In this document: positions 1 through 64,000 of the stretch, piece after piece
Position numbering within the stretch: the first letter of the stretch is position 1
Layout: each line of letters starts with the position of its first letter
NCBI RefSeq assembly: GCF_002849615.1
Contig: NZ_PDNV01000009.1
Coordinates: 62,001-126,000 of the forward strand
DNA: 64,000 nucleotides
Reading direction: 5' to 3'
DNA from: Pollutimonas nitritireducens
GTDB lineage: Bacteria > Pseudomonadota > Gammaproteobacteria > Burkholderiales > Burkholderiaceae_B
The notes under the pieces: model-generated
Told to the model about the DNA's origin: nothing
The model's database searches: none
Seen by the model: only the letters and a program-made list of their open reading frames with translations
Made by a program: the position numbers and the translations under genes

Positions 1-902
1 CCGACGATCTTGCCGTCGACCCCATAAGGCGCGGTAATGACCGAGACATCGTCCACCGGCATCAACTGCGAATCGCCGCCGATATAGATCTGCACGCCCT
101 GCGCCCGACTGGAAACGTCCAGCAACTGCAAGAGATCGGTTTTCTTTTCGAACAATGAAAACATGCGTCGCAAGCGGTCCATGTCGGAGGCGATCTCGGA
201 AATATCGAGAAGTTTGCTTTCGCCCGATATGACCAGGCTGTCGTCGGCATCAGAGCTTGCGGTGCCTGCTTCGACCGCAGCCTGCATCAAGCGCGAGATA
301 TCGGCTTGCAAGGATGAAAGTTCATCGGTAATGGAAAGGCGGACCTGATCGAAGGACATGCCGGCAAAATGCTGGTTGAAAAAATTGCTGGCCTCGAGCA
401 GTTCTTGCTCGAGGTAGTCACGCGCAACGAAAAGAATGCGATTCTGCACATCGCCGTCAGGGGTGACAATGATAAGCAAGACTCGTTTGTCGGATAACCG
501 TATGAACTCGATTTGGCGGAAAATTTGCGCGCGCTTGGGCGCGAGCACCACACCTGCGAATTGCGACAGATTCGACAGCAAGGCCGCAGCGGCCGTGACG
601 GCACGGCCGGGCTCGGCCGCCGGAAGAATTTGGCGGATATGGCTAGCAGGCAACACTTCGAAGCGCTGCACAGCCAGCAGTCGATCGACGAACAACCTAT
701 ACCCCTTGGGCGTCGGTATGCGGCCAGCAGAAGTATGAGGGCTATGGATCAGACCCAGATCTTCGAGGTCGGCCATGACGTTGCGGATGGTCGCTGGCGA
801 CAAATCGAACATCTTCGACAGGGTACGGGAGCCCACCGGTTGTCCGTCCGCAATATAACGTTCTATCAGCGCTTTCAAAAGCGCGTTGGCTCGATCATCC
901 AT
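1..902 (-). CDS. hrcA: Heat-inducible transcription repressor HrcA (3' end outside window)
   Basis: HrcA represses class I heat-shock genes such as groESL by binding CIRCE operators. The frame begins at an ATG ([20 protein letters not shown]) and runs open off the left edge, giving 300 residues of a family usually near 335-345. Residues 1-75 form the winged helix-turn-helix ([20 protein letters not shown] and the following [17 protein letters not shown]). The rest is the GAF-like domain, including the FNQHFAGM segment. Divergent from nadK, in the order common in Bordetella relatives (hrcA, nadK, recN). No CIRCE inverted repeat is visible in its own upstream region. Identity is secure; the C-terminus cannot be judged. 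Confidence 0.93.
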
Positions 903-920
903 GACTATATTTCAGGTACC

Positions 921-975
921 GTTATAAAAAGTGGTTTTTCTACCTACAGCCATGTGGCTGCAGGGACCATATAAT
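921..975. promoter_or_regulatory. hrcA/nadK divergent control region with 14-bp palindrome
   Basis: A perfect TATAAT lies at 970-975 on the plus strand, facing nadK, and a TATAAC lies on the minus strand at 926-921, facing hrcA. Neither has a clear TTGACA-like -35. Between them is the perfect dyad CAGCCATGTGGCTG (947-960), where the nadK -35 would sit, so it could be an operator or activator site. Assignment is inference from sequence only. Confidence 0.35.
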
Positions 976-1020
976 CAACTAAACCCTATTATTCCACCAA
1001 TCATCAAGGTGTCTAACCTT

Positions 1021-1920
1021 ATGCACTTTAAAACCGTTGCGCTCATCGGCAGGCATCAAGACAGCGGGCTGGATGCTCCTTTGCGCAAACTTGCCGGCAC
1101 GCTGCATGCCGCCGGATGCAAAGTGCTCATCGAAGCCGATACCGCCACTAATACCGGTATAACAGAACATGTCATAGCCGATTACGCGGCCATCGGTCAG
1201 CAAGCCGACCTGGCCGTCGTCATGGGCGGAGACGGAACCATGCTGGGCGCCGCGCGCCAACTGGCCGTTACCCGCGTGCCGCTTATCGGCATCAACCACG
1301 GTCGCCTTGGATTCATCACCGACATCCCACTGCACACTGCCAACGATGCGCTAGCCAGCGTCCTGAAGGGCAATTTCGAAATCGAAGAACGCATGTTGCT
1401 CGAAAGCCGTGTCGTGCGGGACGGCAAAATCATGTTTTCGGGCCTGGCCGTGAACGACGTCGTACTGAACCGTGCGGGCCGCGGCGGCATGATAGAAGTT
1501 CGTGTGGAACTCGATGGCGTATTCATGTACAGCCAGCGTGCCGACGGCCTGATTGTGGCCACGCCCACGGGTTCGACGGCGTATTCACTGTCTGCCAATG
1601 GCCCTATCGTGCACCCTCAGCTGAATGCCATCCTTCTCGTTCCGGTTGCACCGCAAACGCTATCAAACCGCCCTATCGTCCTGCCCGACACTGGTACGCT
1701 CAGCCTTACCATCACGGCGCTGGGCAGGGTCGAGTCCGGCGCCAGCGTCCACTTCGACATGCAGACCTGGTCCGACTGCCAGCCAGGCGACCGCATCGAC
1801 GTACGCAGGGCTCAGCACACGATTCGTTTCGTCCATCCCACTGGTTACAGCATTTTCTCGACGCTACGTCGGAAACTGTACTGGAACCACATGCCCCAAC
1901 TTTCCGACGAGGTCGAATAA
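1021..1920 (+). CDS. nadK: NAD kinase
   Basis: ATP-dependent phosphorylation of NAD to NADP in the cytoplasm. 299 residues, normal for the bacterial family. The GGDGTML motif at residues 69-75, NDVVL near 145 and the signature TPTGSTAYSLS at 181-191 are all intact. The frame extends upstream to 931, but the ATG at 1021 begins the conserved region and fits the family length, so it is preferred. recN follows after 3 bp, suggesting co-transcription. The -10-like TATAAT at 970-975 would give a short leader. Confidence 0.96.
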   Translation: MHFKTVALIGRHQDSGLDAPLRKLAGTLHAAGCKVLIEADTATNTGITEHVIADYAAIGQQADLAVVMGGDGTMLGAARQLAVTRVPLIGINHGRLGFITDIPLHTANDALASVLKGNFEIEERMLLESRVVRDGKIMFSGLAVNDVVLNRAGRGGMIEVRVELDGVFMYSQRADGLIVATPTGSTAYSLSANGPIVHPQLNAILLVPVAPQTLSNRPIVLPDTGTLSLTITALGRVESGASVHFDMQTWSDCQPGDRIDVRRAQHTIRFVHPTGYSIFSTLRRKLYWNHMPQLSDEVE

Positions 1921-1923
1921 TAC

Positions 1924-3570
1924 ATGCTGCGTACCCTGCACATACGCGATTTTGTTATTGTCGATCAGTCCGAGATTCAGTTCGAATCGGGATTTACCGT
2001 TTTTTCCGGCGAAACCGGCGCCGGAAAATCCATACTCATCGACGCGCTTTCGCTCGCCCTGGGAGCCCGAAGCGACATCAACGTGCTCCGCGAAGGTGCC
2101 ACCCGCACCGACATTTCGGCAGTGTTCGACCCACCCGATTCACTGCATGCATGGCTGCGGGAACACGAATTCGATACCGACGATGCGCTGGTGCTTCGGC
2201 GGGTTCTGGACAATCAGGGACGCAGCCGGGCGTTCATCAACGGCTTGCCGGTCACGTTGGGGCAGCTGCGCCAGCTTGGCGAACAACTGGTGGATATCCA
2301 TGGCCAGCATGCGCATCAAAGCCTGCTCAAAACATCCAGCCAACGCGACCTGCTCGATGCGCAGGGCGGCCACCTGCCTTTGCTGCGATTGGTGCAACAG
2401 GCCTGGCAGCAATGGCAGCAGGCCCAGAAGACACTGACCGCCGCACAGCAGAACGCCGCAGCCCTTCAGGAAGAACGCGAACGACTCGAATGGCAACTAT
2501 CCGAGCTCGAGCGCCTCGCTCTCAAGGAAGGCGAATGGGAGAGCATTACCAACGACCACAATAGGCTGGCTCACGCCCAGGCCTTGCTCGATGGTGCCAC
2601 GCAGGCACTTGCAGCCCTTGGCGAAGACGACGGCTCGGCGCAGCACGCACTGAATGCCGCATCCACCCCAATACGCCAGTTGCTGCGGCACGATAAGCAC
2701 CTGCAAGGGGTATACGACTCAATAGAATCGGCGCGCATCGCCAGCGCCGAGGCGATTTCAGACCTGAACAGCTACTTGGACAAGCTGGAACTCGACCCGG
2801 CCAGCCTTGCGCATGCCGAACAGCGCCTTTCCGCGATTTTCGAGATGGCCAGAAAGCTCAAGGTAGAACCTGAAGAGCTACCGGCGCTGCAGCTTTCCTG
2901 GCAGGCCCAACTCGCAGATAGCCGCAACGCAGGCGACATCGAAGCTCTGGAAAAGCAAGCAGCAGAGGCCCGCGATAACTATGCATCTCTGGCAGCCCGG
3001 CTAAGCACAGCACGCCAGGCCGTCAGCAAAACACTTACCAAGCATGTCACTGACGCGATGCAGACGCTGGCCATGAAAGGCGGCGTTTTCGAGGTCAGGC
3101 TCGCATCTTCTGGACCATCCCCGCATGGTAATGAGTCTGTCGAATTCCTGGTGGCAGGGCATGCCGGCACACGCCCGAAACCCTTGGCCAAAGTGGCTTC
3201 GGGCGGCGAACTGGCGCGCATATCGCTCGCATTGTCTGTCATCGCCAGCCAGGCAGCGCGCGTTCCCACGCTTATCTTCGACGAAGTCGACACCGGGGTC
3301 GGAGGAGCGGTTGCAGATGTGGTCGGAAGGTTGCTACGAGAATTGGGCGAGCGGCATCAGGTGCTCTGCGTGACGCACCTGCCGCAAGTGGCTGCCAGGG
3401 GCATGCATCACTACGAAGTCAAGAAGTCGACGGCGGGTTCCAGCACGGTATCCCTGATCCAGGCGCTGGACGAGCCTGGAAGGGTCAACGAAGTTGCACG
3501 GATGCTGGGGGGCCTGAAAATCACCGAAACCACGCGCAAGCACGCCAAGGAAATGCTTTTGGCCGAATAG
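1924..3570 (+). CDS. recN: DNA repair protein RecN
   Basis: SMC-like ATPase acting in recombinational repair of double-strand breaks. 548 residues, against about 553 in E. coli. The N-terminus carries the Walker A motif GETGAGKS (residues 29-36). A long coiled-coil region with many Gln, Ala and Glu residues fills the middle (about 150-380). The C-terminal half contains the ABC signature region (KVASGGELARISLAL) and the Walker B-type TLIFDEVDTG near residue 450. It starts 3 bp after nadK. No LexA box was recognised in the short gap, so SOS control cannot be claimed here. Confidence 0.96.
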   Translation: MLRTLHIRDFVIVDQSEIQFESGFTVFSGETGAGKSILIDALSLALGARSDINVLREGATRTDISAVFDPPDSLHAWLREHEFDTDDALVLRRVLDNQGRSRAFINGLPVTLGQLRQLGEQLVDIHGQHAHQSLLKTSSQRDLLDAQGGHLPLLRLVQQAWQQWQQAQKTLTAAQQNAAALQEERERLEWQLSELERLALKEGEWESITNDHNRLAHAQALLDGATQALAALGEDDGSAQHALNAASTPIRQLLRHDKHLQGVYDSIESARIASAEAISDLNSYLDKLELDPASLAHAEQRLSAIFEMARKLKVEPEELPALQLSWQAQLADSRNAGDIEALEKQAAEARDNYASLAARLSTARQAVSKTLTKHVTDAMQTLAMKGGVFEVRLASSGPSPHGNESVEFLVAGHAGTRPKPLAKVASGGELARISLALSVIASQAARVPTLIFDEVDTGVGGAVADVVGRLLRELGERHQVLCVTHLPQVAARGMHHYEVKKSTAGSSTVSLIQALDEPGRVNEVARMLGGLKITETTRKHAKEMLLAE

Positions 3571-3637
3571 CCCGGGCAGTCTGGTTCCTACACAGGGATG
3601 GTCGGTACCGCAGCGCGGCGGCCTGAGCCGTTATGCT

Positions 3638-4063
3638 CTATTTTGGCTGGCGTGGCGAGCACTCAGGACAAATACCGTAAAGCAGCATCGTATGGCTTTC
3701 AAGATGGAAGCCTTGGTCCCTGGCCACTTTATGCTGGCGCTTTTCGATTTCGTGGTCGGTGAACTCGACCACCTTCCCACAGTTGGTACAAATCAGGTGA
3801 TCGTGATGATCTCCATCATTCAGCTCGAATACCGCCTTGCCGCCATCGAATTGGCTACGCACTAAAATGCCGGCCTGTTCGAATTGCGTAAGCACGCGAT
3901 AGACTGTAGCAAGCCCGATATCGACATCTTCGGCGATCAAAGCTCGATAGACGTCCTCGGCGCTTTGATGGCGCAGGTCAGCCCGCCTGAAAATATCGAG
4001 AATCTTGAGGCGCGGGAACGTTGCCTTCAAGCCCATATTCTTCAATTCACTTTGGTCATTCAT
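3638..4063 (-). CDS. fur: Ferric uptake regulator Fur
   Basis: Iron-dependent transcriptional repressor. 141 residues, typical for Fur. The N-terminal winged helix covers about residues 1-80, with the recognition region [13 protein letters not shown]. The metal-binding part has HHDH at 86-89 and two CxxC pairs (Cys92/Cys95 and Cys132/Cys135) for the structural zinc. Divergent from bamE, as in Bordetella and Burkholderia, and convergent with recN. The 144-bp gap to bamE is AT-rich, but no convincing Fur box was found. Confidence 0.96.
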
Positions 4064-4207
4064 AGCTAAAATGTCTCTGGCGGTAATGGTATTGTCCAGG
4101 CATCGGCGGGTTGCCGTACGCCCAACGCAGACTAACGCTAATATGCGTTTATTCTTAAACCTTTATGATAACGGTTTTATTCGATCTGAATATAACAGGG
4201 GCGCTTC

Positions 4208-4711
4208 GTGGTAACGACTGCAAAACCAATATTTTCAACATTACGCACCGGTATGGCGGTAAGTGTACTTGCCATGGCTCTTTCCGCCTGCGGGACGACC
4301 AACTGGGGCTTTCCGTATCGGCCCGACGTCCAACAAGGTAACTGGATCACTTCTGAGCAAGTCGCGCAACTCCAGCAAGGCATGACTCGTGAACAGGTGC
4401 GATTCATTCTCGGCACGCCCACGCTGCAGGATATTTTCCGCAGCGACCGCTGGGATTATCCATACTTTCATAAACCCGGCTACGGCAAGGAAGAAGAGCG
4501 CAAATTCACCGTCTGGTTCGAAGGCGATAGTCTGGTACGCTGGGAAGGCGATGAGCAGCCCGGCCGGCAGCCTTTCCAAAGGACCGACACGGGCAGAGAC
4601 ATTCCAGGCACCGAATCGCAGAGGGGCGATGCCAACGCAGCCGGCGACATCGTGCCAGAGGCGCAACCCGCGCCCATACCAGGCGCTAACAGCGTCGAAC
4701 CGCTGCGCTAG
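4208..4711 (+). CDS. bamE: Outer membrane assembly lipoprotein BamE (SmpA/OmlA)
   Basis: Small outer-membrane lipoprotein of the BAM complex that inserts beta-barrel proteins. 167 residues. A signal peptide ends in the lipobox LSAC with the lipidated Cys at 28. The SmpA/OmlA domain follows (about 40-120), with the family pattern QGMTREQVRFILGTP and a DRWDYPYF strand. The C-terminal tail is proline-rich and poorly conserved. The start is GTG, chosen because AGGGG lies at a good distance upstream and the signal peptide has its basic N-region; an internal ATG at 4253 would remove that. dapB follows after 9 bp. Confidence 0.92.
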   Translation: MVTTAKPIFSTLRTGMAVSVLAMALSACGTTNWGFPYRPDVQQGNWITSEQVAQLQQGMTREQVRFILGTPTLQDIFRSDRWDYPYFHKPGYGKEEERKFTVWFEGDSLVRWEGDEQPGRQPFQRTDTGRDIPGTESQRGDANAAGDIVPEAQPAPIPGANSVEPLR

Positions 4712-4720
4712 GGAGAAACA

Positions 4721-5512
4721 ATGCGTATTGCCATTGCAGGGGCTGACGGACGTATGGGCCGCATGCTCATTGAAGCTATTGTCGGATGCCCCGATCTGGA
4801 ACTGACTGTGGCCCTCGACCGGATCGGATCATCGGCCATCGGTCAGGACGCTGGCGCTTTCCTGGGCCACGACACCGGTGTGTCCATTACTGCCGACCTC
4901 GATGCCTTGGCGCAGGCCGATTGCCTCGTCGACTTTACCCGTCCCGAAGGGACGCTACTGCATCTGCAGGCCTGCGTAAAGCACGGCGTGAAATGCGTCA
5001 TTGGAACGACGGGCTTTTCCGACGAAGGCAAGCAGGCTATACAGGCGGCGAGCCGGAAGGTAGCGATTGTTTTCGCGCCGAACATGAGCGTCGGCGTCAA
5101 TGCCACGCTGAAATTGCTCGACATGGCTGCCCGCTTGCTCAATACCGGCTATGACGTGGAAGTGTTCGAAGCGCACCATCGCAACAAAGTCGACGCTCCG
5201 TCCGGAACGGCGCTGGCCATGGGCGCAACGGTTGCTTCGGCATGGGGAAAGAACCTCGATGACGTCGCCGACTGGGCTCGTCATGGCGAAACCGGTGCAC
5301 GCGAAACCGGGCATATCGGTTTTTCAGTGCTGCGTGGTGGAGATATCGTGGGTGACCATACCGTGTATTTCTGCGGCACCGGTGAACGCATCGAAATCTC
5401 GCATAAATCCAGCAGCCGCGCCACCTACGCCCAAGGCAGCCTGCGTGCGGTACGCTATCTGGCGCGCAAGCAATTCGGCTTGTTCGACATGCAGGACGTC
5501 CTGGCTAGCTGA
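4721..5512 (+). CDS. dapB: 4-hydroxy-tetrahydrodipicolinate reductase
   Basis: NAD(P)H-dependent step of the diaminopimelate/lysine pathway. 263 residues, close to the family norm. The Rossmann motif GADGRMG is at residues 7-13. The substrate-binding signature [15 protein letters not shown] is at 150-164 and contains the catalytic His152/His153 and Lys156. GTTGFS at 95-100 is the conserved nucleotide-site loop. Preceded by bamE with a 9-bp gap containing GGGAG. The stop overlaps the end of the convergent murB by 8 bp. Confidence 0.96.
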
Positions 5513-6524
5513 CCGGTACTGGCTCCTGCTCAAGCAGCACGCCGAAGCGGCTCATGACATCGTCTTGTATCAACTTGGCAAGTCGTTTGATGTCCTGAGC
5601 CGTCGCCCCGCCATAATTGACCAGCACCAGGGCCTGACGTTCGTGCACGCCAACGGAGCCGACACGGCGCCCTTTCCATCCGGCACGATCAATCAGCCAT
5701 CCCGCAGCCAGCTTGTACAGCCCACCATCCTGGGGATAGGCGACTACTCCGGCCACCATGCTCTTGAGGGACTCATACTGCGCCAGCGTAACAATGGGAT
5801 TCTTGAAGAAGCTGCCAGCATTACCCAGCAACGTGGGATCGGGCAGCTTTTCTCGCCGAATTTCGCACACCGCATCGAAAATCTGTTTCGGCGTGACCGA
5901 GGCCGCAGCCTTTTCCAGAACAGGATGCCGCCGTAAATCGGGATAGTCGAGTACCGCATGCCAGCGCCTCGGCAATTTGAAACGGACCTTCAGAATTAAC
6001 CACCGACCGGGTTTGGCCTGTTTGAAGAAGCTATTCCGGTATGAAAACTGGCAATCGGCGGCGTCCATGTCGACCAACCGGGCATCGAGCATGTCCCACG
6101 CAACCAGGCTATGAAAGCGCTGGTCCAGTTCGACGCCATAGGCACCGATATTCTGGACGGGCGCCGCACCAACCGTGCCGGGTATAAGCGCCAGGTTTTC
6201 AAGTCCATTCCAACCCCGCCCCACACAGCCCGATACGAACTTATGCCAATTCTCCCCAGCATGCGCCTCGATGATCAATTCGTCATTGGTTTCACTATGG
6301 ACGCTTACACCTGCGGATTCCACCTTTATCACCAGGCTTTCCAGATCGCGCTCCATGACCACATTGCTGCCGCCGCCCAATACAAACGCTCTCGGATACG
6401 CGCGGCATATCTCGGAAAGCGCACGCAATTGGCTGGTCGAACGATAGCGGGTCATTGCTGCTGCGTGAGCGGGCAATCCCAGTGTGTTGGATGAAAGGAG
6501 GTCGAAACCAGAGATTTCCAGCAA
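5505..6524 (-). CDS. murB: UDP-N-acetylenolpyruvoylglucosamine reductase MurB
   Basis: FAD/NADPH enzyme making UDP-N-acetylmuramic acid for peptidoglycan. 339 residues, a type I MurB like that of E. coli. Visible features are GGGSN (50-54) in the FAD domain, GAYGVEL (127-133), SYRNSFFK (161-168) with the catalytic Arg163, and NAGSFFKNP (235-243) with the proton-donor Ser238. The C-terminal KLAAGWLID and RQALVLVN segments are present. Convergent with dapB, with tails overlapping by 8 bp and no terminator between them. Confidence 0.95.
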
Positions 6525-6549
6525 ATTAAGCCCCGGAGTAAAGTGCTAT

Positions 6550-6580
6550 TTGACAGTGCCCCATGCACCTGTGCTATTAT
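6550..6580 (+). promoter_or_regulatory. Sigma-70-type promoter upstream of tRNA-Gly
   Basis: A perfect TTGACA at 6550-6555 is followed 19 bp later by TATTAT (6575-6580), preceded by TGC as in an extended -10. CTATTA one base earlier would give an 18-bp spacer. It reads away from murB towards tRNA-Gly, whose mature 5' end is about 205 bp downstream, implying a long leader. Inference from consensus only. Confidence 0.5.
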
Positions 6581-6640
6581 TTTGTTCTTCGCTAAATATT
6601 ACTAGATTTTTAACGAGCTTTTTGGTCTTACGCAAGCGGC

Positions 6641-6766
6641 ATGGCAGCATTACTGAACGCCAGGCATCTGCCGAAACCAGCAAATCAAGCTGATTTGCGC
6701 AACGTAGAAAAAACAGTTAATATGCGTGACTTCTTACAAAGCGGTTCTAAACAAACCTCTTTGTAA
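6641..6766 (+). CDS. Possible 41-residue small protein in the tRNA-Gly leader
   Basis: An ATG-initiated frame of 41 codons (begins MAALLNARHLPK, ends GSKQTSL) lies between the 6550 promoter and tRNA-Gly. Its stop codon falls inside the right arm of a 9-bp inverted repeat (6733-6741 with 6759-6767). It has no recognisable domain and no good ribosome binding site, and its codons are AT-richer than in neighbouring genes. It may equally be untranslated leader RNA. Low confidence as a gene. Confidence 0.2.
   Translation: MAALLNARHLPKPANQADLRNVEKTVNMRDFLQSGSKQTSL
6695..6723 (+). promoter_or_regulatory. Second candidate tRNA-Gly promoter
   Basis: TTGCGC (6695-6700), a 17-bp spacer, and TAATAT (6718-6723). 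This gives a start about 60 bp before the tRNA, a more usual distance than the stronger 6550 promoter. The -35 overlaps the right arm of the hairpin at 6680-6698 (GCAAATCA, loop AGC, TGATTTGC). Confidence 0.35.
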
Positions 6767-6786
6767 GCGTTAAATGCAGTACCCAA

Positions 6787-6862
6787 GCGGGAATAGCTCA
6801 GTTGGTAGAGCGCAACCTTGCCAAGGTTGAGGTCGCGAGTTCGAGCCTCGTTTCCCGCTCCA
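6787..6862 (+). tRNA. tRNA-Gly (anticodon GCC)
   Basis: 76 nt including an encoded CCA. The acceptor stem GCGGGAA pairs with TTCCCGC. The D arm is GCTC...GAGC, the anticodon stem CAACC/GGTTG encloses the loop TTGCCAA, and the T arm contains GTTCGAG. Anticodon GCC reads GGC and GGU. A strong terminator follows 45 bp downstream. Confidence 0.97.
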
Positions 6863-6907
6863 AAATTTTTGTTCATGGACTTGCAGTGATGTCCATGGAT
6901 GATTCCG

Positions 6908-6943
6908 AAAAAGGTCGAAAACTTCGCGTTTCGGCCTTTTTTT
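6908..6943 (+). terminator. Rho-independent terminator after tRNA-Gly
   Basis: AAAAAGGTCGAAA (from 6908) pairs with TTTCGGCCTTTTTTT (ending 6943) through one G-T pair, with a short loop and a terminal run of seven T. Confidence 0.85.
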
Positions 6944-7099
6944 CGTCCAGCGAGGTCTACTGATGCCTAGCGCTACCGAACAATTCCGATCGCCCAATCA
7001 CCTCTCGCCCGCTTTCCACAACTGATACAATCCTCAACAACCGGAGCCGGCCATCTGGATCAAGGCCAAAATTGAGGCTAAACTGCCCACGTGAGGCAT

Positions 7100-7158
7100 C
7101 GCAACCTGTTCAACATCAACATGATGCAGACTCGATGTACGTCTCATTTCCCGCTACA
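7100..7158 (+). pseudogene. Degenerate tRNA-Gly 3' half
   Basis: CGCAACCT (7100-7107) matches the anticodon-arm start of the intact tRNA-Gly, and CTCATTTCCCGCTACA (7143-7158) matches its T-arm/acceptor 3' end with two mismatches. The middle is lengthened by 7 nt, the T stem no longer folds and no 5' acceptor half is visible, so it should not be functional. A terminator follows 8 bp later, as after a tRNA gene. It could be a decayed tandem copy or an attachment-site scar. Confidence 0.4.
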
Positions 7159-7165
7159 AATTCCA

Positions 7166-7195
7166 AAAAGGCCCAAACTGAAGTTTGGGCCTTTT
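7166..7195 (+). terminator. Rho-independent terminator
   Basis: A perfect stem, AAAAGGCCCAAAC with GTTTGGGCCTTTT around a TGAA tetraloop, ending in a T-rich run. A-runs on the left arm mean it could act in both directions. Confidence 0.85.
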
Positions 7196-7241
7196 GTTTG
7201 GTGTGCCGGCGTTTCGGTGGGACGATGTAGGAATATGAGCA

Positions 7242-7871
7242 ATGGAAACTGTATTAACCCTGTTGATGGTCGTCGCGGTATGGCAGCTGTTGCGCGTGCG
7301 TTACCAGCGTACGCATATTGCCTTGCTGGGGCATCATTTGGCCAGTTTGCAGCTTGAGCGCCACATAGAAACGCTAACGCAGGGCCACACCCGCGCCATT
7401 CAAGAGAAGGATGAAACACGCCAAATCCAGGTACTGGAAACCTTCGGCCTGACCGAACGCGCAGTGGCAGCACAGGTACAGTCGCTAGCCGACGCCATGC
7501 AGAAGGAAAGCGCGCAGGACACCAGCATGAGTGCCCTCCCCTTTTGCGTGCCTTACGCCGAGCGTTTTCTTCCCTCAGCGCTGCGGGATTTTCGCAAGCT
7601 TCTGCACATCCATGCAGCCGGCTTGCGCCATGCGTTGGACAACGAAGGCCGCTGGGATGCGAAAACCCGCGCCTACCACCTCTCGGCGGAGTTGTATCTA
7701 CTGCAGCATAGCTGCCACTGGTTCTGCAAATCGCGCGCTGTAGCCAATGCGCGCTTGCTGTTGCGGCATCAAGTCAATCACCAGAAAGTACTGGAGTCGG
7801 TGACCGCCATGACCCGCGCGTCTTATCTGCAATGGGTGCAGGATGCTCCTTCCGGACCTGCCGTGCATTAA
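7242..7871 (+). CDS. Hypothetical protein with N-terminal membrane anchor
   Basis: 209 residues, family not recognised. Residues 1-16 (METVLTLLMVVAVWQLL) form one hydrophobic segment followed by basic residues, suggesting a membrane anchor with the rest in the cytoplasm. Residues 30-85 are Gln/Glu/Thr-rich and probably helical. The C-terminal half is rich in His, Trp and Arg (LYLLQHSCHWFCKSR). The start is well supported by AGGAA at 7229-7233, 8 bp before the ATG. It stands alone between a terminator and the luxE-like operon, so no function can be drawn from context. Confidence 0.7.
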   Translation: METVLTLLMVVAVWQLLRVRYQRTHIALLGHHLASLQLERHIETLTQGHTRAIQEKDETRQIQVLETFGLTERAVAAQVQSLADAMQKESAQDTSMSALPFCVPYAERFLPSALRDFRKLLHIHAAGLRHALDNEGRWDAKTRAYHLSAELYLLQHSCHWFCKSRAVANARLLLRHQVNHQKVLESVTAMTRASYLQWVQDAPSGPAVH

Positions 7872-8312
7872 TCCGGGCGCAGACACTACCAAGGACCTGC
7901 TCTTGCCACTGTTCGCAGCCCCGCGTCATCAGGCCTGAAAGTCGAGGCTAGTTTCGGGCACTACAAGCAGATTGAGACCCTGGCACGGTAGAATCCCGAC
8001 ATTGCCTTACCGATCGGGTACCGATTCGACTTAGCGCCGACCGCTATGTTGAGACCATGCCAAGCGCGCGTCCTCGCCGATCAGGGAGGGAGCAATGTGT
8101 ATAATCGGCAATGCTCCGGGGTGTGTTGCAGCCTGAAAGGGCGGACACTGAGATGAATAGAACGAACCCGTGAACTTGAATCGGATCATACCGACGTAAG
8201 GAGAGTGAGTTGTGCAGCGGCGCGCGCAGTACAACTGCAAGCTTTGACACTATCTACGACCCTTTCGGAGCACTACGCCGGCCCTGCCGGTAACACCAAC
8301 GAAAGGGCGAAC
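7872..8312. other. Intergenic region upstream of the luxE-like operon
   Basis: No convincing gene. It holds a perfect TATAAT at 8100-8105 without a clear -35, which is the best promoter candidate for the operon. Near 8011-8025 the word ACCGAT occurs twice around a GATC-centred near-palindrome, possibly an operator. The luxE-like frame stays open upstream to a GTG at 8205 with AAGGAG only 1 bp before it. Confidence 0.35.
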
Positions 8313-9419
8313 GTGATAAAAGCCGATACCACCGCGCCAGGCATAGCGCCGGAAATTCTGACAGACCTGCTGAAATTCATGAGCCGGCCCCAAGGCGGCG
8401 ACGACGAATTCAATGCCATTGCCCTGCGACTATTCACCCACCAGTTTCGACACAACCTGGTATTCCAGCACTATTGCCAGCAACAGGGAAAAACGGCACG
8501 AACAGTAAAGCACTGGCGCGACATTCCTGCCGTCCCCATCAATGCCTTCAAGGACCTGACGCTTAGTTGCGTGCCGCCAGAACGTTGCGAACGGGTTTTC
8601 ATGACCAGCGGCACCACGCGAATAGATAGCAAGGGCCGTCATTACCATCCTCACTTGCGCGTATACGATCACTCCATGAAGCTGCACTTTGCAGAGCGCT
8701 TCATGCGTGGAGAGAAACGACTGCGCATGGGCATCCTGTTTCCAACAGGAAACATGATGCCCAATTCGTCCCTGGCACACTATCTCGGTTTGGCGCTACA
8801 CGAGTTTGGGGCTGACGGCAGCAGCTACTTCATCGGCCCCAAGGGCATGGACACCGAACGCCTATGCGAAACGTTGGCTCAGGTGCAGCGCGATGGCGAA
8901 CCTTACGCCCTGCTCGGCGCCAGCTACAGCTTCGTTCATCTTATGGACGAGTTGCAACAGCAGGGCCTGGGATTTTCCTTAGCGCCAGGCAGCCGCTTGT
9001 TCGATACCGGCGGGTTCAAAGGTCAATCCCGCGAATTAGCGGCGGACGAATTTTATCGCCAACTCAGTGCAAGCTTTGGGGTGCCTGCCAGCGCGTGCTT
9101 CAACATGTACGGCATGACCGAACTCAGCACCCAATTCTATGACAATGGCAACGCCACGCAGCCGACGGTGAAGTCGGGGCCGCACTGGATACGGTCGCGT
9201 ACCGTAGATCCCATCACCGGACAAGACGTGCCGGCAGGCGAACGCGGCGTGCTGGTGCATTGCGACTTGGCGAACTTCAACTCGGTAACCACCATTCTTA
9301 CCGAGGATGTGGGCGAAACAGTCGACGGCGGCTTCATGCTGTTGGGGCGAGCTCAAGGTGTCCAGGCCAAGGGGTGCTCCATGGCAATGGATGCATTTTT
9401 GCAGGCGGCAAGGGCATGA
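8313..9419 (+). CDS. LuxE-like acyl-protein synthetase
   Basis: Member of the LuxE/adenylate-forming ligase family, which activates a carboxylic acid as acyl-AMP and loads it on a Cys for a LuxC reductase. 368 residues from this GTG, which has AAAGGG 5 bp upstream; family members are near 370-380. FMTSGTT (96-102) is the AMP/phosphate loop and YGMTE (266-270) the adenine-site motif. Cys355 in a KGCS motif near the C-terminus is where lux acyl-protein synthetases carry their acyl-accepting Cys. The stop overlaps the luxC-like start (ATGA). The alternative start at 8205 adds 36 residues with no conserved look. The substrate is unknown; it is not part of a luminescence operon. Confidence 0.85.
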   Translation: MIKADTTAPGIAPEILTDLLKFMSRPQGGDDEFNAIALRLFTHQFRHNLVFQHYCQQQGKTARTVKHWRDIPAVPINAFKDLTLSCVPPERCERVFMTSGTTRIDSKGRHYHPHLRVYDHSMKLHFAERFMRGEKRLRMGILFPTGNMMPNSSLAHYLGLALHEFGADGSSYFIGPKGMDTERLCETLAQVQRDGEPYALLGASYSFVHLMDELQQQGLGFSLAPGSRLFDTGGFKGQSRELAADEFYRQLSASFGVPASACFNMYGMTELSTQFYDNGNATQPTVKSGPHWIRSRTVDPITGQDVPAGERGVLVHCDLANFNSVTTILTEDVGETVDGGFMLLGRAQGVQAKGCSMAMDAFLQAARA

Positions 9420-10879
9420 AACCCGCGCTCAAGACCGTAGCTGGCTATATTCCCGGCATCTCGGCCAGCGCTTTAGCCTGGGAAACGCTGACTTTCGAGG
9501 CCCATGGACAGCGGCTGGAGGTGGCTTTGCCCAGGCTTACGCCATCGCAATTGAAAGCGGCGGCCACCACGGTAAGCGCGGCCGCACGGGACCACTTGGC
9601 CTCATTGCCTGTTCTGGAAGTTGTAGACATTATCGATCGCGCCATAGCACGCATGCTGGACGCCAGCGATCCCGGCCGTCAGGAAATCGAACGCATGCTG
9701 TCGGTCGTTAGCGGCTTCGATCCCGAGATGGTGAGACTGGGCATCAATGCCAGCCTGAAGGCCTTTCGCCGACCACAATTGCTGCGCTTTCTTGTCGAAG
9801 ATTTTGGCGACCCAGGCCTACTTGACGACTTCCGCCCTCGGGCAAAAGGTGGCTGGACACGCGCCTACGGCCCTGCGTTGCTGGGGCATGTATGGGCCGG
9901 AAACGTCCCCGGCCTGCCGCTATGGAGCATGGTGTCCGGACTGTTGGTGAAAGCCGGCAATGTAGGGAAAGTATCCAGCGACGAACCCCTGTTCGCGAGT
10001 TGGTTCGCACGCACGCTTGCCGAGGTTGAGCCGCGGCTCGCCAGTGTTTTCGCCATCGTCTGGTGGCCAGGGGGTGAAACAGCGCTGGAACAGACGCTAT
10101 GCCGGCACGCGGACGTGCTGACGGTATATGGCGGCGATGCGGCGCTTGCCGCCTGGCAGCGCCAGTTGCCTGTAGGCAAGCGCTTGCTGTCCCACGGCCA
10201 CAAGTTCAGCGCCGGCCTGATATCGGCCACCGCCCTGGATACCAGGCAATCCCAGCTTATGGCCAGGCAAGCCGCATTGGACATCGTACGGTGGGATCAA
10301 CAAGGCTGCTATTCACCACAAATTTTTTACGTCGAGCGAGGCGCCCAGGTTTCTCCACACGAGTTCGCCTGGCAACTTGCCGGCGAGATGGCCGCACTGC
10401 AACATGCATTTCCACGCCGCGCCTTGTCGCTGGAAGAGTCCGCCGCCGCAGCCAATTGGCGACAGACTCTCGGACTACACCAACTGCGAGGCGAGAATAT
10501 CGAATTGCTGGGGCCAGTGGACGCGCCTTGGTGCGTGGCTTATATCGACGAGCCCCAGACGCCTCCGCCGGGCGCATCAAATCGCACGGCATGCGTCGTG
10601 GCGGTCGACACCCTTGACGACGCCGCGCTTCGGCTAGGCAGCCAGAGCGCCTTTCTGCAAACAGTGGGGCTGGCTGCCAGTCCTGAGGAGTTGTTCCGCC
10701 TGGCACCTTTGATCGCGCAGGCGGGCGCCACCCGTATCTGCGCATTGGGCGCTATGACAATGCCTGCGGCCGCCTGGCATCATGACGGGCGCTTCAGCAT
10801 GCTGGACCTTGTCCGCATGGTCGATATCGAAGCCTCGGCGGAACAGGCCGCCGAGGCTTTGGCCTTATACAGGGATTGA
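9416..10879 (+). CDS. LuxC-like acyl-CoA/acyl-protein reductase
   Basis: LuxC family: NADPH-dependent reduction of an enzyme-bound acyl thioester to an aldehyde. 487 residues, the usual LuxC length. An aldehyde-dehydrogenase-like fold is suggested by GHVWAGNVPGLPLWSM (cofactor-site region, near residues 160-175) and the nucleophile Cys298 in RWDQQGCYSPQ. The SHGHKFSAGL segment lies before it. The start ATG overlaps the luxE-like stop by 4 bp, indicating translational coupling and probably a complex. In luminous bacteria LuxC and LuxE form a fatty acid reductase; here LuxD and luciferase are absent, so a different acid is likely. Confidence 0.87.
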   Translation: MKPALKTVAGYIPGISASALAWETLTFEAHGQRLEVALPRLTPSQLKAAATTVSAAARDHLASLPVLEVVDIIDRAIARMLDASDPGRQEIERMLSVVSGFDPEMVRLGINASLKAFRRPQLLRFLVEDFGDPGLLDDFRPRAKGGWTRAYGPALLGHVWAGNVPGLPLWSMVSGLLVKAGNVGKVSSDEPLFASWFARTLAEVEPRLASVFAIVWWPGGETALEQTLCRHADVLTVYGGDAALAAWQRQLPVGKRLLSHGHKFSAGLISATALDTRQSQLMARQAALDIVRWDQQGCYSPQIFYVERGAQVSPHEFAWQLAGEMAALQHAFPRRALSLEESAAAANWRQTLGLHQLRGENIELLGPVDAPWCVAYIDEPQTPPPGASNRTACVVAVDTLDDAALRLGSQSAFLQTVGLAASPEELFRLAPLIAQAGATRICALGAMTMPAAAWHHDGRFSMLDLVRMVDIEASAEQAAEALALYRD

Positions 10880-10892
10880 ATACCAGATCGCT

Positions 10893-11642
10893 ATGGACGA
10901 CGTTTTCTTAAGTATGCGCCAGGTCAGCTATCGCTACCCTGATGCGCCGGTCGCAGTCAGCGATGTAGATTGGCTCATGCCGGCGGGTGCCTTTCATTGC
11001 TTGCTGGGGCGCAGCGGCTGTGGCAAATCGACGCTGCTGAAACTGGCCTCGGGGCTGCTGCTGCCGGAGGCCGGCAGTGTGTCGCTCGAAGGCCAGCCAG
11101 TGTGCGGCCCCAGCCCGGCTACGGGTTTCGTGTTCCAGGCCCCCACATTGCTGGAATGGCTGAGCGTACTCGAGAATGTGTTGCTGCCAGTGTCCCTGCA
11201 ACGCTCGCCCGATGCCGCCGATACCGCGCATGCGCAAGCACTGCTCGATGAACTGAGCCTGGAAACAATGCATGATCGGTATCCGCGTCAGCTTTCGGGC
11301 GGCCAGCAAAGCCGGGTAGCGATCGCACGGGCCCTACTCACGCAACCGCGACTGTTGCTGATGGACGAACCCTTTGCAGCACTCGATGCACTGACACGCG
11401 AAGAACTTCAGGATATTTTGCTTGCGGTCTGCCGCCAGCATGGCACCTCGGTCCTGTTCGTCACGCACGACATCGCCGAAGCTGTCTACCTTGCCGATCG
11501 CGTGGCCGTGATGAACAGGGGTCGCATCGCCTGCGAGAAATCGATAGCACTGGCTCGCCCCCGATCACCCGGGCTGCGACACAGTACGCAATTCAATGCG
11601 ATCTGCGCCAGCCTGCGGCAGGTCATGGATACGACACAATGA
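10893..11642 (+). CDS. ABC transporter ATP-binding protein, taurine/nitrate/sulfonate type
   Basis: Cytoplasmic ATPase of an importer of the SsuB/TauB class. 249 residues. The Walker A motif GRSGCGKST is at 39-47, the signature LSGGQQSRVAIARAL near 133, Walker B LLLMDEP near 155 and the switch His in FVTHDIAEAVYLADR. The frame extends upstream into luxC, but the ATG at 10893 gives the standard N-terminus. It begins 13 bp after the luxC-like gene and overlaps the permease by 4 bp. Confidence 0.9.
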   Translation: MDDVFLSMRQVSYRYPDAPVAVSDVDWLMPAGAFHCLLGRSGCGKSTLLKLASGLLLPEAGSVSLEGQPVCGPSPATGFVFQAPTLLEWLSVLENVLLPVSLQRSPDAADTAHAQALLDELSLETMHDRYPRQLSGGQQSRVAIARALLTQPRLLLMDEPFAALDALTREELQDILLAVCRQHGTSVLFVTHDIAEAVYLADRVAVMNRGRIACEKSIALARPRSPGLRHSTQFNAICASLRQVMDTTQ

Positions 11643-12433
11643 AAGTGAAAGCAGGCCTCTGGAAATCGTCACGGATCTGGTCGCTGACGCTGCTGCTGGC
11701 TGTCCTGGTGGTGTGGGAATGGACTGCTGCCGCATTTGCGTGGTCGGATCTCGTGCTGCCGGCACCATCCACGGTAGTGCGGTCTCTATGGCGGGGACTG
11801 TCTTCGGGCTACTTCTGGCCGCACATTGCACAAACCACACTGGAAGTCATCGCGGGACTGGCGCTTGGAGGATTATTCGGATTCGTCTGCGGGCTGTTGC
11901 TGGGTGAATCCGCCTTCGGTCGTCGCGTGTTCATGCCTTATGTCGTGGCCAGCCAAGTCATGCCCAAGCTCGCGCTTGCACCACTGCTGACCGTTTGGCT
12001 GGGCTTTGGCACGCTGCCTATGGTGGTCATTACCGCACTGGTCTGTTTCTTCCCCTTGCTGGAAAGCACAATGACCGGCATCGGCCAAACGGACTTATCC
12101 CGCCGGGAACTGTTTCGCATGCTGGGCGCCACACGCTGGCAAACCTTGTGGCGTCTCCATGTACCGACAGGGCTGCCGGTCATACTTGCGGGACTGCGCA
12201 TGGCAGTCGTCCTGGCGCTGGTCGGGGCTGTAGTGGGCGAATTCATAGGCGGCAGCCAAGGGTTGGGCGCGCTCATCATCGCTGCGCAAGGTTCCATGGA
12301 CACGCCACTGATGTTTGCCGTGCTCACGCTCATTACCCTTGAAGGTTTGTTGCTTTATCTTGCCGCCGTGTGGGTGCAAAAGCGACTGCTGCGCCCCTAC
12401 GCCATCACCTATCCAGGACATCAACGATCATGA
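11639..12433 (+). CDS. ABC transporter permease, taurine/nitrate/sulfonate type
   Basis: Inner-membrane permease of the SsuC/TauC class. 264 residues with about six hydrophobic segments. The cytoplasmic coupling loop is visible as ELFRMLGATRWQTLWRLHVP, the EAA-type motif that contacts the ATPase. The start ATG overlaps the ATPase stop (ATGA), and its own stop overlaps the binding-protein start in the same way. The substrate cannot be read from the sequence. Confidence 0.9.
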   Translation: MKVKAGLWKSSRIWSLTLLLAVLVVWEWTAAAFAWSDLVLPAPSTVVRSLWRGLSSGYFWPHIAQTTLEVIAGLALGGLFGFVCGLLLGESAFGRRVFMPYVVASQVMPKLALAPLLTVWLGFGTLPMVVITALVCFFPLLESTMTGIGQTDLSRRELFRMLGATRWQTLWRLHVPTGLPVILAGLRMAVVLALVGAVVGEFIGGSQGLGALIIAAQGSMDTPLMFAVLTLITLEGLLLYLAAVWVQKRLLRPYAITYPGHQRS

Positions 12434-13443
12434 CACTCATACGAACGCTATTTCCGCGGTGCCTGGCGACGCTAGGCGCGGGCATTGCCCTGGCGCTTGT
12501 TATGCAAGCCAGCTGGGCCCAGGCTCCAGAGCTTGAAAAATTCACGCTGGCGGGCTGGAGCAAACCTATCACCGAGATCACCAATTTGCTGGCTGAGCCG
12601 GACATGGGTTTTTTTCGGGATCAAGGCCTAGCGCTGAGTTATCTTCCCGGCGCGGGGGGTGGCGATGCCCTGCGCAACCTATTAAGCGGTCAGGCCGATG
12701 TCGCGTTCACCGATCCCGGTTCCTTCTTTGCGGCGCTGGATAAAGGCGCCAAGCTACGCGCCATTTATGACATCTACCCACAAAATGTATTCAATGTCGT
12801 GTCGCTGGCGTCCAGCGGCATCACCAAGCCATCCGACCTCAAGGGCAAGCGAATTGGCGTGTATAGTCTCTCGAGCGGCACTCGGCAAAATTTGCAGATT
12901 CTTTTGCAACAGGTCGGGCTAGGCGAGGCCGACGTGACAGTTGTGGTGACTGGCCTGCTCAATTTCATCCCGCTTATACAGCGTCAGGTCGATGCCACGG
13001 CCGCCACCGACACCGGCCTGGCCCTTGCCCGGCAGCGTGGTTTGGGGGCCGTCAATGTGATCGAGGTCGCGAAATATTTGAACTATTCCAGCGATTTGTT
13101 CGTGGTGCGCGAATCCACCTACCAGCACGACAAGGACAAGCTGCGCCGCTTCATTGCCGCCTACCGCCGCAGCGCCGAATGGATGATCAGCGAACCTGAA
13201 CGCGCAGCGCAGTTGGCGGTACGGCGCGCCATCGATGGGCAAGACCCGGCGCTGAACGCGGAAATCATCGCAATACGCAATCGCGCCAGCGTCTCTGACT
13301 TGACACGCCGGCTGGGCCTGGGCGTACTTGACCTGGATACGCTGCAAGCAGCGGCCGACGCTTACCTCAAACTGAATTTGATCAGCCGGGCCATCACAAT
13401 ACGCGACGTCGTAGGTTTGGATTTGACTCCCCGCATTGAATAA
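12430..13443 (+). CDS. ABC transporter substrate-binding protein (NMT1/THI5-like)
   Basis: Periplasmic binding protein of the TauA/SsuA/NMT1 superfamily. 337 residues. A Sec signal peptide (basic start, hydrophobic 10-25, likely cleavage after SWAQA) precedes the mature domain. Conserved family elements are GWSKPITEITN, EPDMGFFRDQGL, GGGDALRNLLSGQADVAF and DLKGKRIGVYS. There is no lipobox Cys. It completes the three-part importer in the luxE/luxC operon. Family ligands include taurine, alkanesulfonates, aromatic acids and pyrimidine precursors; given its neighbours, a carboxylate is an inference. Confidence 0.88.
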   Translation: MTLIRTLFPRCLATLGAGIALALVMQASWAQAPELEKFTLAGWSKPITEITNLLAEPDMGFFRDQGLALSYLPGAGGGDALRNLLSGQADVAFTDPGSFFAALDKGAKLRAIYDIYPQNVFNVVSLASSGITKPSDLKGKRIGVYSLSSGTRQNLQILLQQVGLGEADVTVVVTGLLNFIPLIQRQVDATAATDTGLALARQRGLGAVNVIEVAKYLNYSSDLFVVRESTYQHDKDKLRRFIAAYRRSAEWMISEPERAAQLAVRRAIDGQDPALNAEIIAIRNRASVSDLTRRLGLGVLDLDTLQAAADAYLKLNLISRAITIRDVVGLDLTPRIE

Positions 13444-13465
13444 AGACCGGAAACAGGAAACAGAC

Positions 13466-14233
13466 ATGGATTTCAAAAACAAAGTTGTGCTCGTGACCGG
13501 CGCCGGCCGGGGCATAGGCGCCGCCATCGCCATGGCCTTTGCCCGCGAAGGCGCTTTGGTTGTGGTCAATTACCTGCGCAACGAAGATGCCGCAGACCAA
13601 GTCGTCGATCGCTGCAAAGAATCGGGCGGCGACGCCTGGGCCATAAGGGCCGACGTGATGGACCCGGCGGCAGTGGAAGGCATGATCGCGCAAGTGCTTG
13701 TGGAAACCGGCCGCATCGATGCTGTCGTCAATAATGCCTTTCGCGCGTATCGGTTCAACCCCGATCATCGGCGCCGTTTCCAGGAACTGGACTGGGGCGC
13801 ATATCAAGAACAATTCAACGGTGCCGTGCAAAGCGCCTGCAATGTATGCAAGGCAGTCCTGCCCCATATGCGCCAACGCGCCAGCGGAAGTATTGTGAAT
13901 ATATCCAGTGATCTGGTGGAACACCCCGTGGTGCCCTACCATGACTATGCGACGGCGAAGGCGGCACTGGTCGGTTTCAGCCGCCACCTGGCCGCTGACT
14001 TGGGTCCTTATGGCATACGGGTCAATTGCGTCGCACCGGGATTGGTGTGGCCCACGGATGCCAGCCGGGAAACCCGCGAGTCGATACGTGAACAACTGGC
14101 CGGGCAAACGCCGCTGCGTCGCATTGCCACCCCGGAAGATGTGACAGGGCCGGTGATGTTTCTGGCCTCTGACTGGAGCCGCTTCATGACGGGCCAGGTA
14201 CTTTATGTGGATGGCGGCCTGGTGATGCGTTAA
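13466..14233 (+). CDS. Short-chain dehydrogenase/reductase (FabG-like)
   Basis: NAD(P)-dependent oxidoreductase of the classical SDR family, 255 residues. The cofactor motif TGAGRGIG is at 11-18, the NNAF motif lies near 90, a Ser is found in VNISSD and the catalytic pair is Tyr161/Lys165 in YATAK. The C-terminal VDGGLVMR is typical. The ATG at 13466 follows a purine-rich stretch and gives the standard SDR start. Last gene of the operon, 22 bp after the binding protein. It may oxidise or reduce the product of the LuxC step, or act on a beta-oxoacyl intermediate. Confidence 0.9.
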   Translation: MDFKNKVVLVTGAGRGIGAAIAMAFAREGALVVVNYLRNEDAADQVVDRCKESGGDAWAIRADVMDPAAVEGMIAQVLVETGRIDAVVNNAFRAYRFNPDHRRRFQELDWGAYQEQFNGAVQSACNVCKAVLPHMRQRASGSIVNISSDLVEHPVVPYHDYATAKAALVGFSRHLAADLGPYGIRVNCVAPGLVWPTDASRETRESIREQLAGQTPLRRIATPEDVTGPVMFLASDWSRFMTGQVLYVDGGLVMR

Positions 14234-14308
14234 GGTTGGCCTGCGGTAACGGATCCCGCCAGAATCATGTACAATCCTGGGCTTGGCTCCAATTCTTCGT
14301 AGCCAAAC

Positions 14309-14382
14309 GGCGCAATGGCAGAGTGGTCATGCAGCGGATTGCAAATCCGTCCACCCCGGTTCGATTCCGAGTTGCGCCTCCA
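14309..14382 (+). tRNA. tRNA-Cys (anticodon GCA)
   Basis: 74 nt with encoded CCA. The acceptor GGCGCAA pairs with TTGCGCC. The anticodon stem CGGAT/ATCCG encloses TTGCAAA, anticodon GCA. The T arm contains GGTTCGATTCC. A TACAAT -10-like box lies at 14270-14275. A terminator follows 18 bp downstream. Confidence 0.96.
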
Positions 14383-14400
14383 AAACACCAGTCGGCATCA

Positions 14401-14437
14401 AAAAAAACCTGCTCGGCCTTTGCCTGCAGGTTTTTTT
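14401..14437 (+). terminator. Rho-independent terminator after tRNA-Cys
   Basis: AAAAAAACCTGC (14401-14412) pairs with GCAGGTTTTTTT (14426-14437) around a 13-nt loop, ending in seven T. The symmetric A and T runs also allow it to stop transcription of the opposite-strand gene that ends at 14471. Confidence 0.88.
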
Positions 14438-14470
14438 AATTATGTGCCAATACGTGCTGTCGGATCACCG

Positions 14471-14767
14471 CTAAATGAGCTGCGAAATTCCTATTGATAT
14501 CAGCCCGCCCAGCGCCATCGCCGCGACACAGCCCAGCTTGACGGCGCCTGTGTCGACATAGTCATACAACGCTTTCATGGCAACAACCAACGCAAGACTG
14601 CCCAGTACGATCGCGGTGCCCTCGGGAAGCAGGAAAGCGGCCAAGGCAACCCCGGCAAAAAAATGGCACAACATATGCAGCGTCCGGGCCACCATGCGAT
14701 CTCTCGTTTGGAAAGAAACGGCTCCCCATCGAGCCTTGTATGCGAAATCGAGCTTGGAATTGATCAT
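14471..14767 (-). CDS. Small hypothetical membrane protein
   Basis: 98 residues from the ATG at 14767 (MINSKLDFAYKARWGAVSFQ). Two to three hydrophobic segments follow a basic N-terminus: HFFAGVALAAFLL, AIVLGSLALVVAMKAL and the C-terminal LGCVAAMALGGLISIGISQL. Family not recognised. The frame is open to a GTG at 14815, but those extra residues look non-conserved, and neither start has a good ribosome binding site. It points away from the polysaccharide operon and toward the tRNA-Cys terminator. Probably an integral inner-membrane protein; no function can be inferred. Confidence 0.55.
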   Translation of the reverse strand: MINSKLDFAYKARWGAVSFQTRDRMVARTLHMLCHFFAGVALAAFLLPEGTAIVLGSLALVVAMKALYDYVDTGAVKLGCVAAMALGGLISIGISQLI

Positions 14768-15316
14768 AGAATATTCAGCCGTTGGCGCTGTTAGGAAAAG
14801 GGGGCAAATGGACACCTGGTGCCGTGGGAGACAGTCGGGTTTACACCAATATAGAACAACAAGAAGCTACAGTATCGGTAATTTGGCCGGCTGCATACCA
14901 AGCCGTTCAGCCTAGTGATGATACGTCGAAAATGTCACATATAGTAGCTTTAGCAAATAATAATACATGATTGTGGTTACTTTTATACAGTTTAGACGAC
15001 TCGAAGCGCCAGTTCTTTAGTCCATTTATCCTATAAATAACCGATGCCTATAGCATAAACAATGCCTGTCCAGGGCGTGTCGGTCAATTGTAAATTCGGG
15101 GCCACGATAACCCTTGCTTTTCATCCAACCGTAATAAGTCGGTTCTATTACGTCGAATCGGTCCGCATTACGCCGCCAATACCGCAATAGTGTTCCGTTG
15201 TAATCGCTCGCGGTTTGTTACAGGCGCTCCAATCCCCTCTGATAAAGTGCAACGTCACGGAATAATTGCTGCCGCCTGCCACGCATATGCAGCTCTTTGA
15301 ATAGGAAGGATGCGAA
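14768..15316. other. AT-rich intergenic region ahead of the polysaccharide locus
   Basis: About 550 bp without a convincing gene and visibly richer in A and T than its surroundings, especially 14930-15060. It should hold the promoter and leader of the polysaccharide operon. TTGTTA and GATAAA occur around 15215-15245, but with a poor 20-bp spacing. No ops/JUMPstart element (GGCGGTAGC) was found. A five-codon frame, ATG CGA ATT GCT TTG TAA, starts at 15310 and overlaps the start of the next gene. Confidence 0.4.
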
Positions 15317-15922
15317 TTGCTTTGTAAACAGGACAGACATCCTACAGACGACTTTCCCAAAGCGGCCACTGCCCATGCAGCGACGCTTCAGGACCGGAGT
15401 GACAGTTGGTATGTCGTGTATACCAAGCCCCGGCAAGAGTCAGTAGCGGAGTTCAACCTTCAGTGCCAAGAGTTTGAAACCTACCTGCCACTATTCAAAG
15501 TAATCAAGAAGGCAGCGCTGGCGGATCGGCAGACTCAAGATGCTCTCGAACCATCCACCGTCTATGAGCCAATGTTTCCCCGGTATTTGTTCTTCAAGCC
15601 GGCCAACCAGAGGCAGTCCATTGCCGCCGCGCGATCGAGCCGCGGGGTTCAAGGCCTGGTGACATTCGGCGCCGAACTGGCGATGGTTCAACCGAATGTG
15701 GTGCGAGCTATCCGGGAGCTTGAGGCAGAGCGCAACAGCGCAGACATCACCGGTATCACTCCCTTCCAGCCCGGACGTCGCGTGCGCTTGCGCGACACTG
15801 CCCTGGAGGGCATGGAAGGCGTCGTTCATGCAGTAGGAGCCAAACGCGTTGTGCTACTGATGACTATTCTGGGCCGGAAAAAGACACTCAAAGTGACGCA
15901 CGGCCAGTTGGAACTTGTGTAG
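15317..15922 (+). CDS. NusG/RfaH-family transcription antiterminator
   Basis: Specialised NusG paralogue of the RfaH type. RfaH binds RNA polymerase and ribosomal protein S10 to keep long polysaccharide operons transcribed and translated. 201 residues against 162 in E. coli RfaH. The NGN domain begins near residue 31 (DSWYVVYTKPRQESVAEFNL) and contains the characteristic MFPRYLFF; the C-terminal KOW domain has GRRVRLRDTALEGMEGVV. Start TTG at 15317, chosen because AGGAAGG lies 7 bp upstream and no in-frame ATG precedes the domain; the first 30 residues are an unusual extension. First gene of the polysaccharide operon. Identity as an RfaH-like factor is strong, its exact target unproven. Confidence 0.85.
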   Translation: MLCKQDRHPTDDFPKAATAHAATLQDRSDSWYVVYTKPRQESVAEFNLQCQEFETYLPLFKVIKKAALADRQTQDALEPSTVYEPMFPRYLFFKPANQRQSIAAARSSRGVQGLVTFGAELAMVQPNVVRAIRELEAERNSADITGITPFQPGRRVRLRDTALEGMEGVVHAVGAKRVVLLMTILGRKKTLKVTHGQLELV

Positions 15923-16157
15923 ATCTACCGAGCTGTTTGATCGTATCGACGCTAGCCTTGCAGCAGCATTTATCAGTACTGCCTTGTATTGGGAGAGTCT
16001 TGTGCATCGCCTCGCGAACGAGGGCGAGGCACAGGCGCTCCCACCACCGGATATTGGAATAAGGGGTGGCACCACAATGTGTTTCTTGCCTGATATGGCG
16101 AAAAACACTGCGGTAGCCTGCCCGGCCGTTTTAAATCATGTTTTTAAAGCTCATTTG
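15923..16157 (+). other. Leader between the antiterminator gene and wza
   Basis: 235 bp with no supported gene, although the wza frame stays open through it. It contains a hairpin, GCCTCGC (16009-16015) with GCGAGGC (16024-16030), and a GGTGGCACCAC palindrome-like stretch near 16067. Neither is followed by a T-run, so they are not terminators. It may be a regulatory leader or a site for the RfaH-like factor. Confidence 0.35.
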
Positions 16158-17330
16158 ATGAAAGTATCGTTTGCAAGCCAGGTGCCTGGTTTTCGTGCCC
16201 GTTGTGCCAAGTTAAGTTCAGTGGTGGGACTGTCCGTCCTGCTCTCGGCATGCGCGTTCGCTCCCGGCATGCACATGGGCGACCCCGTGGATGACAAAGC
16301 GGCGATAGAAGCGGACGCCGCTCCCGCCGGCGCGCTCACCTCCATAACGGGCGAGCTCATCGTGAAACAACGCCAAACTCAGGCGAAAGAAGTCAAGAAG
16401 GAAGTAAAGCGCCTATTCGGTGTTGGCAAATCCTACACAATAGGGCCGGGCGACATTGTCAATATTGTAGTGTGGGGCCACCCTGAACTGGCGCTCGCCC
16501 CCGCCACATCGAACCGCAGCATGGGTTCCTCCAGCCAAGCCGACGTCGGTAATGGCTACAACGTGAATCCGGACGGCACGATCCAGTTCCCCTTCGTGGG
16601 TCCGGTCAAGATTTCTGGTCTGACCGAAAACCAGGCACGCGATCTCCTTACCCGGCGCATTTCGAAATACATCAAGGATCCGCAGATTACTGTCCGGGTC
16701 CAGGCCTATCGTAATGACCGCGTATATATAGACGGTGAAGTACGTGTGCCCGGATTGCAAACGTTGGATGACATACCCATGACGTTGCCGGAGGCCATCA
16801 ATCGCGCTGGGGGATTCACGCCCGAGGCGGATCGCTCGACGCTGATTCTTACCCGCAAAAACACATCGATAGAAATCAATCTACCCCAGCTGACACGGCT
16901 GGGCGTGAACCCCAACCGCATCATGTTGGCGGATGGAGACCTGCTCCGTGTCGTGAGTCGGAATGAATCGAAGATTTTCGTCCTGGGCGAGGTTTCCACG
17001 CCACGCGCGCTGCAAATGCAGGACGGCCGCTTGTCACTGACTGAAGCGCTTGGAGAAGCTGGCGGCGCAAGTCCACTGACGGCCGATGCCGGCCAGATAT
17101 ATGTCATACGCAAGGTCCCTCATGAAAAAGATGCCGAGGAAAAGGCGGAGATCTATCACCTGGATGCGGCATCGCCTTCCGCATTCATGTTGGCCAACGA
17201 TTTCCAGCTCAAGGCCCGCGACGTTGTCTACATAGACGCAGCACCCGTCGTTCGCTGGCACCGTGTGATCGGAAATCTGCTGCCCAGCTATGACAGCCTG
17301 CTCATTAACACCCGAAACACCACCAAGTAG
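16158..17330 (+). CDS. wza: Polysaccharide export outer-membrane lipoprotein (Wza-like)
   Basis: Octameric outer-membrane channel for capsule or exopolysaccharide export. 390 residues, close to Wza (379). The lipoprotein signal peptide ends in LLSAC with lipidated Cys32. The Poly_export domain begins with YTIGPGDIVNIVVWGHPEL, followed by NVNPDGTIQFPFVG, and SLBB repeats (DRVYIDGEVRVPGL, KIFVLGEVSTPRAL). Start at 16158 gives a proper signal peptide; upstream in-frame codons to 15915 do not look coding. Followed after 11 bp by wzb. Confidence 0.9.
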   Translation: MKVSFASQVPGFRARCAKLSSVVGLSVLLSACAFAPGMHMGDPVDDKAAIEADAAPAGALTSITGELIVKQRQTQAKEVKKEVKRLFGVGKSYTIGPGDIVNIVVWGHPELALAPATSNRSMGSSSQADVGNGYNVNPDGTIQFPFVGPVKISGLTENQARDLLTRRISKYIKDPQITVRVQAYRNDRVYIDGEVRVPGLQTLDDIPMTLPEAINRAGGFTPEADRSTLILTRKNTSIEINLPQLTRLGVNPNRIMLADGDLLRVVSRNESKIFVLGEVSTPRALQMQDGRLSLTEALGEAGGASPLTADAGQIYVIRKVPHEKDAEEKAEIYHLDAASPSAFMLANDFQLKARDVVYIDAAPVVRWHRVIGNLLPSYDSLLINTRNTTK

Positions 17331-17341
17331 GTCGCGATCTC

Positions 17342-17785
17342 ATGGAAAACATCCTTCTCGTCTGCGTCGGCAATATCTGTCGCAGCCCGGTTGCCGAAGC
17401 CATGCTCAAGGTGCAATTGCCAGACAGGAATATCTGGTCAGCGGGGCTTTCGGCGCTGGTAGGCAAGCCGGCCGATCCGCTGGCGCAGTCCATCGCTGCG
17501 GAACACGGACTGGACATATCGGCTCATCGCGCCCAGCAGCTGACGAAATGGATGTGCGAGACAGCGGATCTTCTGCTGGTCATGGAAGACGGCCACAGGC
17601 AGGAACTGGAAGCACAGCATCCGCTGGCCCGCGGAAAAATCCACTGTCTCGGCGATCTGGGACTGGGCACTGTACGGCAAATTGCCGATCCATACCGGAA
17701 ACCGAGAGCGGCATTCGAGATTGCCCATGCGGAAATCGAGCGCGGCGTCAATTTTTGGGCCGAACGCATCAGGCTATTGAGTTAA
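17342..17785 (+). CDS. wzb: Low-molecular-weight protein tyrosine phosphatase (Wzb-like)
   Basis: Cytoplasmic phosphatase that dephosphorylates the Wzc tyrosine kinase. 147 residues, the same as Wzb. The P-loop CVGNICRS has the nucleophile Cys8 and Arg14. The general acid is Asp116 in DPYRK. Lies between wza and wzc, the classical order. The gap to wzc is 10 bp, containing AAGAG. Confidence 0.94.
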   Translation: MENILLVCVGNICRSPVAEAMLKVQLPDRNIWSAGLSALVGKPADPLAQSIAAEHGLDISAHRAQQLTKWMCETADLLLVMEDGHRQELEAQHPLARGKIHCLGDLGLGTVRQIADPYRKPRAAFEIAHAEIERGVNFWAERIRLLS

Positions 17786-17795
17786 GAGATAATGA

Positions 17796-20033
17796 ATGAC
17801 CACACCTAACGACAACGGGACTGCCGCGCTATCCGAGCTGCGCGAGAATGACGACTTTGACTTTCTTGGATTGCTCGACGTCATCATTGAAGCTCGATGG
17901 CTGATCATTTTCGTGGCCCTAATCACTGCGGCGCTCGGGGGCATCTATGCTTTCCTAAGCCAACCGGTGTATCAGGCCGACAGTCTCATTCAGGTTGAAC
18001 AAAGTCAGGGAACCAGCACCAATCTGTTAAGCGAGATGTCTTCGCTTTTTGATGTGCAATCACCCGCTTCCGCGGAAATAGAGATACTCAGATCCCGTCT
18101 CGTGGTGGGCCAGGCTGTGGACAATCTCCAACTGTATATCAGCGCCGGTCCGCATTACCTCCCTTTTGTCGGCCCTTGGCTGGCGGCGCGCGCCAACTCT
18201 CTTTCAAATCCCGGTTTCATGGGGTTTGGCGGCTATGTATCCGGAACCGAGGCAATACGCCTGGGACATCTGGATGTGCCCTCGCAGCTGGAAGGACAAA
18301 GTTTGACAGTACGGGTGACAGCCAACGGCTATGAATTGCGGGATAGCAATGGACAAAAGCTGGTCGACGGCAAAGTCGGTGTTTCGGCCGGGTTTGAATT
18401 CGCCGGCGAAGCCGGACAGATACTGATCAATTCGCTGGAAGGCAAACCGGGCGCCGAGTTTATGGTGCAGCGTCGCTCAAGGCTGGCCATGATTAACGGT
18501 TTGCAAGGCGGTCTGGTCATTACGGAGAAAGGCAAACAGTCGGGCGTATTGTCGCTGACCCTGGCTGGCACGGACCCAGCCAGGATCACGCGAATCCTGA
18601 ATGCAGTGGGCTCGGCGTACGTCCGCCAGAATGTTGAACGAAAGGCGGCCGAAGCGGAAAAGTCGCTGGCCTTCCTCGATGATTTTCTGCCGGAACTGAA
18701 AAGAAAGATGGATGAGGCGGCAGCCAAATATACCCAGTTCCGTGACAAGCATGAAACATTCGACCTGGGCACGGAAGGCACATTGTCCTTGCATACTTCG
18801 GTCGGATTACAAACAAAACTATTCGAACTCGAGCAAGAACGGCGCGAGCTGTCCGCACAATACACCGATGTGCATCCCAGCTTGCGGGTCATCGACCAGA
18901 AGATCAGTGCCGTGAAGAAAGAGATCGCGCAGATTACCGGACAGATCAAGCAGTTGCCCGATATGGAGCAGCAGTTGCTCAACCTGACCCGTGATGTGAA
19001 AGTCAACGGCGAACTCTATGTGAATCTCCTGAATAGTGCGCAGCAGCTTAGGCTCGTCAAGGAAGGGAAAGTGGGCAATGTGCGCGTCGTGGATACCGCC
19101 GTGGTTCCAGAATTTCCCATCAAGCCGAACAGGACCATGATCCTGACCATTGCGGCACTGTTCGGCCTGGCGTTAGGCATAGGCATCGCGCTGTTGCGCA
19201 ACATGATGCGCCCCGGGATCAAGGACCCAAGCGATATAGAGTCGACGTTGGGCATGCATGTATTCGCCACCGTGCCGCATTCGATTCCCCAATCCAATTT
19301 GCACAAGCTTGCGTCGGACCGTGTCCCGGGCAGCCACGTTCTTGCCCAGATATCTCCCAAGGACCCCGCAATTGAAAGCCTGCGCAGCCTGAGAACCGCC
19401 CTGCAATTCGCCATGCTGGACGCCGCCAACAACATCGTGATGTTTACGGGCCCGACGCCCAGCATCGGCAAGTCGTTCACCAGCGTCAACTTTGCCGCCG
19501 TACTGGGCGCCGCAAATAAACGCGTGCTATTGATCGATGCCGACCTGCGCAAGGGGTATATCAATCAATATTTCGGACTGGAGCGTCGCAATGGCCTAAG
19601 TGAGCTGATTGCAGGCAGTCTGCCGCTGGAGAAAGTGCTGCACAAGAACGTTGTACCCAACGTCGACCTGCTGACCACCGGGGTATTGCCCCCAAACCCT
19701 GCAGAGCTCTTGATGTCGCCCATGACCCTGTCCATATTGCGTGACCTCTCGGCCAGCTACGATGTGGTGCTGCTCGACACCAGTCCCGTGCTGGCTGTTT
19801 CAGATGCCATGGCACTTGCTCCACACGCGGGAACGGTGTTCCTCCTGGCACGCGCCGGTGTCAGCACATTGGGCGAGCTGGAAGAATCATCCAAGCGCCT
19901 GTTGCAAGCCGGCACGAGGGTCAAGGGTGTCGTCTTCAACGACCAGACGGTCAGCACCCGTCGCTACGGCTCGAAATACGGCAACTACAGGTACACCAAT
20001 TATGAGTACGAGGCCGAAGGGCCAACGACGTGA
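17796..20033 (+). CDS. wzc: Polysaccharide co-polymerase and BY-family tyrosine kinase (Wzc-like)
   Basis: Inner-membrane protein controlling chain length and export by cyclic autophosphorylation. 745 residues. The Wzz domain starts near 20, TM1 is about 33-55 (WLIIFVALITAALGGIYAFL), a periplasmic coiled-coil region spans about 280-430, and TM2 is about 447-467. The cytoplasmic kinase has Walker A GPTPSIGKS (552-560), Walker A' LLIDADLRKG near 578 and a Walker B LLDTSP. The C-terminal tail has six closely spaced Tyr (RRYGSKYGNYRYTNYEYE). The Walker A wording is slightly unusual, but Lys559 is kept. Its stop overlaps the flippase start. Confidence 0.93.
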   Translation: MTTPNDNGTAALSELRENDDFDFLGLLDVIIEARWLIIFVALITAALGGIYAFLSQPVYQADSLIQVEQSQGTSTNLLSEMSSLFDVQSPASAEIEILRSRLVVGQAVDNLQLYISAGPHYLPFVGPWLAARANSLSNPGFMGFGGYVSGTEAIRLGHLDVPSQLEGQSLTVRVTANGYELRDSNGQKLVDGKVGVSAGFEFAGEAGQILINSLEGKPGAEFMVQRRSRLAMINGLQGGLVITEKGKQSGVLSLTLAGTDPARITRILNAVGSAYVRQNVERKAAEAEKSLAFLDDFLPELKRKMDEAAAKYTQFRDKHETFDLGTEGTLSLHTSVGLQTKLFELEQERRELSAQYTDVHPSLRVIDQKISAVKKEIAQITGQIKQLPDMEQQLLNLTRDVKVNGELYVNLLNSAQQLRLVKEGKVGNVRVVDTAVVPEFPIKPNRTMILTIAALFGLALGIGIALLRNMMRPGIKDPSDIESTLGMHVFATVPHSIPQSNLHKLASDRVPGSHVLAQISPKDPAIESLRSLRTALQFAMLDAANNIVMFTGPTPSIGKSFTSVNFAAVLGAANKRVLLIDADLRKGYINQYFGLERRNGLSELIAGSLPLEKVLHKNVVPNVDLLTTGVLPPNPAELLMSPMTLSILRDLSASYDVVLLDTSPVLAVSDAMALAPHAGTVFLLARAGVSTLGELEESSKRLLQAGTRVKGVVFNDQTVSTRRYGSKYGNYRYTNYEYEAEGPTT

Positions 20034-21505
20034 CAAGCCTGAATAGCAAAATCGGGGCAGGCATAGTCTGGAATCTGGCGAATATGTTCGTGAGCCGGGG
20101 AGCTTCAGTCGTTTTCACCCTATTCCTGGCAAAGTTCCTCGTTCCCGAAGCTTTCGGGCTGATGGCCATGATCGCCATTTGCTATGCGCTGGCCGATACC
20201 CTGATGACATCGGGCTTCGGCCAGGCCATCATCCGCCAGAAAACCATTACACCGCTTGACCTTTCGACCGCATTCTTCACCAATCTTGCGTTCAGTCTTC
20301 TTACCTACCTGATGATCTACCTGGCGGCGCCTTGGGCCGCCGGCTTTTACGAACAGCCGGAACTGACCATCCTGATCCGCGTGACAGGACTGGTGCTTTT
20401 CATTAACTCGCTCAAAGTGGTCCAGCTCGCGCTCTTGAACCGGAACATGGACTTCAAGTCCCTGATGCGCATCAACTCAACCGCGACCGTCTGCGCCGGA
20501 CTGATCGCGGTCGCACTGGCCTACGCAGGCTTTGGGGTCTGGAGCTTGGTTGCCCAGTTCACGGTGTCGGCCCTGGTGTCCACGGCCATGCTCTGGCTCT
20601 CCAGTTCCTGGCGGCCAAGCCTGTCCTTCAGCACTGCCTCGTTCAAGTACATGTTTGGATTCGGGTCGAAGCTGACGCTGGAAAACACCTTGAATGTGCT
20701 CTACGAAAACTCGTACATCCTGGTAATCGGAAAACTGTTCAGTCCGGAGATCACAGGTCTTTACTACTTTGCCAAGCGCATCCGCGACCTGATCGTGGAC
20801 CAGGCCAACAGTGCCGTCCAGCAAGCCACGTATCCGGCCATGGCCCGTATCCAGGACGACGACATCGACTTGAAAAGAATGTATCGCATGGTCATCCAAC
20901 TGCTGTTCGTTGTCGTAACGCCCGGACTATTGGCCGTATCCGTGCTGGCCCGGCCACTATTCGAACTGGCCTTCAATGAGCGCTGGCTGCCTGCCGTTCC
21001 CTATCTACAGTTGCTGTGCCTGGCTGGAATCCTATTACCCATCCACACCGTCAATTTCAACATGCTCAAAGTCAAGGGACGCACGGACTTGATCCTGTAT
21101 CTGGGCCTGGTGAAGAAAGGACTGCACCTTGGACTTCTGGCCGCTTCCGTGCCGTATGGCATCGAAGGAATACTGATCGGACAGATCTTTGCAGTGCTGT
21201 TGTCGTCGGCGCCATATATGTACTACTCCAGCGCCATGATCGGCTATCGAGTGGCCGAACAGGTGAAGGATATGCTCAAGCCGCTGGTCTCGGCCAGCAT
21301 TGCTGCAATTGCCAGCTGGTCATTGCTGAATGCGCTGAACCTCTCGGCCGCATGGGCGTCCGTGGCCGGCGGGCTTGCCTTTTCAGCGCTCTACATCGGT
21401 ATCTGCCATCTTGCCAGGATCGAAGGTTATGTACTGATCAGCAAGCGACTTAAAACCGTCCTACCCGGAATCCTGTGCAAGCGGGCTTCCAGGACGCAAG
21501 CCTGA
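20030..21505 (+). CDS. wzx: Polysaccharide repeat-unit flippase (Wzx/WzxC-like, MOP superfamily)
   Basis: Integral membrane translocase moving lipid-linked repeat units across the inner membrane. 491 residues with about 12-14 hydrophobic segments. The N-terminal LNSKIGAGIVWNLANMFVSRG and LVPEAFGLMAMI are characteristic of the WzxC/COG2244 family. Starts with GTG inside the wzc stop (4-bp overlap), so the two are probably translationally coupled. Its presence, with a Wzc and a Wzy candidate, marks the locus as Wzy-dependent rather than ABC-dependent. Confidence 0.88.
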   Translation: MTSLNSKIGAGIVWNLANMFVSRGASVVFTLFLAKFLVPEAFGLMAMIAICYALADTLMTSGFGQAIIRQKTITPLDLSTAFFTNLAFSLLTYLMIYLAAPWAAGFYEQPELTILIRVTGLVLFINSLKVVQLALLNRNMDFKSLMRINSTATVCAGLIAVALAYAGFGVWSLVAQFTVSALVSTAMLWLSSSWRPSLSFSTASFKYMFGFGSKLTLENTLNVLYENSYILVIGKLFSPEITGLYYFAKRIRDLIVDQANSAVQQATYPAMARIQDDDIDLKRMYRMVIQLLFVVVTPGLLAVSVLARPLFELAFNERWLPAVPYLQLLCLAGILLPIHTVNFNMLKVKGRTDLILYLGLVKKGLHLGLLAASVPYGIEGILIGQIFAVLLSSAPYMYYSSAMIGYRVAEQVKDMLKPLVSASIAAIASWSLLNALNLSAAWASVAGGLAFSALYIGICHLARIEGYVLISKRLKTVLPGILCKRASRTQA

Positions 21506-21563
21506 GACGACGGGATACCGGATCACAGGGCCATCAAGAATGAGCAGGAAAAGGAACACAGAA

Positions 21564-22727
21564 ATGGGTAAGACATTGTTTGCGGGGGAATATTCGTCCC
21601 GAAACGTGGGTGACGGAATCATAAGGTTGGCCGTCGAGCGACTCTGTCGCGACCATGCTATTGATGCGGACTTCCGGGATTTCTACGGCAGTCCGGTACA
21701 GGCAAGCAGCTTTACGCTACCCCATGGCAAGCCAAAGAAAAACACATTGAAGAAAATGTTGCTGCAGTCGGCGGCCGTCAACTACGCCATCTCGATATTG
21801 TTCTACTTCACCCGATACAAGAAGATTGCAGCCAGCTATGACACGGCGAAGTATCAGCAGGTGGTTATCGGCGGCGGAAATCTGATGATGGACAACTTCT
21901 TGAATTTCCCGCTGCTGATCCTGCGCATCGTGCAGCAATGCGAACGCAACGATATCCCCGTCAAGCTGTTCTCGGTGGGCGCGGGAAAAAAATACAGCTG
22001 GCTGGCAAAGGCGATCGTGTCCAGGATAGTGAAATCCGAGGCTGTCCGCAGCGTCATGTGCCGCGACGCTCATTCCTACGCACTCATCAGCGCAGCGGCC
22101 GGCAAGCACCATGCACACAAGGTCAAGGCCGGCTACGACAGCGCACTTTACCTGGAGAGAGAGACCGAGCACGCTCCAGGCAAGGTCGTGGGCCTCGGTG
22201 TGATTGCCCCAGACATTCTGAAATCGCTTACGCCAGAACATCCAATGTCGGACAAGCAGTACGCGCTCGGCTGGTGGGAAGCCGTGGTTCGGGCCCTTGA
22301 GCCACACGTTGGCGCCGCCAGGATCGAGGTGATCTCAAACGGCTCGAATGCGGATAATGAATTCGCGCAGGAATTGTGGACCACTCTGGAGCCCAAATTT
22401 CCAGGAATCACTGTATGCACGACCATACAGGACCCCTCGGACCTGATTCAGAAAATAGGCAGCTATCGAGCCCTGGCCGCCTACCGCATGCATGCGGCAG
22501 TCACCGCCATGGCAATGGATGTTCCAGTCGTCGGTTTTGAATGGGATCCCAAAGTCCTGCACATGTTCACTTACTGCGGCCGACCAGATGCTTGCGTATC
22601 CATGGCTCAGTTCAGCGATCGATCGGCACAAGACATCACCGCCACACTGCTCAAGGAAACGCCGGTACGGCTCGACGCTATCAGGGAAAGCCTAAGGCAT
22701 GATTTTCAGACCGCGGTGGGCGCCTGA
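21564..22727 (+). CDS. Polysaccharide pyruvyl transferase family protein
   Basis: Family of enzymes that add ketal-linked pyruvate from phosphoenolpyruvate to sugar residues of exopolysaccharides (CsaB/ExoV type). 387 residues from the ATG at 21564, which has AAAGGAA upstream; an ATG at 21540 would add eight residues. Family elements are GEYSSRNVGDGIIRLAVERL at the N-terminus, VVIGGGNLMMDN, FSVGAGK, and the C-terminal RMHAAVTAMAMDVPVVGFEWDPKV. No signal peptide, so it should act on lipid-linked precursors in the cytoplasm. Identity is good, the acceptor sugar unknown. Confidence 0.82.
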   Translation: MGKTLFAGEYSSRNVGDGIIRLAVERLCRDHAIDADFRDFYGSPVQASSFTLPHGKPKKNTLKKMLLQSAAVNYAISILFYFTRYKKIAASYDTAKYQQVVIGGGNLMMDNFLNFPLLILRIVQQCERNDIPVKLFSVGAGKKYSWLAKAIVSRIVKSEAVRSVMCRDAHSYALISAAAGKHHAHKVKAGYDSALYLERETEHAPGKVVGLGVIAPDILKSLTPEHPMSDKQYALGWWEAVVRALEPHVGAARIEVISNGSNADNEFAQELWTTLEPKFPGITVCTTIQDPSDLIQKIGSYRALAAYRMHAAVTAMAMDVPVVGFEWDPKVLHMFTYCGRPDACVSMAQFSDRSAQDITATLLKETPVRLDAIRESLRHDFQTAVGA

Positions 22728-22728
22728 G

Positions 22729-23844
22729 ATGATTCCTGGCACGATTGCATTATTCATTCCTTCGCTGCACGGTGGAGGGGCTGAACGCGTCATGGTGTCG
22801 CTGGCCAATGGGCTAGTGCGCCGCGGCATCCCTGTCGACCTGGTGTTGATCAAGGACGCGGGAGTCTATCGCTCGCATGTCGACTCCAGGGTCAGGGTAA
22901 TCGACCTCAAGGGCAAACGCGTATTGACTAGCTTCCTCGCCGTGGCGCGATACCTCAGACGCGAACGGCCCGACGCAATGCTGTCCGCAATGAATTACGT
23001 CAATGTTGTCGCCGTGTGGGCCCGCATGTTGTCCCTCGGTAGCACGCGACTGGTCCTCTCCGAACATGCCAACTTGTCGCAAGCCCTGGCCGATACGTCC
23101 GGACTCGTTTCGAAGGTCCTTCCCTGGCTGATGGCGGTCTCGTATCGCAGGGCCGATGCGATCGTGGCTGTGTCCGATGGCGTGGCCGACGATCTTGCGG
23201 TAACCCTGGGATACCCTCGTACCGCGATCAGCACGCGCCACAATCCGATCGAGACCGACGAACTGGCGATAAAAAGCCGTGCGGTGCTGGATCACCCATG
23301 GTTCCTCGACGGCGAGCCACCGGTCATCATCGGCGTAGGGCGCCTCAGCAAGGAAAAAGACTTTCCCACGCTGATCAAGGCATTCAACTTACTACGGCCG
23401 GCAACACCGGCCCGCCTGGTCATACTGGGCGAAGGTGCGGAGCGCGCCTCGCTTGAAACGTTGATAGAGGCCTCGCCCTACCGCGCCGACATACTGCTGG
23501 GCGGGTTTCAAGATAATCCGTACAACTGGATGCATTGCGCTTCGGTGTTCGTGCTCTCTTCCCGCTGGGAAGGCTTCGGCAATGTGCTGGTCGAGGCCAT
23601 GGCCTGCGGTACGCCGGTCATCAGCACAGCCTGTCCCAGTGGCCCGGAAGAAATACTGGAACACGGACGATGGGGCCGGCTGGTCCCAGTCGGCGACGCC
23701 GACGCGCTTGCCAGCGCCATCACCGACACGTTTACCGACACGTCGCCGCCCGAGGTGGAGGAACGCGCGAAAGCCTTCGGCGTCGTCCATGCGGTCGATG
23801 CCTACCTGAATGTATTGGCCCCTGAACGTTTGCGTACAGTTTGA
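22729..23844 (+). CDS. Glycosyltransferase, GT4 family (GT-B fold)
   Basis: Retaining glycosyltransferase of repeat-unit assembly, 371 residues. The N-terminal Rossmann domain shows FIPSLHGGGAERVMVSLANGL. The C-terminal domain begins near GVGRLSKEKDFPTLIKAF and carries the nucleotide-sugar signature EGFGNVLVEAMACGTPVIS, with its EX7E Glu residues. Begins 1 bp after the pyruvyl transferase stop. Donor and acceptor sugars cannot be predicted. Confidence 0.9.
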   Translation: MIPGTIALFIPSLHGGGAERVMVSLANGLVRRGIPVDLVLIKDAGVYRSHVDSRVRVIDLKGKRVLTSFLAVARYLRRERPDAMLSAMNYVNVVAVWARMLSLGSTRLVLSEHANLSQALADTSGLVSKVLPWLMAVSYRRADAIVAVSDGVADDLAVTLGYPRTAISTRHNPIETDELAIKSRAVLDHPWFLDGEPPVIIGVGRLSKEKDFPTLIKAFNLLRPATPARLVILGEGAERASLETLIEASPYRADILLGGFQDNPYNWMHCASVFVLSSRWEGFGNVLVEAMACGTPVISTACPSGPEEILEHGRWGRLVPVGDADALASAITDTFTDTSPPEVEERAKAFGVVHAVDAYLNVLAPERLRTV

Positions 23845-23866
23845 TAATCAACATGCAAGGATTTTT

Positions 23867-25825
23867 ATGTGCGGCCTGACAGGCTTCTATTGCCCCCACA
23901 GCGCTAGCGAAAGAGACGCCATTGGCCTGGACATGGCCAAGGCAATTTCGCATCGTGGGCCCGACGACGCCGGCGTATGGACAGACGAGGCAACCGGCCT
24001 CACGCTGGCACACCGCCGCCTGTCTATCCTGGACCTATCTCCGGCCGGCCATCAACCCATGCACTCCGCATGCAGCCGCTATGTAATTGTCTTCAACGGC
24101 GAGATTTACAACCACCGCGAATTGCGCGAGCGGCTCCATGCCGAGGGTCTCCAGCCGGCCTGGCGTGGCCATGCGGATACGGAGACCCTGCTTGCCTGCA
24201 TTGCGGCCTGGGGTATGGAGAAGGCATTGCAAGCCACTGTCGGCATGTTCGCCATTGCACTTTGGGATCGCCAGTCAAGACAACTGACGCTTGCGCGCGA
24301 TCGCGTAGGTGAGAAGCCGCTATATTGGGGCTGGCAAAATGGCACCCTGCTATTCGGCTCTGAATTAAAAGCGCTGAAAGCGCACCCTGCTTTCCACGCC
24401 ACGGTTAATCGCGACGCCATCGCCCTCTTGCTGCGCCACGGGTACATCAGCGCTCCACACAGCATTTATCAAGGCATCCACAAGCTGTGCGCGGGACACT
24501 ACATCACTATTCCGCTGGAAGATCAGCGCCTCGCCAGAACGGCCAAAGCGGTTCCGTACTGGAGAATGAACGACACGATCCATGCCGGTCTGAACGATCC
24601 CTTCCTGGGTACGGCAAGCGCCGCGACCGACGCACTGGAAAAACAGCTGAGCACCAGCATACACGCCCAAATGCTGTCCGACGTTCCGCTGGGCGCTTTC
24701 CTGAGCGGTGGCATAGACAGCAGCACGATCGTCGCCCTGATGCAAGCACAAAGTGCGCGCCCAGTGCGCACCTTTACGATAGGATTCGACGACCCGCGCT
24801 ATAACGAGGCACAGCATGCCAGCGTCATCGCACAACACCTGGGCACCGACCATACCGAACTGTACGTCCAGCCCGGGGACGCTTTAGCCGTGATCCCCAG
24901 GCTCCCGGAGATCTATGACGAGCCGTTCGCCGATAGCTCCCAGATACCCACCTACCTTGTTTGCCAACTGGCCAGACAACATGTCACGGTGTCCCTGAGC
25001 GGAGATGCCGGCGACGAACTATTCGGCGGCTACAACACGTATGAATTCGCACCGGCGCTATGGAAAAAAATAAGCCGGCTTCCGGCTCCCTTGCGCAGCA
25101 CGGCCTCCGCCATCATGTCGAAGCTGCCTGCTTCGTCATGGGACTCGGTGCTCAAAGTGCTGGGCCCTCTTATCCCCGGCCGGGCCGGGCATACGTTGAG
25201 CGGCGAGAAAATTCACAAGGCTGCCGGCTTGCTGTCAGCCGATAGCCGGGAATCTTTTTATCATCGGCTCAGCAGTCACTGGGAACGGCCCGAGCACATT
25301 GCAATTGGGGCCCGCGAACCAGCCAGCCTGCTCAATAGTCCACATGACTGGCCTCATACCGACAGCTTTGAACACTGGATGATGGCCGTGGGAACACAGT
25401 CGTACATGGCCGACGACATCCTGCCCAAGGTGGACCGCGCCGCCATGGCAAACAGCCTGGAGGTCAGGATTCCCATGCTGGACCACCGCGTCATCGAACT
25501 GGCTTGGCGCATGCCTCTAGAGTTGAAGCTGCGCGATGGAAAGGGCAAATGGCTGTTGCGGGAAGTGCTGTACCGGCATGTTCCGCGCGAACTGATCGAG
25601 CGCCCCAAGAAAGGCTTTTCGATACCACTGGCCGCCTGGTTGCGCGGACCGCTACGGGACTGGGCCGAGGCCCTGCTCGATGAACACCGCCTGCGTCGTG
25701 AAGGCTATTTCTACCCCGCCCCCGTACGACAGGCCTGGCGTCTGCACCTGGAAGGCAAGCAAGACTTTTCCGCGCGGCTATGGAGCCTGCTCATGTTCCA
25801 GGCATGGCTGGAGAACCAGCAATGA
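23867..25825 (+). CDS. asnB: Asparagine synthetase (glutamine-hydrolysing)-like amidotransferase
   Basis: AsnB/WbpS-type amidotransferase. 652 residues. Class II glutaminase domain with nucleophile Cys2 right after the initiator Met, then RRLSILDLSPAGHQP and FNGEIYN. The synthetase domain has the PPi loop SGGIDSS near 280-286 and SGDAGDELFGGY. The start is fixed by the need for an N-terminal Cys. In polysaccharide loci such proteins are thought to amidate uronic acids or amino acids of the glycan rather than make free asparagine; that role is inference from context. Its stop overlaps the next glycosyltransferase by 4 bp. Confidence 0.88.
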   Translation: MCGLTGFYCPHSASERDAIGLDMAKAISHRGPDDAGVWTDEATGLTLAHRRLSILDLSPAGHQPMHSACSRYVIVFNGEIYNHRELRERLHAEGLQPAWRGHADTETLLACIAAWGMEKALQATVGMFAIALWDRQSRQLTLARDRVGEKPLYWGWQNGTLLFGSELKALKAHPAFHATVNRDAIALLLRHGYISAPHSIYQGIHKLCAGHYITIPLEDQRLARTAKAVPYWRMNDTIHAGLNDPFLGTASAATDALEKQLSTSIHAQMLSDVPLGAFLSGGIDSSTIVALMQAQSARPVRTFTIGFDDPRYNEAQHASVIAQHLGTDHTELYVQPGDALAVIPRLPEIYDEPFADSSQIPTYLVCQLARQHVTVSLSGDAGDELFGGYNTYEFAPALWKKISRLPAPLRSTASAIMSKLPASSWDSVLKVLGPLIPGRAGHTLSGEKIHKAAGLLSADSRESFYHRLSSHWERPEHIAIGAREPASLLNSPHDWPHTDSFEHWMMAVGTQSYMADDILPKVDRAAMANSLEVRIPMLDHRVIELAWRMPLELKLRDGKGKWLLREVLYRHVPRELIERPKKGFSIPLAAWLRGPLRDWAEALLDEHRLRREGYFYPAPVRQAWRLHLEGKQDFSARLWSLLMFQAWLENQQ

Positions 25826-26964
25826 CAACCCGATACCCAGTCAGGATCGCTCACGTCATTGTAGGTCTCGACGTGGGCGGTGCCGAACGTTTCCTGGTCC
25901 GCCTCGTCGAGGCGCACAAGAACAATCCGGGTTTTGAACACCGGGTCATCTCGCTGACCACGAAAGGTGTGCTGGGTCCGGGATTGGAAAAGATCGGTAT
26001 ACCCGTCACGGCACTGGGAATGCGCAACATTGCAGACGCCCCCAGCGTGTATCTGCGCCTCGTCAACGCACTGCGGGCCGATAAGCCGGATGTCCTGCAA
26101 TGCTGGATGTACTACGCAGACCTTCTGGGCGGACTCGCCGGGAGGCAACTTGGAATGAAGACCATATTGTGGGGCATCCGGAATTCCCATTTCGAATCCG
26201 GCGGTACACGTCTGAAACGACTGATCCGAAAAACATGCGCCTGGCTTTCGCATGTCGTGCCAAGCAGTATCGTCTGCGTCGCGGAGTCGGCGCGCGCGGT
26301 GCATGAAGCCGCCGGGTATGACAATACGCGCATGCAGGTCATCCACAATGGTTATGACCCGGAATCATTCCAATACTCCGACATGGCGAGACAGTCTTTG
26401 CGTCGTGAACTGACAGTTCCCGACGATGCCATCGTCATCGGGTCGGTGGGCAGGTATAGCGCTGCCAAGGATCATGCAAGCTTTGTAAAGGCTGCGGCCA
26501 TCGCGGGACGGGACCGAAGCAATACCTACTTCCTGCTGGTGGGTCGCGAGTTGACCGCAGCGAACGAGACGCTGCAAAACCTGATCGATGCAACGGGATT
26601 TCCAGAACGTTTCATCCTGCTTGGCGAACGCCCCGACATTGCTGCCTGCATGAGCGCCATGGATATCTTCTGCCTGCATTCGAGAACTGAAGGATTTCCC
26701 AACGTGCTCGGAGAGGCCATGTGCATCGGCCTGCCCTGCGTCACGACCGACGTGGGCGATGCCAGCGTTCTGCTGGGCCGGACCGGATTGGTCATTAGAA
26801 AAGACTCCGTGCCGGAACTCGCGGCGGGCCTGTCAAGCATGCTGCACAAGCCGGGGACGGAACGGGAAGCACTCGGCGTGCTCGCCAGGCGACGTATTGA
26901 AGAGAACTTCACCCTGGCGCATGCGGTGGAGAAATTCGAGATGCTTTATCGACCGCAAGCTTAG
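25822..26964 (+). CDS. Glycosyltransferase, GT4 family
   Basis: 380 residues, GT-B fold. Conserved N-terminal HVIVGLDVGGAERF (GGAER at 19-23), donor-domain start VGRYSAAKDHASFVKAA, and signature EGFPNVLGEAMCIGLPCV with the EX7E Glu residues. Start ATG overlaps the asnB-like stop (ATGA). Codon use and spacing match the rest of the operon. Sugar specificity is unknown. Confidence 0.9.
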   Translation: MTTRYPVRIAHVIVGLDVGGAERFLVRLVEAHKNNPGFEHRVISLTTKGVLGPGLEKIGIPVTALGMRNIADAPSVYLRLVNALRADKPDVLQCWMYYADLLGGLAGRQLGMKTILWGIRNSHFESGGTRLKRLIRKTCAWLSHVVPSSIVCVAESARAVHEAAGYDNTRMQVIHNGYDPESFQYSDMARQSLRRELTVPDDAIVIGSVGRYSAAKDHASFVKAAAIAGRDRSNTYFLLVGRELTAANETLQNLIDATGFPERFILLGERPDIAACMSAMDIFCLHSRTEGFPNVLGEAMCIGLPCVTTDVGDASVLLGRTGLVIRKDSVPELAAGLSSMLHKPGTEREALGVLARRRIEENFTLAHAVEKFEMLYRPQA

Positions 26965-26996
26965 CAGTCGCTTGTCAACCTGCTTATTGGTGGAAA

Positions 26997-28379
26997 ATGG
27001 CTTTAAAAGATTTGATACTCAAGTACGCACCGATCGTCGGCCAGAACATAGGCATCAGCCTTTACAACACGTATTTGTACAAGCAGCGCCACAGAGGTCA
27101 TTACAAGGCCTACGGCGACTACTACCGACACTATGAAAATGCCAGCCCGCAAGAGGTCGCCCAGGAGGCGCAGAATCGGCTCAATGAATTTCTGCTGGCC
27201 ACTACGGAGAGCTCGCCATGGTATCGGGAGCACCGGGGCAAGTCCCTGCATGAGTTTCCCATACTGGAAAAGGCCCAACTGCTGGCGCACATGGATTCCA
27301 TACGGACCATCGAAGAGAAAGATGGGATCGTGAGCCTCACGGGCGGTACGACAGGCGCGTCGATGAAGGTCATCTATGCGCACAAGGATATGCAGGAACG
27401 TTTTGCCCTGAAGGATCACTTTCGTGCCCGCTACGGCTACCGCCTGGGCAAGAAAGTCGCGTGGTTCAGCGGAAAGAGCCTGGTGCGCCCCAAGGATCTG
27501 GAGCGCGGAAATGTGTTCCGTGACGACTATATCAACAAGATCCGGTTCTTCTCAACCTTCCATATCAGCCAACAGAATTTTGATGCCTACTGGCGCGCAT
27601 TCTGCGATTTCAAGCCGGAATATATCGTAGGCTTTCCATCCAGCGTCTATGACCTGTGCACCATGGCACTGGAGCGCAAGCTGAAATATGATGGCGCCGT
27701 CACAACATTTTTTCCCACCGCGGAAACGGTATTGCCACAATACCGCTCGGTGATATCGGAAGTGTTCGGTTGCCAGGTCGTCGACCAGTACGCGGCCTCG
27801 GAAGGCGCGCCATTTATATTGGAATGTCCCCATGGCTCGCTGCACATCCATCCCCTGACAGGCGTCTTCGAAGTCGTGGACGAGAACCTGCAACCCGCGA
27901 ATGAAGGCGAAATCCTGGTGACTCCCTTCACGACGCACGGTACACCTTTGGTACGTTACCGCATCGGCGACCGGATCAAGCTCGCTCCGGAATCCTTCCG
28001 CTGTGCATGCGGCTCCAGCTTTCCGGTGGTCGAATACATTGACGGACGCACATCCGACTTCATCTGGTCGCCGGAAAATGGCAAAGTCAACCTGGGTAAC
28101 ATCAGCAATTGCACCAAGGACGTCAACGGCATTATCTGCTTTCAAGTCGTCCAGAACGAGGCTGACGCCGTGCACGTCTCCGTTGTGGCCAATGAACGAT
28201 TTACCCTCGAAGAACAACATCATTTCATTGATGCAATGGCTCTGCGGCTCGGGACCACGGTGACGGTCCATCTCGATCTGGTCGACGAAATACCGCGGGA
28301 ACCCAGCGGGAAATTCCGGCTGGTCAAGAACAGGCTGACACCCGAGCTGATGCAGGTCGCAACGGTGCAAGGAAGCTAA
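26997..28379 (+). CDS. CapK-like adenylate-forming ligase (phenylacetate-CoA ligase family)
   Basis: 460 residues, related to CapK and PaaK-type AMP ligases found in capsule loci. The AMP-binding P-loop is visible as SLTGGTTGASMK (about 112-123) and the adenine motif as YAASEGAPF; TPLVRYRIGDR is the conserved hinge region. A CACG motif (FRCACGSSF) sits where PaaK-type proteins often have Cys residues. Lies between a glycosyltransferase and the polymerase candidate. It could activate an amino acid or other acid for decoration of the glycan, perhaps with the AsnB-like protein. The family is clear, the reaction is not. Confidence 0.8.
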   Translation: MALKDLILKYAPIVGQNIGISLYNTYLYKQRHRGHYKAYGDYYRHYENASPQEVAQEAQNRLNEFLLATTESSPWYREHRGKSLHEFPILEKAQLLAHMDSIRTIEEKDGIVSLTGGTTGASMKVIYAHKDMQERFALKDHFRARYGYRLGKKVAWFSGKSLVRPKDLERGNVFRDDYINKIRFFSTFHISQQNFDAYWRAFCDFKPEYIVGFPSSVYDLCTMALERKLKYDGAVTTFFPTAETVLPQYRSVISEVFGCQVVDQYAASEGAPFILECPHGSLHIHPLTGVFEVVDENLQPANEGEILVTPFTTHGTPLVRYRIGDRIKLAPESFRCACGSSFPVVEYIDGRTSDFIWSPENGKVNLGNISNCTKDVNGIICFQVVQNEADAVHVSVVANERFTLEEQHHFIDAMALRLGTTVTVHLDLVDEIPREPSGKFRLVKNRLTPELMQVATVQGS

Positions 28380-28384
28380 GCCGG

Positions 28385-29581
28385 ATGTCCCTGATTGATT
28401 CGCCCATCCAGCTTGCCAGCACATTGCTGGTATTTCTTGCCGGTCTGTTCATTTCACTGGCGGTAGGCAAGCGTCTGGACATCCCGGCCCGACGCACGTT
28501 CCTGCTTTATGCCTGGCATTCGCTGTTCTGCTTTGTCTATACCGTCTACGCCATCAGTAACGGCGCCGATGCACTGGTGTATTACATGAAGGCGTCAAAC
28601 GGCGAATTCATGCTGTCGGTCGGTACCGGCGCCGTCGTCAGTATCGCCACCCTGTTCGTGACCGGCCTGAACCTGTCATTCCTGGGTGCATGTCTCTTGT
28701 TCAATATTTTTGGCAGCATAGGTTTGCTGGCTTTTGATGCCAGTTTGCGCGCTGCGACTGCCGACAAGTCCCGTCTCATGCGCCTCTTTGCCACCCTTGT
28801 CGTATTCCTGCCGTCGGTGAGTTTCTGGACGGCCGCTCTTGGCAAGGATTCGCTGGCATTCATGGCCGCCGGCCTCGTGCTCTGGTCGGCGATGAACATG
28901 AGGCGCAGGACGCTGATCATGGCTTGCGGCATCGGCATCATGCTGCTGGTGCGTCCGCATATTGCCGGCGTAATGGTGATTGCGCTGACCGGCTCCGTGG
29001 TCATCCAGGGAAAAATTCCGTTTCCGCAGCGCGTAATGCTTGGTGGCGTGGCGCTGGCCGCGACGGCCGCCATGGTTCCCTTTGCCTTGAATTATGCCGG
29101 GGTCGGCGAAGATGCCGGCGCTGAAGACTTGGTGAGCTACGTGGAGCAACGGCAATCGGTAAACACGCAAGGCGGCAGCAGTATCGACATCGCTTCCATG
29201 AGCCTGCCGCTACAGCTGTACAGCTATCTCTTCAGGCCCATGCCTTTTGAGGCGACGAGCGTATTCGCCCTGGCCGCCTCGCTCGACAACGTTGTTCTGC
29301 TGTTTTTATTCGTTGCCGGCGGCATGAAGGTACTGAAACGAGGCAAGCACACCGTCGAGAGCAACCGCGCGTTCCTGTGGCTGTACTCGCTGTTGACCTG
29401 GGTCATCCTGGCCATGACGACGGCCAACCTGGGAATTTCGGTACGTCAGAAATGGATGTTCGCGCCCATGCTGATCTTCCTGTTCATATCCTTGCTGGGC
29501 AAGCCGAGGCGTCAGTCGGCGCTGCGCCGGCCCGCACAACCATCGTCACGCATTATCCCGACCGAAGAGTCCGTCTCGTGA
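28385..29581 (+). CDS. Integral membrane protein, candidate Wzy polymerase
   Basis: 398 residues with about nine or ten hydrophobic segments, one charged periplasmic-type loop (about 235-270, GEDAGAEDLVSYVEQRQSV) and a basic cytoplasmic C-terminal tail. This layout fits O-antigen/exopolysaccharide polymerases, which have little sequence conservation. No other gene in the locus could supply Wzy, which supports the call. Starts 5 bp after the CapK-like gene; its stop overlaps the next start by 4 bp (GTGA). The assignment is by topology and elimination, not by motif. Confidence 0.6.
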   Translation: MSLIDSPIQLASTLLVFLAGLFISLAVGKRLDIPARRTFLLYAWHSLFCFVYTVYAISNGADALVYYMKASNGEFMLSVGTGAVVSIATLFVTGLNLSFLGACLLFNIFGSIGLLAFDASLRAATADKSRLMRLFATLVVFLPSVSFWTAALGKDSLAFMAAGLVLWSAMNMRRRTLIMACGIGIMLLVRPHIAGVMVIALTGSVVIQGKIPFPQRVMLGGVALAATAAMVPFALNYAGVGEDAGAEDLVSYVEQRQSVNTQGGSSIDIASMSLPLQLYSYLFRPMPFEATSVFALAASLDNVVLLFLFVAGGMKVLKRGKHTVESNRAFLWLYSLLTWVILAMTTANLGISVRQKWMFAPMLIFLFISLLGKPRRQSALRRPAQPSSRIIPTEESVS

Positions 29582-30726
29582 AATTCTTGTTGATAGCGGG
29601 CTTTCCCGATTCCTTGCTGCAATTTCGCGGCCCCCTGATCGAGGCCCTTCAAGCGGAGGGCCTGGAGGTGCATATCGCAGCGCCGGATCTGCCCGCGGGC
29701 AATGCCATGCGCCGGCGCCTGGAGGAAAAGGGGCTCATAATTCATGATATTCCGTTGCGCCGTACCGGCATGAATCCGGTGGCCGACTTCAAATGCATGC
29801 TGCATCTGTGGCGGCTGATGCGGGCCATCAAGCCCGACTTCGTCATGGGCTATACGATCAAGCCTGTAATTTACGGGTCGCTGGCTGCATGGCTTGCGCG
29901 TGTGCCGCACAGGTTTGCCCTGGTCACCGGCTTGGGCTATGCATTTCAGGGCCAGCATGGCGATGGGAACGCCCGCCGCCTGCTGCGTTCCCTGGTGCAG
30001 GGCCTCTATTCCGTCGGCCTGCGCAGGACCGAAAAGGTTTTCTTCCAGAATCCCGACGACGAAGCCCTGTTCCGGGCGCTGAAGATATTGTCACCCATTA
30101 CGCCCTCGTGCGTGGTTAACGGGTCAGGCGTGAATGTCGCCGAGTACCACCCTGCGACGTTGCCCGCCGCGCCACACTTTCTATTGATCGCACGGTTGCT
30201 GGGTGACAAGGGAGTGCGCGAGTATGCGCAGGCTGCCGCCCGCATCCGCGCCAGGCGTCCCGACATAATGTTCAGCCTCGTCGGATGGATAGACGACAAC
30301 CCCGACGCCATCAAGCAGGTGGAGCTTGACGTCTGGACAGGGCAAGGCACATTGAACTACCTGGGTCGGCTTGCCGACGTTCGCCCCGCCATCGCGGCAT
30401 GTAGCGTCTACGTCCTGCCCTCATACCGGGAGGGCACGCCACGCACTGTGCTCGAAGCAATGGCCATGGGTCGCGCCGTCATCACGACGGATGCTCCCGG
30501 GTGCCGCGAGACGGTTATCGACGGCGTGAATGGCTGGCTGGTGCCGGTCAGATCGGCTGAGGCCCTCACCGTGGCCATGGAGCGATTTCTCGAAGATCCC
30601 ATGCTGGCGGAACGCATGGGGAACCAGTCGCGTGAAATCGCGGAGACCAAATACGACGTGCACAAAGTCAACGCGGTGATGCTGCGCGAGATGGGCATCG
30701 GGACATCAATTGAAAACAGGATCTGA
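29578..30726 (+). CDS. Glycosyltransferase, GT4 family (PglA-like)
   Basis: 382 residues. The start GTG overlaps the preceding stop, and the protein begins KFLLIAGFPDSLLQFRGPLI. GYTIKPVIYGSLAAWLA and VTGLGYAF are typical of GT4 enzymes that work after bacillosamine-type initiation, such as PglA. The donor-site signature is REGTPRTVLEAMAMGRAVITTDAPGCRE. It lies directly before the PglC-like initiating transferase, so it may add the second sugar; this is inference from gene order and resemblance. Confidence 0.87.
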   Translation: MKFLLIAGFPDSLLQFRGPLIEALQAEGLEVHIAAPDLPAGNAMRRRLEEKGLIIHDIPLRRTGMNPVADFKCMLHLWRLMRAIKPDFVMGYTIKPVIYGSLAAWLARVPHRFALVTGLGYAFQGQHGDGNARRLLRSLVQGLYSVGLRRTEKVFFQNPDDEALFRALKILSPITPSCVVNGSGVNVAEYHPATLPAAPHFLLIARLLGDKGVREYAQAAARIRARRPDIMFSLVGWIDDNPDAIKQVELDVWTGQGTLNYLGRLADVRPAIAACSVYVLPSYREGTPRTVLEAMAMGRAVITTDAPGCRETVIDGVNGWLVPVRSAEALTVAMERFLEDPMLAERMGNQSREIAETKYDVHKVNAVMLREMGIGTSIENRI

Positions 30727-30732
30727 CTCTGA

Positions 30733-31365
30733 ATGATTAAACGCTTCCTTGATATAACGGTGTCGGCGACCGCCCTGGTGGTCCTCGCTCCCGTCATGGG
30801 CATCGTGGCATGGCAGATCTCGCGAAAATTGGGATCGCCTGTACTGTTTCGCCAGCAGAGGCCAGGACTGCATGGACGCCCTTTCGAGATGATCAAGTTC
30901 CGTTCGATGCGTGATGCTGTGGACTCGAACGGACGGCTGCTACCGGACGATCAACGGCTTACCTCGTTCGGCGGTCTCCTGCGTTCCACCAGCCTGGATG
31001 AACTGCCTGAACTCTGGAATGTGCTCAAGGGCGACATGAGTCTGGTCGGCCCCCGACCCTTGCTGATGGAATACCTGCCCCTGTACAACGCAGAACAATA
31101 TCGAAGGCATGAAGTGCGACCTGGCGTCACCGGCTGGGCCCAGATCAATGGCCGCAATGCCCTGTGTTGGGAAGACAAGTTCAAGCTGGACGTCTGGTAC
31201 GTCGAACACCGATCGCTGTGGCTGGACATAAAGATTCTATTCATGACCCTCAAAAAAGTCTTCCTTCGCGACGGCATCCGGGCCGAGGGTGAAGCAACGA
31301 CCTCCCGATTCACAGGATCGGAACTCTCAAACACACAAACCGAAACGACAAGGCGCCAAGCATGA
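30733..31365 (+). CDS. pglC: Initiating phosphoglycosyl transferase (PglC-like)
   Basis: Monotopic membrane enzyme that transfers a sugar phosphate from a UDP-sugar to undecaprenyl phosphate. 210 residues, the short PglC form without the extra transmembrane domain of WbaP or WcaJ. The N-terminal re-entrant helix is residues 1-30. RPGLHGRPFEMIKFRSM (43-59), the catalytic Asp89-Glu90 dyad in SLDELPELWNVLKGDMSLVGPRP, and RPGVTGWAQINGRN are all present. With the three sugar-synthesis genes that follow, the likely donor is UDP-di-N-acetylbacillosamine. Its stop overlaps pglD by 4 bp. Confidence 0.9.
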   Translation: MIKRFLDITVSATALVVLAPVMGIVAWQISRKLGSPVLFRQQRPGLHGRPFEMIKFRSMRDAVDSNGRLLPDDQRLTSFGGLLRSTSLDELPELWNVLKGDMSLVGPRPLLMEYLPLYNAEQYRRHEVRPGVTGWAQINGRNALCWEDKFKLDVWYVEHRSLWLDIKILFMTLKKVFLRDGIRAEGEATTSRFTGSELSNTQTETTRRQA

Positions 31366-32021
31366 CCAATTCCCTGTATGCCGTATACGGTGCCAGCGGC
31401 TGCGGTCGCGGCATCATGCCCCTGGCAAAGGCCCAGCTGCGCGAGCAAGGCATCGCTGCAGAGCGGCTGGTATTCATTGACGACAATCCCGCTGCCAGTC
31501 TTATCAATGGCCATCGTGTTCTGACCTACGATGAATTCCTGGCGTGCGAGGCCAGTGCGCGCTATGCAATCCTGGCCATCGCCAATGGAAACGTTCGCGA
31601 AACACTCGCGCGCCGCTGTGCCGCAGACGGCGTCAACACATGGAGCGTGCGTGCCGCCAATGTGATCACGATGGACGACGTCACCGTGGGAGAAGGGGCA
31701 GCGTTAAGTCCCTTCGTCACCCTCACCTCGAACATCCGGATTGGCAAGCATTTCCACGCCAATCTCTACAGCTATGTCGAGCATGACTGCATCATTGGCG
31801 ATTTCGTCACCTTCGCGCCCGGCGTCAAATGCAACGGCAACATTCATATTCATGACCATGCCTATATCGGCGCCGACGCCGTGATCAAACAAGGCACACC
31901 CGACCAGCCGCTGATCATCGGTCACGGCGCAGTCGTCGGAATGGGGGCCGTCGTTACACGCAGCGTCCCCCCCGGCGCCACAGTCGTGGGCAATCCAGCC
32001 ACTCCTATCGTAAGGAAGTAA
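31362..32021 (+). CDS. pglD: UDP-4-amino-sugar N-acetyltransferase (PglD-like)
   Basis: 219 residues. The N-terminal part binds the UDP-sugar (AVYGASGCGRGIMPLA, FIDDNP) and the C-terminal part is a left-handed beta-helix of hexapeptide repeats (IIGDFVTFAPGVKCNGNI and onward). The catalytic base is probably His141 in YVEHDC, as in PglD. It would acetylate the C4 amino group from acetyl-CoA to complete a 2,4-diacetamido sugar. Overlaps pglC by 4 bp and is followed 4 bp later by the aminotransferase. Confidence 0.88.
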   Translation: MTNSLYAVYGASGCGRGIMPLAKAQLREQGIAAERLVFIDDNPAASLINGHRVLTYDEFLACEASARYAILAIANGNVRETLARRCAADGVNTWSVRAANVITMDDVTVGEGAALSPFVTLTSNIRIGKHFHANLYSYVEHDCIIGDFVTFAPGVKCNGNIHIHDHAYIGADAVIKQGTPDQPLIIGHGAVVGMGAVVTRSVPPGATVVGNPATPIVRK

Positions 32022-32025
32022 GAAT

Positions 32026-33222
32026 ATGTTGAATACCTCCTTTGCCGCATGGCCGTCCTTTTCCGAGGAAGAAGCCAACGCCGTGCGCGACGTCATCCTG
32101 TCAAACAAGGTGAACTATTGGACTGGCCAGGAATGCCGGCAATTCGAAAAGGAATTTGCCGAGTGGGCAGGGTGCGAGCACGCCGTTGGCGTGAGCAACG
32201 GTACGCTCGCTCTGGACCTCGCGCTCAAGGCGCTGGATATCGGACCCGGAGATGAAGTCATCGTCACGCCGCGCACATTCCTGGCATCGGTTTCCTGCAT
32301 TATCAATGCCGGCGCTACGCCAGTTTTCGCCGACGTAGATCGTGACTCACAGAACATCACGGCACAGACCATACAAGCCGTCCTGACACCAGACACCCGC
32401 GCAGTCATCTGCGTTCATCTCGCCGGCTGGCCCTGCGACATGGACCCCATCATGGCACTCGCCACTGAACGCGGCATCCATGTGATAGAAGACTGCGCGC
32501 AAGCCCACGGCGCGCTCTACAAAGGCAAGCCAGTCGGATCCATCGGACATATCGGTGCATGGTCATTCTGCCAGGACAAGATCATGAGCACCGGCGGTGA
32601 AGGCGGCATGGTGACGACCCGTGACCGCGATCTCTGGTCACGCATGTGGTCCTATAAAGACCACGGAAAAAGTTGGGAAGCCGTTTACGAGCGTGACCAT
32701 CCTCCGGGTTTCCGCTGGCTGCATGAAAGCTTCGGTACCAACTGGCGCATGATGGAAACCCAAGCCGTCATCGGTCGCATTCAGTTGCGCCGCATGCAGG
32801 AATGGCAGGCTCAACGTTTGAAAAATGCACAGCGCATCTGGGACTGCGCCGCCCGGCTTCCTGGACTGCGTGTCCCGGTTCCTCAGGACGACATCCGTCA
32901 TGCCGCATATAAGTGCTATGTCTTCGTCGAGCCTGCACAACTCGGAACTGACTGGAGCCGCGACCGCATACAAAGCGAGATCAGCACCATGGGCGTTCCC
33001 TGCTATACAGGCTCATGTTCCGAGGTGTATCTGGAAAAGGCATTCGACGATACCGGCTGGCGTCCGCCACAACGCCTCCCGGGCGCACGAGAGCTGGGCG
33101 AGACGGCCTTGATGTTTCTAGTGCATCCCACGCTTGCCGCGTCGGAAATCGATAGAACATGCCTGGCGCTCGAGCACGTGATGATCCGGGCCGCCGCAAC
33201 GGGTGAACGCGATGTTCCCTGA
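32026..33222 (+). CDS. pglE: UDP-4-keto-sugar aminotransferase (PglE-like, DegT/DnrJ/EryC1 family)
   Basis: PLP enzyme that converts the 4-keto intermediate to a 4-amino sugar using glutamate. 398 residues. GVSNGTLALDLAL (55-67) binds the PLP phosphate, IEDCAQAHGA is the conserved Asp strand, and the Schiff-base Lys is Lys185 in SFCQDKIMSTGGEGG. The usual His before the Lys is replaced by Asp, a normal variant. Between the PglD-like and PglF-like genes, its substrate is most likely the UDP-4-keto-6-deoxy-GlcNAc made by the latter. Confidence 0.89.
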   Translation: MLNTSFAAWPSFSEEEANAVRDVILSNKVNYWTGQECRQFEKEFAEWAGCEHAVGVSNGTLALDLALKALDIGPGDEVIVTPRTFLASVSCIINAGATPVFADVDRDSQNITAQTIQAVLTPDTRAVICVHLAGWPCDMDPIMALATERGIHVIEDCAQAHGALYKGKPVGSIGHIGAWSFCQDKIMSTGGEGGMVTTRDRDLWSRMWSYKDHGKSWEAVYERDHPPGFRWLHESFGTNWRMMETQAVIGRIQLRRMQEWQAQRLKNAQRIWDCAARLPGLRVPVPQDDIRHAAYKCYVFVEPAQLGTDWSRDRIQSEISTMGVPCYTGSCSEVYLEKAFDDTGWRPPQRLPGARELGETALMFLVHPTLAASEIDRTCLALEHVMIRAAATGERDVP

Positions 33223-35251
33223 ACTGCAAAGCCAAATTCCTGACTTGCGCGAACGTCTGCTTGCCCTGTCCCGCGACCAGAAGTGTTTGCTGCAAATTCT
33301 CGTAGACACGCTTCTTATCTGGACTGCACTATGGCTGGCCTTTTTCATACGGCTTGATGATGCGTCAAAGATAGAGCCTTTACGCGGCCATGCATGGCTG
33401 TTCATCCTGGCGCCACTGCTCGCCATACCCCTGTTCGCGCGTTTCGGCCTCTATCGTGCCGTCATGCGCTATTTCGGCAACCAGGCCTTCACGACCATCG
33501 TCAAGGCCGTCACTGCCTCAACTGTACTGCTTGCACTGGGAATTTATATCTATGGCAGGCCACCTGCCATCATTCCGCGATCCATCGTCATCATTTACTG
33601 GATGTTGTGCCTGATGTTTGTCGGCGGACTACGCGTCGTCATGAGGCAGTATTTCAGCAGCGACCGCATCAGCCTGCGGACGCGGCCATCCGGGCGCCGC
33701 GACGGCAAACGGAAAGATGCGCGTCCGCTGGTCATAATATATGGCGCAGGCGCGGCCGGGAATCAGTTGCTGCTGGCCTTGCGCATTGGTCGCGAGATGA
33801 TACCGGTGGCGTTCATCGACGACAACCCGGAATTGAGTGGGCGCATCATGGCAGGACTGACCGTGCATCCCGCCAGCGACCTGGGGAGGCTCCTGGATGA
33901 CACCGACGCGGATGAAGTACTGCTGGCGATTCCGTCCGCATCCCGTATGCGGCGCAATGAAATCATCAACATGCTGGCTTCCTATCCGGTCTATGTACGA
34001 ACAATTCCCGGCTTTATGGACCTGGCCAGCGGTCGGGTCCATGTCGAGGAACTGCGCGAGGTTGATATCGATGACTTGCTCGGTCGCGATCCAGTACAGC
34101 CACGGCCCGACCTGTTCGAGCGCTGCATCAAGGATCAAGTGGTAATGGTCACGGGCGCCGGAGGGTCGATAGGTTCAGAGCTATGCCGCCAGATCGTGCG
34201 CAGCAGTCCCAAAGCATTGATCCTTTTCGAACATTCCGAATTCGGACTGTACAGCATACATATTGAGCTGGAAACGCATTTGCGCAACTCGGGCCGTAAG
34301 CTTCGGATCATTCCCATCCTGGGTTCAGTGCGCAACCAGAGCCGCCTGTTCGACGTGATGAGTGCATGGAAGGTGAATACCGTTTACCATGCCGCGGCGT
34401 ACAAACACGTACCCATGGTCGAACGCAATATTGCGGAAGGGATCGTCAACAACACCTTCGGCACGCTGTATGCCGCCCAGGCCGCTTTGCGTGCAGGGGT
34501 AGAAAACTTCGTCCTGATTTCAACTGACAAGGCCGTGCGTCCCACCAACATCATGGGAAGCACCAAGCGCCTGGCCGAACTGGTCCTGCAGGCGCTTGCG
34601 AGCGAATCCATGCCTTTCCTCTACGATCGCGGACCGGGAGCGACCGCCACTGCCAACAAAACCAGATTCACGATGGTGCGCTTCGGTAATGTGCTGGGTT
34701 CTTCAGGATCGGTGATTCCGCTGTTCCGTGAGCAAATCCGCAAGGGAGGACCGGTCACCGTTACCCATCCGGATATCACGCGCTATTTCATGACCATACC
34801 GGAAGCAGCACAGTTGGTCATCCAGGCGGGATCGATGGGCTCAGGCGGAGATGTGTTCGTCCTGGATATGGGCGAACCCGTGAAAATTGCCAAGCTGGCT
34901 GAAAAGATGGTGCAACTGTCCGGCCTGAGCGTACGCTCAGCCCGTAACCTGGATGGCGATATCGCCATTGAATTCACGGGGCTGCGCCCCGGCGAGAAAC
35001 TCTATGAGGAACTGCTGATCGGCGACAACGTAACGAAAACCGAACATCCGATGATTATGCGGGCGCAAGAAAAACAGCTGCCTTGGGGTGTATTGAAGAT
35101 ATCTCTCGCCGAGCTGTCGTCGGCCATCAAGAACGACAATTACTCGGAAGTGCGGGCGTTGTTTTTCCGGCTGGTGGATGGATATAAGCCGGAGGGTGGC
35201 ATTGTGGATCTGATTCACGAGCGACGCCGACAGCCGGTGGAACGGGTCTAA
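33212..35251 (+). CDS. pglF: UDP-GlcNAc 4,6-dehydratase, membrane type (PglF/WbpM/CapD-like)
   Basis: First step of bacillosamine-type sugar synthesis. 679 residues. Four N-terminal transmembrane segments (about 35-150) are followed by a CoA-binding-like Rossmann region (IIYGAGAAGNQLLLAL) and the SDR dehydratase domain. That domain has the NAD motif GAGGSIGSEL near 314-323 and the catalytic segment STDKAVRPTNIMGSTKR near 436-452, with Met/Lys in place of the usual Tyr as in this family. Overlaps pglE by 11 bp from the ATG at 33212; a GTG at 33203 is an alternative. Last gene of the locus. Confidence 0.92.
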   Translation: MFPELQSQIPDLRERLLALSRDQKCLLQILVDTLLIWTALWLAFFIRLDDASKIEPLRGHAWLFILAPLLAIPLFARFGLYRAVMRYFGNQAFTTIVKAVTASTVLLALGIYIYGRPPAIIPRSIVIIYWMLCLMFVGGLRVVMRQYFSSDRISLRTRPSGRRDGKRKDARPLVIIYGAGAAGNQLLLALRIGREMIPVAFIDDNPELSGRIMAGLTVHPASDLGRLLDDTDADEVLLAIPSASRMRRNEIINMLASYPVYVRTIPGFMDLASGRVHVEELREVDIDDLLGRDPVQPRPDLFERCIKDQVVMVTGAGGSIGSELCRQIVRSSPKALILFEHSEFGLYSIHIELETHLRNSGRKLRIIPILGSVRNQSRLFDVMSAWKVNTVYHAAAYKHVPMVERNIAEGIVNNTFGTLYAAQAALRAGVENFVLISTDKAVRPTNIMGSTKRLAELVLQALASESMPFLYDRGPGATATANKTRFTMVRFGNVLGSSGSVIPLFREQIRKGGPVTVTHPDITRYFMTIPEAAQLVIQAGSMGSGGDVFVLDMGEPVKIAKLAEKMVQLSGLSVRSARNLDGDIAIEFTGLRPGEKLYEELLIGDNVTKTEHPMIMRAQEKQLPWGVLKISLAELSSAIKNDNYSEVRALFFRLVDGYKPEGGIVDLIHERRRQPVERV

Positions 35252-35310
35252 ACCTTCGCGCCGGCCCATATAACTAATACATATATCAATGTATTAATAA
35301 ATTACTTAGA

Positions 35311-35316
35311 TATAAT
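35311..35316 (+). promoter_or_regulatory. -10-like box upstream of metN
   Basis: A perfect TATAAT in an AT-rich stretch (35265-35320). The expected -35 position (about 35288-35293) has no good match, so the promoter is only tentative. Confidence 0.3.
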
Positions 35317-35357
35317 AACGGCCGCCATTACAATTTCTTAACTTTTACAGCATCCAC

Positions 35358-35398
35358 GGCAGCAGAACCGTCGCTTTGCAACGGACTGCTGCCTTTTT
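35358..35398 (+). terminator. Terminator between the polysaccharide locus and metN
   Basis: GGCAGCAG (35358-35365) and CCGT (35368-35371) pair with ACGG (35381-35384) and CTGCTGCC (35386-35393), followed by TTTTT. It should end the polysaccharide transcript. It also lies between the TATAAT at 35311 and the metN ATG only 11 bp downstream, so it could act as an attenuator of metNIQ. Confidence 0.82.
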
Positions 35399-35408
35399 GT
35401 TAGCCCCC

Positions 35409-36467
35409 ATGATAGAAATTAAAGCGGTATCCCAACGTTTCGAGGGCCCTTCCGGGTCGGTTGATGCCATTCGCGACGTCAGCCTATCGATCCGCAAGGG
35501 CGAGGTGTTTGGCATTATCGGGCGCAGCGGAGCGGGAAAAAGCACACTGGTGCGCACGCTGAACCTGTTGAACCGCCCTACTTCTGGCCATATTGTCCTA
35601 GACGGCCAGGATATGACTTCCTTAAAACCGGAAGCCTTGCGCAACGCACGCCGCCAGATCGGCATGATTTTCCAGCATTTCAATCTGCTTTCCTCGCGTA
35701 CCGTCTACGGCAATATTGCATTGCCTCTCGAACTGGCTGGTGTCGGCAAGGCAGAGATCGATCGGAAAGTGCGCGAACTGCTGAATCTCGTCGATCTTGG
35801 CGCCCTCTCGGACCGTTATCCCGCGCAGATCAGTGGTGGCCAAAAACAGCGTGTCGGCATAGCACGGGCATTGGCCAATGATCCGAAGGTGCTGCTTTCA
35901 GACGAAGCGACATCCGCCCTCGATCCCGAAACGACCAAGTCCATTCTTGAATTGCTGAAAAAGATAAACCGGGAACTGAGCCTGACCATCGTGCTTATCA
36001 CGCACCAGATGGAAGTGATCAAACTGATCTGTGATCGCATGGCGGTCATGGAAGCGGGCGAACTGATTGAGCATGGGTCTGTGCTTGATATCTTCCGCGC
36101 CCCCCAGCACCCAGTGACACGGGCAATGATAGGCGATGTGATTTCCCAGGACCTGCCCAAAGGCGTTTTGCAGCGCGTGCGTGCACGCCTGGCGCAGACG
36201 CGTCACGGCGAAGGACAGGATCACCTGCTGCGTCTGGCCTTCACCGGTACCAGCGTCGAGGATCCTTTGCTTTCCGACGTTGTGCGCCGTTTCGGACTGG
36301 ACTTCAACATCCTGCACGGCCAGATCGATGAGATCCAGGAACAGGCGTTTGGATCCTTGGCGATACTGGCCAGAGGCACCGACGATCAAATCGAACAGGC
36401 GAAGGCATTCATGCGATCGCGCGGAGTAACGGTAGAGGAGCTGAATCATGTCGTCACAGCTGATTGA
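35409..36467 (+). CDS. metN: Methionine ABC transporter ATP-binding protein
   Basis: ATPase of the high-affinity D/L-methionine importer. 352 residues. Walker [10 protein letters not shown] is at 38-46, followed by Q-loop FQHFNLL, signature [15 protein letters not shown], Walker [14 protein letters not shown] and the switch His in THQMEV. The C-terminal about 100 residues form the regulatory NIL domain that senses methionine. Start ATG 35409 has no clear ribosome binding site. Overlaps metI by 20 bp. Confidence 0.94.
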
Positions 36468-37101
36468 CCTTTTTATAAAATCCTTTCTTGAGACAGTGCT
36501 GATGGTGGGCGTCTCGGGCGTCGTAGGCTCACTGGTGGGCGTCCCACTGGGCATCCTGCTGCACCTTACCGATCGGAACGGCGTATTACCGGCACTGACC
36601 CTGAATCGGACAGTGGGCATTATCGTGAATGCGGTGCGTTCGACGCCATTCATCATCTTGCTCGTCGCCATTATTCCGCTGACGCGCTTTTTCGTCGGTA
36701 CTTCGATCGGCACGGCGGCCGCCATCGTGCCCCTGACAATAGCGGCTGCACCATTTGTCGCACGGCTGGTGGAGACCGCACTCCGGGAAGTGGACCGCGG
36801 CCTGGTCGAAGCGGCGCAAGCCATGGGCGCTACCACCTGGCAGATCGTCTATAAAGTGCTGGTGCCGGAAGCCTTTCCCGGTATTATCGCCGGCCTCACC
36901 ATCACCCTGGTCAGTCTGGTTGGCTACTCTGCGATGGCTGGCGCCGTCGGCGGCGGGGGGCTGGGAGACCTTGGCATTCGTTACGGCTACCAACGCTTCC
37001 TGCCCGAAGTCATGTTGCTTGTCGTTTTCATCCTGATCGTTTTTGTTCAATTGGTTCAGACCATGGGCGATATCCTGGTCCGTCGTTTAAGTCATCGCTA
37101 G
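36448..37101 (+). CDS. metI: Methionine ABC transporter permease
   Basis: Inner-membrane permease, 217 residues with five hydrophobic segments, the size of E. coli MetI. Conserved elements include [20 protein letters not shown], the coupling-loop motif [26 protein letters not shown] and the glycine-rich [24 protein letters not shown]. Starts inside metN, consistent with coupled translation. Confidence 0.94.
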
Positions 37102-37148
37102 GCCTAGGCGTCTTTGCGAATTCAATATTGCTTTTCAAAAGGAAAAAA

Positions 37149-37949
37149 ATGAAACGTCGTCAATTACTGCAGTTGGTCGCCGGACTGGGGGTTTTCATGA
37201 GCCTCGCCGCCACGCCCGCGATGTCGCAGGACAAGACCTACAAGATCGGCGTGACGGCGGGCCCGCACGCGCAGATCCTGGATTTCGTAAAAGGGCTGGC
37301 CGCCAAAGATGGCCTGAAGATCGAAGTCGTCGAGTTCAGCGACTATGTGCAGCCCAACGCCGCATTGGCCGCCGGCGATCTGGATGCCAACAGCTTCCAG
37401 CATGAGCCGTACCTGGATGCTCAGATCAAGGATCGCGGGTATAAGCTGGTCAATGTGGGGTCGACCATTACCTTTCCCATGGGAATCTACTCGAAGAAGG
37501 TCAAGACCTTGGGCGAGTTGAAGAATGGCGCACGCGTGGGCGTACCGAACGATCCCACCAATGGGGGTCGCGCCCTGTTGGTACTGCAGTCGCAAGGTCT
37601 CCTGAAATTGAAGGCCGACGCCGGCTTAAAGGCAACGCCTCTGGATATCATTGAGAATCCCAAAAAACTGGATATTATTGAACTCGACGCGGCACAGTTG
37701 CCGCGTTCGCTGTCCGACCTCGATGCCGCCGCCGTCAACGGCAACTACGCGGCGTCAGCCGGCTTGAATCCGGTGACGGATGCCATCGCCATGGAAAATG
37801 CAAAAGGTCCTTACGCGAACATCATCGCCGTGCGCAGTGAAGACAAGGACCAGGCCTGGGTGGCCAAGCTTGTCAAGGCGTACCACTCACCCGAGACCAA
37901 GGAATTCGTGACATCCACGTTCAAGAATTCGGTCATTACCTCCTGGTAA
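37149..37949 (+). CDS. metQ: Methionine-binding protein MetQ (NlpA family) without a lipobox
   Basis: Periplasmic methionine-binding protein, 266 residues. Mature family motifs: YKIGVTAGPHAQIL, VVEFSDYVQPNAAL, DANSFQHEPYLD, VGVPNDPTNGGRALLVLQ. The signal peptide (MKRRQLLQLVAGLG to about ATPAMS) has no Cys, whereas MetQ/NlpA proteins are usually lipoproteins, so this one should be a soluble periplasmic protein. Start ATG is preceded by AAAAGGA. 47 bp after metI; a strong terminator follows. Confidence 0.93.
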   Translation: MKRRQLLQLVAGLGVFMSLAATPAMSQDKTYKIGVTAGPHAQILDFVKGLAAKDGLKIEVVEFSDYVQPNAALAAGDLDANSFQHEPYLDAQIKDRGYKLVNVGSTITFPMGIYSKKVKTLGELKNGARVGVPNDPTNGGRALLVLQSQGLLKLKADAGLKATPLDIIENPKKLDIIELDAAQLPRSLSDLDAAAVNGNYAASAGLNPVTDAIAMENAKGPYANIIAVRSEDKDQAWVAKLVKAYHSPETKEFVTSTFKNSVITSW

Positions 37950-37982
37950 GCCCGACCGCCGCGCAGTCCTCGATGATATAGC

Positions 37983-38016
37983 CTGCCTCGCAAGCGAACG
38001 CGAGGCAGATTTTTTG
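37983..38016 (+). terminator. Rho-independent terminator of metNIQ
   Basis: CTGCCTCG (37983-37990) pairs with CGAGGCAG (38001-38008) around a 10-nt loop, extended by an inner C-G pair, followed by ATTTTTT. Confidence 0.88.
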
Positions 38017-38109
38017 TTGCCGACATCCGCGACTCCCACGTCGGATGTCTCTTTGACGCCATCCAGTAGTACTATCTTGGCACGTATGAATGCCTGGACT
38101 GAATCGATC

Positions 38110-38781
38110 ATGGACGAGAACGTAATTGCCGCAATGGCGCGCTGGCCCAATGTACCGGACGTCTATGGCTGGCTGTCACTCACTGCCAGCGGACAGTGGC
38201 GCCTGCACCCGGCCGGCGACGCCTGGCAATCACCACGGCCCTCCGTAGGCACAGCCCCGCAGCTGGGACATGATGGCAGGACTGGCGAATCCATTTCCAG
38301 CGACCAGATCATTCGCTTCATTGATCGCAATTACACCCACGACCACCAGGGCCGGTGGTTCTTTCAGAACGGTCCACAACGCGTATACGTCCGGCTGGAT
38401 GCGGCTCCTTACATCCTGCTTACCGGCGGCAGTACCGGCGGCGATGGTCTTTCTCTCACCACCCATACGGGACTGGACGTGGCGACGGTTCAGGAATGGT
38501 GGCTGGATGACAACGGCAGGCTGTACGCCCACACTGAACACGGGCCAGGCTTGGTGGCGGGACGCGACCTTCCCTCTGTGCTCGACGCCCTGTACACCAC
38601 CGAAGGCGTAAACCTCATGGCTGCGCTGGAGGCGGATTCGACCCCATCCGATACATTGACGTTGCGGGCATTGGGTGCATCGACCACGCCAGCGGCGAAT
38701 GCAGTTCCCTTTCGCACATGCCCAGCGACGGACATCCCGACAAGACTTGGCTTTGTGGCCAATCCACATCCTGAAAAATAA
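38110..38781 (+). CDS. Conserved hypothetical protein, cytoplasmic
   Basis: 223 residues from the ATG at 38110 (MDENVIAAMARWPNVPDVYG); an ATG at 38086 would add eight. No signal peptide, membrane segment or recognised motif. It is rich in Trp, Asp and Gly, with a Trp-rich centre (RNYTHDHQGRWFF, VQEWWLDDNGRLYAHTE) that suggests a small beta-rich fold. Coding character is clear from the long frame and conserved-looking N-terminus. It sits alone between the metQ terminator and the NUDIX gene, so context gives no function. Confidence 0.72.
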   Translation: MDENVIAAMARWPNVPDVYGWLSLTASGQWRLHPAGDAWQSPRPSVGTAPQLGHDGRTGESISSDQIIRFIDRNYTHDHQGRWFFQNGPQRVYVRLDAAPYILLTGGSTGGDGLSLTTHTGLDVATVQEWWLDDNGRLYAHTEHGPGLVAGRDLPSVLDALYTTEGVNLMAALEADSTPSDTLTLRALGASTTPAANAVPFRTCPATDIPTRLGFVANPHPEK

Positions 38782-38824
38782 CAAAGGCGCGACGTCGGCA
38801 CCACGCTTTGGGTAGAATCAAGAC

Positions 38825-39460
38825 ATGACATCGCAAGCTTCCAGTTTTTTCTTCCCGGCCCCGCGTGCGCAAAAGTTCTGCAGCCAGTGCGGCACTGCCC
38901 TTAGACAGCTCATCCCGCCGGACGACAACCGGCTTAGAGATGTGTGTGAGCACTGCGGTGCAGTGCATTACCAGAACCCGCGCAATGTGGTCGGTGTATT
39001 ACCCATATGGCACGACAAGATCCTGCTCTGCCGCCGCGCCATCGAACCCCGTTATGACAAGTGGACGCTTCCTGCCGGCTTCATGGAACTCGGCGAAACA
39101 ACGGCCCAGGGCGCCATGCGGGAAACGCAGGAAGAAGCCGGAGCGCAAATAGAGCTCGGCCCACTGTATACGGTGATCGATGTTCCACACGCTGAACAAG
39201 TGCATTTTTTCTATCTGGCCAGAGTCTTGAGTGAAGACCTTTTCCCTGGCCCCGAGAGCCTGGAAGCGGCATTCTTTGCCCTGGACGAAATTCCCTGGGA
39301 TCAGCTTGCGTTTCGCACCATCATCACCACACTCGAACACTATCTTGTCGACGTAAGAAAAGGCATCTTTCCGATGCACCACTACGATATACCCCTGGAT
39401 ATCCCAGATCCCGCTTCTGGGAGCCTTACTTCGCGACATGGCAAGATTGATCTGGATTGA
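38825..39460 (+). CDS. NUDIX hydrolase with N-terminal zinc ribbon
   Basis: Hydrolase of nucleoside-diphosphate-linked compounds. 211 residues. A zinc ribbon with CxxC pairs (Cys19/Cys22 and Cys41/Cys44) precedes a perfect NUDIX box at 85-107 (G-x5-E-x7-REx2EEAGA). The arrangement resembles NudC/YjaD-like and ADP-ribose pyrophosphatase-like proteins, but the substrate cannot be set from sequence. The 3' end overlaps aat by 23 bp, so the two are probably co-expressed. Confidence 0.88.
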   Translation: MTSQASSFFFPAPRAQKFCSQCGTALRQLIPPDDNRLRDVCEHCGAVHYQNPRNVVGVLPIWHDKILLCRRAIEPRYDKWTLPAGFMELGETTAQGAMRETQEEAGAQIELGPLYTVIDVPHAEQVHFFYLARVLSEDLFPGPESLEAAFFALDEIPWDQLAFRTIITTLEHYLVDVRKGIFPMHHYDIPLDIPDPASGSLTSRHGKIDLD

Positions 39461-40178
39461 CGAGCAGACACCGCTCCCGACGCCGGACCATGCCTCTGCG
39501 GACGGGCTGCTGGCGGCAGGCGGCAGCCTGACCGTGGCGCGGCTTGAAGAGGCCTATCGCAAAGGCATATTTCCGTGGTTCAACGAGGGCGAGCCGGTCT
39601 TGTGGTGGAGTCCCGATCCCCGGATGATCCTGGCATGCGAGGACTTCAGGGTGTCTCATTCGCTGGCCAAGAAGCTGCGCCAGGTCGCCCGCAACGAGTG
39701 CGCGCCGGACGCGCCGATACGGATTACCACCGATACCGCGTTTGAACGCGTCATTGCGGCATGCGCCGGGCCAAGAGCCACACAACCGGGAACCTGGATT
39801 TCGCCGGCCATGCAGTCGGCTTACCTGGCCTGGCATTACGCCGGCACTGCGCATAGCGTCGAAACATGGATAGACGGCGAACTTGCCGGCGGCGTCTATG
39901 GCGTCAATCTGGGCAGTTTCTTTTTTGGCGAATCAATGTTCAGCCGCAGCAGCAACGCCAGCAAACTGGCATTGGCTTACTTGGTCAGGTTCCTGCAGGC
40001 TCGAGGCATACGCCACATCGACTGCCAGCAGCAAACCAGCCACCTTGCGAGCCTGGGCGCCATGCCCATGCCTCGATCCGCCTTCCAGACCTTGCTGGCC
40101 GGCACCGTGCACAACACAGCGCCGCCATGGAGTGTCGGCCAGATCCTGCATTCCGGCGCGCTTGCACGCAACGGATAA
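39438..40178 (+). CDS. aat: Leucyl/phenylalanyl-tRNA-protein transferase
   Basis: Adds Leu or Phe from aminoacyl-tRNA to N-terminal Lys or Arg, creating N-degrons for ClpS/ClpAP. 246 residues, normal for Aat. Hallmarks are GLLAAGGSL, YRKGIFPWFNEGEPVLWWSPDPR, WISPAMQSAYLAWH, GGVYGVNLGSFFFGESMFSR and DCQQQTSHLASLGA. Begins inside the NUDIX gene and is followed 40 bp later by bpt, the second N-degron transferase. Confidence 0.96.
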   Translation: MARLIWIDEQTPLPTPDHASADGLLAAGGSLTVARLEEAYRKGIFPWFNEGEPVLWWSPDPRMILACEDFRVSHSLAKKLRQVARNECAPDAPIRITTDTAFERVIAACAGPRATQPGTWISPAMQSAYLAWHYAGTAHSVETWIDGELAGGVYGVNLGSFFFGESMFSRSSNASKLALAYLVRFLQARGIRHIDCQQQTSHLASLGAMPMPRSAFQTLLAGTVHNTAPPWSVGQILHSGALARNG

Positions 40179-40218
40179 ATGACGCCATAATGACTGCATA
40201 GCCTTACCGAGTCCAGTC

Positions 40219-40947
40219 ATGAGCCATCCGACCGAACTAACTTTCAAAGCCCTGCAATTCTACTCCACGGCTATTTATCCCTGCAGCTATCTTCCCGGAC
40301 TGGATGCCCGCTCACAAGTTGCCGCACCCACACATCTAATAGACGCCTCCACCTATTCGGAACTGGTTGAACAGGGTTTCCGCCGTAGCGGCCTGTTCAC
40401 GTATCGGCCGCACTGCGATAGCTGCCGGGCATGCTTGCCCATCCGCATAGACACCCTGCGCTTCCGACCGAGCCGCAGTCAGCGCAAGACTTGGAAACGG
40501 CATGACAATCTGCAAGCGCGTGTCTTGCCCCTGCAATGGAACGCCGAGCACTTCCAGCTGTATGACCGCTATCAACACGGTCGCCACCCGGGCGCCGGCA
40601 TGGACGAAGACAGCCAGACCCAATACAAGCAATTCCTGCTCACCAGTCGCGTAGATTCACGACTGATCGAATTCCGGCTGCCCGACGGCACACTCCAAAT
40701 GGTGTCGGTGGTGGACGCACTGGAAACCGGCTTGTCGTCGGTGTATACATTTTACGACCCCGACGCTCACGGCAGCCTGGGTACTTACGGCATATTGTGG
40801 CAAGTCGACCAATGCCGGGCTATGGGCTTGCCCTGGCTGTATCTCGGATACTGGATACAGGAAAGCCGTAAAATGGCGTATAAGTCCCAGTACACCCCCT
40901 ACCAGATCCTTCAAAACGGGAGCTGGACCGAGCCCGCTACGCCATAA
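40219..40947 (+). CDS. bpt: Aspartate/glutamate leucyltransferase (Bpt)
   Basis: Transfers Leu from Leu-tRNA to proteins with N-terminal Asp or Glu; related to eukaryotic arginyltransferase. 242 residues. Conserved N-terminal Cys motif CSYLPG and CDSCRACLP, then [12 protein letters not shown] and the C-terminal GNAT-like domain with [20 protein letters not shown] and [20 protein letters not shown]. The aat-bpt pair next to pyrD is common in proteobacteria. Annotated elsewhere as ate. Confidence 0.95.
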
Positions 40948-40954
40948 CCCACCC

Positions 40955-42010
40955 ATGTCATTCCTATTCGATACCTATCCCTTGGCGCGCACCGCACTTT
41001 TTTCTCTCGACGCTGAGGCCGCGCACGATCTTACACTCTCGTCGCTGCAGAAAGCCTACGATTGCAAGCTCACCCGCAAGCTGCTCGGCGCACAACCGCT
41101 GAATCCCTGCACGCTCATGGGCATGTCCCTGCGCAACCCGGTAGGATTGGCGGCCGGTTTGGACAAGAACGGTGCGCATATCGATGCCCTGGGCCATCTC
41201 GGCTTTGGATTCGTGGAAGTGGGTACGGTCACGCCGAAACCGCAAGTTGGCAACCCTAAGCCTCGGATGTTCCGCTTGCCTCGGGCGCAGGCTCTGATCA
41301 ACAGGCTTGGATTCAACAATGAGGGCCTCGACACTTTCATCAGCAATGTCAAGAATAGCCAATGGCGCAGCAACGGCGGCATCCTGGGGCTCAATATCGG
41401 CAAGAATGCGGCGACGCCCATCGATCACGCGGTGGACGACTACCTGCTGGCCCTCGAAGGGGTATATCCGCACGCCGATTACGTCACGGTAAATATTTCG
41501 TCGCCCAATACACAAAACTTGCGCGCCTTGCAGGGTCAGGATGAACTTGCGGGCCTGCTTCTGCCGCTGCAGGAAAAGCGCAAGGCGCTGGCCGACCAGC
41601 ATGGGCGCCGGGTTCCAATGGTCGTGAAGATAGCGCCCGATCTCAGCACTCAGCAAATAGACATTATTGCCGACTTGCTTACCCGCTACGATGTCGACGG
41701 CGTCATTGCCACCAACACCACGTTGTCCCGCGCGGCGGTATTGGGACTGCCACACGCCTCAGAGGCCGGCGGCTTGTCGGGTCCCCCGGTGCACGAACTC
41801 TCGCTACTGGTCATTGCCCGTCTCAGGCAGAAGTTGGGTACTTCCTTTGCCATCATTGGCGTCGGCGGCATCGTGTCGGGCCAGCAGGCAAGAGAAAAGA
41901 TCGTGGCGGGGGCAGATGCCGTACAGCTATACACCGGCCTCATATACCGTGGTCCGGCCTTGATATCGGAATGCGTGCAAGCCATAGGCAGCATTGCCAC
42001 CATACGTTAG
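40955..42010 (+). CDS. pyrD: Dihydroorotate dehydrogenase (quinone), class 2
   Basis: Membrane-associated FMN enzyme of pyrimidine synthesis, using quinone as acceptor. 351 residues, class 2 length with the N-terminal helix that binds the membrane. Motifs: [14 protein letters not shown] (FMN), [35 protein letters not shown] with the catalytic Ser, VKIAPDL and GVGGIVSG. Begins 7 bp after bpt. A strong terminator follows 32 bp after the stop. Confidence 0.96.
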
Positions 42011-42042
42011 ACGTTTATTTTGCCTGCACGAAGGGCCTACGC

Positions 42043-42078
42043 AAAAATCCCCGAAAAATTTCTTCTTCGGGGATTTTT
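42043..42078. terminator. Terminator after pyrD, probably bidirectional
   Basis: AAAAATCCCCGAA (42043-42055) pairs perfectly with TTCGGGGATTTTT (42066-42078) around a 10-nt loop. T-runs on both strands let it serve pyrD and the convergent phasin gene. Confidence 0.88.
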
Positions 42079-42089
42079 ACTGTCCTTCC

Positions 42090-42144
42090 TGGCCCGGCCT
42101 TTCGTGGCCCGGCCTTTCGCGGCCCGGCCTTTCGCGGCCCGGCA
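42090..42144. repeat. 15-bp tandem repeat between pyrD and the phasin gene
   Basis: Three 15-bp copies of YGGCCCGGCCTTTCG in register at 42090, 42105 and 42120, plus a partial fourth at 42135. Each unit contains the palindrome GGCCCGGCC or GGCCnnGGCC, so the array can fold into several alternative hairpins. It lies in the 3' region of the phasin transcript. Confidence 0.8.
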
Positions 42145-42172
42145 TCACTGGCCGGGTTCAGACTGGCGTGTT

Positions 42173-42760
42173 CTAAGCAGCGGAGCGGCGAGCGCGGGCG
42201 GCGCCACCCTTGGCAGCGTCAGCAGCCTCAGCGGCGTCGGAGGCAGCTTTGAACGTCGCGTTGGTTGCCGCAGTAATGTTGGATTCTGCTGCGTCGGCGG
42301 CCTGACGAGTTGCCTTGGCAACCGATTCATAGGCACTGTTCACTGTGTTCAGCGACGATTTCAGCAACGCCACGGCGCCTTCCGAACCCGTAGGAGCATT
42401 CTTCGCGATCTGGTCGATGGCTGCTGAAACCTGCTGTTGCCCCTGGGCGATCTGTTCTTCGGTCAACTTGGACAAGTCGACTTGCACGCCCGAGAAGATG
42501 TCATAGACATGCTTGCTGTAGGCCAACGCTTTTTCGGCATTGGGCTGGAATGCCGATGTGAAGCTTAGTGCTTCCTGCGCATCTTTGACTTCAACCGCTT
42601 GCTGCGATTTCTGCGCAACTTCTTCCATGGTGGCCTTGATGACCTTCAGGTTCAAGTCGACCAGCTTTTCGAAGCCGCTGAAGAATGTGCCCTGGATAGC
42701 CAGGAAGTTGTCGAGAGTGGCTTTTTGGTTGGCCAAAACTTGTTGAGGGATCGCGCTCAT
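42173..42760 (-). CDS. phaP: Phasin family protein
   Basis: Surface protein of polyhydroxyalkanoate granules. 195 residues from the ATG at 42760 (MSAIPQQVLANQKATLDNFLA), supported by AAGGAA upstream; the open frame further 5' has no coding look. The phasin domain (about 5-150) is amphipathic and helical (KLVDLNLKVIKATMEEVAQKS, SFTSAFQPNAEKALAYSKHVYDI). The C-terminus is Ala/Lys/Arg-rich (AAKGGAARARRSAA), similar to DNA-binding-like tails of some phasins. A strong promoter is at 42902-42929. No phaC is in the window. Confidence 0.92.
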   Translation of the reverse strand: MSAIPQQVLANQKATLDNFLAIQGTFFSGFEKLVDLNLKVIKATMEEVAQKSQQAVEVKDAQEALSFTSAFQPNAEKALAYSKHVYDIFSGVQVDLSKLTEEQIAQGQQQVSAAIDQIAKNAPTGSEGAVALLKSSLNTVNSAYESVAKATRQAADAAESNITAATNATFKAASDAAEAADAAKGGAARARRSAA

Positions 42761-43129
42761 GGTAATTCCTTTATAAGTAAACCGCTGGTCATGTCCTGCG
42801 GTTTGAAATGATTGAACTTCGGGTTCAAGCGTAAAAATAAAGAAGGTTAAGCAAATCACCTGCAACTGTGAAAACCTTCCATGCTGCAATGCACAAAACA
42901 AATTCTACCTGATTAATAAGACATGTCAACAACTATATGGTGCGTCGCAACATTCCCAAGAACCTTGCCAATTTAAGATCGCATTTCAGGAAAGCCTGGA
43001 TATAAGGGCTAAACCTAGGCGACAAACTCCGTGATTTCCCTTAGCATGCAGGCAGCCTGGTGACACCATTAGCAGCCAACTGTATTAAAGATCTACACTT
43101 TTACTTTGTCACAAGCAAAGGGAGACCAA
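42761..43129. other. Divergent intergenic region, phasin and Bug genes
   Basis: 369 bp with no gene. It contains the phasin promoter on the minus strand (42902-42929) and an AAGGGAG ribosome binding site (43118-43125) for the Bug gene. No convincing promoter could be picked for the Bug gene and no clear IclR operator dyad was found. Confidence 0.4.
42902..42929 (-). promoter_or_regulatory. Sigma-70 promoter of the phasin gene
   Basis: On the minus strand, TTGACA (42929-42924), a 16-bp spacer, then TAGAAT (42907-42902). The transcript would start near 42895, giving a leader of about 135 nt before the phasin ATG. Confidence 0.65.
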
Positions 43130-44110
43130 ATGAAGTATCCAACCATGAAAATAAGCTCCGCACTCATCCTGGGCGCCTTGCTATCCGCTGGCGCCGTGCA
43201 GGCGGCCGAATACCCCGATCACAGCATCAATATGATTGTCCCGTTCTCGGCAGGCGGCCCGACAGACAACGTAGCCCGTTCGCTGGCCGAGGCCATGCGA
43301 CCTACGCTGGGTCAGACCATTGTGGTCGAGAACAAAGCCGGTGCCGGTGGCACGATCGGTACCTCGCAAGTCGCCCGCGCTAAGCCCGATGGCTATAGTA
43401 TTCTACTGATGCACATCGGGTTCTCCACAGCTCCGTCGTTGTATAAGAATCCAAATTACGACGCGAAAACCAGCTTTGAACCCATCGGCCTTGTCGTTGA
43501 CGTTCCAATGACTATTATCGCGCGCTCCGACTTTCCCGCCAACAACATCAAGGAACTGGTGGAATACGTCAAGGCCAATAAAGACAAAGTGTCCCTGGCC
43601 AATGCCGGTATCGGAGCCGCCAGCCATCTTTGCGGCACTATGTTCTCCCAAGCCATCGGCGTCGATCTGCTGACCATACCTTACAAAGGTACAGGTCCGG
43701 CAATGAACGACCTGCTCGGCAAGCAAGTTGACCTTCTGTGCGACCAAACCACCAACACAACCCAACACATCAAGGCTGGCACCGTCAAGGCCTACGCCGT
43801 CACCAGCAAAGAACGCGTCGCGACGCTGCCCGACTTGCCAACCATGCAGGAATCCGGCTTCAAGGATTTTGAGGTCGGTATCTGGCACGGCATGTGGGCC
43901 CCGGCCGGAACGCCAAAACCGGTTACTGACAAACTTGTCAGCGCACTTCAGGCTGGCGTGGCGAATCCAGAGTTTCAGAAACGCATGGCTGCCCTGGGCG
44001 CAACTGTCCTGACGAAAGAAGCGAATCCTGAAGCACTAGCCAAAAAAGTTGAGCAACAAGTTCCCCAATGGGCGGACCTGTTCAAGAAAGCGGGCGTAGA
44101 AGCCCAATAA
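43130..44110 (+). CDS. Tripartite tricarboxylate transporter substrate-binding protein (Bug/TctC family)
   Basis: Periplasmic solute receptor for organic acids. 326 residues from the ATG at 43130, which has AAGGGAG upstream. A Sec signal peptide ends about at AVQAAEYP. Family motifs: YPDHSINMIVPFSAGGPTDNVAR, VVENKAGAGGTIG, IPYKGTGPAMNDLLGKQVDLL and LPDLPTMQESG. No TctA/TctB membrane genes are adjacent, which is normal for the many orphan Bug proteins of Bordetella relatives. The convergent IclR-type gene may regulate it. The ligand is unknown. Confidence 0.92.
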   Translation: MKYPTMKISSALILGALLSAGAVQAAEYPDHSINMIVPFSAGGPTDNVARSLAEAMRPTLGQTIVVENKAGAGGTIGTSQVARAKPDGYSILLMHIGFSTAPSLYKNPNYDAKTSFEPIGLVVDVPMTIIARSDFPANNIKELVEYVKANKDKVSLANAGIGAASHLCGTMFSQAIGVDLLTIPYKGTGPAMNDLLGKQVDLLCDQTTNTTQHIKAGTVKAYAVTSKERVATLPDLPTMQESGFKDFEVGIWHGMWAPAGTPKPVTDKLVSALQAGVANPEFQKRMAALGATVLTKEANPEALAKKVEQQVPQWADLFKKAGVEAQ

Positions 44111-44168
44111 GCTGAAAGTGCCGGATCTTCAACACCATGTTGGGTCCGGCATGCCGTCCGTAGCGAGC

Positions 44169-44930
44169 TTATGAAGCTTCGTAGCCCAGGGCCTCTGAAA
44201 TCTGCGCGGCAGTACTCAATAGAACAGGTATCCACTCGTCGCGCATACGTTCCGCAGGCGCCGAGATCGACAAACCCGCCTGCAATTTACCCGTATCGTC
44301 ATACACCCCTGCGGCGATGCACCGGACACCCAACTCAAGTTCTTCATTATCCCGCGAATATCCATGACGACGCACTAGCGCCAGATCACGCTCGAGCACG
44401 TCGGTTTGGGTAATGCTGTTGCGGGTGGTGCCGGCCAGGCCGGTACGCATTGCATAGGCCTTCACCTGCCTGGGGTCGCTCACCGATAAAAACAGTTTCC
44501 CCGTGGAGGTGAGGTGTAGCGGGGCGCGCCCGCCTATGGCACGTACAACCTGCATGCCCGAACGTTCGCTCCAGGCGCGCTCGATGTAGACGATTTCATC
44601 GCCCTGCTGCAAAGAAAGGTTCACGGTCTGACCCGTAATCTTGTGCAATTCCCGCATGGGTTCAATGGCCACTTCCCGTACATTCAACCGCCCCTTGACC
44701 AAGGAGCCAAGCTCCAGAAGTCGCATCCCGAGCTGGTACAGGCCACTGTCGACGCGTTCGACGTAACGGCCTACCACCAGGTCGTTAAGGATTCGATGCG
44801 TTGTGGAAGTGTGAAGACCCGTCGTGGCGGCAAGATCCTTCAAGGGCATGGGGTGAGCATGTCCGGCGAGCACGTCGAGCAGACGCATGGCACGTTCCAG
44901 CACCTGGATGGTTATGGGCGAATCGCTCAT
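44169..44930 (-). CDS. IclR-family transcriptional regulator
   Basis: 253 residues. N-terminal winged helix (IQVLERAMRLLDVLAGHAHPMPLKDLAATTGLHTSTTHRIL) and a C-terminal effector-binding GAF-like domain (GRAPLHLTSTGKLFLS, GVRCIAAGVYDDTGKLQAGLSISAP). Starts considered: ATG 44930 (used, gives the standard IclR N-terminus) and ATG 44963, adding 11 residues; neither has a strong ribosome binding site. Convergent with the Bug receptor gene, 58 bp apart. IclR proteins commonly control aromatic or carboxylate catabolism; the target here is unknown. Confidence 0.9.
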   Translation of the reverse strand: MSDSPITIQVLERAMRLLDVLAGHAHPMPLKDLAATTGLHTSTTHRILNDLVVGRYVERVDSGLYQLGMRLLELGSLVKGRLNVREVAIEPMRELHKITGQTVNLSLQQGDEIVYIERAWSERSGMQVVRAIGGRAPLHLTSTGKLFLSVSDPRQVKAYAMRTGLAGTTRNSITQTDVLERDLALVRRHGYSRDNEELELGVRCIAAGVYDDTGKLQAGLSISAPAERMRDEWIPVLLSTAAQISEALGYEAS

Positions 44931-45037
44931 GGTCGGCGCATTGTGCAAAGAAGTAGGAAGCATGGTTCGAGTCACGATCAGGTTATGTCGCAATGCAACA
45001 ATTCCATAATATGAAACAAAGAAGCAATCTGCAAGTC

Positions 45038-45850
45038 TTATTTTGCTGGCGGAGTAAGCTGGCCACCCTGCCTGATAACCTCGGTGCGCAGGAATGCCAG
45101 GGCTTCGGCAGCGGCTTGCGGTTCGCCCTTGACACCAAGATCGATATGAGGATGCCCTGTATCGCCCATGCTGGGCAAGCTGAATGCCTTGACGCCAGGC
45201 CATTTCTGCTCGAGCTCTTCCAGCGCCGGGGTAATGCGTGACTCTGGCAAGCGGAACACGAGAAACGAGTGTTCAACGCGCGTTGTAGCGTGATGGAACC
45301 CGGCATACCTGGTATCGAGCGTCCACTCCATCATGGGCCAGGCCATGACGGGAAAGCCTGGCATGAAAGTATGATTGCTGATGAAAAAGCCGGGTATTTT
45401 GTTGTAGGGATTGGGCACGATATCGGCCCCTACGGGAAATACACCCATTTGCAGACGCTGCTGGTTTTCGGGTAGGGACATATCGCCGCTGCCCTGTCCA
45501 CGCTGTTCGTTCTCGGCGCAACGTTCCGCAATCAGGCGGGCAGCTTCCGGGTGCAGCACCAGCTCTAGCCCGAGGGCCTGGCCCGCAGCCTGACGGGTCT
45601 GGTCATCAGGAGTGGCGCCTATGCCCCCGCAACAGAAAACGATATCGGGAGTGGCAAAACTGCGCGCCAGCGTGGCGGCGATGACATCGCGCTCGTCCGA
45701 AATAAATTCAGCCCCGGACAAATGCATGCCGCGCTGGGACAAAAGTTCGACGAGCTTGGAGAAGTGCTTGTCCTGACGTCTGCCGGAAAGGATCTCGTCG
45801 CCGATTATGATCAGGCGCACTTTGGGTACTGTCGTTGTAAGCGTGTTCAT
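45038..45850 (-). CDS. CinA-like molybdopterin-binding domain protein
   Basis: 270 residues. The MoCF/CinA N-terminal domain (LIIIGDEILSGRRQDKHFSKLVELLSQRG, FCCGGIGATPDDQTRQAAGQAL) is intact. The C-terminal nicotinamide-nucleotide amidase domain of full CinA (about 400 residues) is absent, so this is the short form seen in many betaproteobacteria. Its role is probably in pyridine nucleotide or molybdopterin-type binding; no direct activity can be assigned. The start ATG overlaps the stop of the EI24 gene (ATGA), so they form an operon. Confidence 0.85.
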   Translation of the reverse strand: MNTLTTTVPKVRLIIIGDEILSGRRQDKHFSKLVELLSQRGMHLSGAEFISDERDVIAATLARSFATPDIVFCCGGIGATPDDQTRQAAGQALGLELVLHPEAARLIAERCAENEQRGQGSGDMSLPENQQRLQMGVFPVGADIVPNPYNKIPGFFISNHTFMPGFPVMAWPMMEWTLDTRYAGFHHATTRVEHSFLVFRLPESRITPALEELEQKWPGVKAFSLPSMGDTGHPHIDLGVKGEPQAAAEALAFLRTEVIRQGGQLTPPAK

Positions 45851-46665
45851 GGTCTCGTCCGGGTTAATTCTGTGTGATCGATGACGGTCTGCTCGCGCAA
45901 TTGCCGTAGCGACTCAAGGCTGAAATGTGCGAACACCAGCGCGGAGAATACAGGCAAGACCAGCCATGCGGGAGGAAACAGATTGATCAGCGCCAGGCCG
46001 AATCCGATCAACCACAACTGGCGGTTATGCCGCTTCCAGATTAGCCGGCGCTCTTGAAGACTCGCGTGCTCGATGATGGCATCCACGCGCAACATGCGGG
46101 TAAAGGCAAATGCCCATAATATTACGGGCAGCACGAGTGGCAAGGGCGGTATAAGCCACAATGGGATGGTCACCAGCCAGGCCAGGACAAATAGCACTCC
46201 GACCCATACGGCGTTCCAGGCGCCCACTGCCGTGCTGTACTTTCCCTGTCGTGATATGCCCCGATATTCGCGCTTCTCGAGATGGCGAAGGACGATAGGC
46301 ATTACGAACACGGCGGCAATCACCAACCCCAGTATTCCGGACATTGGCAGCAGTATGGCCACGGCAAGCAGTGGAACGAGATACAGCTTCAGGGAAAACA
46401 GACCCAGAGCCAGCATCCACTCATCGACCTGATTAATGATTTCCCAATTGGCTGCTTCGGCATTGAGCCAAGTGGTCAAGGGAGCCCAGAAAGCCCAAAG
46501 CAATATAATGGCTCCAAGCAGGGCAATAATGAAAGGCAACAACAACGCCGCCAGCATTTTCGGATGGCATTGTGAAATCAGTGCCCTCTTGAACGCCACC
46601 CCTACGGCCGCCAGGCCGGTTACGGCGGACCGACGGTCACGAACTGCCAAATTAGTATTATTCAT
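45847..46665 (-). CDS. EI24 (CysZ-like) domain membrane protein
   Basis: 272 residues, integral inner-membrane protein with about six hydrophobic stretches (ALLLPFIIALLGAIILLWAF, LYLVPLLAVAILLPMSGILGLVIAAVFVMPIVL, and more). The EI24/CysZ family pattern is visible (AFKRALISQCHPKMLAALLLPF near the N-terminus, RHNRQLWLIGFGLALINLFPP near the C-terminus). CysZ members help sulfate uptake, but this gene is not near cys genes, so its substrate is open. Translationally coupled to the CinA-like gene. Confidence 0.82.
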   Translation of the reverse strand: MNNTNLAVRDRRSAVTGLAAVGVAFKRALISQCHPKMLAALLLPFIIALLGAIILLWAFWAPLTTWLNAEAANWEIINQVDEWMLALGLFSLKLYLVPLLAVAILLPMSGILGLVIAAVFVMPIVLRHLEKREYRGISRQGKYSTAVGAWNAVWVGVLFVLAWLVTIPLWLIPPLPLVLPVILWAFAFTRMLRVDAIIEHASLQERRLIWKRHNRQLWLIGFGLALINLFPPAWLVLPVFSALVFAHFSLESLRQLREQTVIDHTELTRTRP

Positions 46666-46710
46666 TGAAGAAGTCTTGAATTGATGACAGGACTATCATA
46701 GTCAAACCGG

Positions 46711-47130
46711 ATGCCATTTGTCTCTATGCCAATGCTCGACCCTCAAAAAGATGCGCTTGCGCTGAGTGTGCGCCTGCAACAGGCCCAAGGCTTGATCGTC
46801 GCCTGCTACTGCGCCGCGTGGTGCGACACCTGCACCCAATACCGGCCGGACTTCGAGCAGCTGTCCGGGCTATGGCCGCAGCACACCTTCGTATGGATAG
46901 ATATCGAAGAAAACCCGGAATTGCTGGACGACGATGACGTCGAGAATTTTCCGACCTTGCTCATTCAGGATCTCGGACGAGGCAATCTGTTTTATGGCGC
47001 CATGCTGCCGCATATCGGCCATCTCGAGCGCCTGATACGTCATCTGGACGAGGCCACCCCGCTCGTCGAAAACGGGCCGGCCCCACTGCGCACATTGTTA
47101 TTGCCGCCCGCCGCCCAGCAACACGCCTAG
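46711..47130 (+). CDS. Thioredoxin-like protein
   Basis: 139 residues, cytoplasmic. The thioredoxin fold is indicated by LIVACYCAAWCDTCTQYRPDFEQL with redox pair Cys38/Cys41 (WCDTC rather than WCGPC) and by VENFPTLLIQD carrying the cis-Pro. A further Cys at 34 is unusual. Starts at 46726 or 46732 are also possible. The 3' end overlaps the 3' end of the convergent rhlE by 33 bp. Confidence 0.83.
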   Translation: MPFVSMPMLDPQKDALALSVRLQQAQGLIVACYCAAWCDTCTQYRPDFEQLSGLWPQHTFVWIDIEENPELLDDDDVENFPTLLIQDLGRGNLFYGAMLPHIGHLERLIRHLDEATPLVENGPAPLRTLLLPPAAQQHA

Positions 47131-48474
47131 CGACTTCTTGGACGTGCCGGCTTGTATGGGCTTGCCCGAGTCCATAGTGCTGCTGGATGGGGAGGGCACG
47201 TAAGGCCTGCTGAAAAAGTCGTCCACTGCCTTGTGCGACGTAGAACCCGTCGAGTGCGTCCGGCGCTCGCGACTGCTGGCCGCGGCAGGTCGAGCAGCAA
47301 GGGGCACGCTCAGCTGACCGCGCGGTATCTTGAATTTAATGAGTTTTTCGATATCGAGCAGGAAGCGCTCTTCGTCAGGAGCATAGAAAGCGATGGCCTC
47401 ACCGGATGCGCCAGCGCGACCCGTACGCCCTATGCGATGCACGTAGTCTTCGGCATTGTAGGGAAGGTCGTAATTGATCACGCAAGGTACGCCGGCCACG
47501 TCAAGTCCACGTGCGGCAACATCGGTGGCAACCAGGACTTCCAGTTCGCCGGCCTTGAAAGCTTCGAGCGCTTTCATGCGGTCGATCTGGCTCTTGTCGC
47601 CGTGTATGGATTCGGCCTTGACGCCATCACGAACCAGTTCGCGGGCCAGCCGGCCTGTACCGATCTTGGTATTGGAAAAAACGATGACCTGGTTGAACCC
47701 GCGCGACTTGACCAGGTGAACCACCGCGGCCCGCTTTTCGCTGCCAGGCATCGCGTAGGCAATCTGCGTAACATTTTCTGCCGTGGCATTGCGAGCGGCC
47801 ACTTCGATTTCGGCTGGGTTCTTCAGGTATGTACGGCCGAGTTTTCGGATTTCATTGCTGAACGTGGCCGAGAAAAGGAGCCCCTGGCGATTGGCAGGAA
47901 GCAAGCGCATGATTCGGTCGAGATCGGGCAGGAAACCCATGTCGAGCATGCGGTCGGCTTCGTCCAGAACCAGGATCCCGACTTGGCCGAGATTCACTGT
48001 TTTCTGTTCCACATGATCCAGCAACCGGCCCGGTGTGGCAATTAGCACTTCGCAGCCGCGGCGCAACGCGTCGCGCTGGGGACCGATATCGACCCCCCCG
48101 AACACCACCGTGGAGCGCAGCGGTGTCGACTTGCTGTACTCGATGACACTATCGGAGACCTGATCGGCCAGCTCACGTGTCGGCGTAAGAATCAACGCCC
48201 GCACAGGATGGCGAGCCGGCGATGCGCTCGTGTTGGCAAACTGCATCAGGCGATGCAAGATGGGCAAAGTAAAGGCCGCCGTCTTTCCTGTGCCGGTTTG
48301 TGCCGCGCCCATGACGTCCCGCCCGTCCATCACTATGGGTATGGCTTGCGCCTGAATGGGCGTAGGTACGGTGTATCCCGTTGCGGCGACCGCCATCAGT
48401 ATGCTGGGATGCAGGCCGAAATCGGAGAAAGTGGCGGCAGGAGTGTCGACGTGAGTGTTTGTAGTGTCTGTCAT
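47098..48474 (-). CDS. rhlE: ATP-dependent DEAD-box RNA helicase RhlE
   Basis: 458 residues. All helicase motifs are present: Q motif (FSDFGLHPSILMAVAATGYTVPTPIQ), motif I AQTGTGKT (58-65), PTRELADQ, TPGRLLDH, VLDEADRMLDMGF, SATF, ATDVAARGLD and HRIGRTGRAG. The C-terminal tail is Ser/Arg-rich and low-complexity, ending GVLLGGGRQ, as in RhlE proteins. RhlE acts in ribosome assembly and RNA turnover. Tail-to-tail overlap of 33 bp with the thioredoxin-like gene. Confidence 0.94.
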   Translation of the reverse strand: MTDTTNTHVDTPAATFSDFGLHPSILMAVAATGYTVPTPIQAQAIPIVMDGRDVMGAAQTGTGKTAAFTLPILHRLMQFANTSASPARHPVRALILTPTRELADQVSDSVIEYSKSTPLRSTVVFGGVDIGPQRDALRRGCEVLIATPGRLLDHVEQKTVNLGQVGILVLDEADRMLDMGFLPDLDRIMRLLPANRQGLLFSATFSNEIRKLGRTYLKNPAEIEVAARNATAENVTQIAYAMPGSEKRAAVVHLVKSRGFNQVIVFSNTKIGTGRLARELVRDGVKAESIHGDKSQIDRMKALEAFKAGELEVLVATDVAARGLDVAGVPCVINYDLPYNAEDYVHRIGRTGRAGASGEAIAFYAPDEERFLLDIEKLIKFKIPRGQLSVPLAARPAAASSRERRTHSTGSTSHKAVDDFFSRPYVPSPSSSTMDSGKPIQAGTSKKSLGVLLGGGRQ

Positions 48475-48641
48475 TGAAAGTGGTTGCGCCCCACGCGGGA
48501 GTAGTCCACGTAAAGCATTTATAACGCGGTAATTTTAACTCAGCGACGCGGCGGATCAGTGTTTAGCTTGGGGCGGCAACCATGCAACGCCATAAAAAGA
48601 AGATTGTGTCGTTAAAAGCATACGCTTTGTTACCGACCGAT

Positions 48642-48989
48642 CTAAAAGCGAAGTTCAGAAAGCAGGCGCAATATCCAGTATGCGAACATTCCCCCCACAA
48701 TTACCAGCAGACTGCTGCGTGTGCGCCAATACAACCCCACGGCGGCCACCGCCGCCAGCATCTTGATATCCAAAGCGTATCCGGTATTTGCGTGCCAGGG
48801 AAGCAGCTCCGGCACGACGATACCGACCAGCGCTGCAGTCGGTGCATAACGCAAGGCGCGGCGCACGCCATCCGAGAGAGGGAAATAGTCGCCGAACAGG
48901 AAGTATCCCGCTCGCGTCAAGAAACTGCAGAGAGCCAACAGCCCAATTGCGCCCAGTACATAGTAGTCAAAATGCGGCGCACCAGTCAT
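48642..48989 (-). CDS. azlD: AzlD-family branched-chain amino acid exporter, small subunit
   Basis: 115 residues, about four hydrophobic segments (YYVLGAIGLLALCSFLTRAGYFL, LVGIVVPELL, MLAAVAAVGLYW, LLVIVGGMFAYWILRLL). LTRAGYFLFGD and the following LRYAPTAALVGIVVPELL match the AzlD family. Overlaps azlC by 4 bp. With AzlC it exports branched-chain amino acids or analogues. Confidence 0.92.
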   Translation of the reverse strand: MTGAPHFDYYVLGAIGLLALCSFLTRAGYFLFGDYFPLSDGVRRALRYAPTAALVGIVVPELLPWHANTGYALDIKMLAAVAAVGLYWRTRSSLLVIVGGMFAYWILRLLSELRF

Positions 48990-49729
48990 GATGTTTTGAC
49001 TTTATCAATCAAGCGCTCGGTGACCACGCCGGCTATCACGCCGCCTATGACTGCGGCAGCCAGACCCAGGCGTAGCGGCAAAGGCTGGCCTATCCAGGCG
49101 ATCAGCCCGGCGACCGCCAGACACATCATCATGGGGCGGGTCTGGATCAAGGGCACGACGATTGCCATCAGGGCCAGCACGGCTGCGAATTCCAGCGACC
49201 AGGACGCCGGCACCATTGCACCGAGGTATATGCCGAGCAGTGAAAAGCAATTCCAGGCGAACCAGCCGGGTACGATGAGACCGAGGAAATACCATAATTG
49301 TTCCGCCGTGCCACGTTCCTTGCTTTCGCCGTAGCGCCCCATGAAAAGCACGAACGACACATCGGTGGAGAAAAACCCGAGGCCCATGCGCTTGCGCCAG
49401 GGCATGTGACGGAAGAAAGGTTGGAGTGCCGCACCGAAAATGACAAAACGAATGTTGACCACCAGTCCGGCGGCAAAAATCAGCCACAGCGGCGCAGCTG
49501 ATTCCATCAGCGGCAGCGAAGTCAGCTGGGCCGAACCCGCATAGACGACCAGGGTCATGAGCGTTGCCATACTTTCCGTAAGGCCCGATTTGACCAGCGC
49601 GATGCCAGTCACGAACCCCCAGGTGCCGGTGGCGATAAGGGCAGGAACGGCGTCACGTGTGCCCGCCTTGAAATCACGCCATTTGGGGGAATTCAGCCAT
49701 CCCGGGGCAATTGGAATTTGTGCCACCAC
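48986..49729 (-). CDS. azlC: AzlC-family branched-chain amino acid exporter, large subunit
   Basis: 247 residues with about seven or eight hydrophobic segments. AzlC signatures: GFVTGIALVKSGLTESMATLMTLVVYAGSAQL, NIRFVIFGAALQP, FFSTDVSFVLFMG. Start GTG at 49729 is preferred because AAGGTAGG lies 2-9 bp upstream; the frame also contains an ATG at 49765 that would read through that sequence. Divergent from ilvE, with 162 bp between them. Confidence 0.9.
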   Translation of the reverse strand: MVAQIPIAPGWLNSPKWRDFKAGTRDAVPALIATGTWGFVTGIALVKSGLTESMATLMTLVVYAGSAQLTSLPLMESAAPLWLIFAAGLVVNIRFVIFGAALQPFFRHMPWRKRMGLGFFSTDVSFVLFMGRYGESKERGTAEQLWYFLGLIVPGWFAWNCFSLLGIYLGAMVPASWSLEFAAVLALMAIVVPLIQTRPMMMCLAVAGLIAWIGQPLPLRLGLAAAVIGGVIAGVVTERLIDKVKTS

Positions 49730-49891
49730 GCCTACCTTATGCAACCGGGCACGCCGACATGGCATGCCCCACTCAGCAATGCCGAAACCACTGCGCTACC
49801 GCGGAACAGAGCGCCACACACATTTTCGGAAAGTCGGTATTGTAAGGCTGCCGCCCTTGGTACAATCAAGCCTCATCTTTGGGAGAGCCTA

Positions 49892-50812
49892 ATGTCCATG
49901 TCTGATCGCGACGGTTTCATCTGGTATGACGGCGAGCTGGTACCGTGGCGCGACGCCACAACCCACGTGTTGACACACTCATTGCACTACGGACTGGCCG
50001 TTTTCGAAGGTGTGCGTGCCTACAACACTGCGATCGGCACGGCCATCTTCCGGTTGCAGGATCACACGCGTCGACTGTTCAATTCCGCCCATATCTATCA
50101 AATGGAAATGCCCTACGACCAGGACACCATTAACGCAGCGCAGCTGGAAGTGGTTCGCAGCAACAAACTCGACTCCTGTTATATCCGTCCGCTGGTGTTC
50201 TATGGCTCTGAAAAAATGGGCGTCTCGCCAAAAGGCGCGAAAGTCCATATTGCTATCGCGGCATGGCCCTGGGGTGCCTATCTGGGTGATGAAGCCCTCA
50301 AACACGGCATACGGGTCAAAATCTCGTCGTTTGCGCGACAGCACGTCAATGTCACCATGCCTCGCGCCAAGGTGGCCAGCACCTATGCCAACTCCATACT
50401 CGCCAATGCGGAGGCGCTGGACCACGGCTACGACGAGGCCATACTTCTTGACACCGATGGTTTTGTCGCCGAAGGCTCGGGTGAAAACATCTTCATTGTA
50501 AAAGACGGTGTACTGTGCGAACCTGAAATCGCGTCCGCGCTGACCGGCATCACTCGATCCACCATCCATGCACTGGCCTCGGACCTTGATATTCCCATAC
50601 AAACAAAACGACTTACGCGCGACGATCTGTATATTGCCGACGAAGCATTTTTCACCGGGACAGCAGCCGAAGTAACCCCCATACGCGACATTGACCGTCG
50701 CGTGATCGGTAGGGGTGTCCGGGGTCCCGTCACCGAAAAACTGCAGAATGCGTTCTTCGATCTGGTAAATGGGAAGAATGCCAAGTACCACCACTGGCTC
50801 AGTAAGGTATAA
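49892..50812 (+). CDS. ilvE: Branched-chain amino acid aminotransferase
   Basis: Fold-type IV PLP enzyme making Leu, Ile and Val from their keto acids. 306 residues. THSLHYGLAVFEGVRAY near the N-terminus, PLP-binding Lys160 in MPRAKVASTYANSILA, EGSGENIFIVKDG and EAFFTGTAAEVTPI are all present. Start ATG 49892 has GGGAG upstream; an in-frame ATG two codons later is possible. Followed 44 bp later by a small zinc-finger gene. Confidence 0.95.
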   Translation: MSMSDRDGFIWYDGELVPWRDATTHVLTHSLHYGLAVFEGVRAYNTAIGTAIFRLQDHTRRLFNSAHIYQMEMPYDQDTINAAQLEVVRSNKLDSCYIRPLVFYGSEKMGVSPKGAKVHIAIAAWPWGAYLGDEALKHGIRVKISSFARQHVNVTMPRAKVASTYANSILANAEALDHGYDEAILLDTDGFVAEGSGENIFIVKDGVLCEPEIASALTGITRSTIHALASDLDIPIQTKRLTRDDLYIADEAFFTGTAAEVTPIRDIDRRVIGRGVRGPVTEKLQNAFFDLVNGKNAKYHHWLSKV

Positions 50813-50856
50813 CTATCCGTCTGGCTGTACCGGACACAATCACTCTAGGACACACC

Positions 50857-51066
50857 ATGAGCAGCGCCTCTCACGTCATTCCGCACAACGATGCCGTATT
50901 CGTCGAAGCCAAAGACCTGCCAGTCTATTGCCCTCGCCCGGACGCCCCCCTATGGAGCATGCATCCGCGGGTCTTCATCGAAGTCGTCAAGACAGGCAGG
51001 GCAATCTGCCCCTATTGCGGTACGGCATACGAATTGAAAGAAGGCGAAAAGGCCCACGGGCACTAA
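50857..51066 (+). CDS. CHCC-type zinc-finger protein
   Basis: 69 residues. The zinc ligands Cys25, His36, Cys51 and Cys54 (YCPRPDAPLWSMHPRVF and AICPYCG) form the CHCC zinc-finger pattern shared with the C-terminal part of the respiratory complex I subunit NDUFS6. Short, highly charged, no membrane segment. Follows ilvE after 44 bp with AGGA upstream of the ATG. Function in betaproteobacteria is not established. Confidence 0.85.
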   Translation: MSSASHVIPHNDAVFVEAKDLPVYCPRPDAPLWSMHPRVFIEVVKTGRAICPYCGTAYELKEGEKAHGH

Positions 51067-51123
51067 GCACTATCCAGGCGCTTGTCACCGCTGGCCGCCA
51101 TACCACTTTACGGTTCGCACTTT

Positions 51124-51546
51124 ATGTTTACTACACCGCAAGAAGCCGAGCATGCCTTTTACGAAGCACTCCAGAAGGCCGACCTGACCTTGATGATGCG
51201 GGTCTGGGCCGACGACGAGGAAATAGTCTGTGTCCATCCGGGCGGCACGCGGGTCATTGGCCTGGAAGCCATTCAGAACGCCTGGCAGCAAATTTTTGGC
51301 AACGGCCCCATGACCATTAATCCCTTGCGACCCATGATTCTAACGACCGTCATGAGCTCGGTGCATGTTTTGGTGGAGCAGGTATCGGTCAAGACCCCCG
51401 AAGGCGCCAAGACAGCCAATTGCTACACGACCAATATATTCCACAAAGGCCGGACCGGATGGAAAATGGTGCTTCATCACGCATCGCATGCCCCGCAGAA
51501 TATCGACATGTTCCGTCTGCAAGACCATCCAGACACCTTGCACTGA
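51124..51546 (+). CDS. NTF2-like/SnoaL-like domain protein
   Basis: 140 residues from the ATG at 51124 (MFTTPQEAEHAFYEALQKAD). Pattern typical of DUF4440/SnoaL-like ketosteroid-isomerase folds: AEHAFYEALQKADLTLMMRVWADDEEIVCVHPGG, then ITRVIGLEAI-like turn and WKMVLHHASHAP at the end. Proteins of this type occur as small stand-alone domains of unknown role. The frame is open to 51082 but lacks a good start there. 9 bp before the YheT-like gene. Confidence 0.78.
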   Translation: MFTTPQEAEHAFYEALQKADLTLMMRVWADDEEIVCVHPGGTRVIGLEAIQNAWQQIFGNGPMTINPLRPMILTTVMSSVHVLVEQVSVKTPEGAKTANCYTTNIFHKGRTGWKMVLHHASHAPQNIDMFRLQDHPDTLH

Positions 51547-51555
51547 AGGCGGTAC

Positions 51556-52647
51556 GTGACAGCACAGATTGACACCTCTCCCTGTCCCACTCCCGGTTGG
51601 TTGCCTGGCGGCCATCTCCAGACGCTTTATGGCGCCCTCGTGGCTCGCTACCACCATATTTCGTTTGTTCGCGAACGCCTCACCACGCCTGACGGGGACT
51701 TCCTGGATCTCGACTGGACGGGGCCAGGGCTGTTCACGGACAAGCTGGCCAATGGCACGGTGTCCCGGCCAGACATCCGCCTGGGCAGGACAGCAGCGAG
51801 GCGCTGGATGCAGGACGACGACTGGGCCAGCCTTCCCGGCGGCGTCGATACGCCTGCCCTGGTCCTCTTCCACGGACTGGAAGGAAGCAGCCACAGCCAT
51901 TACGCCCAAGCCATTACCCAACACTTTCGCGCGCGCGGATGGATCGTGGTAATTGCCCATTTTCGCGGTTGTTCGGGCTTTCCGAACCGAATGGCACGTT
52001 CCTATTTTTCAGGCGATTCCGAAGACATCCGATTCATACTCGACACGCTGCGCCAGCGCCTTCCCAATGCCAGGTGGCATGCGGCGGGAGTCTCGCTGGG
52101 CGGCAATGCCATGCTCAAGCATATAGGCGAACAGGGCGAAGCCTTGTCGTGGCTTGCCGCAAGTATCGCGATCTCGGTGCCGCTGGACCTCGTTGCCTGC
52201 GGTACCCGCCTTTCTGAGACGCGACTGGGCAAGCATCTGTACTCGCGGCATTTCCTGAGAACCATGAGAACCAAGATCATGGAAAAAGCCAAACGCTTTC
52301 CAGGTAACATTGACGCGTTGCGCCTGAGCCAGGTGAAAACCCTGCGCGAATTCGACGATCTATATACCGCTCCGATGCATGGCTACAAGAATGCGCTCGA
52401 TTACTGGACCCGGGCGTCCAGCAAACCGCACCTGAAAACCATTGCCATACCCACGCTGATCGTGAATGCGCGCAATGATCCCTTCATTCCCGAACCCTCG
52501 TTGCCCGGCACACAGGATTGCTCCGCAAGCGTCGTGCTGCAACAACCTGCCGAAGGTGGACACGTAGGATTCGTAACGGGTCCTTTTCCGGGGCATCTGG
52601 GATGGTTGCCCGGGCGCATGGCCCGATTCTTCGAGAGCGGCACATAG
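51556..52647 (+). CDS. Alpha/beta hydrolase, YheT family
   Basis: 363 residues. TPGWLPGGHLQTLYGAL at the N-terminus and LVLFHGLEGSSHSHYAQAI (oxyanion region) are family marks. The nucleophile Ser is in AGVSLGGNAMLKH near residue 179, the acid Asp in NARNDPFIP and the His in GGHVGFV. Physiological substrate of YheT-type hydrolases is unknown. Start GTG at 51556. It may be co-transcribed with the NTF2-like gene. Confidence 0.88.
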   Translation: MTAQIDTSPCPTPGWLPGGHLQTLYGALVARYHHISFVRERLTTPDGDFLDLDWTGPGLFTDKLANGTVSRPDIRLGRTAARRWMQDDDWASLPGGVDTPALVLFHGLEGSSHSHYAQAITQHFRARGWIVVIAHFRGCSGFPNRMARSYFSGDSEDIRFILDTLRQRLPNARWHAAGVSLGGNAMLKHIGEQGEALSWLAASIAISVPLDLVACGTRLSETRLGKHLYSRHFLRTMRTKIMEKAKRFPGNIDALRLSQVKTLREFDDLYTAPMHGYKNALDYWTRASSKPHLKTIAIPTLIVNARNDPFIPEPSLPGTQDCSASVVLQQPAEGGHVGFVTGPFPGHLGWLPGRMARFFESGT

Positions 52648-52668
52648 AACCACTGCAGGAGGTGGCTT

Positions 52669-54177
52669 CTATGACTTGAAACGTTCGAGCAAGGCGCGAT
52701 CGGCTTTCAAGCGTTCCTTGAGCGTTCTTATCTGCACATCGAGTTCCGACTGCACATAGAAGTCTGTGGTCATGCTGCGCGCCTGCTGCAATTGCTCCAC
52801 GGCAGTGGGTAGCGCCCCAGTAAGATCGTAATAGGCAGCCATGGTACGTCGGGCGGCGACCTTCTGTCCCAGACGCTCGTGGCTTTGCGCGAGCAACTGG
52901 TGCAGGCGGGGAACCTCGGGCCATTGCTTGATTCGTTGCTGAAGGAAGGGTACGGCATCCGCGTCCCGACCTGTCTTCTGCAATGACTCGACGCGGATCA
53001 AGGCGATGCCCTGATTGTCCGGCCAGCGTTGCCAGGCTTTCTCGGCAAGGGCAAGCGCACCGGCGGTGTCGCCCTGCGCCAACGCAAGGGATACGCCAAG
53101 GCCGGCTACCTCGGGAGAGTTACCGCCGTCTTTCCGGGCATTGCGCAGCGCTTGCTCCGCCCGAACCAGGTCTTTTTTCTGGAATGCGGCAAATGCGATG
53201 CCATACCATGCGGCGGATTGTTCAATGCCGGTGGCTCGCTGTGCATCAAGCTGCAGTTTTTCCACAGCCGTGCGCTGCGCCTGGCTGTTCCTAGCCTGCA
53301 CGATACGCAATTTGGCGCGCACGAACCAGAACGAGTCGCTGCCCTCTGGATTGGCCGGCGGTGTCTCGCCGACCCGATTTTCGATATCGGACATGCGTTG
53401 AATGGACAGCGGATGAGTGCTTGCGTAATCGCCGCCGCCCTTGCCTTCGTTGAGCCGCGCCGAATTCGACAACAGATTGAACATGCTCACCATGCCGCGC
53501 GGATCGTAGCCCGCCTTGCGCATCATTTCGAAACCCGCACGATCGGCTTCCTGTTCCGCCTGTCGGGAAAAGCCGAGTTGCCTGTCGACGGCCGCTGCCT
53601 GTCCGAACGCCGCAATGCCCATGGCGAGGTCGCCGCTGCCTGAAAGCGCGGCCAGGAGCGCTGCCGCCACTGCTGCCATCATGACGCCACTGCTTTGCGA
53701 CTTTTGCGTCATGCCGCGCGCAATATGGCGCTGTGCAACGTGCCCGATTTCGTGGGCAATGACGGAAGCGACTTGGGATTCGGTTTGCGCCGACACCAGC
53801 AGTCCGCTGTTGATTCCGATATAGCCACCCGGCAAAGCGAAGGCATTGATTTGCGGATCACGCACACCAAATACGGTAATAGGCTGATCCGGGCTGACCG
53901 GGGCATGCGCGGCTAGGTTTCGGCCCATGGTGGTCAGATACTGGCTGATGTCAGGGTCGCCGATGTAGTCGGGATCGCGGCGCCCTTGCTCCATGATGGC
54001 GTCGCCCAATGTGCGCTCCAGCGATGGGGGCAATTCGGCGGATGAGGCCGAGCCCATGCTGGGCAATCCCACAGGCTGTGCAGGGGCGGGTGCCGACCAG
54101 CACATAAGCGAAAACAGGCTCGCACACAGCAAGGCGCTGCGGGAAGTGGTTCGCAAAGCAGTTTGGGCAACAGTCAT
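52669..54177 (-). CDS. bepA: Periplasmic M48 metalloprotease with TPR domain (BepA-like)
   Basis: 502 residues, the size of E. coli BepA (487). Signal peptide (about 1-33, ending APAPAQ), M48 peptidase domain with zinc motif HEIGH (142-146) and third ligand Glu210 in QEADRAG, then a C-terminal TPR region (about 310-470, AALALAEKAWQRWPDNQ-type repeats). BepA degrades or rescues stalled outer-membrane proteins such as LptD at the BAM complex. Start ATG 54177 gives the signal peptide; in-frame sequence upstream belongs to the ctaG region. 17 bp downstream of ctaG. Confidence 0.9.
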   Translation of the reverse strand: MTVAQTALRTTSRSALLCASLFSLMCWSAPAPAQPVGLPSMGSASSAELPPSLERTLGDAIMEQGRRDPDYIGDPDISQYLTTMGRNLAAHAPVSPDQPITVFGVRDPQINAFALPGGYIGINSGLLVSAQTESQVASVIAHEIGHVAQRHIARGMTQKSQSSGVMMAAVAAALLAALSGSGDLAMGIAAFGQAAAVDRQLGFSRQAEQEADRAGFEMMRKAGYDPRGMVSMFNLLSNSARLNEGKGGGDYASTHPLSIQRMSDIENRVGETPPANPEGSDSFWFVRAKLRIVQARNSQAQRTAVEKLQLDAQRATGIEQSAAWYGIAFAAFQKKDLVRAEQALRNARKDGGNSPEVAGLGVSLALAQGDTAGALALAEKAWQRWPDNQGIALIRVESLQKTGRDADAVPFLQQRIKQWPEVPRLHQLLAQSHERLGQKVAARRTMAAYYDLTGALPTAVEQLQQARSMTTDFYVQSELDVQIRTLKERLKADRALLERFKS

Positions 54178-54194
54178 GGCAAAGAAATGGTGGA

Positions 54195-55058
54195 TCAGGA
54201 TGCCGGAGACACCGCGGATTGCCGGGCCCGCAAGGCATCTTGTTTGTTGGGCAAGCGATTTTTGCCGGAAAGCCGCATCAGCGTCGCGAGAGCGAACAAC
54301 AGGCCGAACACTTCGACAAACCCTGCCAGCACCCACATGGTGAGGCCGCCGATGGCCTGGTCGGTCAGGGCCGTCATACCCGGTATGGCCCGTCCGCAGA
54401 GATCGAAGATGGGGTAAAGGTCGTATTCGGTGAACGTGATGATCGCGCCCACCACCATTTGTGGAACCATGGTCAGTACGGGGGAAATGATGCGCGCGCC
54501 CGGCGAGAGCACGGCCGGCGGACTTGGACGCCGGTCGAGAATGAGGTTCCAGTACATGAACCCGCTTATGACGACCGACCAGTTCATGAATCGGTACAGA
54601 CGCCAATCGAGCATGGAGTAGAACTGCACCGTAGGTATAAGAAAGCCAAGCACCAGGACGACAAACAGCACCGGCACAAAGATTTTATTGGTGAGAATGG
54701 CAATGACTATGCGCCCCGGCCTGCTGACGCGAAAGTCACGCAGGCGCAGCCGCCACGACTTGGGCAGGCCCGCGCGCATCACCTGGCCCGGATAGGCGCC
54801 CATGATGAAGAGTGGCCCGAGATGGTGCAATACCAGATGCTGCAACCGATGTATGAAAAACATGCGCTCGGCATAGTAATCGATGCGCGTGTGCATCGAC
54901 AGATAAAGCAGCACCATGCCTATCCAGAAGAAGGCCTGGCGAGTCGCCGTAACCTTGTGGACACGCGTCCCGCGCACGAATGCCCAGCTTCCCACGAAAA
55001 ACATCAGCAACAACGCTGGAGAGAGCTCCCAGGGTGTAAGCCAATCGATAACAGTCAT
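54195..55058 (-). CDS. Cytochrome c oxidase assembly factor, CtaG_caa3 family
   Basis: 287 residues with about seven transmembrane segments. LSMHTRIDYYAERMFFIHRLQHLVLHHLGPLF carries the clustered His residues typical of the family and may bind copper. LILDRRPSPPAVLSPGARI is another family mark. The protein is thought to aid copper insertion or assembly of caa3-type oxidases. Upstream of and probably co-transcribed with the BepA-like gene. No oxidase genes are in the window. Confidence 0.87.
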   Translation of the reverse strand: MTVIDWLTPWELSPALLLMFFVGSWAFVRGTRVHKVTATRQAFFWIGMVLLYLSMHTRIDYYAERMFFIHRLQHLVLHHLGPLFIMGAYPGQVMRAGLPKSWRLRLRDFRVSRPGRIVIAILTNKIFVPVLFVVLVLGFLIPTVQFYSMLDWRLYRFMNWSVVISGFMYWNLILDRRPSPPAVLSPGARIISPVLTMVPQMVVGAIITFTEYDLYPIFDLCGRAIPGMTALTDQAIGGLTMWVLAGFVEVFGLLFALATLMRLSGKNRLPNKQDALRARQSAVSPAS

Positions 55059-55086
55059 GGGTAGAGATCCGGTAAGCGCGACCCTG

Positions 55087-55422
55087 CTAGTTTAATGCAA
55101 TGTGACGGCGATCGCCCCACTGGACCCGCTGCACGCCCGGGTAGGCGCTGATCTGACGTGCCTGCGACATGAGTACCGAACGGAGCTCCGGCGGGCAATT
55201 TACCGTGACGCATGCTGTGGCCATTTCGTTCTGTGGTGCATGGTCGACCAGCAAGTTGGCTACGCTGAGCCCCGCGGCTTCGAAATCTTGATAGATTCGC
55301 TTGCGGACATCGGCAAGGATATGGCGAGGACACACGACAGTAAGACGCGAGACTGAGCTGGGGACGCGAACTGGCGCGGCCTGAACGCCTGCACGACGTA
55401 GAAACAAATTGAAAAGGCGCAT
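55087..55422 (-). CDS. Hypothetical protein with ACT-like regulatory fold
   Basis: 111 residues from the ATG at 55422 (MRLFNLFLRRAGVQAAPVRV). The body resembles a beta-alpha-beta ACT-type module (SRLTVVCPRHILADVRKRIYQDFEAAGLSVANLLVD, then ATACVTVNCPPELRSVLMSQARQISAYPGVQRVQW), reminiscent of the C-terminal domain of MgtC/SapB proteins. No membrane part is present. The call is by pattern only; no clear family. It lies 28 bp upstream of the ctaG start on the same strand. Confidence 0.6.
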   Translation of the reverse strand: MRLFNLFLRRAGVQAAPVRVPSSVSRLTVVCPRHILADVRKRIYQDFEAAGLSVANLLVDHAPQNEMATACVTVNCPPELRSVLMSQARQISAYPGVQRVQWGDRRHIALN

Positions 55423-55770
55423 AGACCCTCCGCAATCGATGTGTTGCAACACAACACACGAACCTGCTGCGGCAAGCGCAACAAGTATTTTTTAAATTGA
55501 CGGGAGTTTGAATACGCGAAGTACCTTCAAACCACCACGCCCATGGAAAACCAGGGCGTGGCTAAAGCTGTGCTGAATCTAAGCTGCTTTTGCCTGGACG
55601 CGCCTGGTAATGAAATAGCCGATACAAGATCGACTTTTACTATCGCCGGGGTCGGAATTCACCGCACAGCTCCTATAAATTGAACACGTAGCATTGTAGC
55701 TTCTTAGCCGCATGCAGACAAGCCCGAACACCTGAAATTTCAATACATTAGGGCAACGAATAACGAGAGC
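55423..55770. other. Intergenic region with one hairpin
   Basis: 348 bp, AT-richer than average, with no supported gene. CCACGCCC (55535-55542) pairs with GGGCGTGG (55554-55561) around an 11-nt loop. It is not followed by a T-run on either strand, so it is not a standard terminator. Any promoter for the minus-strand genes below 55422 would be here, but none is clear. Confidence 0.4.
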
Positions 55771-56208
55771 CTACAGAACGTGGCCATCGAGCCATCCTAT
55801 TGCGGTGTATACATGGATGACGATCAGCGCGATGCCAAACATCAGCACGCTGCCACCCACGAAGGTAGTCACAATGGCGGCAATGACGGCATTCCAGCCC
55901 GTACGCGAGCGTAGGCCGGAACCCGGATTGTATTTTGTGTCGAATTTGTCGTCCGCCATGAGCGCGAAAACCAACGCCTCGATAAAGCCGGCGGTAATGG
56001 GGACAATGAGCACGAGAAATGGGGGGCTATCCCACCACACCGGGTAAAGCCGCATGAGCGCCAGCATGATAAAAGCAAACGCGGTCAGCATCCATGCGCC
56101 GCGCCGTCCCATATACCACCAATGTGCACCGACGACGCCCAGCAGGCACGCCAGCCACGCAGCGACCACCTTGCTGCGATGTCGGGCAGGAGTGTTAAAT
56201 TGCTTCAT
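55771..56208 (-). CDS. TM2-domain membrane protein
   Basis: 145 residues from the ATG at 56208 (MKQFNTPARHRSKVVAAWLA). The TM2 pattern KSKxxAxxLAxxLGxxGxHxxYxG is visible as RSKVVAAWLACLLGVVGAHWWYMG, followed by a second hydrophobic hairpin and two more membrane segments at the C-terminus. TM2 proteins are widespread and mostly uncharacterised. Divergent from the ubiH-like gene, 64 bp apart. Upstream in-frame sequence overlaps the ubiH-like gene and is not coding. Confidence 0.8.
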   Translation of the reverse strand: MKQFNTPARHRSKVVAAWLACLLGVVGAHWWYMGRRGAWMLTAFAFIMLALMRLYPVWWDSPPFLVLIVPITAGFIEALVFALMADDKFDTKYNPGSGLRSRTGWNAVIAAIVTTFVGGSVLMFGIALIVIHVYTAIGWLDGHVL

Positions 56209-56272
56209 GTAAAGACTCCAGTCACCGAAATATAAAAACCCAGTACACATTGTAGTAGAGCACGGAACAGGC

Positions 56273-57442
56273 ATGGATTCCCCCACATACGACATCGTCA
56301 TAAGCGGAGCAGGGCCGGTAGGCAGCGCCCTCGCTCTTATCCTGGCCAATAAGTCGCCCGACCCCGCCCGCATTGCGCTCCTGGGGCGGAATATGACTGT
56401 CCCGGATGACACGGATGGCACAGCAGCCAAGCCGCTGCCGGACCCGCGGACGCTCGCACTCAACCACGGCAGCCGGGTTTTACTTGAGCAGCTGGGTGCG
56501 TGGCCGGGACAGTCCGCAAGCATCGGCGTCGTGCATGTGTCGCAACAAGGTCGGCTCGGACGAACCCTCATCGACCACCACGAGCTCAATGTCCCGCGCC
56601 TGGGCAGCGTCGTGGGCTACGATACATTGCTTGGCTGCCTGCACGGTGCCTTGCGCGCCAGCGGCGTGACGCTTATCAATGCGTCGCCCCCTGGCCGCGT
56701 GGCCGGTAGCCATGTCCGGTTTGACATTGGCGATAGCCACATCAGCAGCGCCCTAGCGGTTCAGTCTGACGGCACCAGGCCGCGAGGAGTCCAGCGCCAC
56801 TACGATCAACATGCGGTCCTGGCCACCGTTCGCGCGGCAAGGCCCAGACCGGGATGGGCCTTTGAACGGTTCACCGCGCAAGGACCACTGGCCGCCTTGC
56901 CGCAGCCACACGACAACAACCTCTACGGCATCGTATGGTGCTGTTCACCCGGTCTGGCTCAAATGCTCTTGGCGCAATCCGATACGGCTTTCAGCGCCCT
57001 ATTGCACGAAACATTCGGAGATCGGCTAGGGCAGTTTCAATGCATCGGGGAGCGTCATGTGTTTCCCTTGTCGCTGCATGCCGGTCCGTCGCTGCTCAAT
57101 GTCCGCACGATTGCTGTGGGCAACGCAGCCCAGACACTCCACCCGGTCGCCGGGCAGGGTTTGAACCTGGGGTTGCGCGATGCTGCCCAGCTAGGCCAGG
57201 TCCTGGCGCCGTGGCTTGCGAAACCACAGGACGACCCCGCCCACATCCTCGACCAGTTTGCTGGCAACCGGCGCCCCGACCGCTGGCTCACGGCCGCAAT
57301 CACCGATTTCCTGCCGCGCGTCTTCACCACCGGCAATCCATTGATTGAACATGCCTGCGGCCTGGCCCTATTGACGCTCGACCTTGCCCCCCCACTGCGT
57401 AATTCCCTCGCGCGTCAGCTATTGCAAGGGCTGCGTACCTGA
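56273..57442 (+). CDS. FAD-dependent monooxygenase, UbiH/UbiF/VisC/Coq6 family
   Basis: 389 residues. N-terminal FAD site GAGPVGS (11-17), mid-protein conserved region around GYDTLLGCL, and the second FAD motif AVGNAAQTLHPVAGQGLNLGLRDA. The family hydroxylates the ubiquinone ring at C-4, C-5 or C-6; which one cannot be set from sequence. In Bordetella-type genomes a gene like this precedes dusB. Unusually, residues 165-190 (SDGTRPRGVQRHYDQHA) vary from classical UbiH. Gap to dusB 40 bp. Confidence 0.87.
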   Translation: MDSPTYDIVISGAGPVGSALALILANKSPDPARIALLGRNMTVPDDTDGTAAKPLPDPRTLALNHGSRVLLEQLGAWPGQSASIGVVHVSQQGRLGRTLIDHHELNVPRLGSVVGYDTLLGCLHGALRASGVTLINASPPGRVAGSHVRFDIGDSHISSALAVQSDGTRPRGVQRHYDQHAVLATVRAARPRPGWAFERFTAQGPLAALPQPHDNNLYGIVWCCSPGLAQMLLAQSDTAFSALLHETFGDRLGQFQCIGERHVFPLSLHAGPSLLNVRTIAVGNAAQTLHPVAGQGLNLGLRDAAQLGQVLAPWLAKPQDDPAHILDQFAGNRRPDRWLTAAITDFLPRVFTTGNPLIEHACGLALLTLDLAPPLRNSLARQLLQGLRT

Positions 57443-57482
57443 GCCCTCAGCCAGGAAACCCGTTCGGGTTTAAAATCCTCCG

Positions 57483-58499
57483 ATGTTCATTGGCCCGTGG
57501 TCTCTTCCCAACCCGGTTTTCGTCGCCCCCATGGCCGGCGTAACCGATCGCCCTTATCGCAAGCTCTGCAAAACGCTGGGGGCGGGCTATGCCGTGTCTG
57601 AAATGGCAGCCAGCAATCCAAGGCTCTGGGACAGCGTCAAAACATCGCGACGCCTGGATCACGAGGGGGAAATCGACCCCATTGCAGTGCAAATCGCCGG
57701 ATCGGACCCCGACATGATGGCCGAGGCCGCCGTGTTCAATATCGAAAAGGGCGCCTGCATCATCGATATCAACATGGGTTGCCCGGTCAAGAAAGTATGC
57801 AATGTCGCGTCAGGATCGGCGTTGTTGCGCGATGAAGATCGCATAGCAAGAATTCTGGAAGCCGTCGTATCGGCCTGTCGGCCTATGGGCGTACCCGTCA
57901 CCCTGAAAACTCGTACGGGATGGGACCGCGCGTCACGCAATGCGGTCAGCGTCGGGCGAATGGCAGAAGATATTGGTATAGCCGCCCTGACCCTACATGG
58001 CCGTACCCGTTGCGACCTGTATCTGGGGCAGGCCGAGTACGATACGATACGGGACGTAAAGCAGGCTCTCACGATTCCCGTTATTGCCAATGGGGATATC
58101 GATAGTCCCGAGAAAGCAAAATACGTACTAGAGTATACGGGTGCCGATGCCATCATGGTGGGGCGAGCGGCCCAAGGCAGGCCCTGGATCTTCCGGGAAA
58201 TCAGCCATTACCTGCTGACCGGGGGGCATTTGCCGCCACCCACCTATGGCGAATTGCGGGACTGCCTGCTGGACCATTTAGAAGAGCACTATCGGTTTTA
58301 CGGAGAATATACTGGCGTGCGTTCGGCGCGCAAGCATATCGGCTGGTACCTGTCCACGATGCCTGACGCCCTCGATTGGCTGCCCTGTATCAATGAAATT
58401 GGCAACACGCGCGACCAAACCCTGGCGCTCCAGCGCTGGTTCGATCGCCATCCACCCAACGAGCCCATAAAGGCTCAGACGGCCCGGGCGCAAGCCTGA
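57483..58499 (+). CDS. dusB: tRNA-dihydrouridine synthase B
   Basis: FMN- and NADPH-dependent reductase making dihydrouridine in the tRNA D loop (U17 in E. coli). 338 residues. PMAGVTDRPYRKLC at the N-terminus, catalytic Cys100 in DINMGCPVKKVC, VTLKTRTGW, LHGRTRCDLY, IPVIANGDI and VGRAAQGRPWIF. Followed 31 bp later by fis, the conserved dusB-fis operon. Confidence 0.95.
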   Translation: MFIGPWSLPNPVFVAPMAGVTDRPYRKLCKTLGAGYAVSEMAASNPRLWDSVKTSRRLDHEGEIDPIAVQIAGSDPDMMAEAAVFNIEKGACIIDINMGCPVKKVCNVASGSALLRDEDRIARILEAVVSACRPMGVPVTLKTRTGWDRASRNAVSVGRMAEDIGIAALTLHGRTRCDLYLGQAEYDTIRDVKQALTIPVIANGDIDSPEKAKYVLEYTGADAIMVGRAAQGRPWIFREISHYLLTGGHLPPPTYGELRDCLLDHLEEHYRFYGEYTGVRSARKHIGWYLSTMPDALDWLPCINEIGNTRDQTLALQRWFDRHPPNEPIKAQTARAQA

Positions 58500-58530
58500 A
58501 GCACGTCGCACACTATCAATAGCAAGGATC

Positions 58531-58770
58531 ATGAGCAACACAAACCCCCTAGAGCAATCCGTGCGCGACCAGCTTGAGCGTTATTTCACGGATTTGGGCG
58601 ACTCAGAGCCGCGTGACATGCTGGCCATGGTCGTCAACTGCGTCGAGCGTCCAGTGCTGCAGGTTGCACTCGAGAAGTCCCGCGGGAACCAGTCCAAAGC
58701 CGCCGAGATGCTGGGCATTACCCGCAGTACCCTGCGCAAGAAACTGCTCGCCCATAACCTGCAACCTTAA
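58531..58770 (+). CDS. fis: DNA-binding protein Fis
   Basis: Nucleoid-associated factor for inversion and rRNA activation. 79 residues, the short betaproteobacterial form (98 in E. coli). The C-terminal helix-turn-helix (residues about 55-77, RGNQSKAAEMLGITRSTLRKKL) is highly conserved. In the dusB-fis operon, ending 21 bp before purH. Confidence 0.95.
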   Translation: MSNTNPLEQSVRDQLERYFTDLGDSEPRDMLAMVVNCVERPVLQVALEKSRGNQSKAAEMLGITRSTLRKKLLAHNLQP

Positions 58771-58791
58771 TTTTTATTCTAGAACCTAACC

Positions 58792-60384
58792 ATGAAAATC
58801 CAGACAGCCCTACTCTCGGTTTCCGACAAGACCGGTATTGTTGAATTTGCCCAGGCGTTGACTCAACGCGGTGTGCGCCTGTTGTCTACTGGGGGCACGG
58901 CCAAGCTGCTGGCGCAGGCAGGTCTGGCCGTGACAGAGGTCGCCGCGCATACCGGATCGCCAGAAATTCTGGACGGGCGCGTCAAGACCCTGCATCCTAA
59001 AATACATGGCGGGTTGCTGGCGCGTCGCGACAGCGCCGAGCATTTGAAGACATTGCAAGAGCACCAGATCGACCGCATTGATATGCTGGTTGTCAATTTG
59101 TATCCGTTTCGCGAAACCATCGCCAAGCCGGACTGCACCTTCGCCGATGCCGTGGAAAACATTGATATCGGCGGGCCGGCCATGCTGCGTGCCGCAGCAA
59201 AAAATCATGGCACACCCGCCGGCGGCGTCACGGTCGTGATCGACCCGGCCGATTACCAACGCGTTCTCGCCGACATGGACGGCCCTCATGGGCACCCTTC
59301 CTATGGCCTGAGGCTGGAGCTGGCGACCAAGACTTATGCGCACACCGCGGCCTACGACGGCGCCATTGCAGCTTACCTCAGCAGCCTTTCTGTGGCGGAA
59401 CCGGCACAAGACAAGGCGCCCGAACGCAGCGACTGGCCGCGCACCCTTACGGTACAGCTCAAGCAGCAGCAAGTCTTGCGCTATGGCGAGAATCCGCACC
59501 AGGCAGCCGCTTTCTACGTGGACCAACCGATAGGCGCCGGGCTGCTCGGCAGCTATCACCAGTTGCAGGGCAAGGAGCTTTCCTACAATAATATTGCCGA
59601 CGCGGATGCGGCCTGGGAATGCGTGCGCAGCTTCGAAACCACCGCCTGCGTAATCGTCAAACATGCCAATCCTTGCGGCGTCGCCCTGGGCGACAGTCCC
59701 TTGCACGCGTATCAGCAAGCCTTCAAGACTGACCCGACATCCGCGTTCGGCGGAATCATCGCCTTCAATCGTCCGGTCGATGAAGCGACTGCGCAAGCCA
59801 TCAGCGCCCAGTTCGTGGAAGTACTGCTGGCCCCTGAATATTCCAGTGGGGCGTTGGCCATCTTCGCGGCCAAGAAAAACGTGCGTGTATTGCAAGTGCC
59901 ACTGGGCGAAGCCCAAAACGCCTTTGACATCAAGCGTGTCGGCGGCGGCTGGCTGGTGCAAAACCCTGATAACCATCAAGTCCCGCGCGATGCATTCAAA
60001 CTCGTCACGACAGTGGCCCCTAATGAACAACAAATGCAGGATCTGATGTTTGCCTGGAAAGTGGCCAAATACGTGAAGTCGAATGCCATCGTTTTTGTCG
60101 GCAACGGCATGACGCTGGGCGTGGGTGCAGGACAAATGAGCCGGATCGATTCTGCCCGCATCGCTTCCATCAAGGCTGAGAACGCGGGTCTGGTACTGGC
60201 CGGCTCGGTAGTCGCGTCGGACGCATTCTTCCCGTTTCGCGATGGCCTTGATGTTGTGGCCGATGCTGGCGCCACGTGCGTCATCCAGCCCGGCGGCAGC
60301 ATGCGCGACGATGAAGTGATTGCGGCAGCCAACGAACGCGGTATTGCCATGGTCCTGACCGGCGCGCGGCACTTCCGCCACTGA
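58792..60384 (+). CDS. purH: Bifunctional AICAR formyltransferase/IMP cyclohydrolase
   Basis: Last two steps of IMP synthesis. 530 residues, normal. The N-terminal IMP cyclohydrolase domain (MGS-like, about 1-200) has [17 protein letters not shown] and the [11 protein letters not shown] turn. The C-terminal AICAR transformylase domain has the conserved Lys-His pair in [11 protein letters not shown] and the KSNAIVF and RIDSARIA segments. Its stop overlaps the ruvC start (TGATG). Confidence 0.96.
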
Positions 60385-60929
60385 TGCGCATACTCGGAAT
60401 CGACCCAGGATTGCGCCGCACCGGCTTTGGCGTCATCGACGTCCTGGGTTCGCGTCTGCAATACGTGACCAGCGGCACCATAATCGTGCCGGCTGACCAG
60501 CCTCTGGCCCAACGCCTGAAGGTCATATTGGACAACATCCGCGAAGTGGTACAAAGCACCGAACCGACGGTCTCGGCACTGGAAAAGGTGTTTGTGAACA
60601 CCAATCCAGCGTCAACCTTGTTGCTCGGGCAGGCTCGGGGTGCGGCCATGTGCGCGCTGGCCGACAGTGATCTGGACGTGTACGAATACACCGCGCTGCA
60701 AGTGAAGAAATCGGTCGTCGGCAATGGCCACGCCGCGAAAGAGCAGGTTCAGAAAATGGTACAGCATTTGCTGGCCTTGAGCGGCCTGCCCGCAGCCGAC
60801 TCGGCCGATGCCCTGGCTTGCGCTATCTGCCATGCCCATTTCATACCGCTGACCCAGCGCCTCAAGGACACCGGACAGCTCAAGTCCAGCCACAGCAGCC
60901 GGGTACGCGGTGGACGGCTGGTCGGCTAA
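60384..60929 (+). CDS. ruvC: Holliday junction resolvase RuvC
   Basis: Crossover-junction endodeoxyribonuclease. 181 residues, usual length. Catalytic acids are Asp7 ([14 protein letters not shown]), Glu near 68 (SALEKVF) and the C-terminal Asp residues in [12 protein letters not shown]. Start overlaps the purH stop by 1 bp. Confidence 0.96.
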
Positions 60930-60958
60930 TCTGTAGTATCAGTGAAAAGGATGGCCCC

Positions 60959-61534
60959 ATGATCGGAAGAATTACCGGCACGCTGCTGGAAAAAACACCA
61001 CCTGTCGTTTGCATAGATGTGGGCGGCGTCGGCTATGAAATCGATGTGCCCATGAGCACGCTTTATAACCTGCCCGAAAACGGCGGCAAGGTCACCCTGT
61101 ACACGCATCTGGCGGTACGTGAAGATGCCCATACACTGTATGGTTTCTCCACTGCCGGCGAGCGCTCCGCATTTCGCCTGCTCATCAAGGTAAGTGGAAT
61201 CGGTGCGCGCACCGCGCTGGCCGTGCTGTCCGGCATGACGGTGGAAGAGCTGGCCAGCGCAATCACGCAGCAAGAAAGTGGCCGACTCACGCGCGTGCCC
61301 GGCATCGGCAAGAAGACAGCCGAACGCCTGTTGCTCGAATTGCGGGGCAAGTTGGGCGCCGACCTGGGGCATACGCCTGGTTCGTACTCGGCCGGCCGGG
61401 ACGATATTCTCAATGCCTTGCTATCACTGGGTTATTCCACCAGCGAATCGCAGACGGCCCTGAAAAACCTGCCGGAAGGCCTGGATGTTGCCGAAGGCAT
61501 ACGACACGCCCTTAAATCATTGGCCCGCGGCTGA
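60959..61534 (+). CDS. ruvA: Holliday junction branch-migration protein RuvA
   Basis: DNA-binding subunit that loads RuvB on junctions. 191 residues. Start ATG 60959 gives the standard [12 protein letters not shown]-terminus. Two helix-hairpin-helix motifs are visible ([15 protein letters not shown] and [16 protein letters not shown]), plus the mobile C-terminal domain III ([13 protein letters not shown]). 29 bp after ruvC. ruvB is not directly next, being separated by an opposite-strand gene. Confidence 0.96.
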
Positions 61535-61576
61535 CAGGCCACCCACCCCGGGAAAGGAATAACGCTTGGCCGCCGG

Positions 61577-62545
61577 TCAGGCCGTTTGCAGAAAACGGCC
61601 GTAAGCCGACAGATCGACATTGCCGCCACTGAGCAGCACGCCTATGCGCTGGCCCCTGACCGGTGCTATTTCGTTGAACACGGCTGCGGCGCCCAGGCAG
61701 CCGGTAGGCTCCACGACCATCTTCATGCGCTCGGCAAAAAATTGCATGGCTTTTATCAGTTGCGAGTCGTCGACGGTCAGGATGTCGCGTGCGTATTCCT
61801 TGATGATGGGAAAAGTGAGTTTGCCCAGACCCAAAGTAAGGGCGCCGTCCGCAATGGAATTGGGTGGCGCAATGGTGACGATCTGACCGCTGCGCAAGGA
61901 TTGCTGTCCATCGTTGCCGGCCTGGGGCTCCACCCCATACACGGCGCATTCGGGAGCGAGCGCATGCGCCGACAGCAAGGAGCCCGACAACAAGCCACCG
62001 CCGCCCAGAGGAACGAACAGCGAATCCAGACCGCCGACATCTTCAAGAAGCTCTTGGACCGCCGTGCCTTGGCCCGCGATGACGTCCGGGTGATCATAGG
62101 GCGGGATCAGGGTCAGGCCTTGTTCTTTCACCAGCGCAAGCGCCACCTGTTCGCGGTCTTCTGTGTGGCGATTGTAACTAACGACTCGGGCGCCGTAACC
62201 GATGGTGGCTGCTTTCTTTGCAGCCGGTGCGTCATGCGGCATAACGATCGTAGCAGCGACATTCAGCAGTTGCGAGGCCAGAGCTATCGCCTGTGCATGA
62301 TTGCCCGATGAGAATGCCACGACGCCCGCCCTGCGTTGTGCCGCCGACAGATTGGCCACGGCGTTATAGCCGCCGCGGAACTTGAAGGCACCAATGCGCT
62401 GGAAGTTCTCGCACTTGAAGAACACCTCAGCCTCGAGGCGCTTGTTCAGCGTCTGGGACGTGAACACCGGGCTGCGGTGCGCCACCTGGCTGAGGACCCG
62501 GCTGGCAGCGACGACATCATCAAACGTGGGTAATCTGGAATTCAT
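61577..62545 (-). CDS. PLP-dependent threonine/serine or 3-hydroxyaspartate ammonia-lyase
   Basis: 322 residues, tryptophan-synthase-beta-like fold. PLP Lys55 in NFQRIGAFKFRGGYN, phosphate loop GGGGLLSG near 180, and SSGNHAQAIALAS. The short length without ACT domain fits the catabolic threonine dehydratase (TdcB), serine racemase or threo-3-hydroxyaspartate dehydratase group, and the FKFRGGYN wording is closest to the last two. Exact substrate cannot be read. Lies on the opposite strand between ruvA and ruvB. Confidence 0.86.
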   Translation of the reverse strand: MNSRLPTFDDVVAASRVLSQVAHRSPVFTSQTLNKRLEAEVFFKCENFQRIGAFKFRGGYNAVANLSAAQRRAGVVAFSSGNHAQAIALASQLLNVAATIVMPHDAPAAKKAATIGYGARVVSYNRHTEDREQVALALVKEQGLTLIPPYDHPDVIAGQGTAVQELLEDVGGLDSLFVPLGGGGLLSGSLLSAHALAPECAVYGVEPQAGNDGQQSLRSGQIVTIAPPNSIADGALTLGLGKLTFPIIKEYARDILTVDDSQLIKAMQFFAERMKMVVEPTGCLGAAAVFNEIAPVRGQRIGVLLSGGNVDLSAYGRFLQTA

Positions 62546-62675
62546 TGGAATACGCTCGGCTCAAGGAAATACGATAAACGCAACAGCCGGAATTATGCTG
62601 CAAACGGTGCACGTCTGCGCAACTAATGCGGAGTAGAGTACGATAAGCACTGTAAATATAATCAGCAGCGATCCC

Positions 62676-63740
<1,065 letters not shown>

Positions 63741-63815
63741 CTTGAATTCACCGGCGACCAGAGGAGTTTTGGTCGAAGTGTTTACAGAGCTCGCTGCGGC
63801 GCGGAGGCGTCGGGG

Positions 63816-63955
63816 GGCTATTCGTTCGTTGGGAGGGCTTTTCGTTCATTGGGACGGCTATTCGTTCATTGGGTCGGCTATTCGTTCATTGGGTCGGCTA
63901 TTCGTTCTTTGGGTCGGCTATTCGTTCTTTGGGTCGGCTATTCGTTCTTTAGAAA
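63816..63955 (+). repeat. 20-bp minisatellite, seven tandem copies
   Basis: Seven exact 20-bp periods of the unit GGCTATTCGTTCNTTGGGTC at 63816, 63836, 63856, 63876, 63896, 63916 and 63936. The first two and last units differ at a few bases. On the plus strand the array has no stop codon in any frame; the minus strand has stops in every unit. A GTG at 63778 with AGGAG at 63763-63767 opens a frame that runs off the window, but this may be chance. 76 bp downstream of ruvB. Confidence 0.85.
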
Positions 63956-64000
63956 GGCGGGTGTGTCGCGGCCTGTTTCGGCTTCGCGCGCTACGCCCGT

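What the first reader, a model, noticed from the sequence alone, without database searches (positions are those of the whole stretch)
8313..14233. Non-luminous LuxE/LuxC pair in an operon with its own ABC importer and SDR
Six genes with 4-bp overlaps or short gaps encode an AMP ligase of the LuxE family, a LuxC-type reductase with Cys298, an ATPase-permease-binding protein importer of the taurine/nitrate class, and an SDR. Known luminescence operons also carry LuxD and luciferase; none is here. The simplest reading is import of a carboxylic acid, activation on Cys355 of LuxE, reduction to an aldehyde by LuxC and further turnover by the SDR. A dedicated importer suggests an external acid rather than fatty-acid cycling. 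I know of no described pathway with this exact layout.
Basis: partly seen in the sequence, partly recalled or inferred. Interest (0 to 1): 0.75.

Follow-up and report, generated by a model that had tools for sequence, protein, structure and literature searches.

The report
Riboswitch-controlled vitamin B1 precursor salvage operon
A pair of enzymes otherwise known for feeding bacterial light production sits here behind a vitamin B1 sensor RNA, together with an importer, and probably turns an oxidised vitamin B1 fragment back into a usable building block.

Summary
The six genes are real, intact and at the stated coordinates. A TPP aptamer precedes the operon in all 26 loci whose leader I searched (15 at or above Rfam's cut-off, 11 below), from Burkholderiales and Bacilli. 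The constant core is LuxE-LuxC-SDR; the transporter is an ABC importer, an NCS2 permease, or none adjacent. In two genera the module sits between thiD and thiE-thiO-thiG; the one of these two genomes tested has no thiC. ThiG is found in 23 of 23 carriers tested, ThiM over cut-off in 9 of 25, a near full-length thiamine pyrophosphokinase match in 7 of 25. The binding protein's fold is nearest to thiamin- and aminopyrimidine-binding proteins. Best reading: salvage of the thiamine pyrimidine from its 5-carboxylate, acid to aldehyde (LuxE, LuxC) to hydroxymethylpyrimidine (SDR), then ThiD. The acid is inferred, not shown; thiC loss is not clearly enriched among carriers. I found no description of this pathway in the papers I could search, but two key papers were not held.

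The parts
8107..8219 (+). TPP riboswitch aptamer (THI element, RF00059) in the luxE leader
   Evidence: cmscan 54.5 bits, gathering score 54.3, E 6.6e-8, full model 1-105; an aptamer of the same family heads all 26 orthologous operons whose leader was searched, 15 at or above and 11 below the gathering score
8260..8307 (+). predicted expression platform: CCCUUUCG 8260-8267 pairs with CGAAAGGG 8300-8307, which holds the presumed ribosome-binding site just before the GTG start
   Evidence: Fold of 8245-8325: -25.8 kcal/mol, z -3.44. In 8 of 14 Burkholderiales leaders examined, a 6-8 bp helix reaches to within 1-13 bases before the luxE start, with three different arm sequences. Control in the same call: helices of 6 bp or more occur at 453 of 700 random leader positions, so length alone is no evidence. 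Single-sequence folding does not form it in L013. Prediction only
8313..9419 (+). LuxE-family acyl-protein synthetase (adenylating, acceptor Cys355)
   Evidence: Pfam PF04443 5e-19; PDB 7xc6 LuxE 1.4e-16; Cys355 in 23/23
9416..10879 (+). LuxC-family acyl-thioester reductase (Cys298)
   Evidence: Pfam PF05893 1e-83; PDB 7xc6 LuxC 2.6e-14; Cys298 in 24/24
10893..11642 (+). ABC importer ATPase (taurine/nitrate/sulfonate superfamily)
   Evidence: Pfam PF00005 5e-31; no NCBIfam cut-off reached among the 25 of 189 rows shown
11639..12433 (+). ABC importer permease
   Evidence: Pfam PF00528 5e-31
12430..13443 (+). NMT1/THI5-like substrate-binding protein, ThiY-like fold
   Evidence: Pfam PF09084 3e-46; Foldseek best hits 4nmy (thiamin-bound) and 3ix1 (FAMP-binding protein) on a model of pLDDT 69.6
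13466..14233 (+). short-chain dehydrogenase/reductase, proposed aldehyde-to-alcohol step
   Evidence: Pfam PF13561 9e-62; NCBIfam NF006393 297.5 bits, cut-off 292; Tyr161 and Lys165 invariant in 24 aligned sequences

Best explanation
This is a TPP-riboswitch-controlled thiamine (vitamin B1) salvage operon. When TPP is scarce the leader RNA lets luxE be translated; when TPP is bound the ribosome-binding site is probably sequestered. The ABC importer brings in an oxidised thiamine fragment, most likely 4-amino-2-methylpyrimidine-5-carboxylate (the acid of HMP). LuxE activates the carboxylate with ATP and carries it on Cys355. LuxC takes it onto Cys298 and reduces it with NAD(P)H to the aldehyde. 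The SDR reduces the aldehyde to HMP (4-amino-5-hydroxymethyl-2-methylpyrimidine), which ThiD phosphorylates for joining to the thiazole by ThiE. Shown here: genes, riboswitch aptamer, conserved cysteines, conserved three-enzyme core, thi-gene context in some genomes. Inferred: the substrate, the direction, TPP control and each catalytic step.
For: TPP aptamer ahead of the operon in 26 of 26 leaders searched: 15 at or above the gathering score, 11 below it at 42.2-54.1 bits. Riboswitch-thiD-luxE-luxC-ABC-SDR-thiE-thiO-thiG in G293 and, in another genus, G856. G293 has only this one TPP riboswitch found and no ThiC found. In G596 the module follows riboswitch-thiE-thiO-thiG-thiF. ThiG in 23 of 23 carriers tested, so carriers make their own thiazole; thiC not found in G293, G447 and G522. 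ThiM over cut-off in only 9 of 25 carriers; near full-length TPK matches in only 7 of 25, none in 14 proteobacterial ones: this argues against thiazole and whole-thiamine products. In three Bacilli loci an NCS2 xanthine/uracil-type permease stands in place of the ABC importer, which fits a pyrimidine-like cargo. Binding protein fold closest to thiamin- and FAMP-binding proteins. Two-step reduction of a ring carboxylate gives exactly HMP's CH2OH. The acid is a recorded thiamine metabolite: the title of Neal and Pearson 1964 was seen in the reference list of PMC7780320.
Against: No substrate was tested. Most carriers (20 of 23) still have thiC, so HMP supply is not their only option. thiC-absent/thiG-present genomes are not clearly enriched: 3 of 23 carriers against 2 of 20 Bacilli non-carriers. 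G447 has a further TPP-riboswitch operon whose first gene reads like tenA, recognised from recall only, so it probably has another HMP source, and its luxE frame is broken in L016. In G617 the neighbour downstream is thiM, a thiazole gene. Two loci (L088, L090) have no transporter in the operon. The window riboswitch passes its cut-off by only 0.2 bits. The NMT1/THI5 family also holds sulfonate binders (3ksx, 2x26 at ranks 3 and 5), and the model is of middling confidence.
Confidence: 0.6

Rival explanations
1. Same chemistry on the thiazole side: 4-methylthiazole-5-acetic acid is reduced to hydroxyethylthiazole, then used through ThiM.
For: thiM lies directly downstream of the module in G617; the module follows thiazole genes in G596; the acid-to-alcohol chemistry would be the same.
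Against: ThiM is over cut-off in only 9 of 25 carriers and not found in G293 and G596, while ThiG is present in 23 of 23 carriers tested. The operon carries thiD, not thiM, in G293 and G856.
Confidence: 0.08
2. Whole-vitamin repair: thiamine acetic acid (a product of thiamine oxidases, from recall) is imported and reduced to thiamine.
For: Best Foldseek hit of the binding protein is a thiamin-bound protein (4nmy); TPP riboswitches also control thiamine transporters (recall). Seven Bacilli carriers do have a near full-length TPK match.
Against: Thiamine pyrophosphokinase not found in 14 of 14 proteobacterial carriers, though a thiamine kinase plus ThiL route was not tested. thiD in the G293 and G856 operons is not needed for thiamine.
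Confidence: 0.15
3. The operon degrades or oxidises a thiamine fragment (SDR and LuxC working in the oxidative direction).
For: SDRs and aldehyde dehydrogenases are reversible in principle (recall).
Against: A TPP riboswitch normally shuts genes off when TPP is plentiful (recall), the opposite of what catabolism needs; the module sits inside biosynthetic thi operons in G293, G856 and G596.
Confidence: 0.05
4. Generic acid metabolism (fatty or xenobiotic acid) with the TPP riboswitch as incidental regulation.
For: LuxE and LuxC of luminous bacteria act on fatty acids (family knowledge).
Against: The aptamer is present in 26 of 26 leaders searched, even where the transporter differs; three loci lie inside thi operons.
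Confidence: 0.05

Closest known systems
LuxC-LuxE fatty acid reductase of luminous bacteria (structure PDB 7xc6)
   Same: Same two families, acceptor cysteine in LuxE and catalytic cysteine in LuxC kept, genes adjacent.
   Different: No LuxD or luciferase found beside it in what was scanned; scores 69.6 and 69.4 bits against NCBIfam equivalog cut-offs of 550 and 750; headed by a TPP riboswitch aptamer; with an SDR in 25 of 25 loci long enough to tell.
FAMP/aminopyrimidine thiamin salvage pathway (ThiXYZ importer, YlmB, TenA; Jenkins et al. 2007, seen only as a reference and described in passages of PMC5627462)
   Same: TPP-riboswitch-controlled importer of the NMT1/THI5 class bringing in a thiamine pyrimidine derivative that is converted to HMP; nearest folds include the FAMP-binding protein 3ix1.
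   Different: Conversion here would be by reduction of a carboxylate (LuxE, LuxC, SDR), not by YlmB and TenA acting on a formylated or free amine.
Carboxylic acid reductases (CAR; from recall)
   Same: ATP- and NAD(P)H-driven acid-to-aldehyde reduction through a thioester.
   Different: CAR is one large enzyme with a phosphopantetheine arm; here two separate proteins with cysteine carriers.
TPP riboswitch regulons
   Same: Rfam RF00059 aptamer in the leader.
   Different: I found no paper reporting LuxE/LuxC as members (one search listed 15 of 24 papers and one search listed 8 of 804).

Membership tests
TPP riboswitch (RF00059) | Score at or above the curated gathering threshold | tested here: met
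   54.5 against 54.3 bits in the window; 15 of 26 loci at or above, 11 below
TPP riboswitch (RF00059) | Binds TPP and controls the downstream genes | not testable with these tools
   needs in-line probing or a reporter; a sequestering hairpin is predicted in the window, weakly supported elsewhere
Luminescence fatty acid reductase (LuxC/LuxE equivalogs) | NCBIfam equivalog cut-offs NF052244 (550) and NF052251 (750) | tested here: not met
   69.6 and 69.4 bits: same superfamilies, not the luminescence orthologues
Luminescence fatty acid reductase (LuxC/LuxE equivalogs) | luxD and luxAB in the operon | tested here: not met
   none among the six genes; neighbours of the relatives were only compared by BLAST with the window and thi proteins and partly given to Pfam; rest of the window not scanned for them
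LuxE / LuxC superfamilies | Acceptor Cys near the LuxE C-terminus; catalytic Cys of LuxC | tested here: met
   23/23 and 24/24
Thiamin pyrimidine salvage pathway | Genomic association with HMP-using genes (thiD, thiE) under a TPP riboswitch | tested here: met
   thiD and thiE in the G293 and G856 operons; a thiE-type gene in G596; not in the other 23 operons
Thiamin pyrimidine salvage pathway | Product is HMP | not testable with these tools
   biochemistry needed
ThiXYZ importer | Binding protein of the ThiY (3ix1) fold | tested here: inconclusive
   3ix1 is second-best Foldseek hit, TM 0.67/0.74, 15% identity, but sulfonate binders score nearly as well; model pLDDT 69.6

The most novel reading that the evidence does not exclude
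A so far undescribed ThiC-independent route to the thiamine pyrimidine: LuxE and LuxC, known from bacterial light production, work with an SDR as a three-protein carboxylate-to-alcohol reductase that recovers HMP from its oxidised acid. The route is shared between Burkholderiales and Bacilli as a module with interchangeable transporters, and implies an environmental pool of oxidised B1 pyrimidine.
Probability: 0.5. Interest if true: 0.85.

Novelty: new variant of a known kind. Interest (0 to 1): 0.75.

Why it matters
Vitamin B1 and its fragments limit growth in many environments, and which breakdown products microbes can reuse is an open question. If right, this adds an enzymatic salvage route for an oxidised fragment regarded as waste, gives LuxE/LuxC homologues outside luminous bacteria a concrete and easily tested function, and predicts that some thiC-less bacteria can live on an oxidised pyrimidine. 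It would also be a small-molecule carboxylate reductase made of separate parts, possibly useful in biocatalysis.

Tried and rejected
Fatty-acid cycling or hidden luminescence: rejected because both proteins fall far below the luminescence equivalog cut-offs and the leader holds a TPP aptamer. Link to the exopolysaccharide genes downstream (NusG-like and Wza-like by Pfam; a phosphatase-like ORF by recall): rejected because the operon ends before a tRNA gene at 14309-14379 and those genes were not found beside it in the 16 relatives compared. Thiazole or whole-thiamine products: made less likely by ThiM and TPK counts, not excluded. Comparing thiC loss between carriers and non-carriers gave no clear signal (3 of 23 against 2 of 20); the 20 non-carriers are simply the first 20 listed. 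It is not used as statistical support.

Led nowhere: Foldseek on the binding-protein model does not separate ThiY-like from sulfonate binders cleanly. The sequestering helix: 8 of 14 Burkholderiales leaders (window, L013, L014, L019, L020, L022, L033, L035) have a 6-8 bp helix ending 1-13 bases before the luxE start, with different but matching arms; L018 has 5 bp; L015, L021, L023, L036 and L034 (where thiD comes first) do not show it. Helices of 6 bp or more turn up at 453 of 700 random positions of the same leaders, so only the position and the matching arm changes are suggestive. A LuxE+LuxC+SDR tree puts the ten Bacilli loci in one group with support 1.000, so it gives no evidence of recent transfer between the two groups. 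Literature: searches returned no paper; searches listed none on LuxE/LuxC in thiamine metabolism as far as titles, abstract starts and the passages read show; two searches listed only 15 of 24 and 8 of 804 papers. The comparative thiamin-regulon paper of Rodionov et al. 2002 and the ThiY structure paper are not held, so earlier mention there cannot be excluded.
Full report
THE OBSERVATION. The six genes are present, intact and in the order stated. Start and stop codons overlap by 4 bp at luxE/luxC, ATPase/permease and permease/binding protein; the other two junctions are gaps of 13 and 22 bp. NCBIfam shows that the LuxE and LuxC proteins are relatives, not orthologues, of the luminescence enzymes (69.6 against a cut-off of 550, and 69.4 against 750). 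The SDR passes the cut-off of NF006393 (297.5 against 292), a family named 3-oxoacyl-ACP reductase. In the whole genome PF05893 (LuxC) has four matches over its cut-off: this one at 282 bits and three at 22 to 33 bits.

THE MISSED ELEMENT. The leader of luxE reads as a THI element, and Rfam confirms a TPP riboswitch at 8107-8219 on the same strand (54.5 bits, cut-off 54.3, E 6.6e-8). Because that score is marginal, I tested relatives. Twenty-six loci with luxE and luxC, the window included, had their leaders searched. All 26 have a TPP aptamer on the coding strand ahead of the first gene of the unit: luxE in 20 of them, an NCS2 permease in L016, L093 and L094, thiD in L034 and L098, thiE in L091. 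Fifteen are at or above the gathering score: window, L015, L016, L019, L020, L022, L034, L087, L088, L089, L090, L091, L092, L093, L094. Eleven are below it at 42.2 to 54.1 bits: L013 (scored as L006), L014, L018 (as L007), L021 (as L010), L023 (as L012), L033 (as L027), L035 (as L031), L036 (as L032), L085, L086, L098. In 20 of these loci the distance from aptamer to first gene was computed and is 0 to 205 bases. L017 and L099, where the contig ends inside luxE, were not counted. In the window a helix between 8260-8267 and 8300-8307 would bury the presumed ribosome-binding site (z -3.44). Comparable helices reach the luxE start in 8 of 14 Burkholderiales leaders, with matching changes in both arms, but helices of that length are common at random positions (453 of 700), so this part is only suggestive.

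DISTRIBUTION. Counts include the query's own genome where it lies in the sample. LuxE matches: 8 of 101 near relatives; 11 of 398 genomes of the class of Pullulanibacillus (Bacilli by recall); 3 of 74 in the family of G293, one of them a fragment. LuxC matches: 8 of 399 in the order. One scan of genome contigs gave five loci, one truncated. That the window's genus is Pollutimonas and its order Burkholderiales is inferred from G003, same genus, whose contig has the same length as the P. bauzanensis contig of L013. It is a rare, patchy, well-conserved set, and the flanking genes differ between loci.

GENE CONTENT. In the 26 loci LuxE, LuxC and SDR are together wherever the contig is long enough to tell (25 of 25; L085 ends inside luxC). 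The transporter varies. The complete ABC set is in 19. L018 has permease and binding protein, but no ATPase was found in the 19 kb. An NCS2 xanthine/uracil-type permease stands in front in L016, L093 and L094. No transporter lies in the operon in L088 and L090. LuxE is frame-broken in L016. Cys355 of LuxE is kept in 23 of 23 (L016 and L085 left out) and Cys298 of LuxC in 24 of 24 (L085 left out); L098 is in neither alignment.

THI CONTEXT. In G293 (L034) one run of genes reads riboswitch, thiD, luxE, luxC, ATPase, permease, binding protein, SDR, thiE, thiO, thiS, thiG. Pfam supports thiD, thiE, thiG and a DAO-family oxidase taken as thiO; thiS was recognised by eye. This is the only TPP riboswitch found in that genome, and ThiC was not found (98% complete). 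G856, another genus, has thiD, luxE, luxC, ABC set, SDR, thiE, thiO, thiG in the same order behind a 49.1-bit aptamer; its thiS and thiC were not tested. In G596 the module follows riboswitch, a thiE-type gene, thiO, thiG, thiF. In G617 it is followed by thiM. The other 22 operons show no thi gene within the unit in what I compared.

WHICH PRODUCT. ThiG is strong (E 2e-99 or better) in 23 of 23 carriers tested, so thiazole synthesis seems intact. ThiC is present in 20 of 23 and not found in G293, G447 and G522. ThiM is over its cut-off in 9 of 25. TPK is over its cut-off in 10 of 25, of which 7 are near full-length matches and 3 are short matches of 31-36 bits; none of the 14 proteobacterial carriers has it. 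A thiazole product would need ThiM, and a thiamine product would usually need TPK or a thiamine kinase (the latter not tested). A pyrimidine product needs ThiD, which the G293 and G856 operons include. Results that weaken this: thiC-less, thiG-bearing genomes are not clearly more common among carriers (3 of 23) than among 20 Bacilli non-carriers (2); and G447 has a second riboswitch operon whose genes read like tenA-ykoEDC (recognised from recall), so it does not depend on LuxE/LuxC alone.

THE IMPORTER. The binding protein matches Pfam NMT1 and, by sequence, 3qsl, THI5-type proteins and 4nmy. A model from four sequences has pLDDT 69.6. Its best Foldseek hits are 4nmy (thiamin-bound) and 3ix1 (FAMP-binding protein of Bacillus halodurans), followed closely by sulfonate-binding SsuA and by Thi5. 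This agrees with, but does not prove, a thiamine-pyrimidine cargo.

HOW IT MOST LIKELY WORKS. Low TPP opens the leader; the importer (or NCS2 permease) brings in an oxidised pyrimidine. LuxE adenylates the carboxylate and loads it on Cys355; LuxC accepts it on Cys298 and reduces it to the aldehyde; the SDR makes HMP; ThiD and ThiE complete the route. [quoted passage not shown] title only, seen in the reference list of PMC7780320). Known thiamin salvage uses YlmB and TenA on FAMP and AmMP (passages of PMC5627462 and PMC10470507). I found no paper joining LuxE/LuxC with thiamine or TPP riboswitches (listings only, the last two capped; PMC3219970 checked by passage, where luxE is only an array probe). 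Two key papers were not held.

VERDICT. Operon and riboswitch aptamer are confirmed. Role in thiamine metabolism: very likely (about 0.85). Pyrimidine-acid salvage as the exact route: likely (about 0.6). New variant of a known kind (vitamin B1 salvage), using enzymes of families known for light production.

Noticed in passing
own genome G000:C36:218132-218444 (L067): A second, divergent pair of TPP riboswitches heads an SDR plus a luciferase-like (PF00296) monooxygenase on one side and an SSF symporter plus HAD hydrolase on the other. Such a close pair is also seen in 7 of 11 non-carriers searched (G001, G002, G004, G005, G014, G017, G022) but in no other of the 12 Burkholderiales luxE carriers searched. 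In 8 non-carrier loci compared (those 7 and G007), the monooxygenase and symporter are present in 8 and the SDR in 7. It may be another undescribed thiamine salvage route.
   Followed up: partly
window 6787-6859 and 14309-14379: The operon lies between two tRNA genes, the second starting 75 bases after the SDR stop; tRNA genes are common insertion points (recall), which would fit the patchy distribution.
   Followed up: no
L018 (G053) 9686-12112: This orthologous operon has luxC, permease and binding protein but no ATPase was found in the 19 kb; either a distant ATPase serves it or it is an assembly or decay effect.
   Followed up: no
L090 (G746) 10457-10759: Back-to-back TPP riboswitches: one heads luxE-luxC-SDR without a transporter, the other a PF09819 (YkoE-like by recall) membrane protein.
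   Followed up: partly
L016 (Pullulanibacillus camelliae) 7974-9022: The LuxE reading frame is broken into two pieces here while luxC and SDR look intact; real decay or a sequencing error cannot be told apart.
   Followed up: no
window 15317-17785: Downstream of the tRNA an exopolysaccharide export cluster seems to begin: NusG-like and Wza-like proteins and an ORF that reads like a small tyrosine phosphatase (recall); unrelated to the operon.
   Followed up: no
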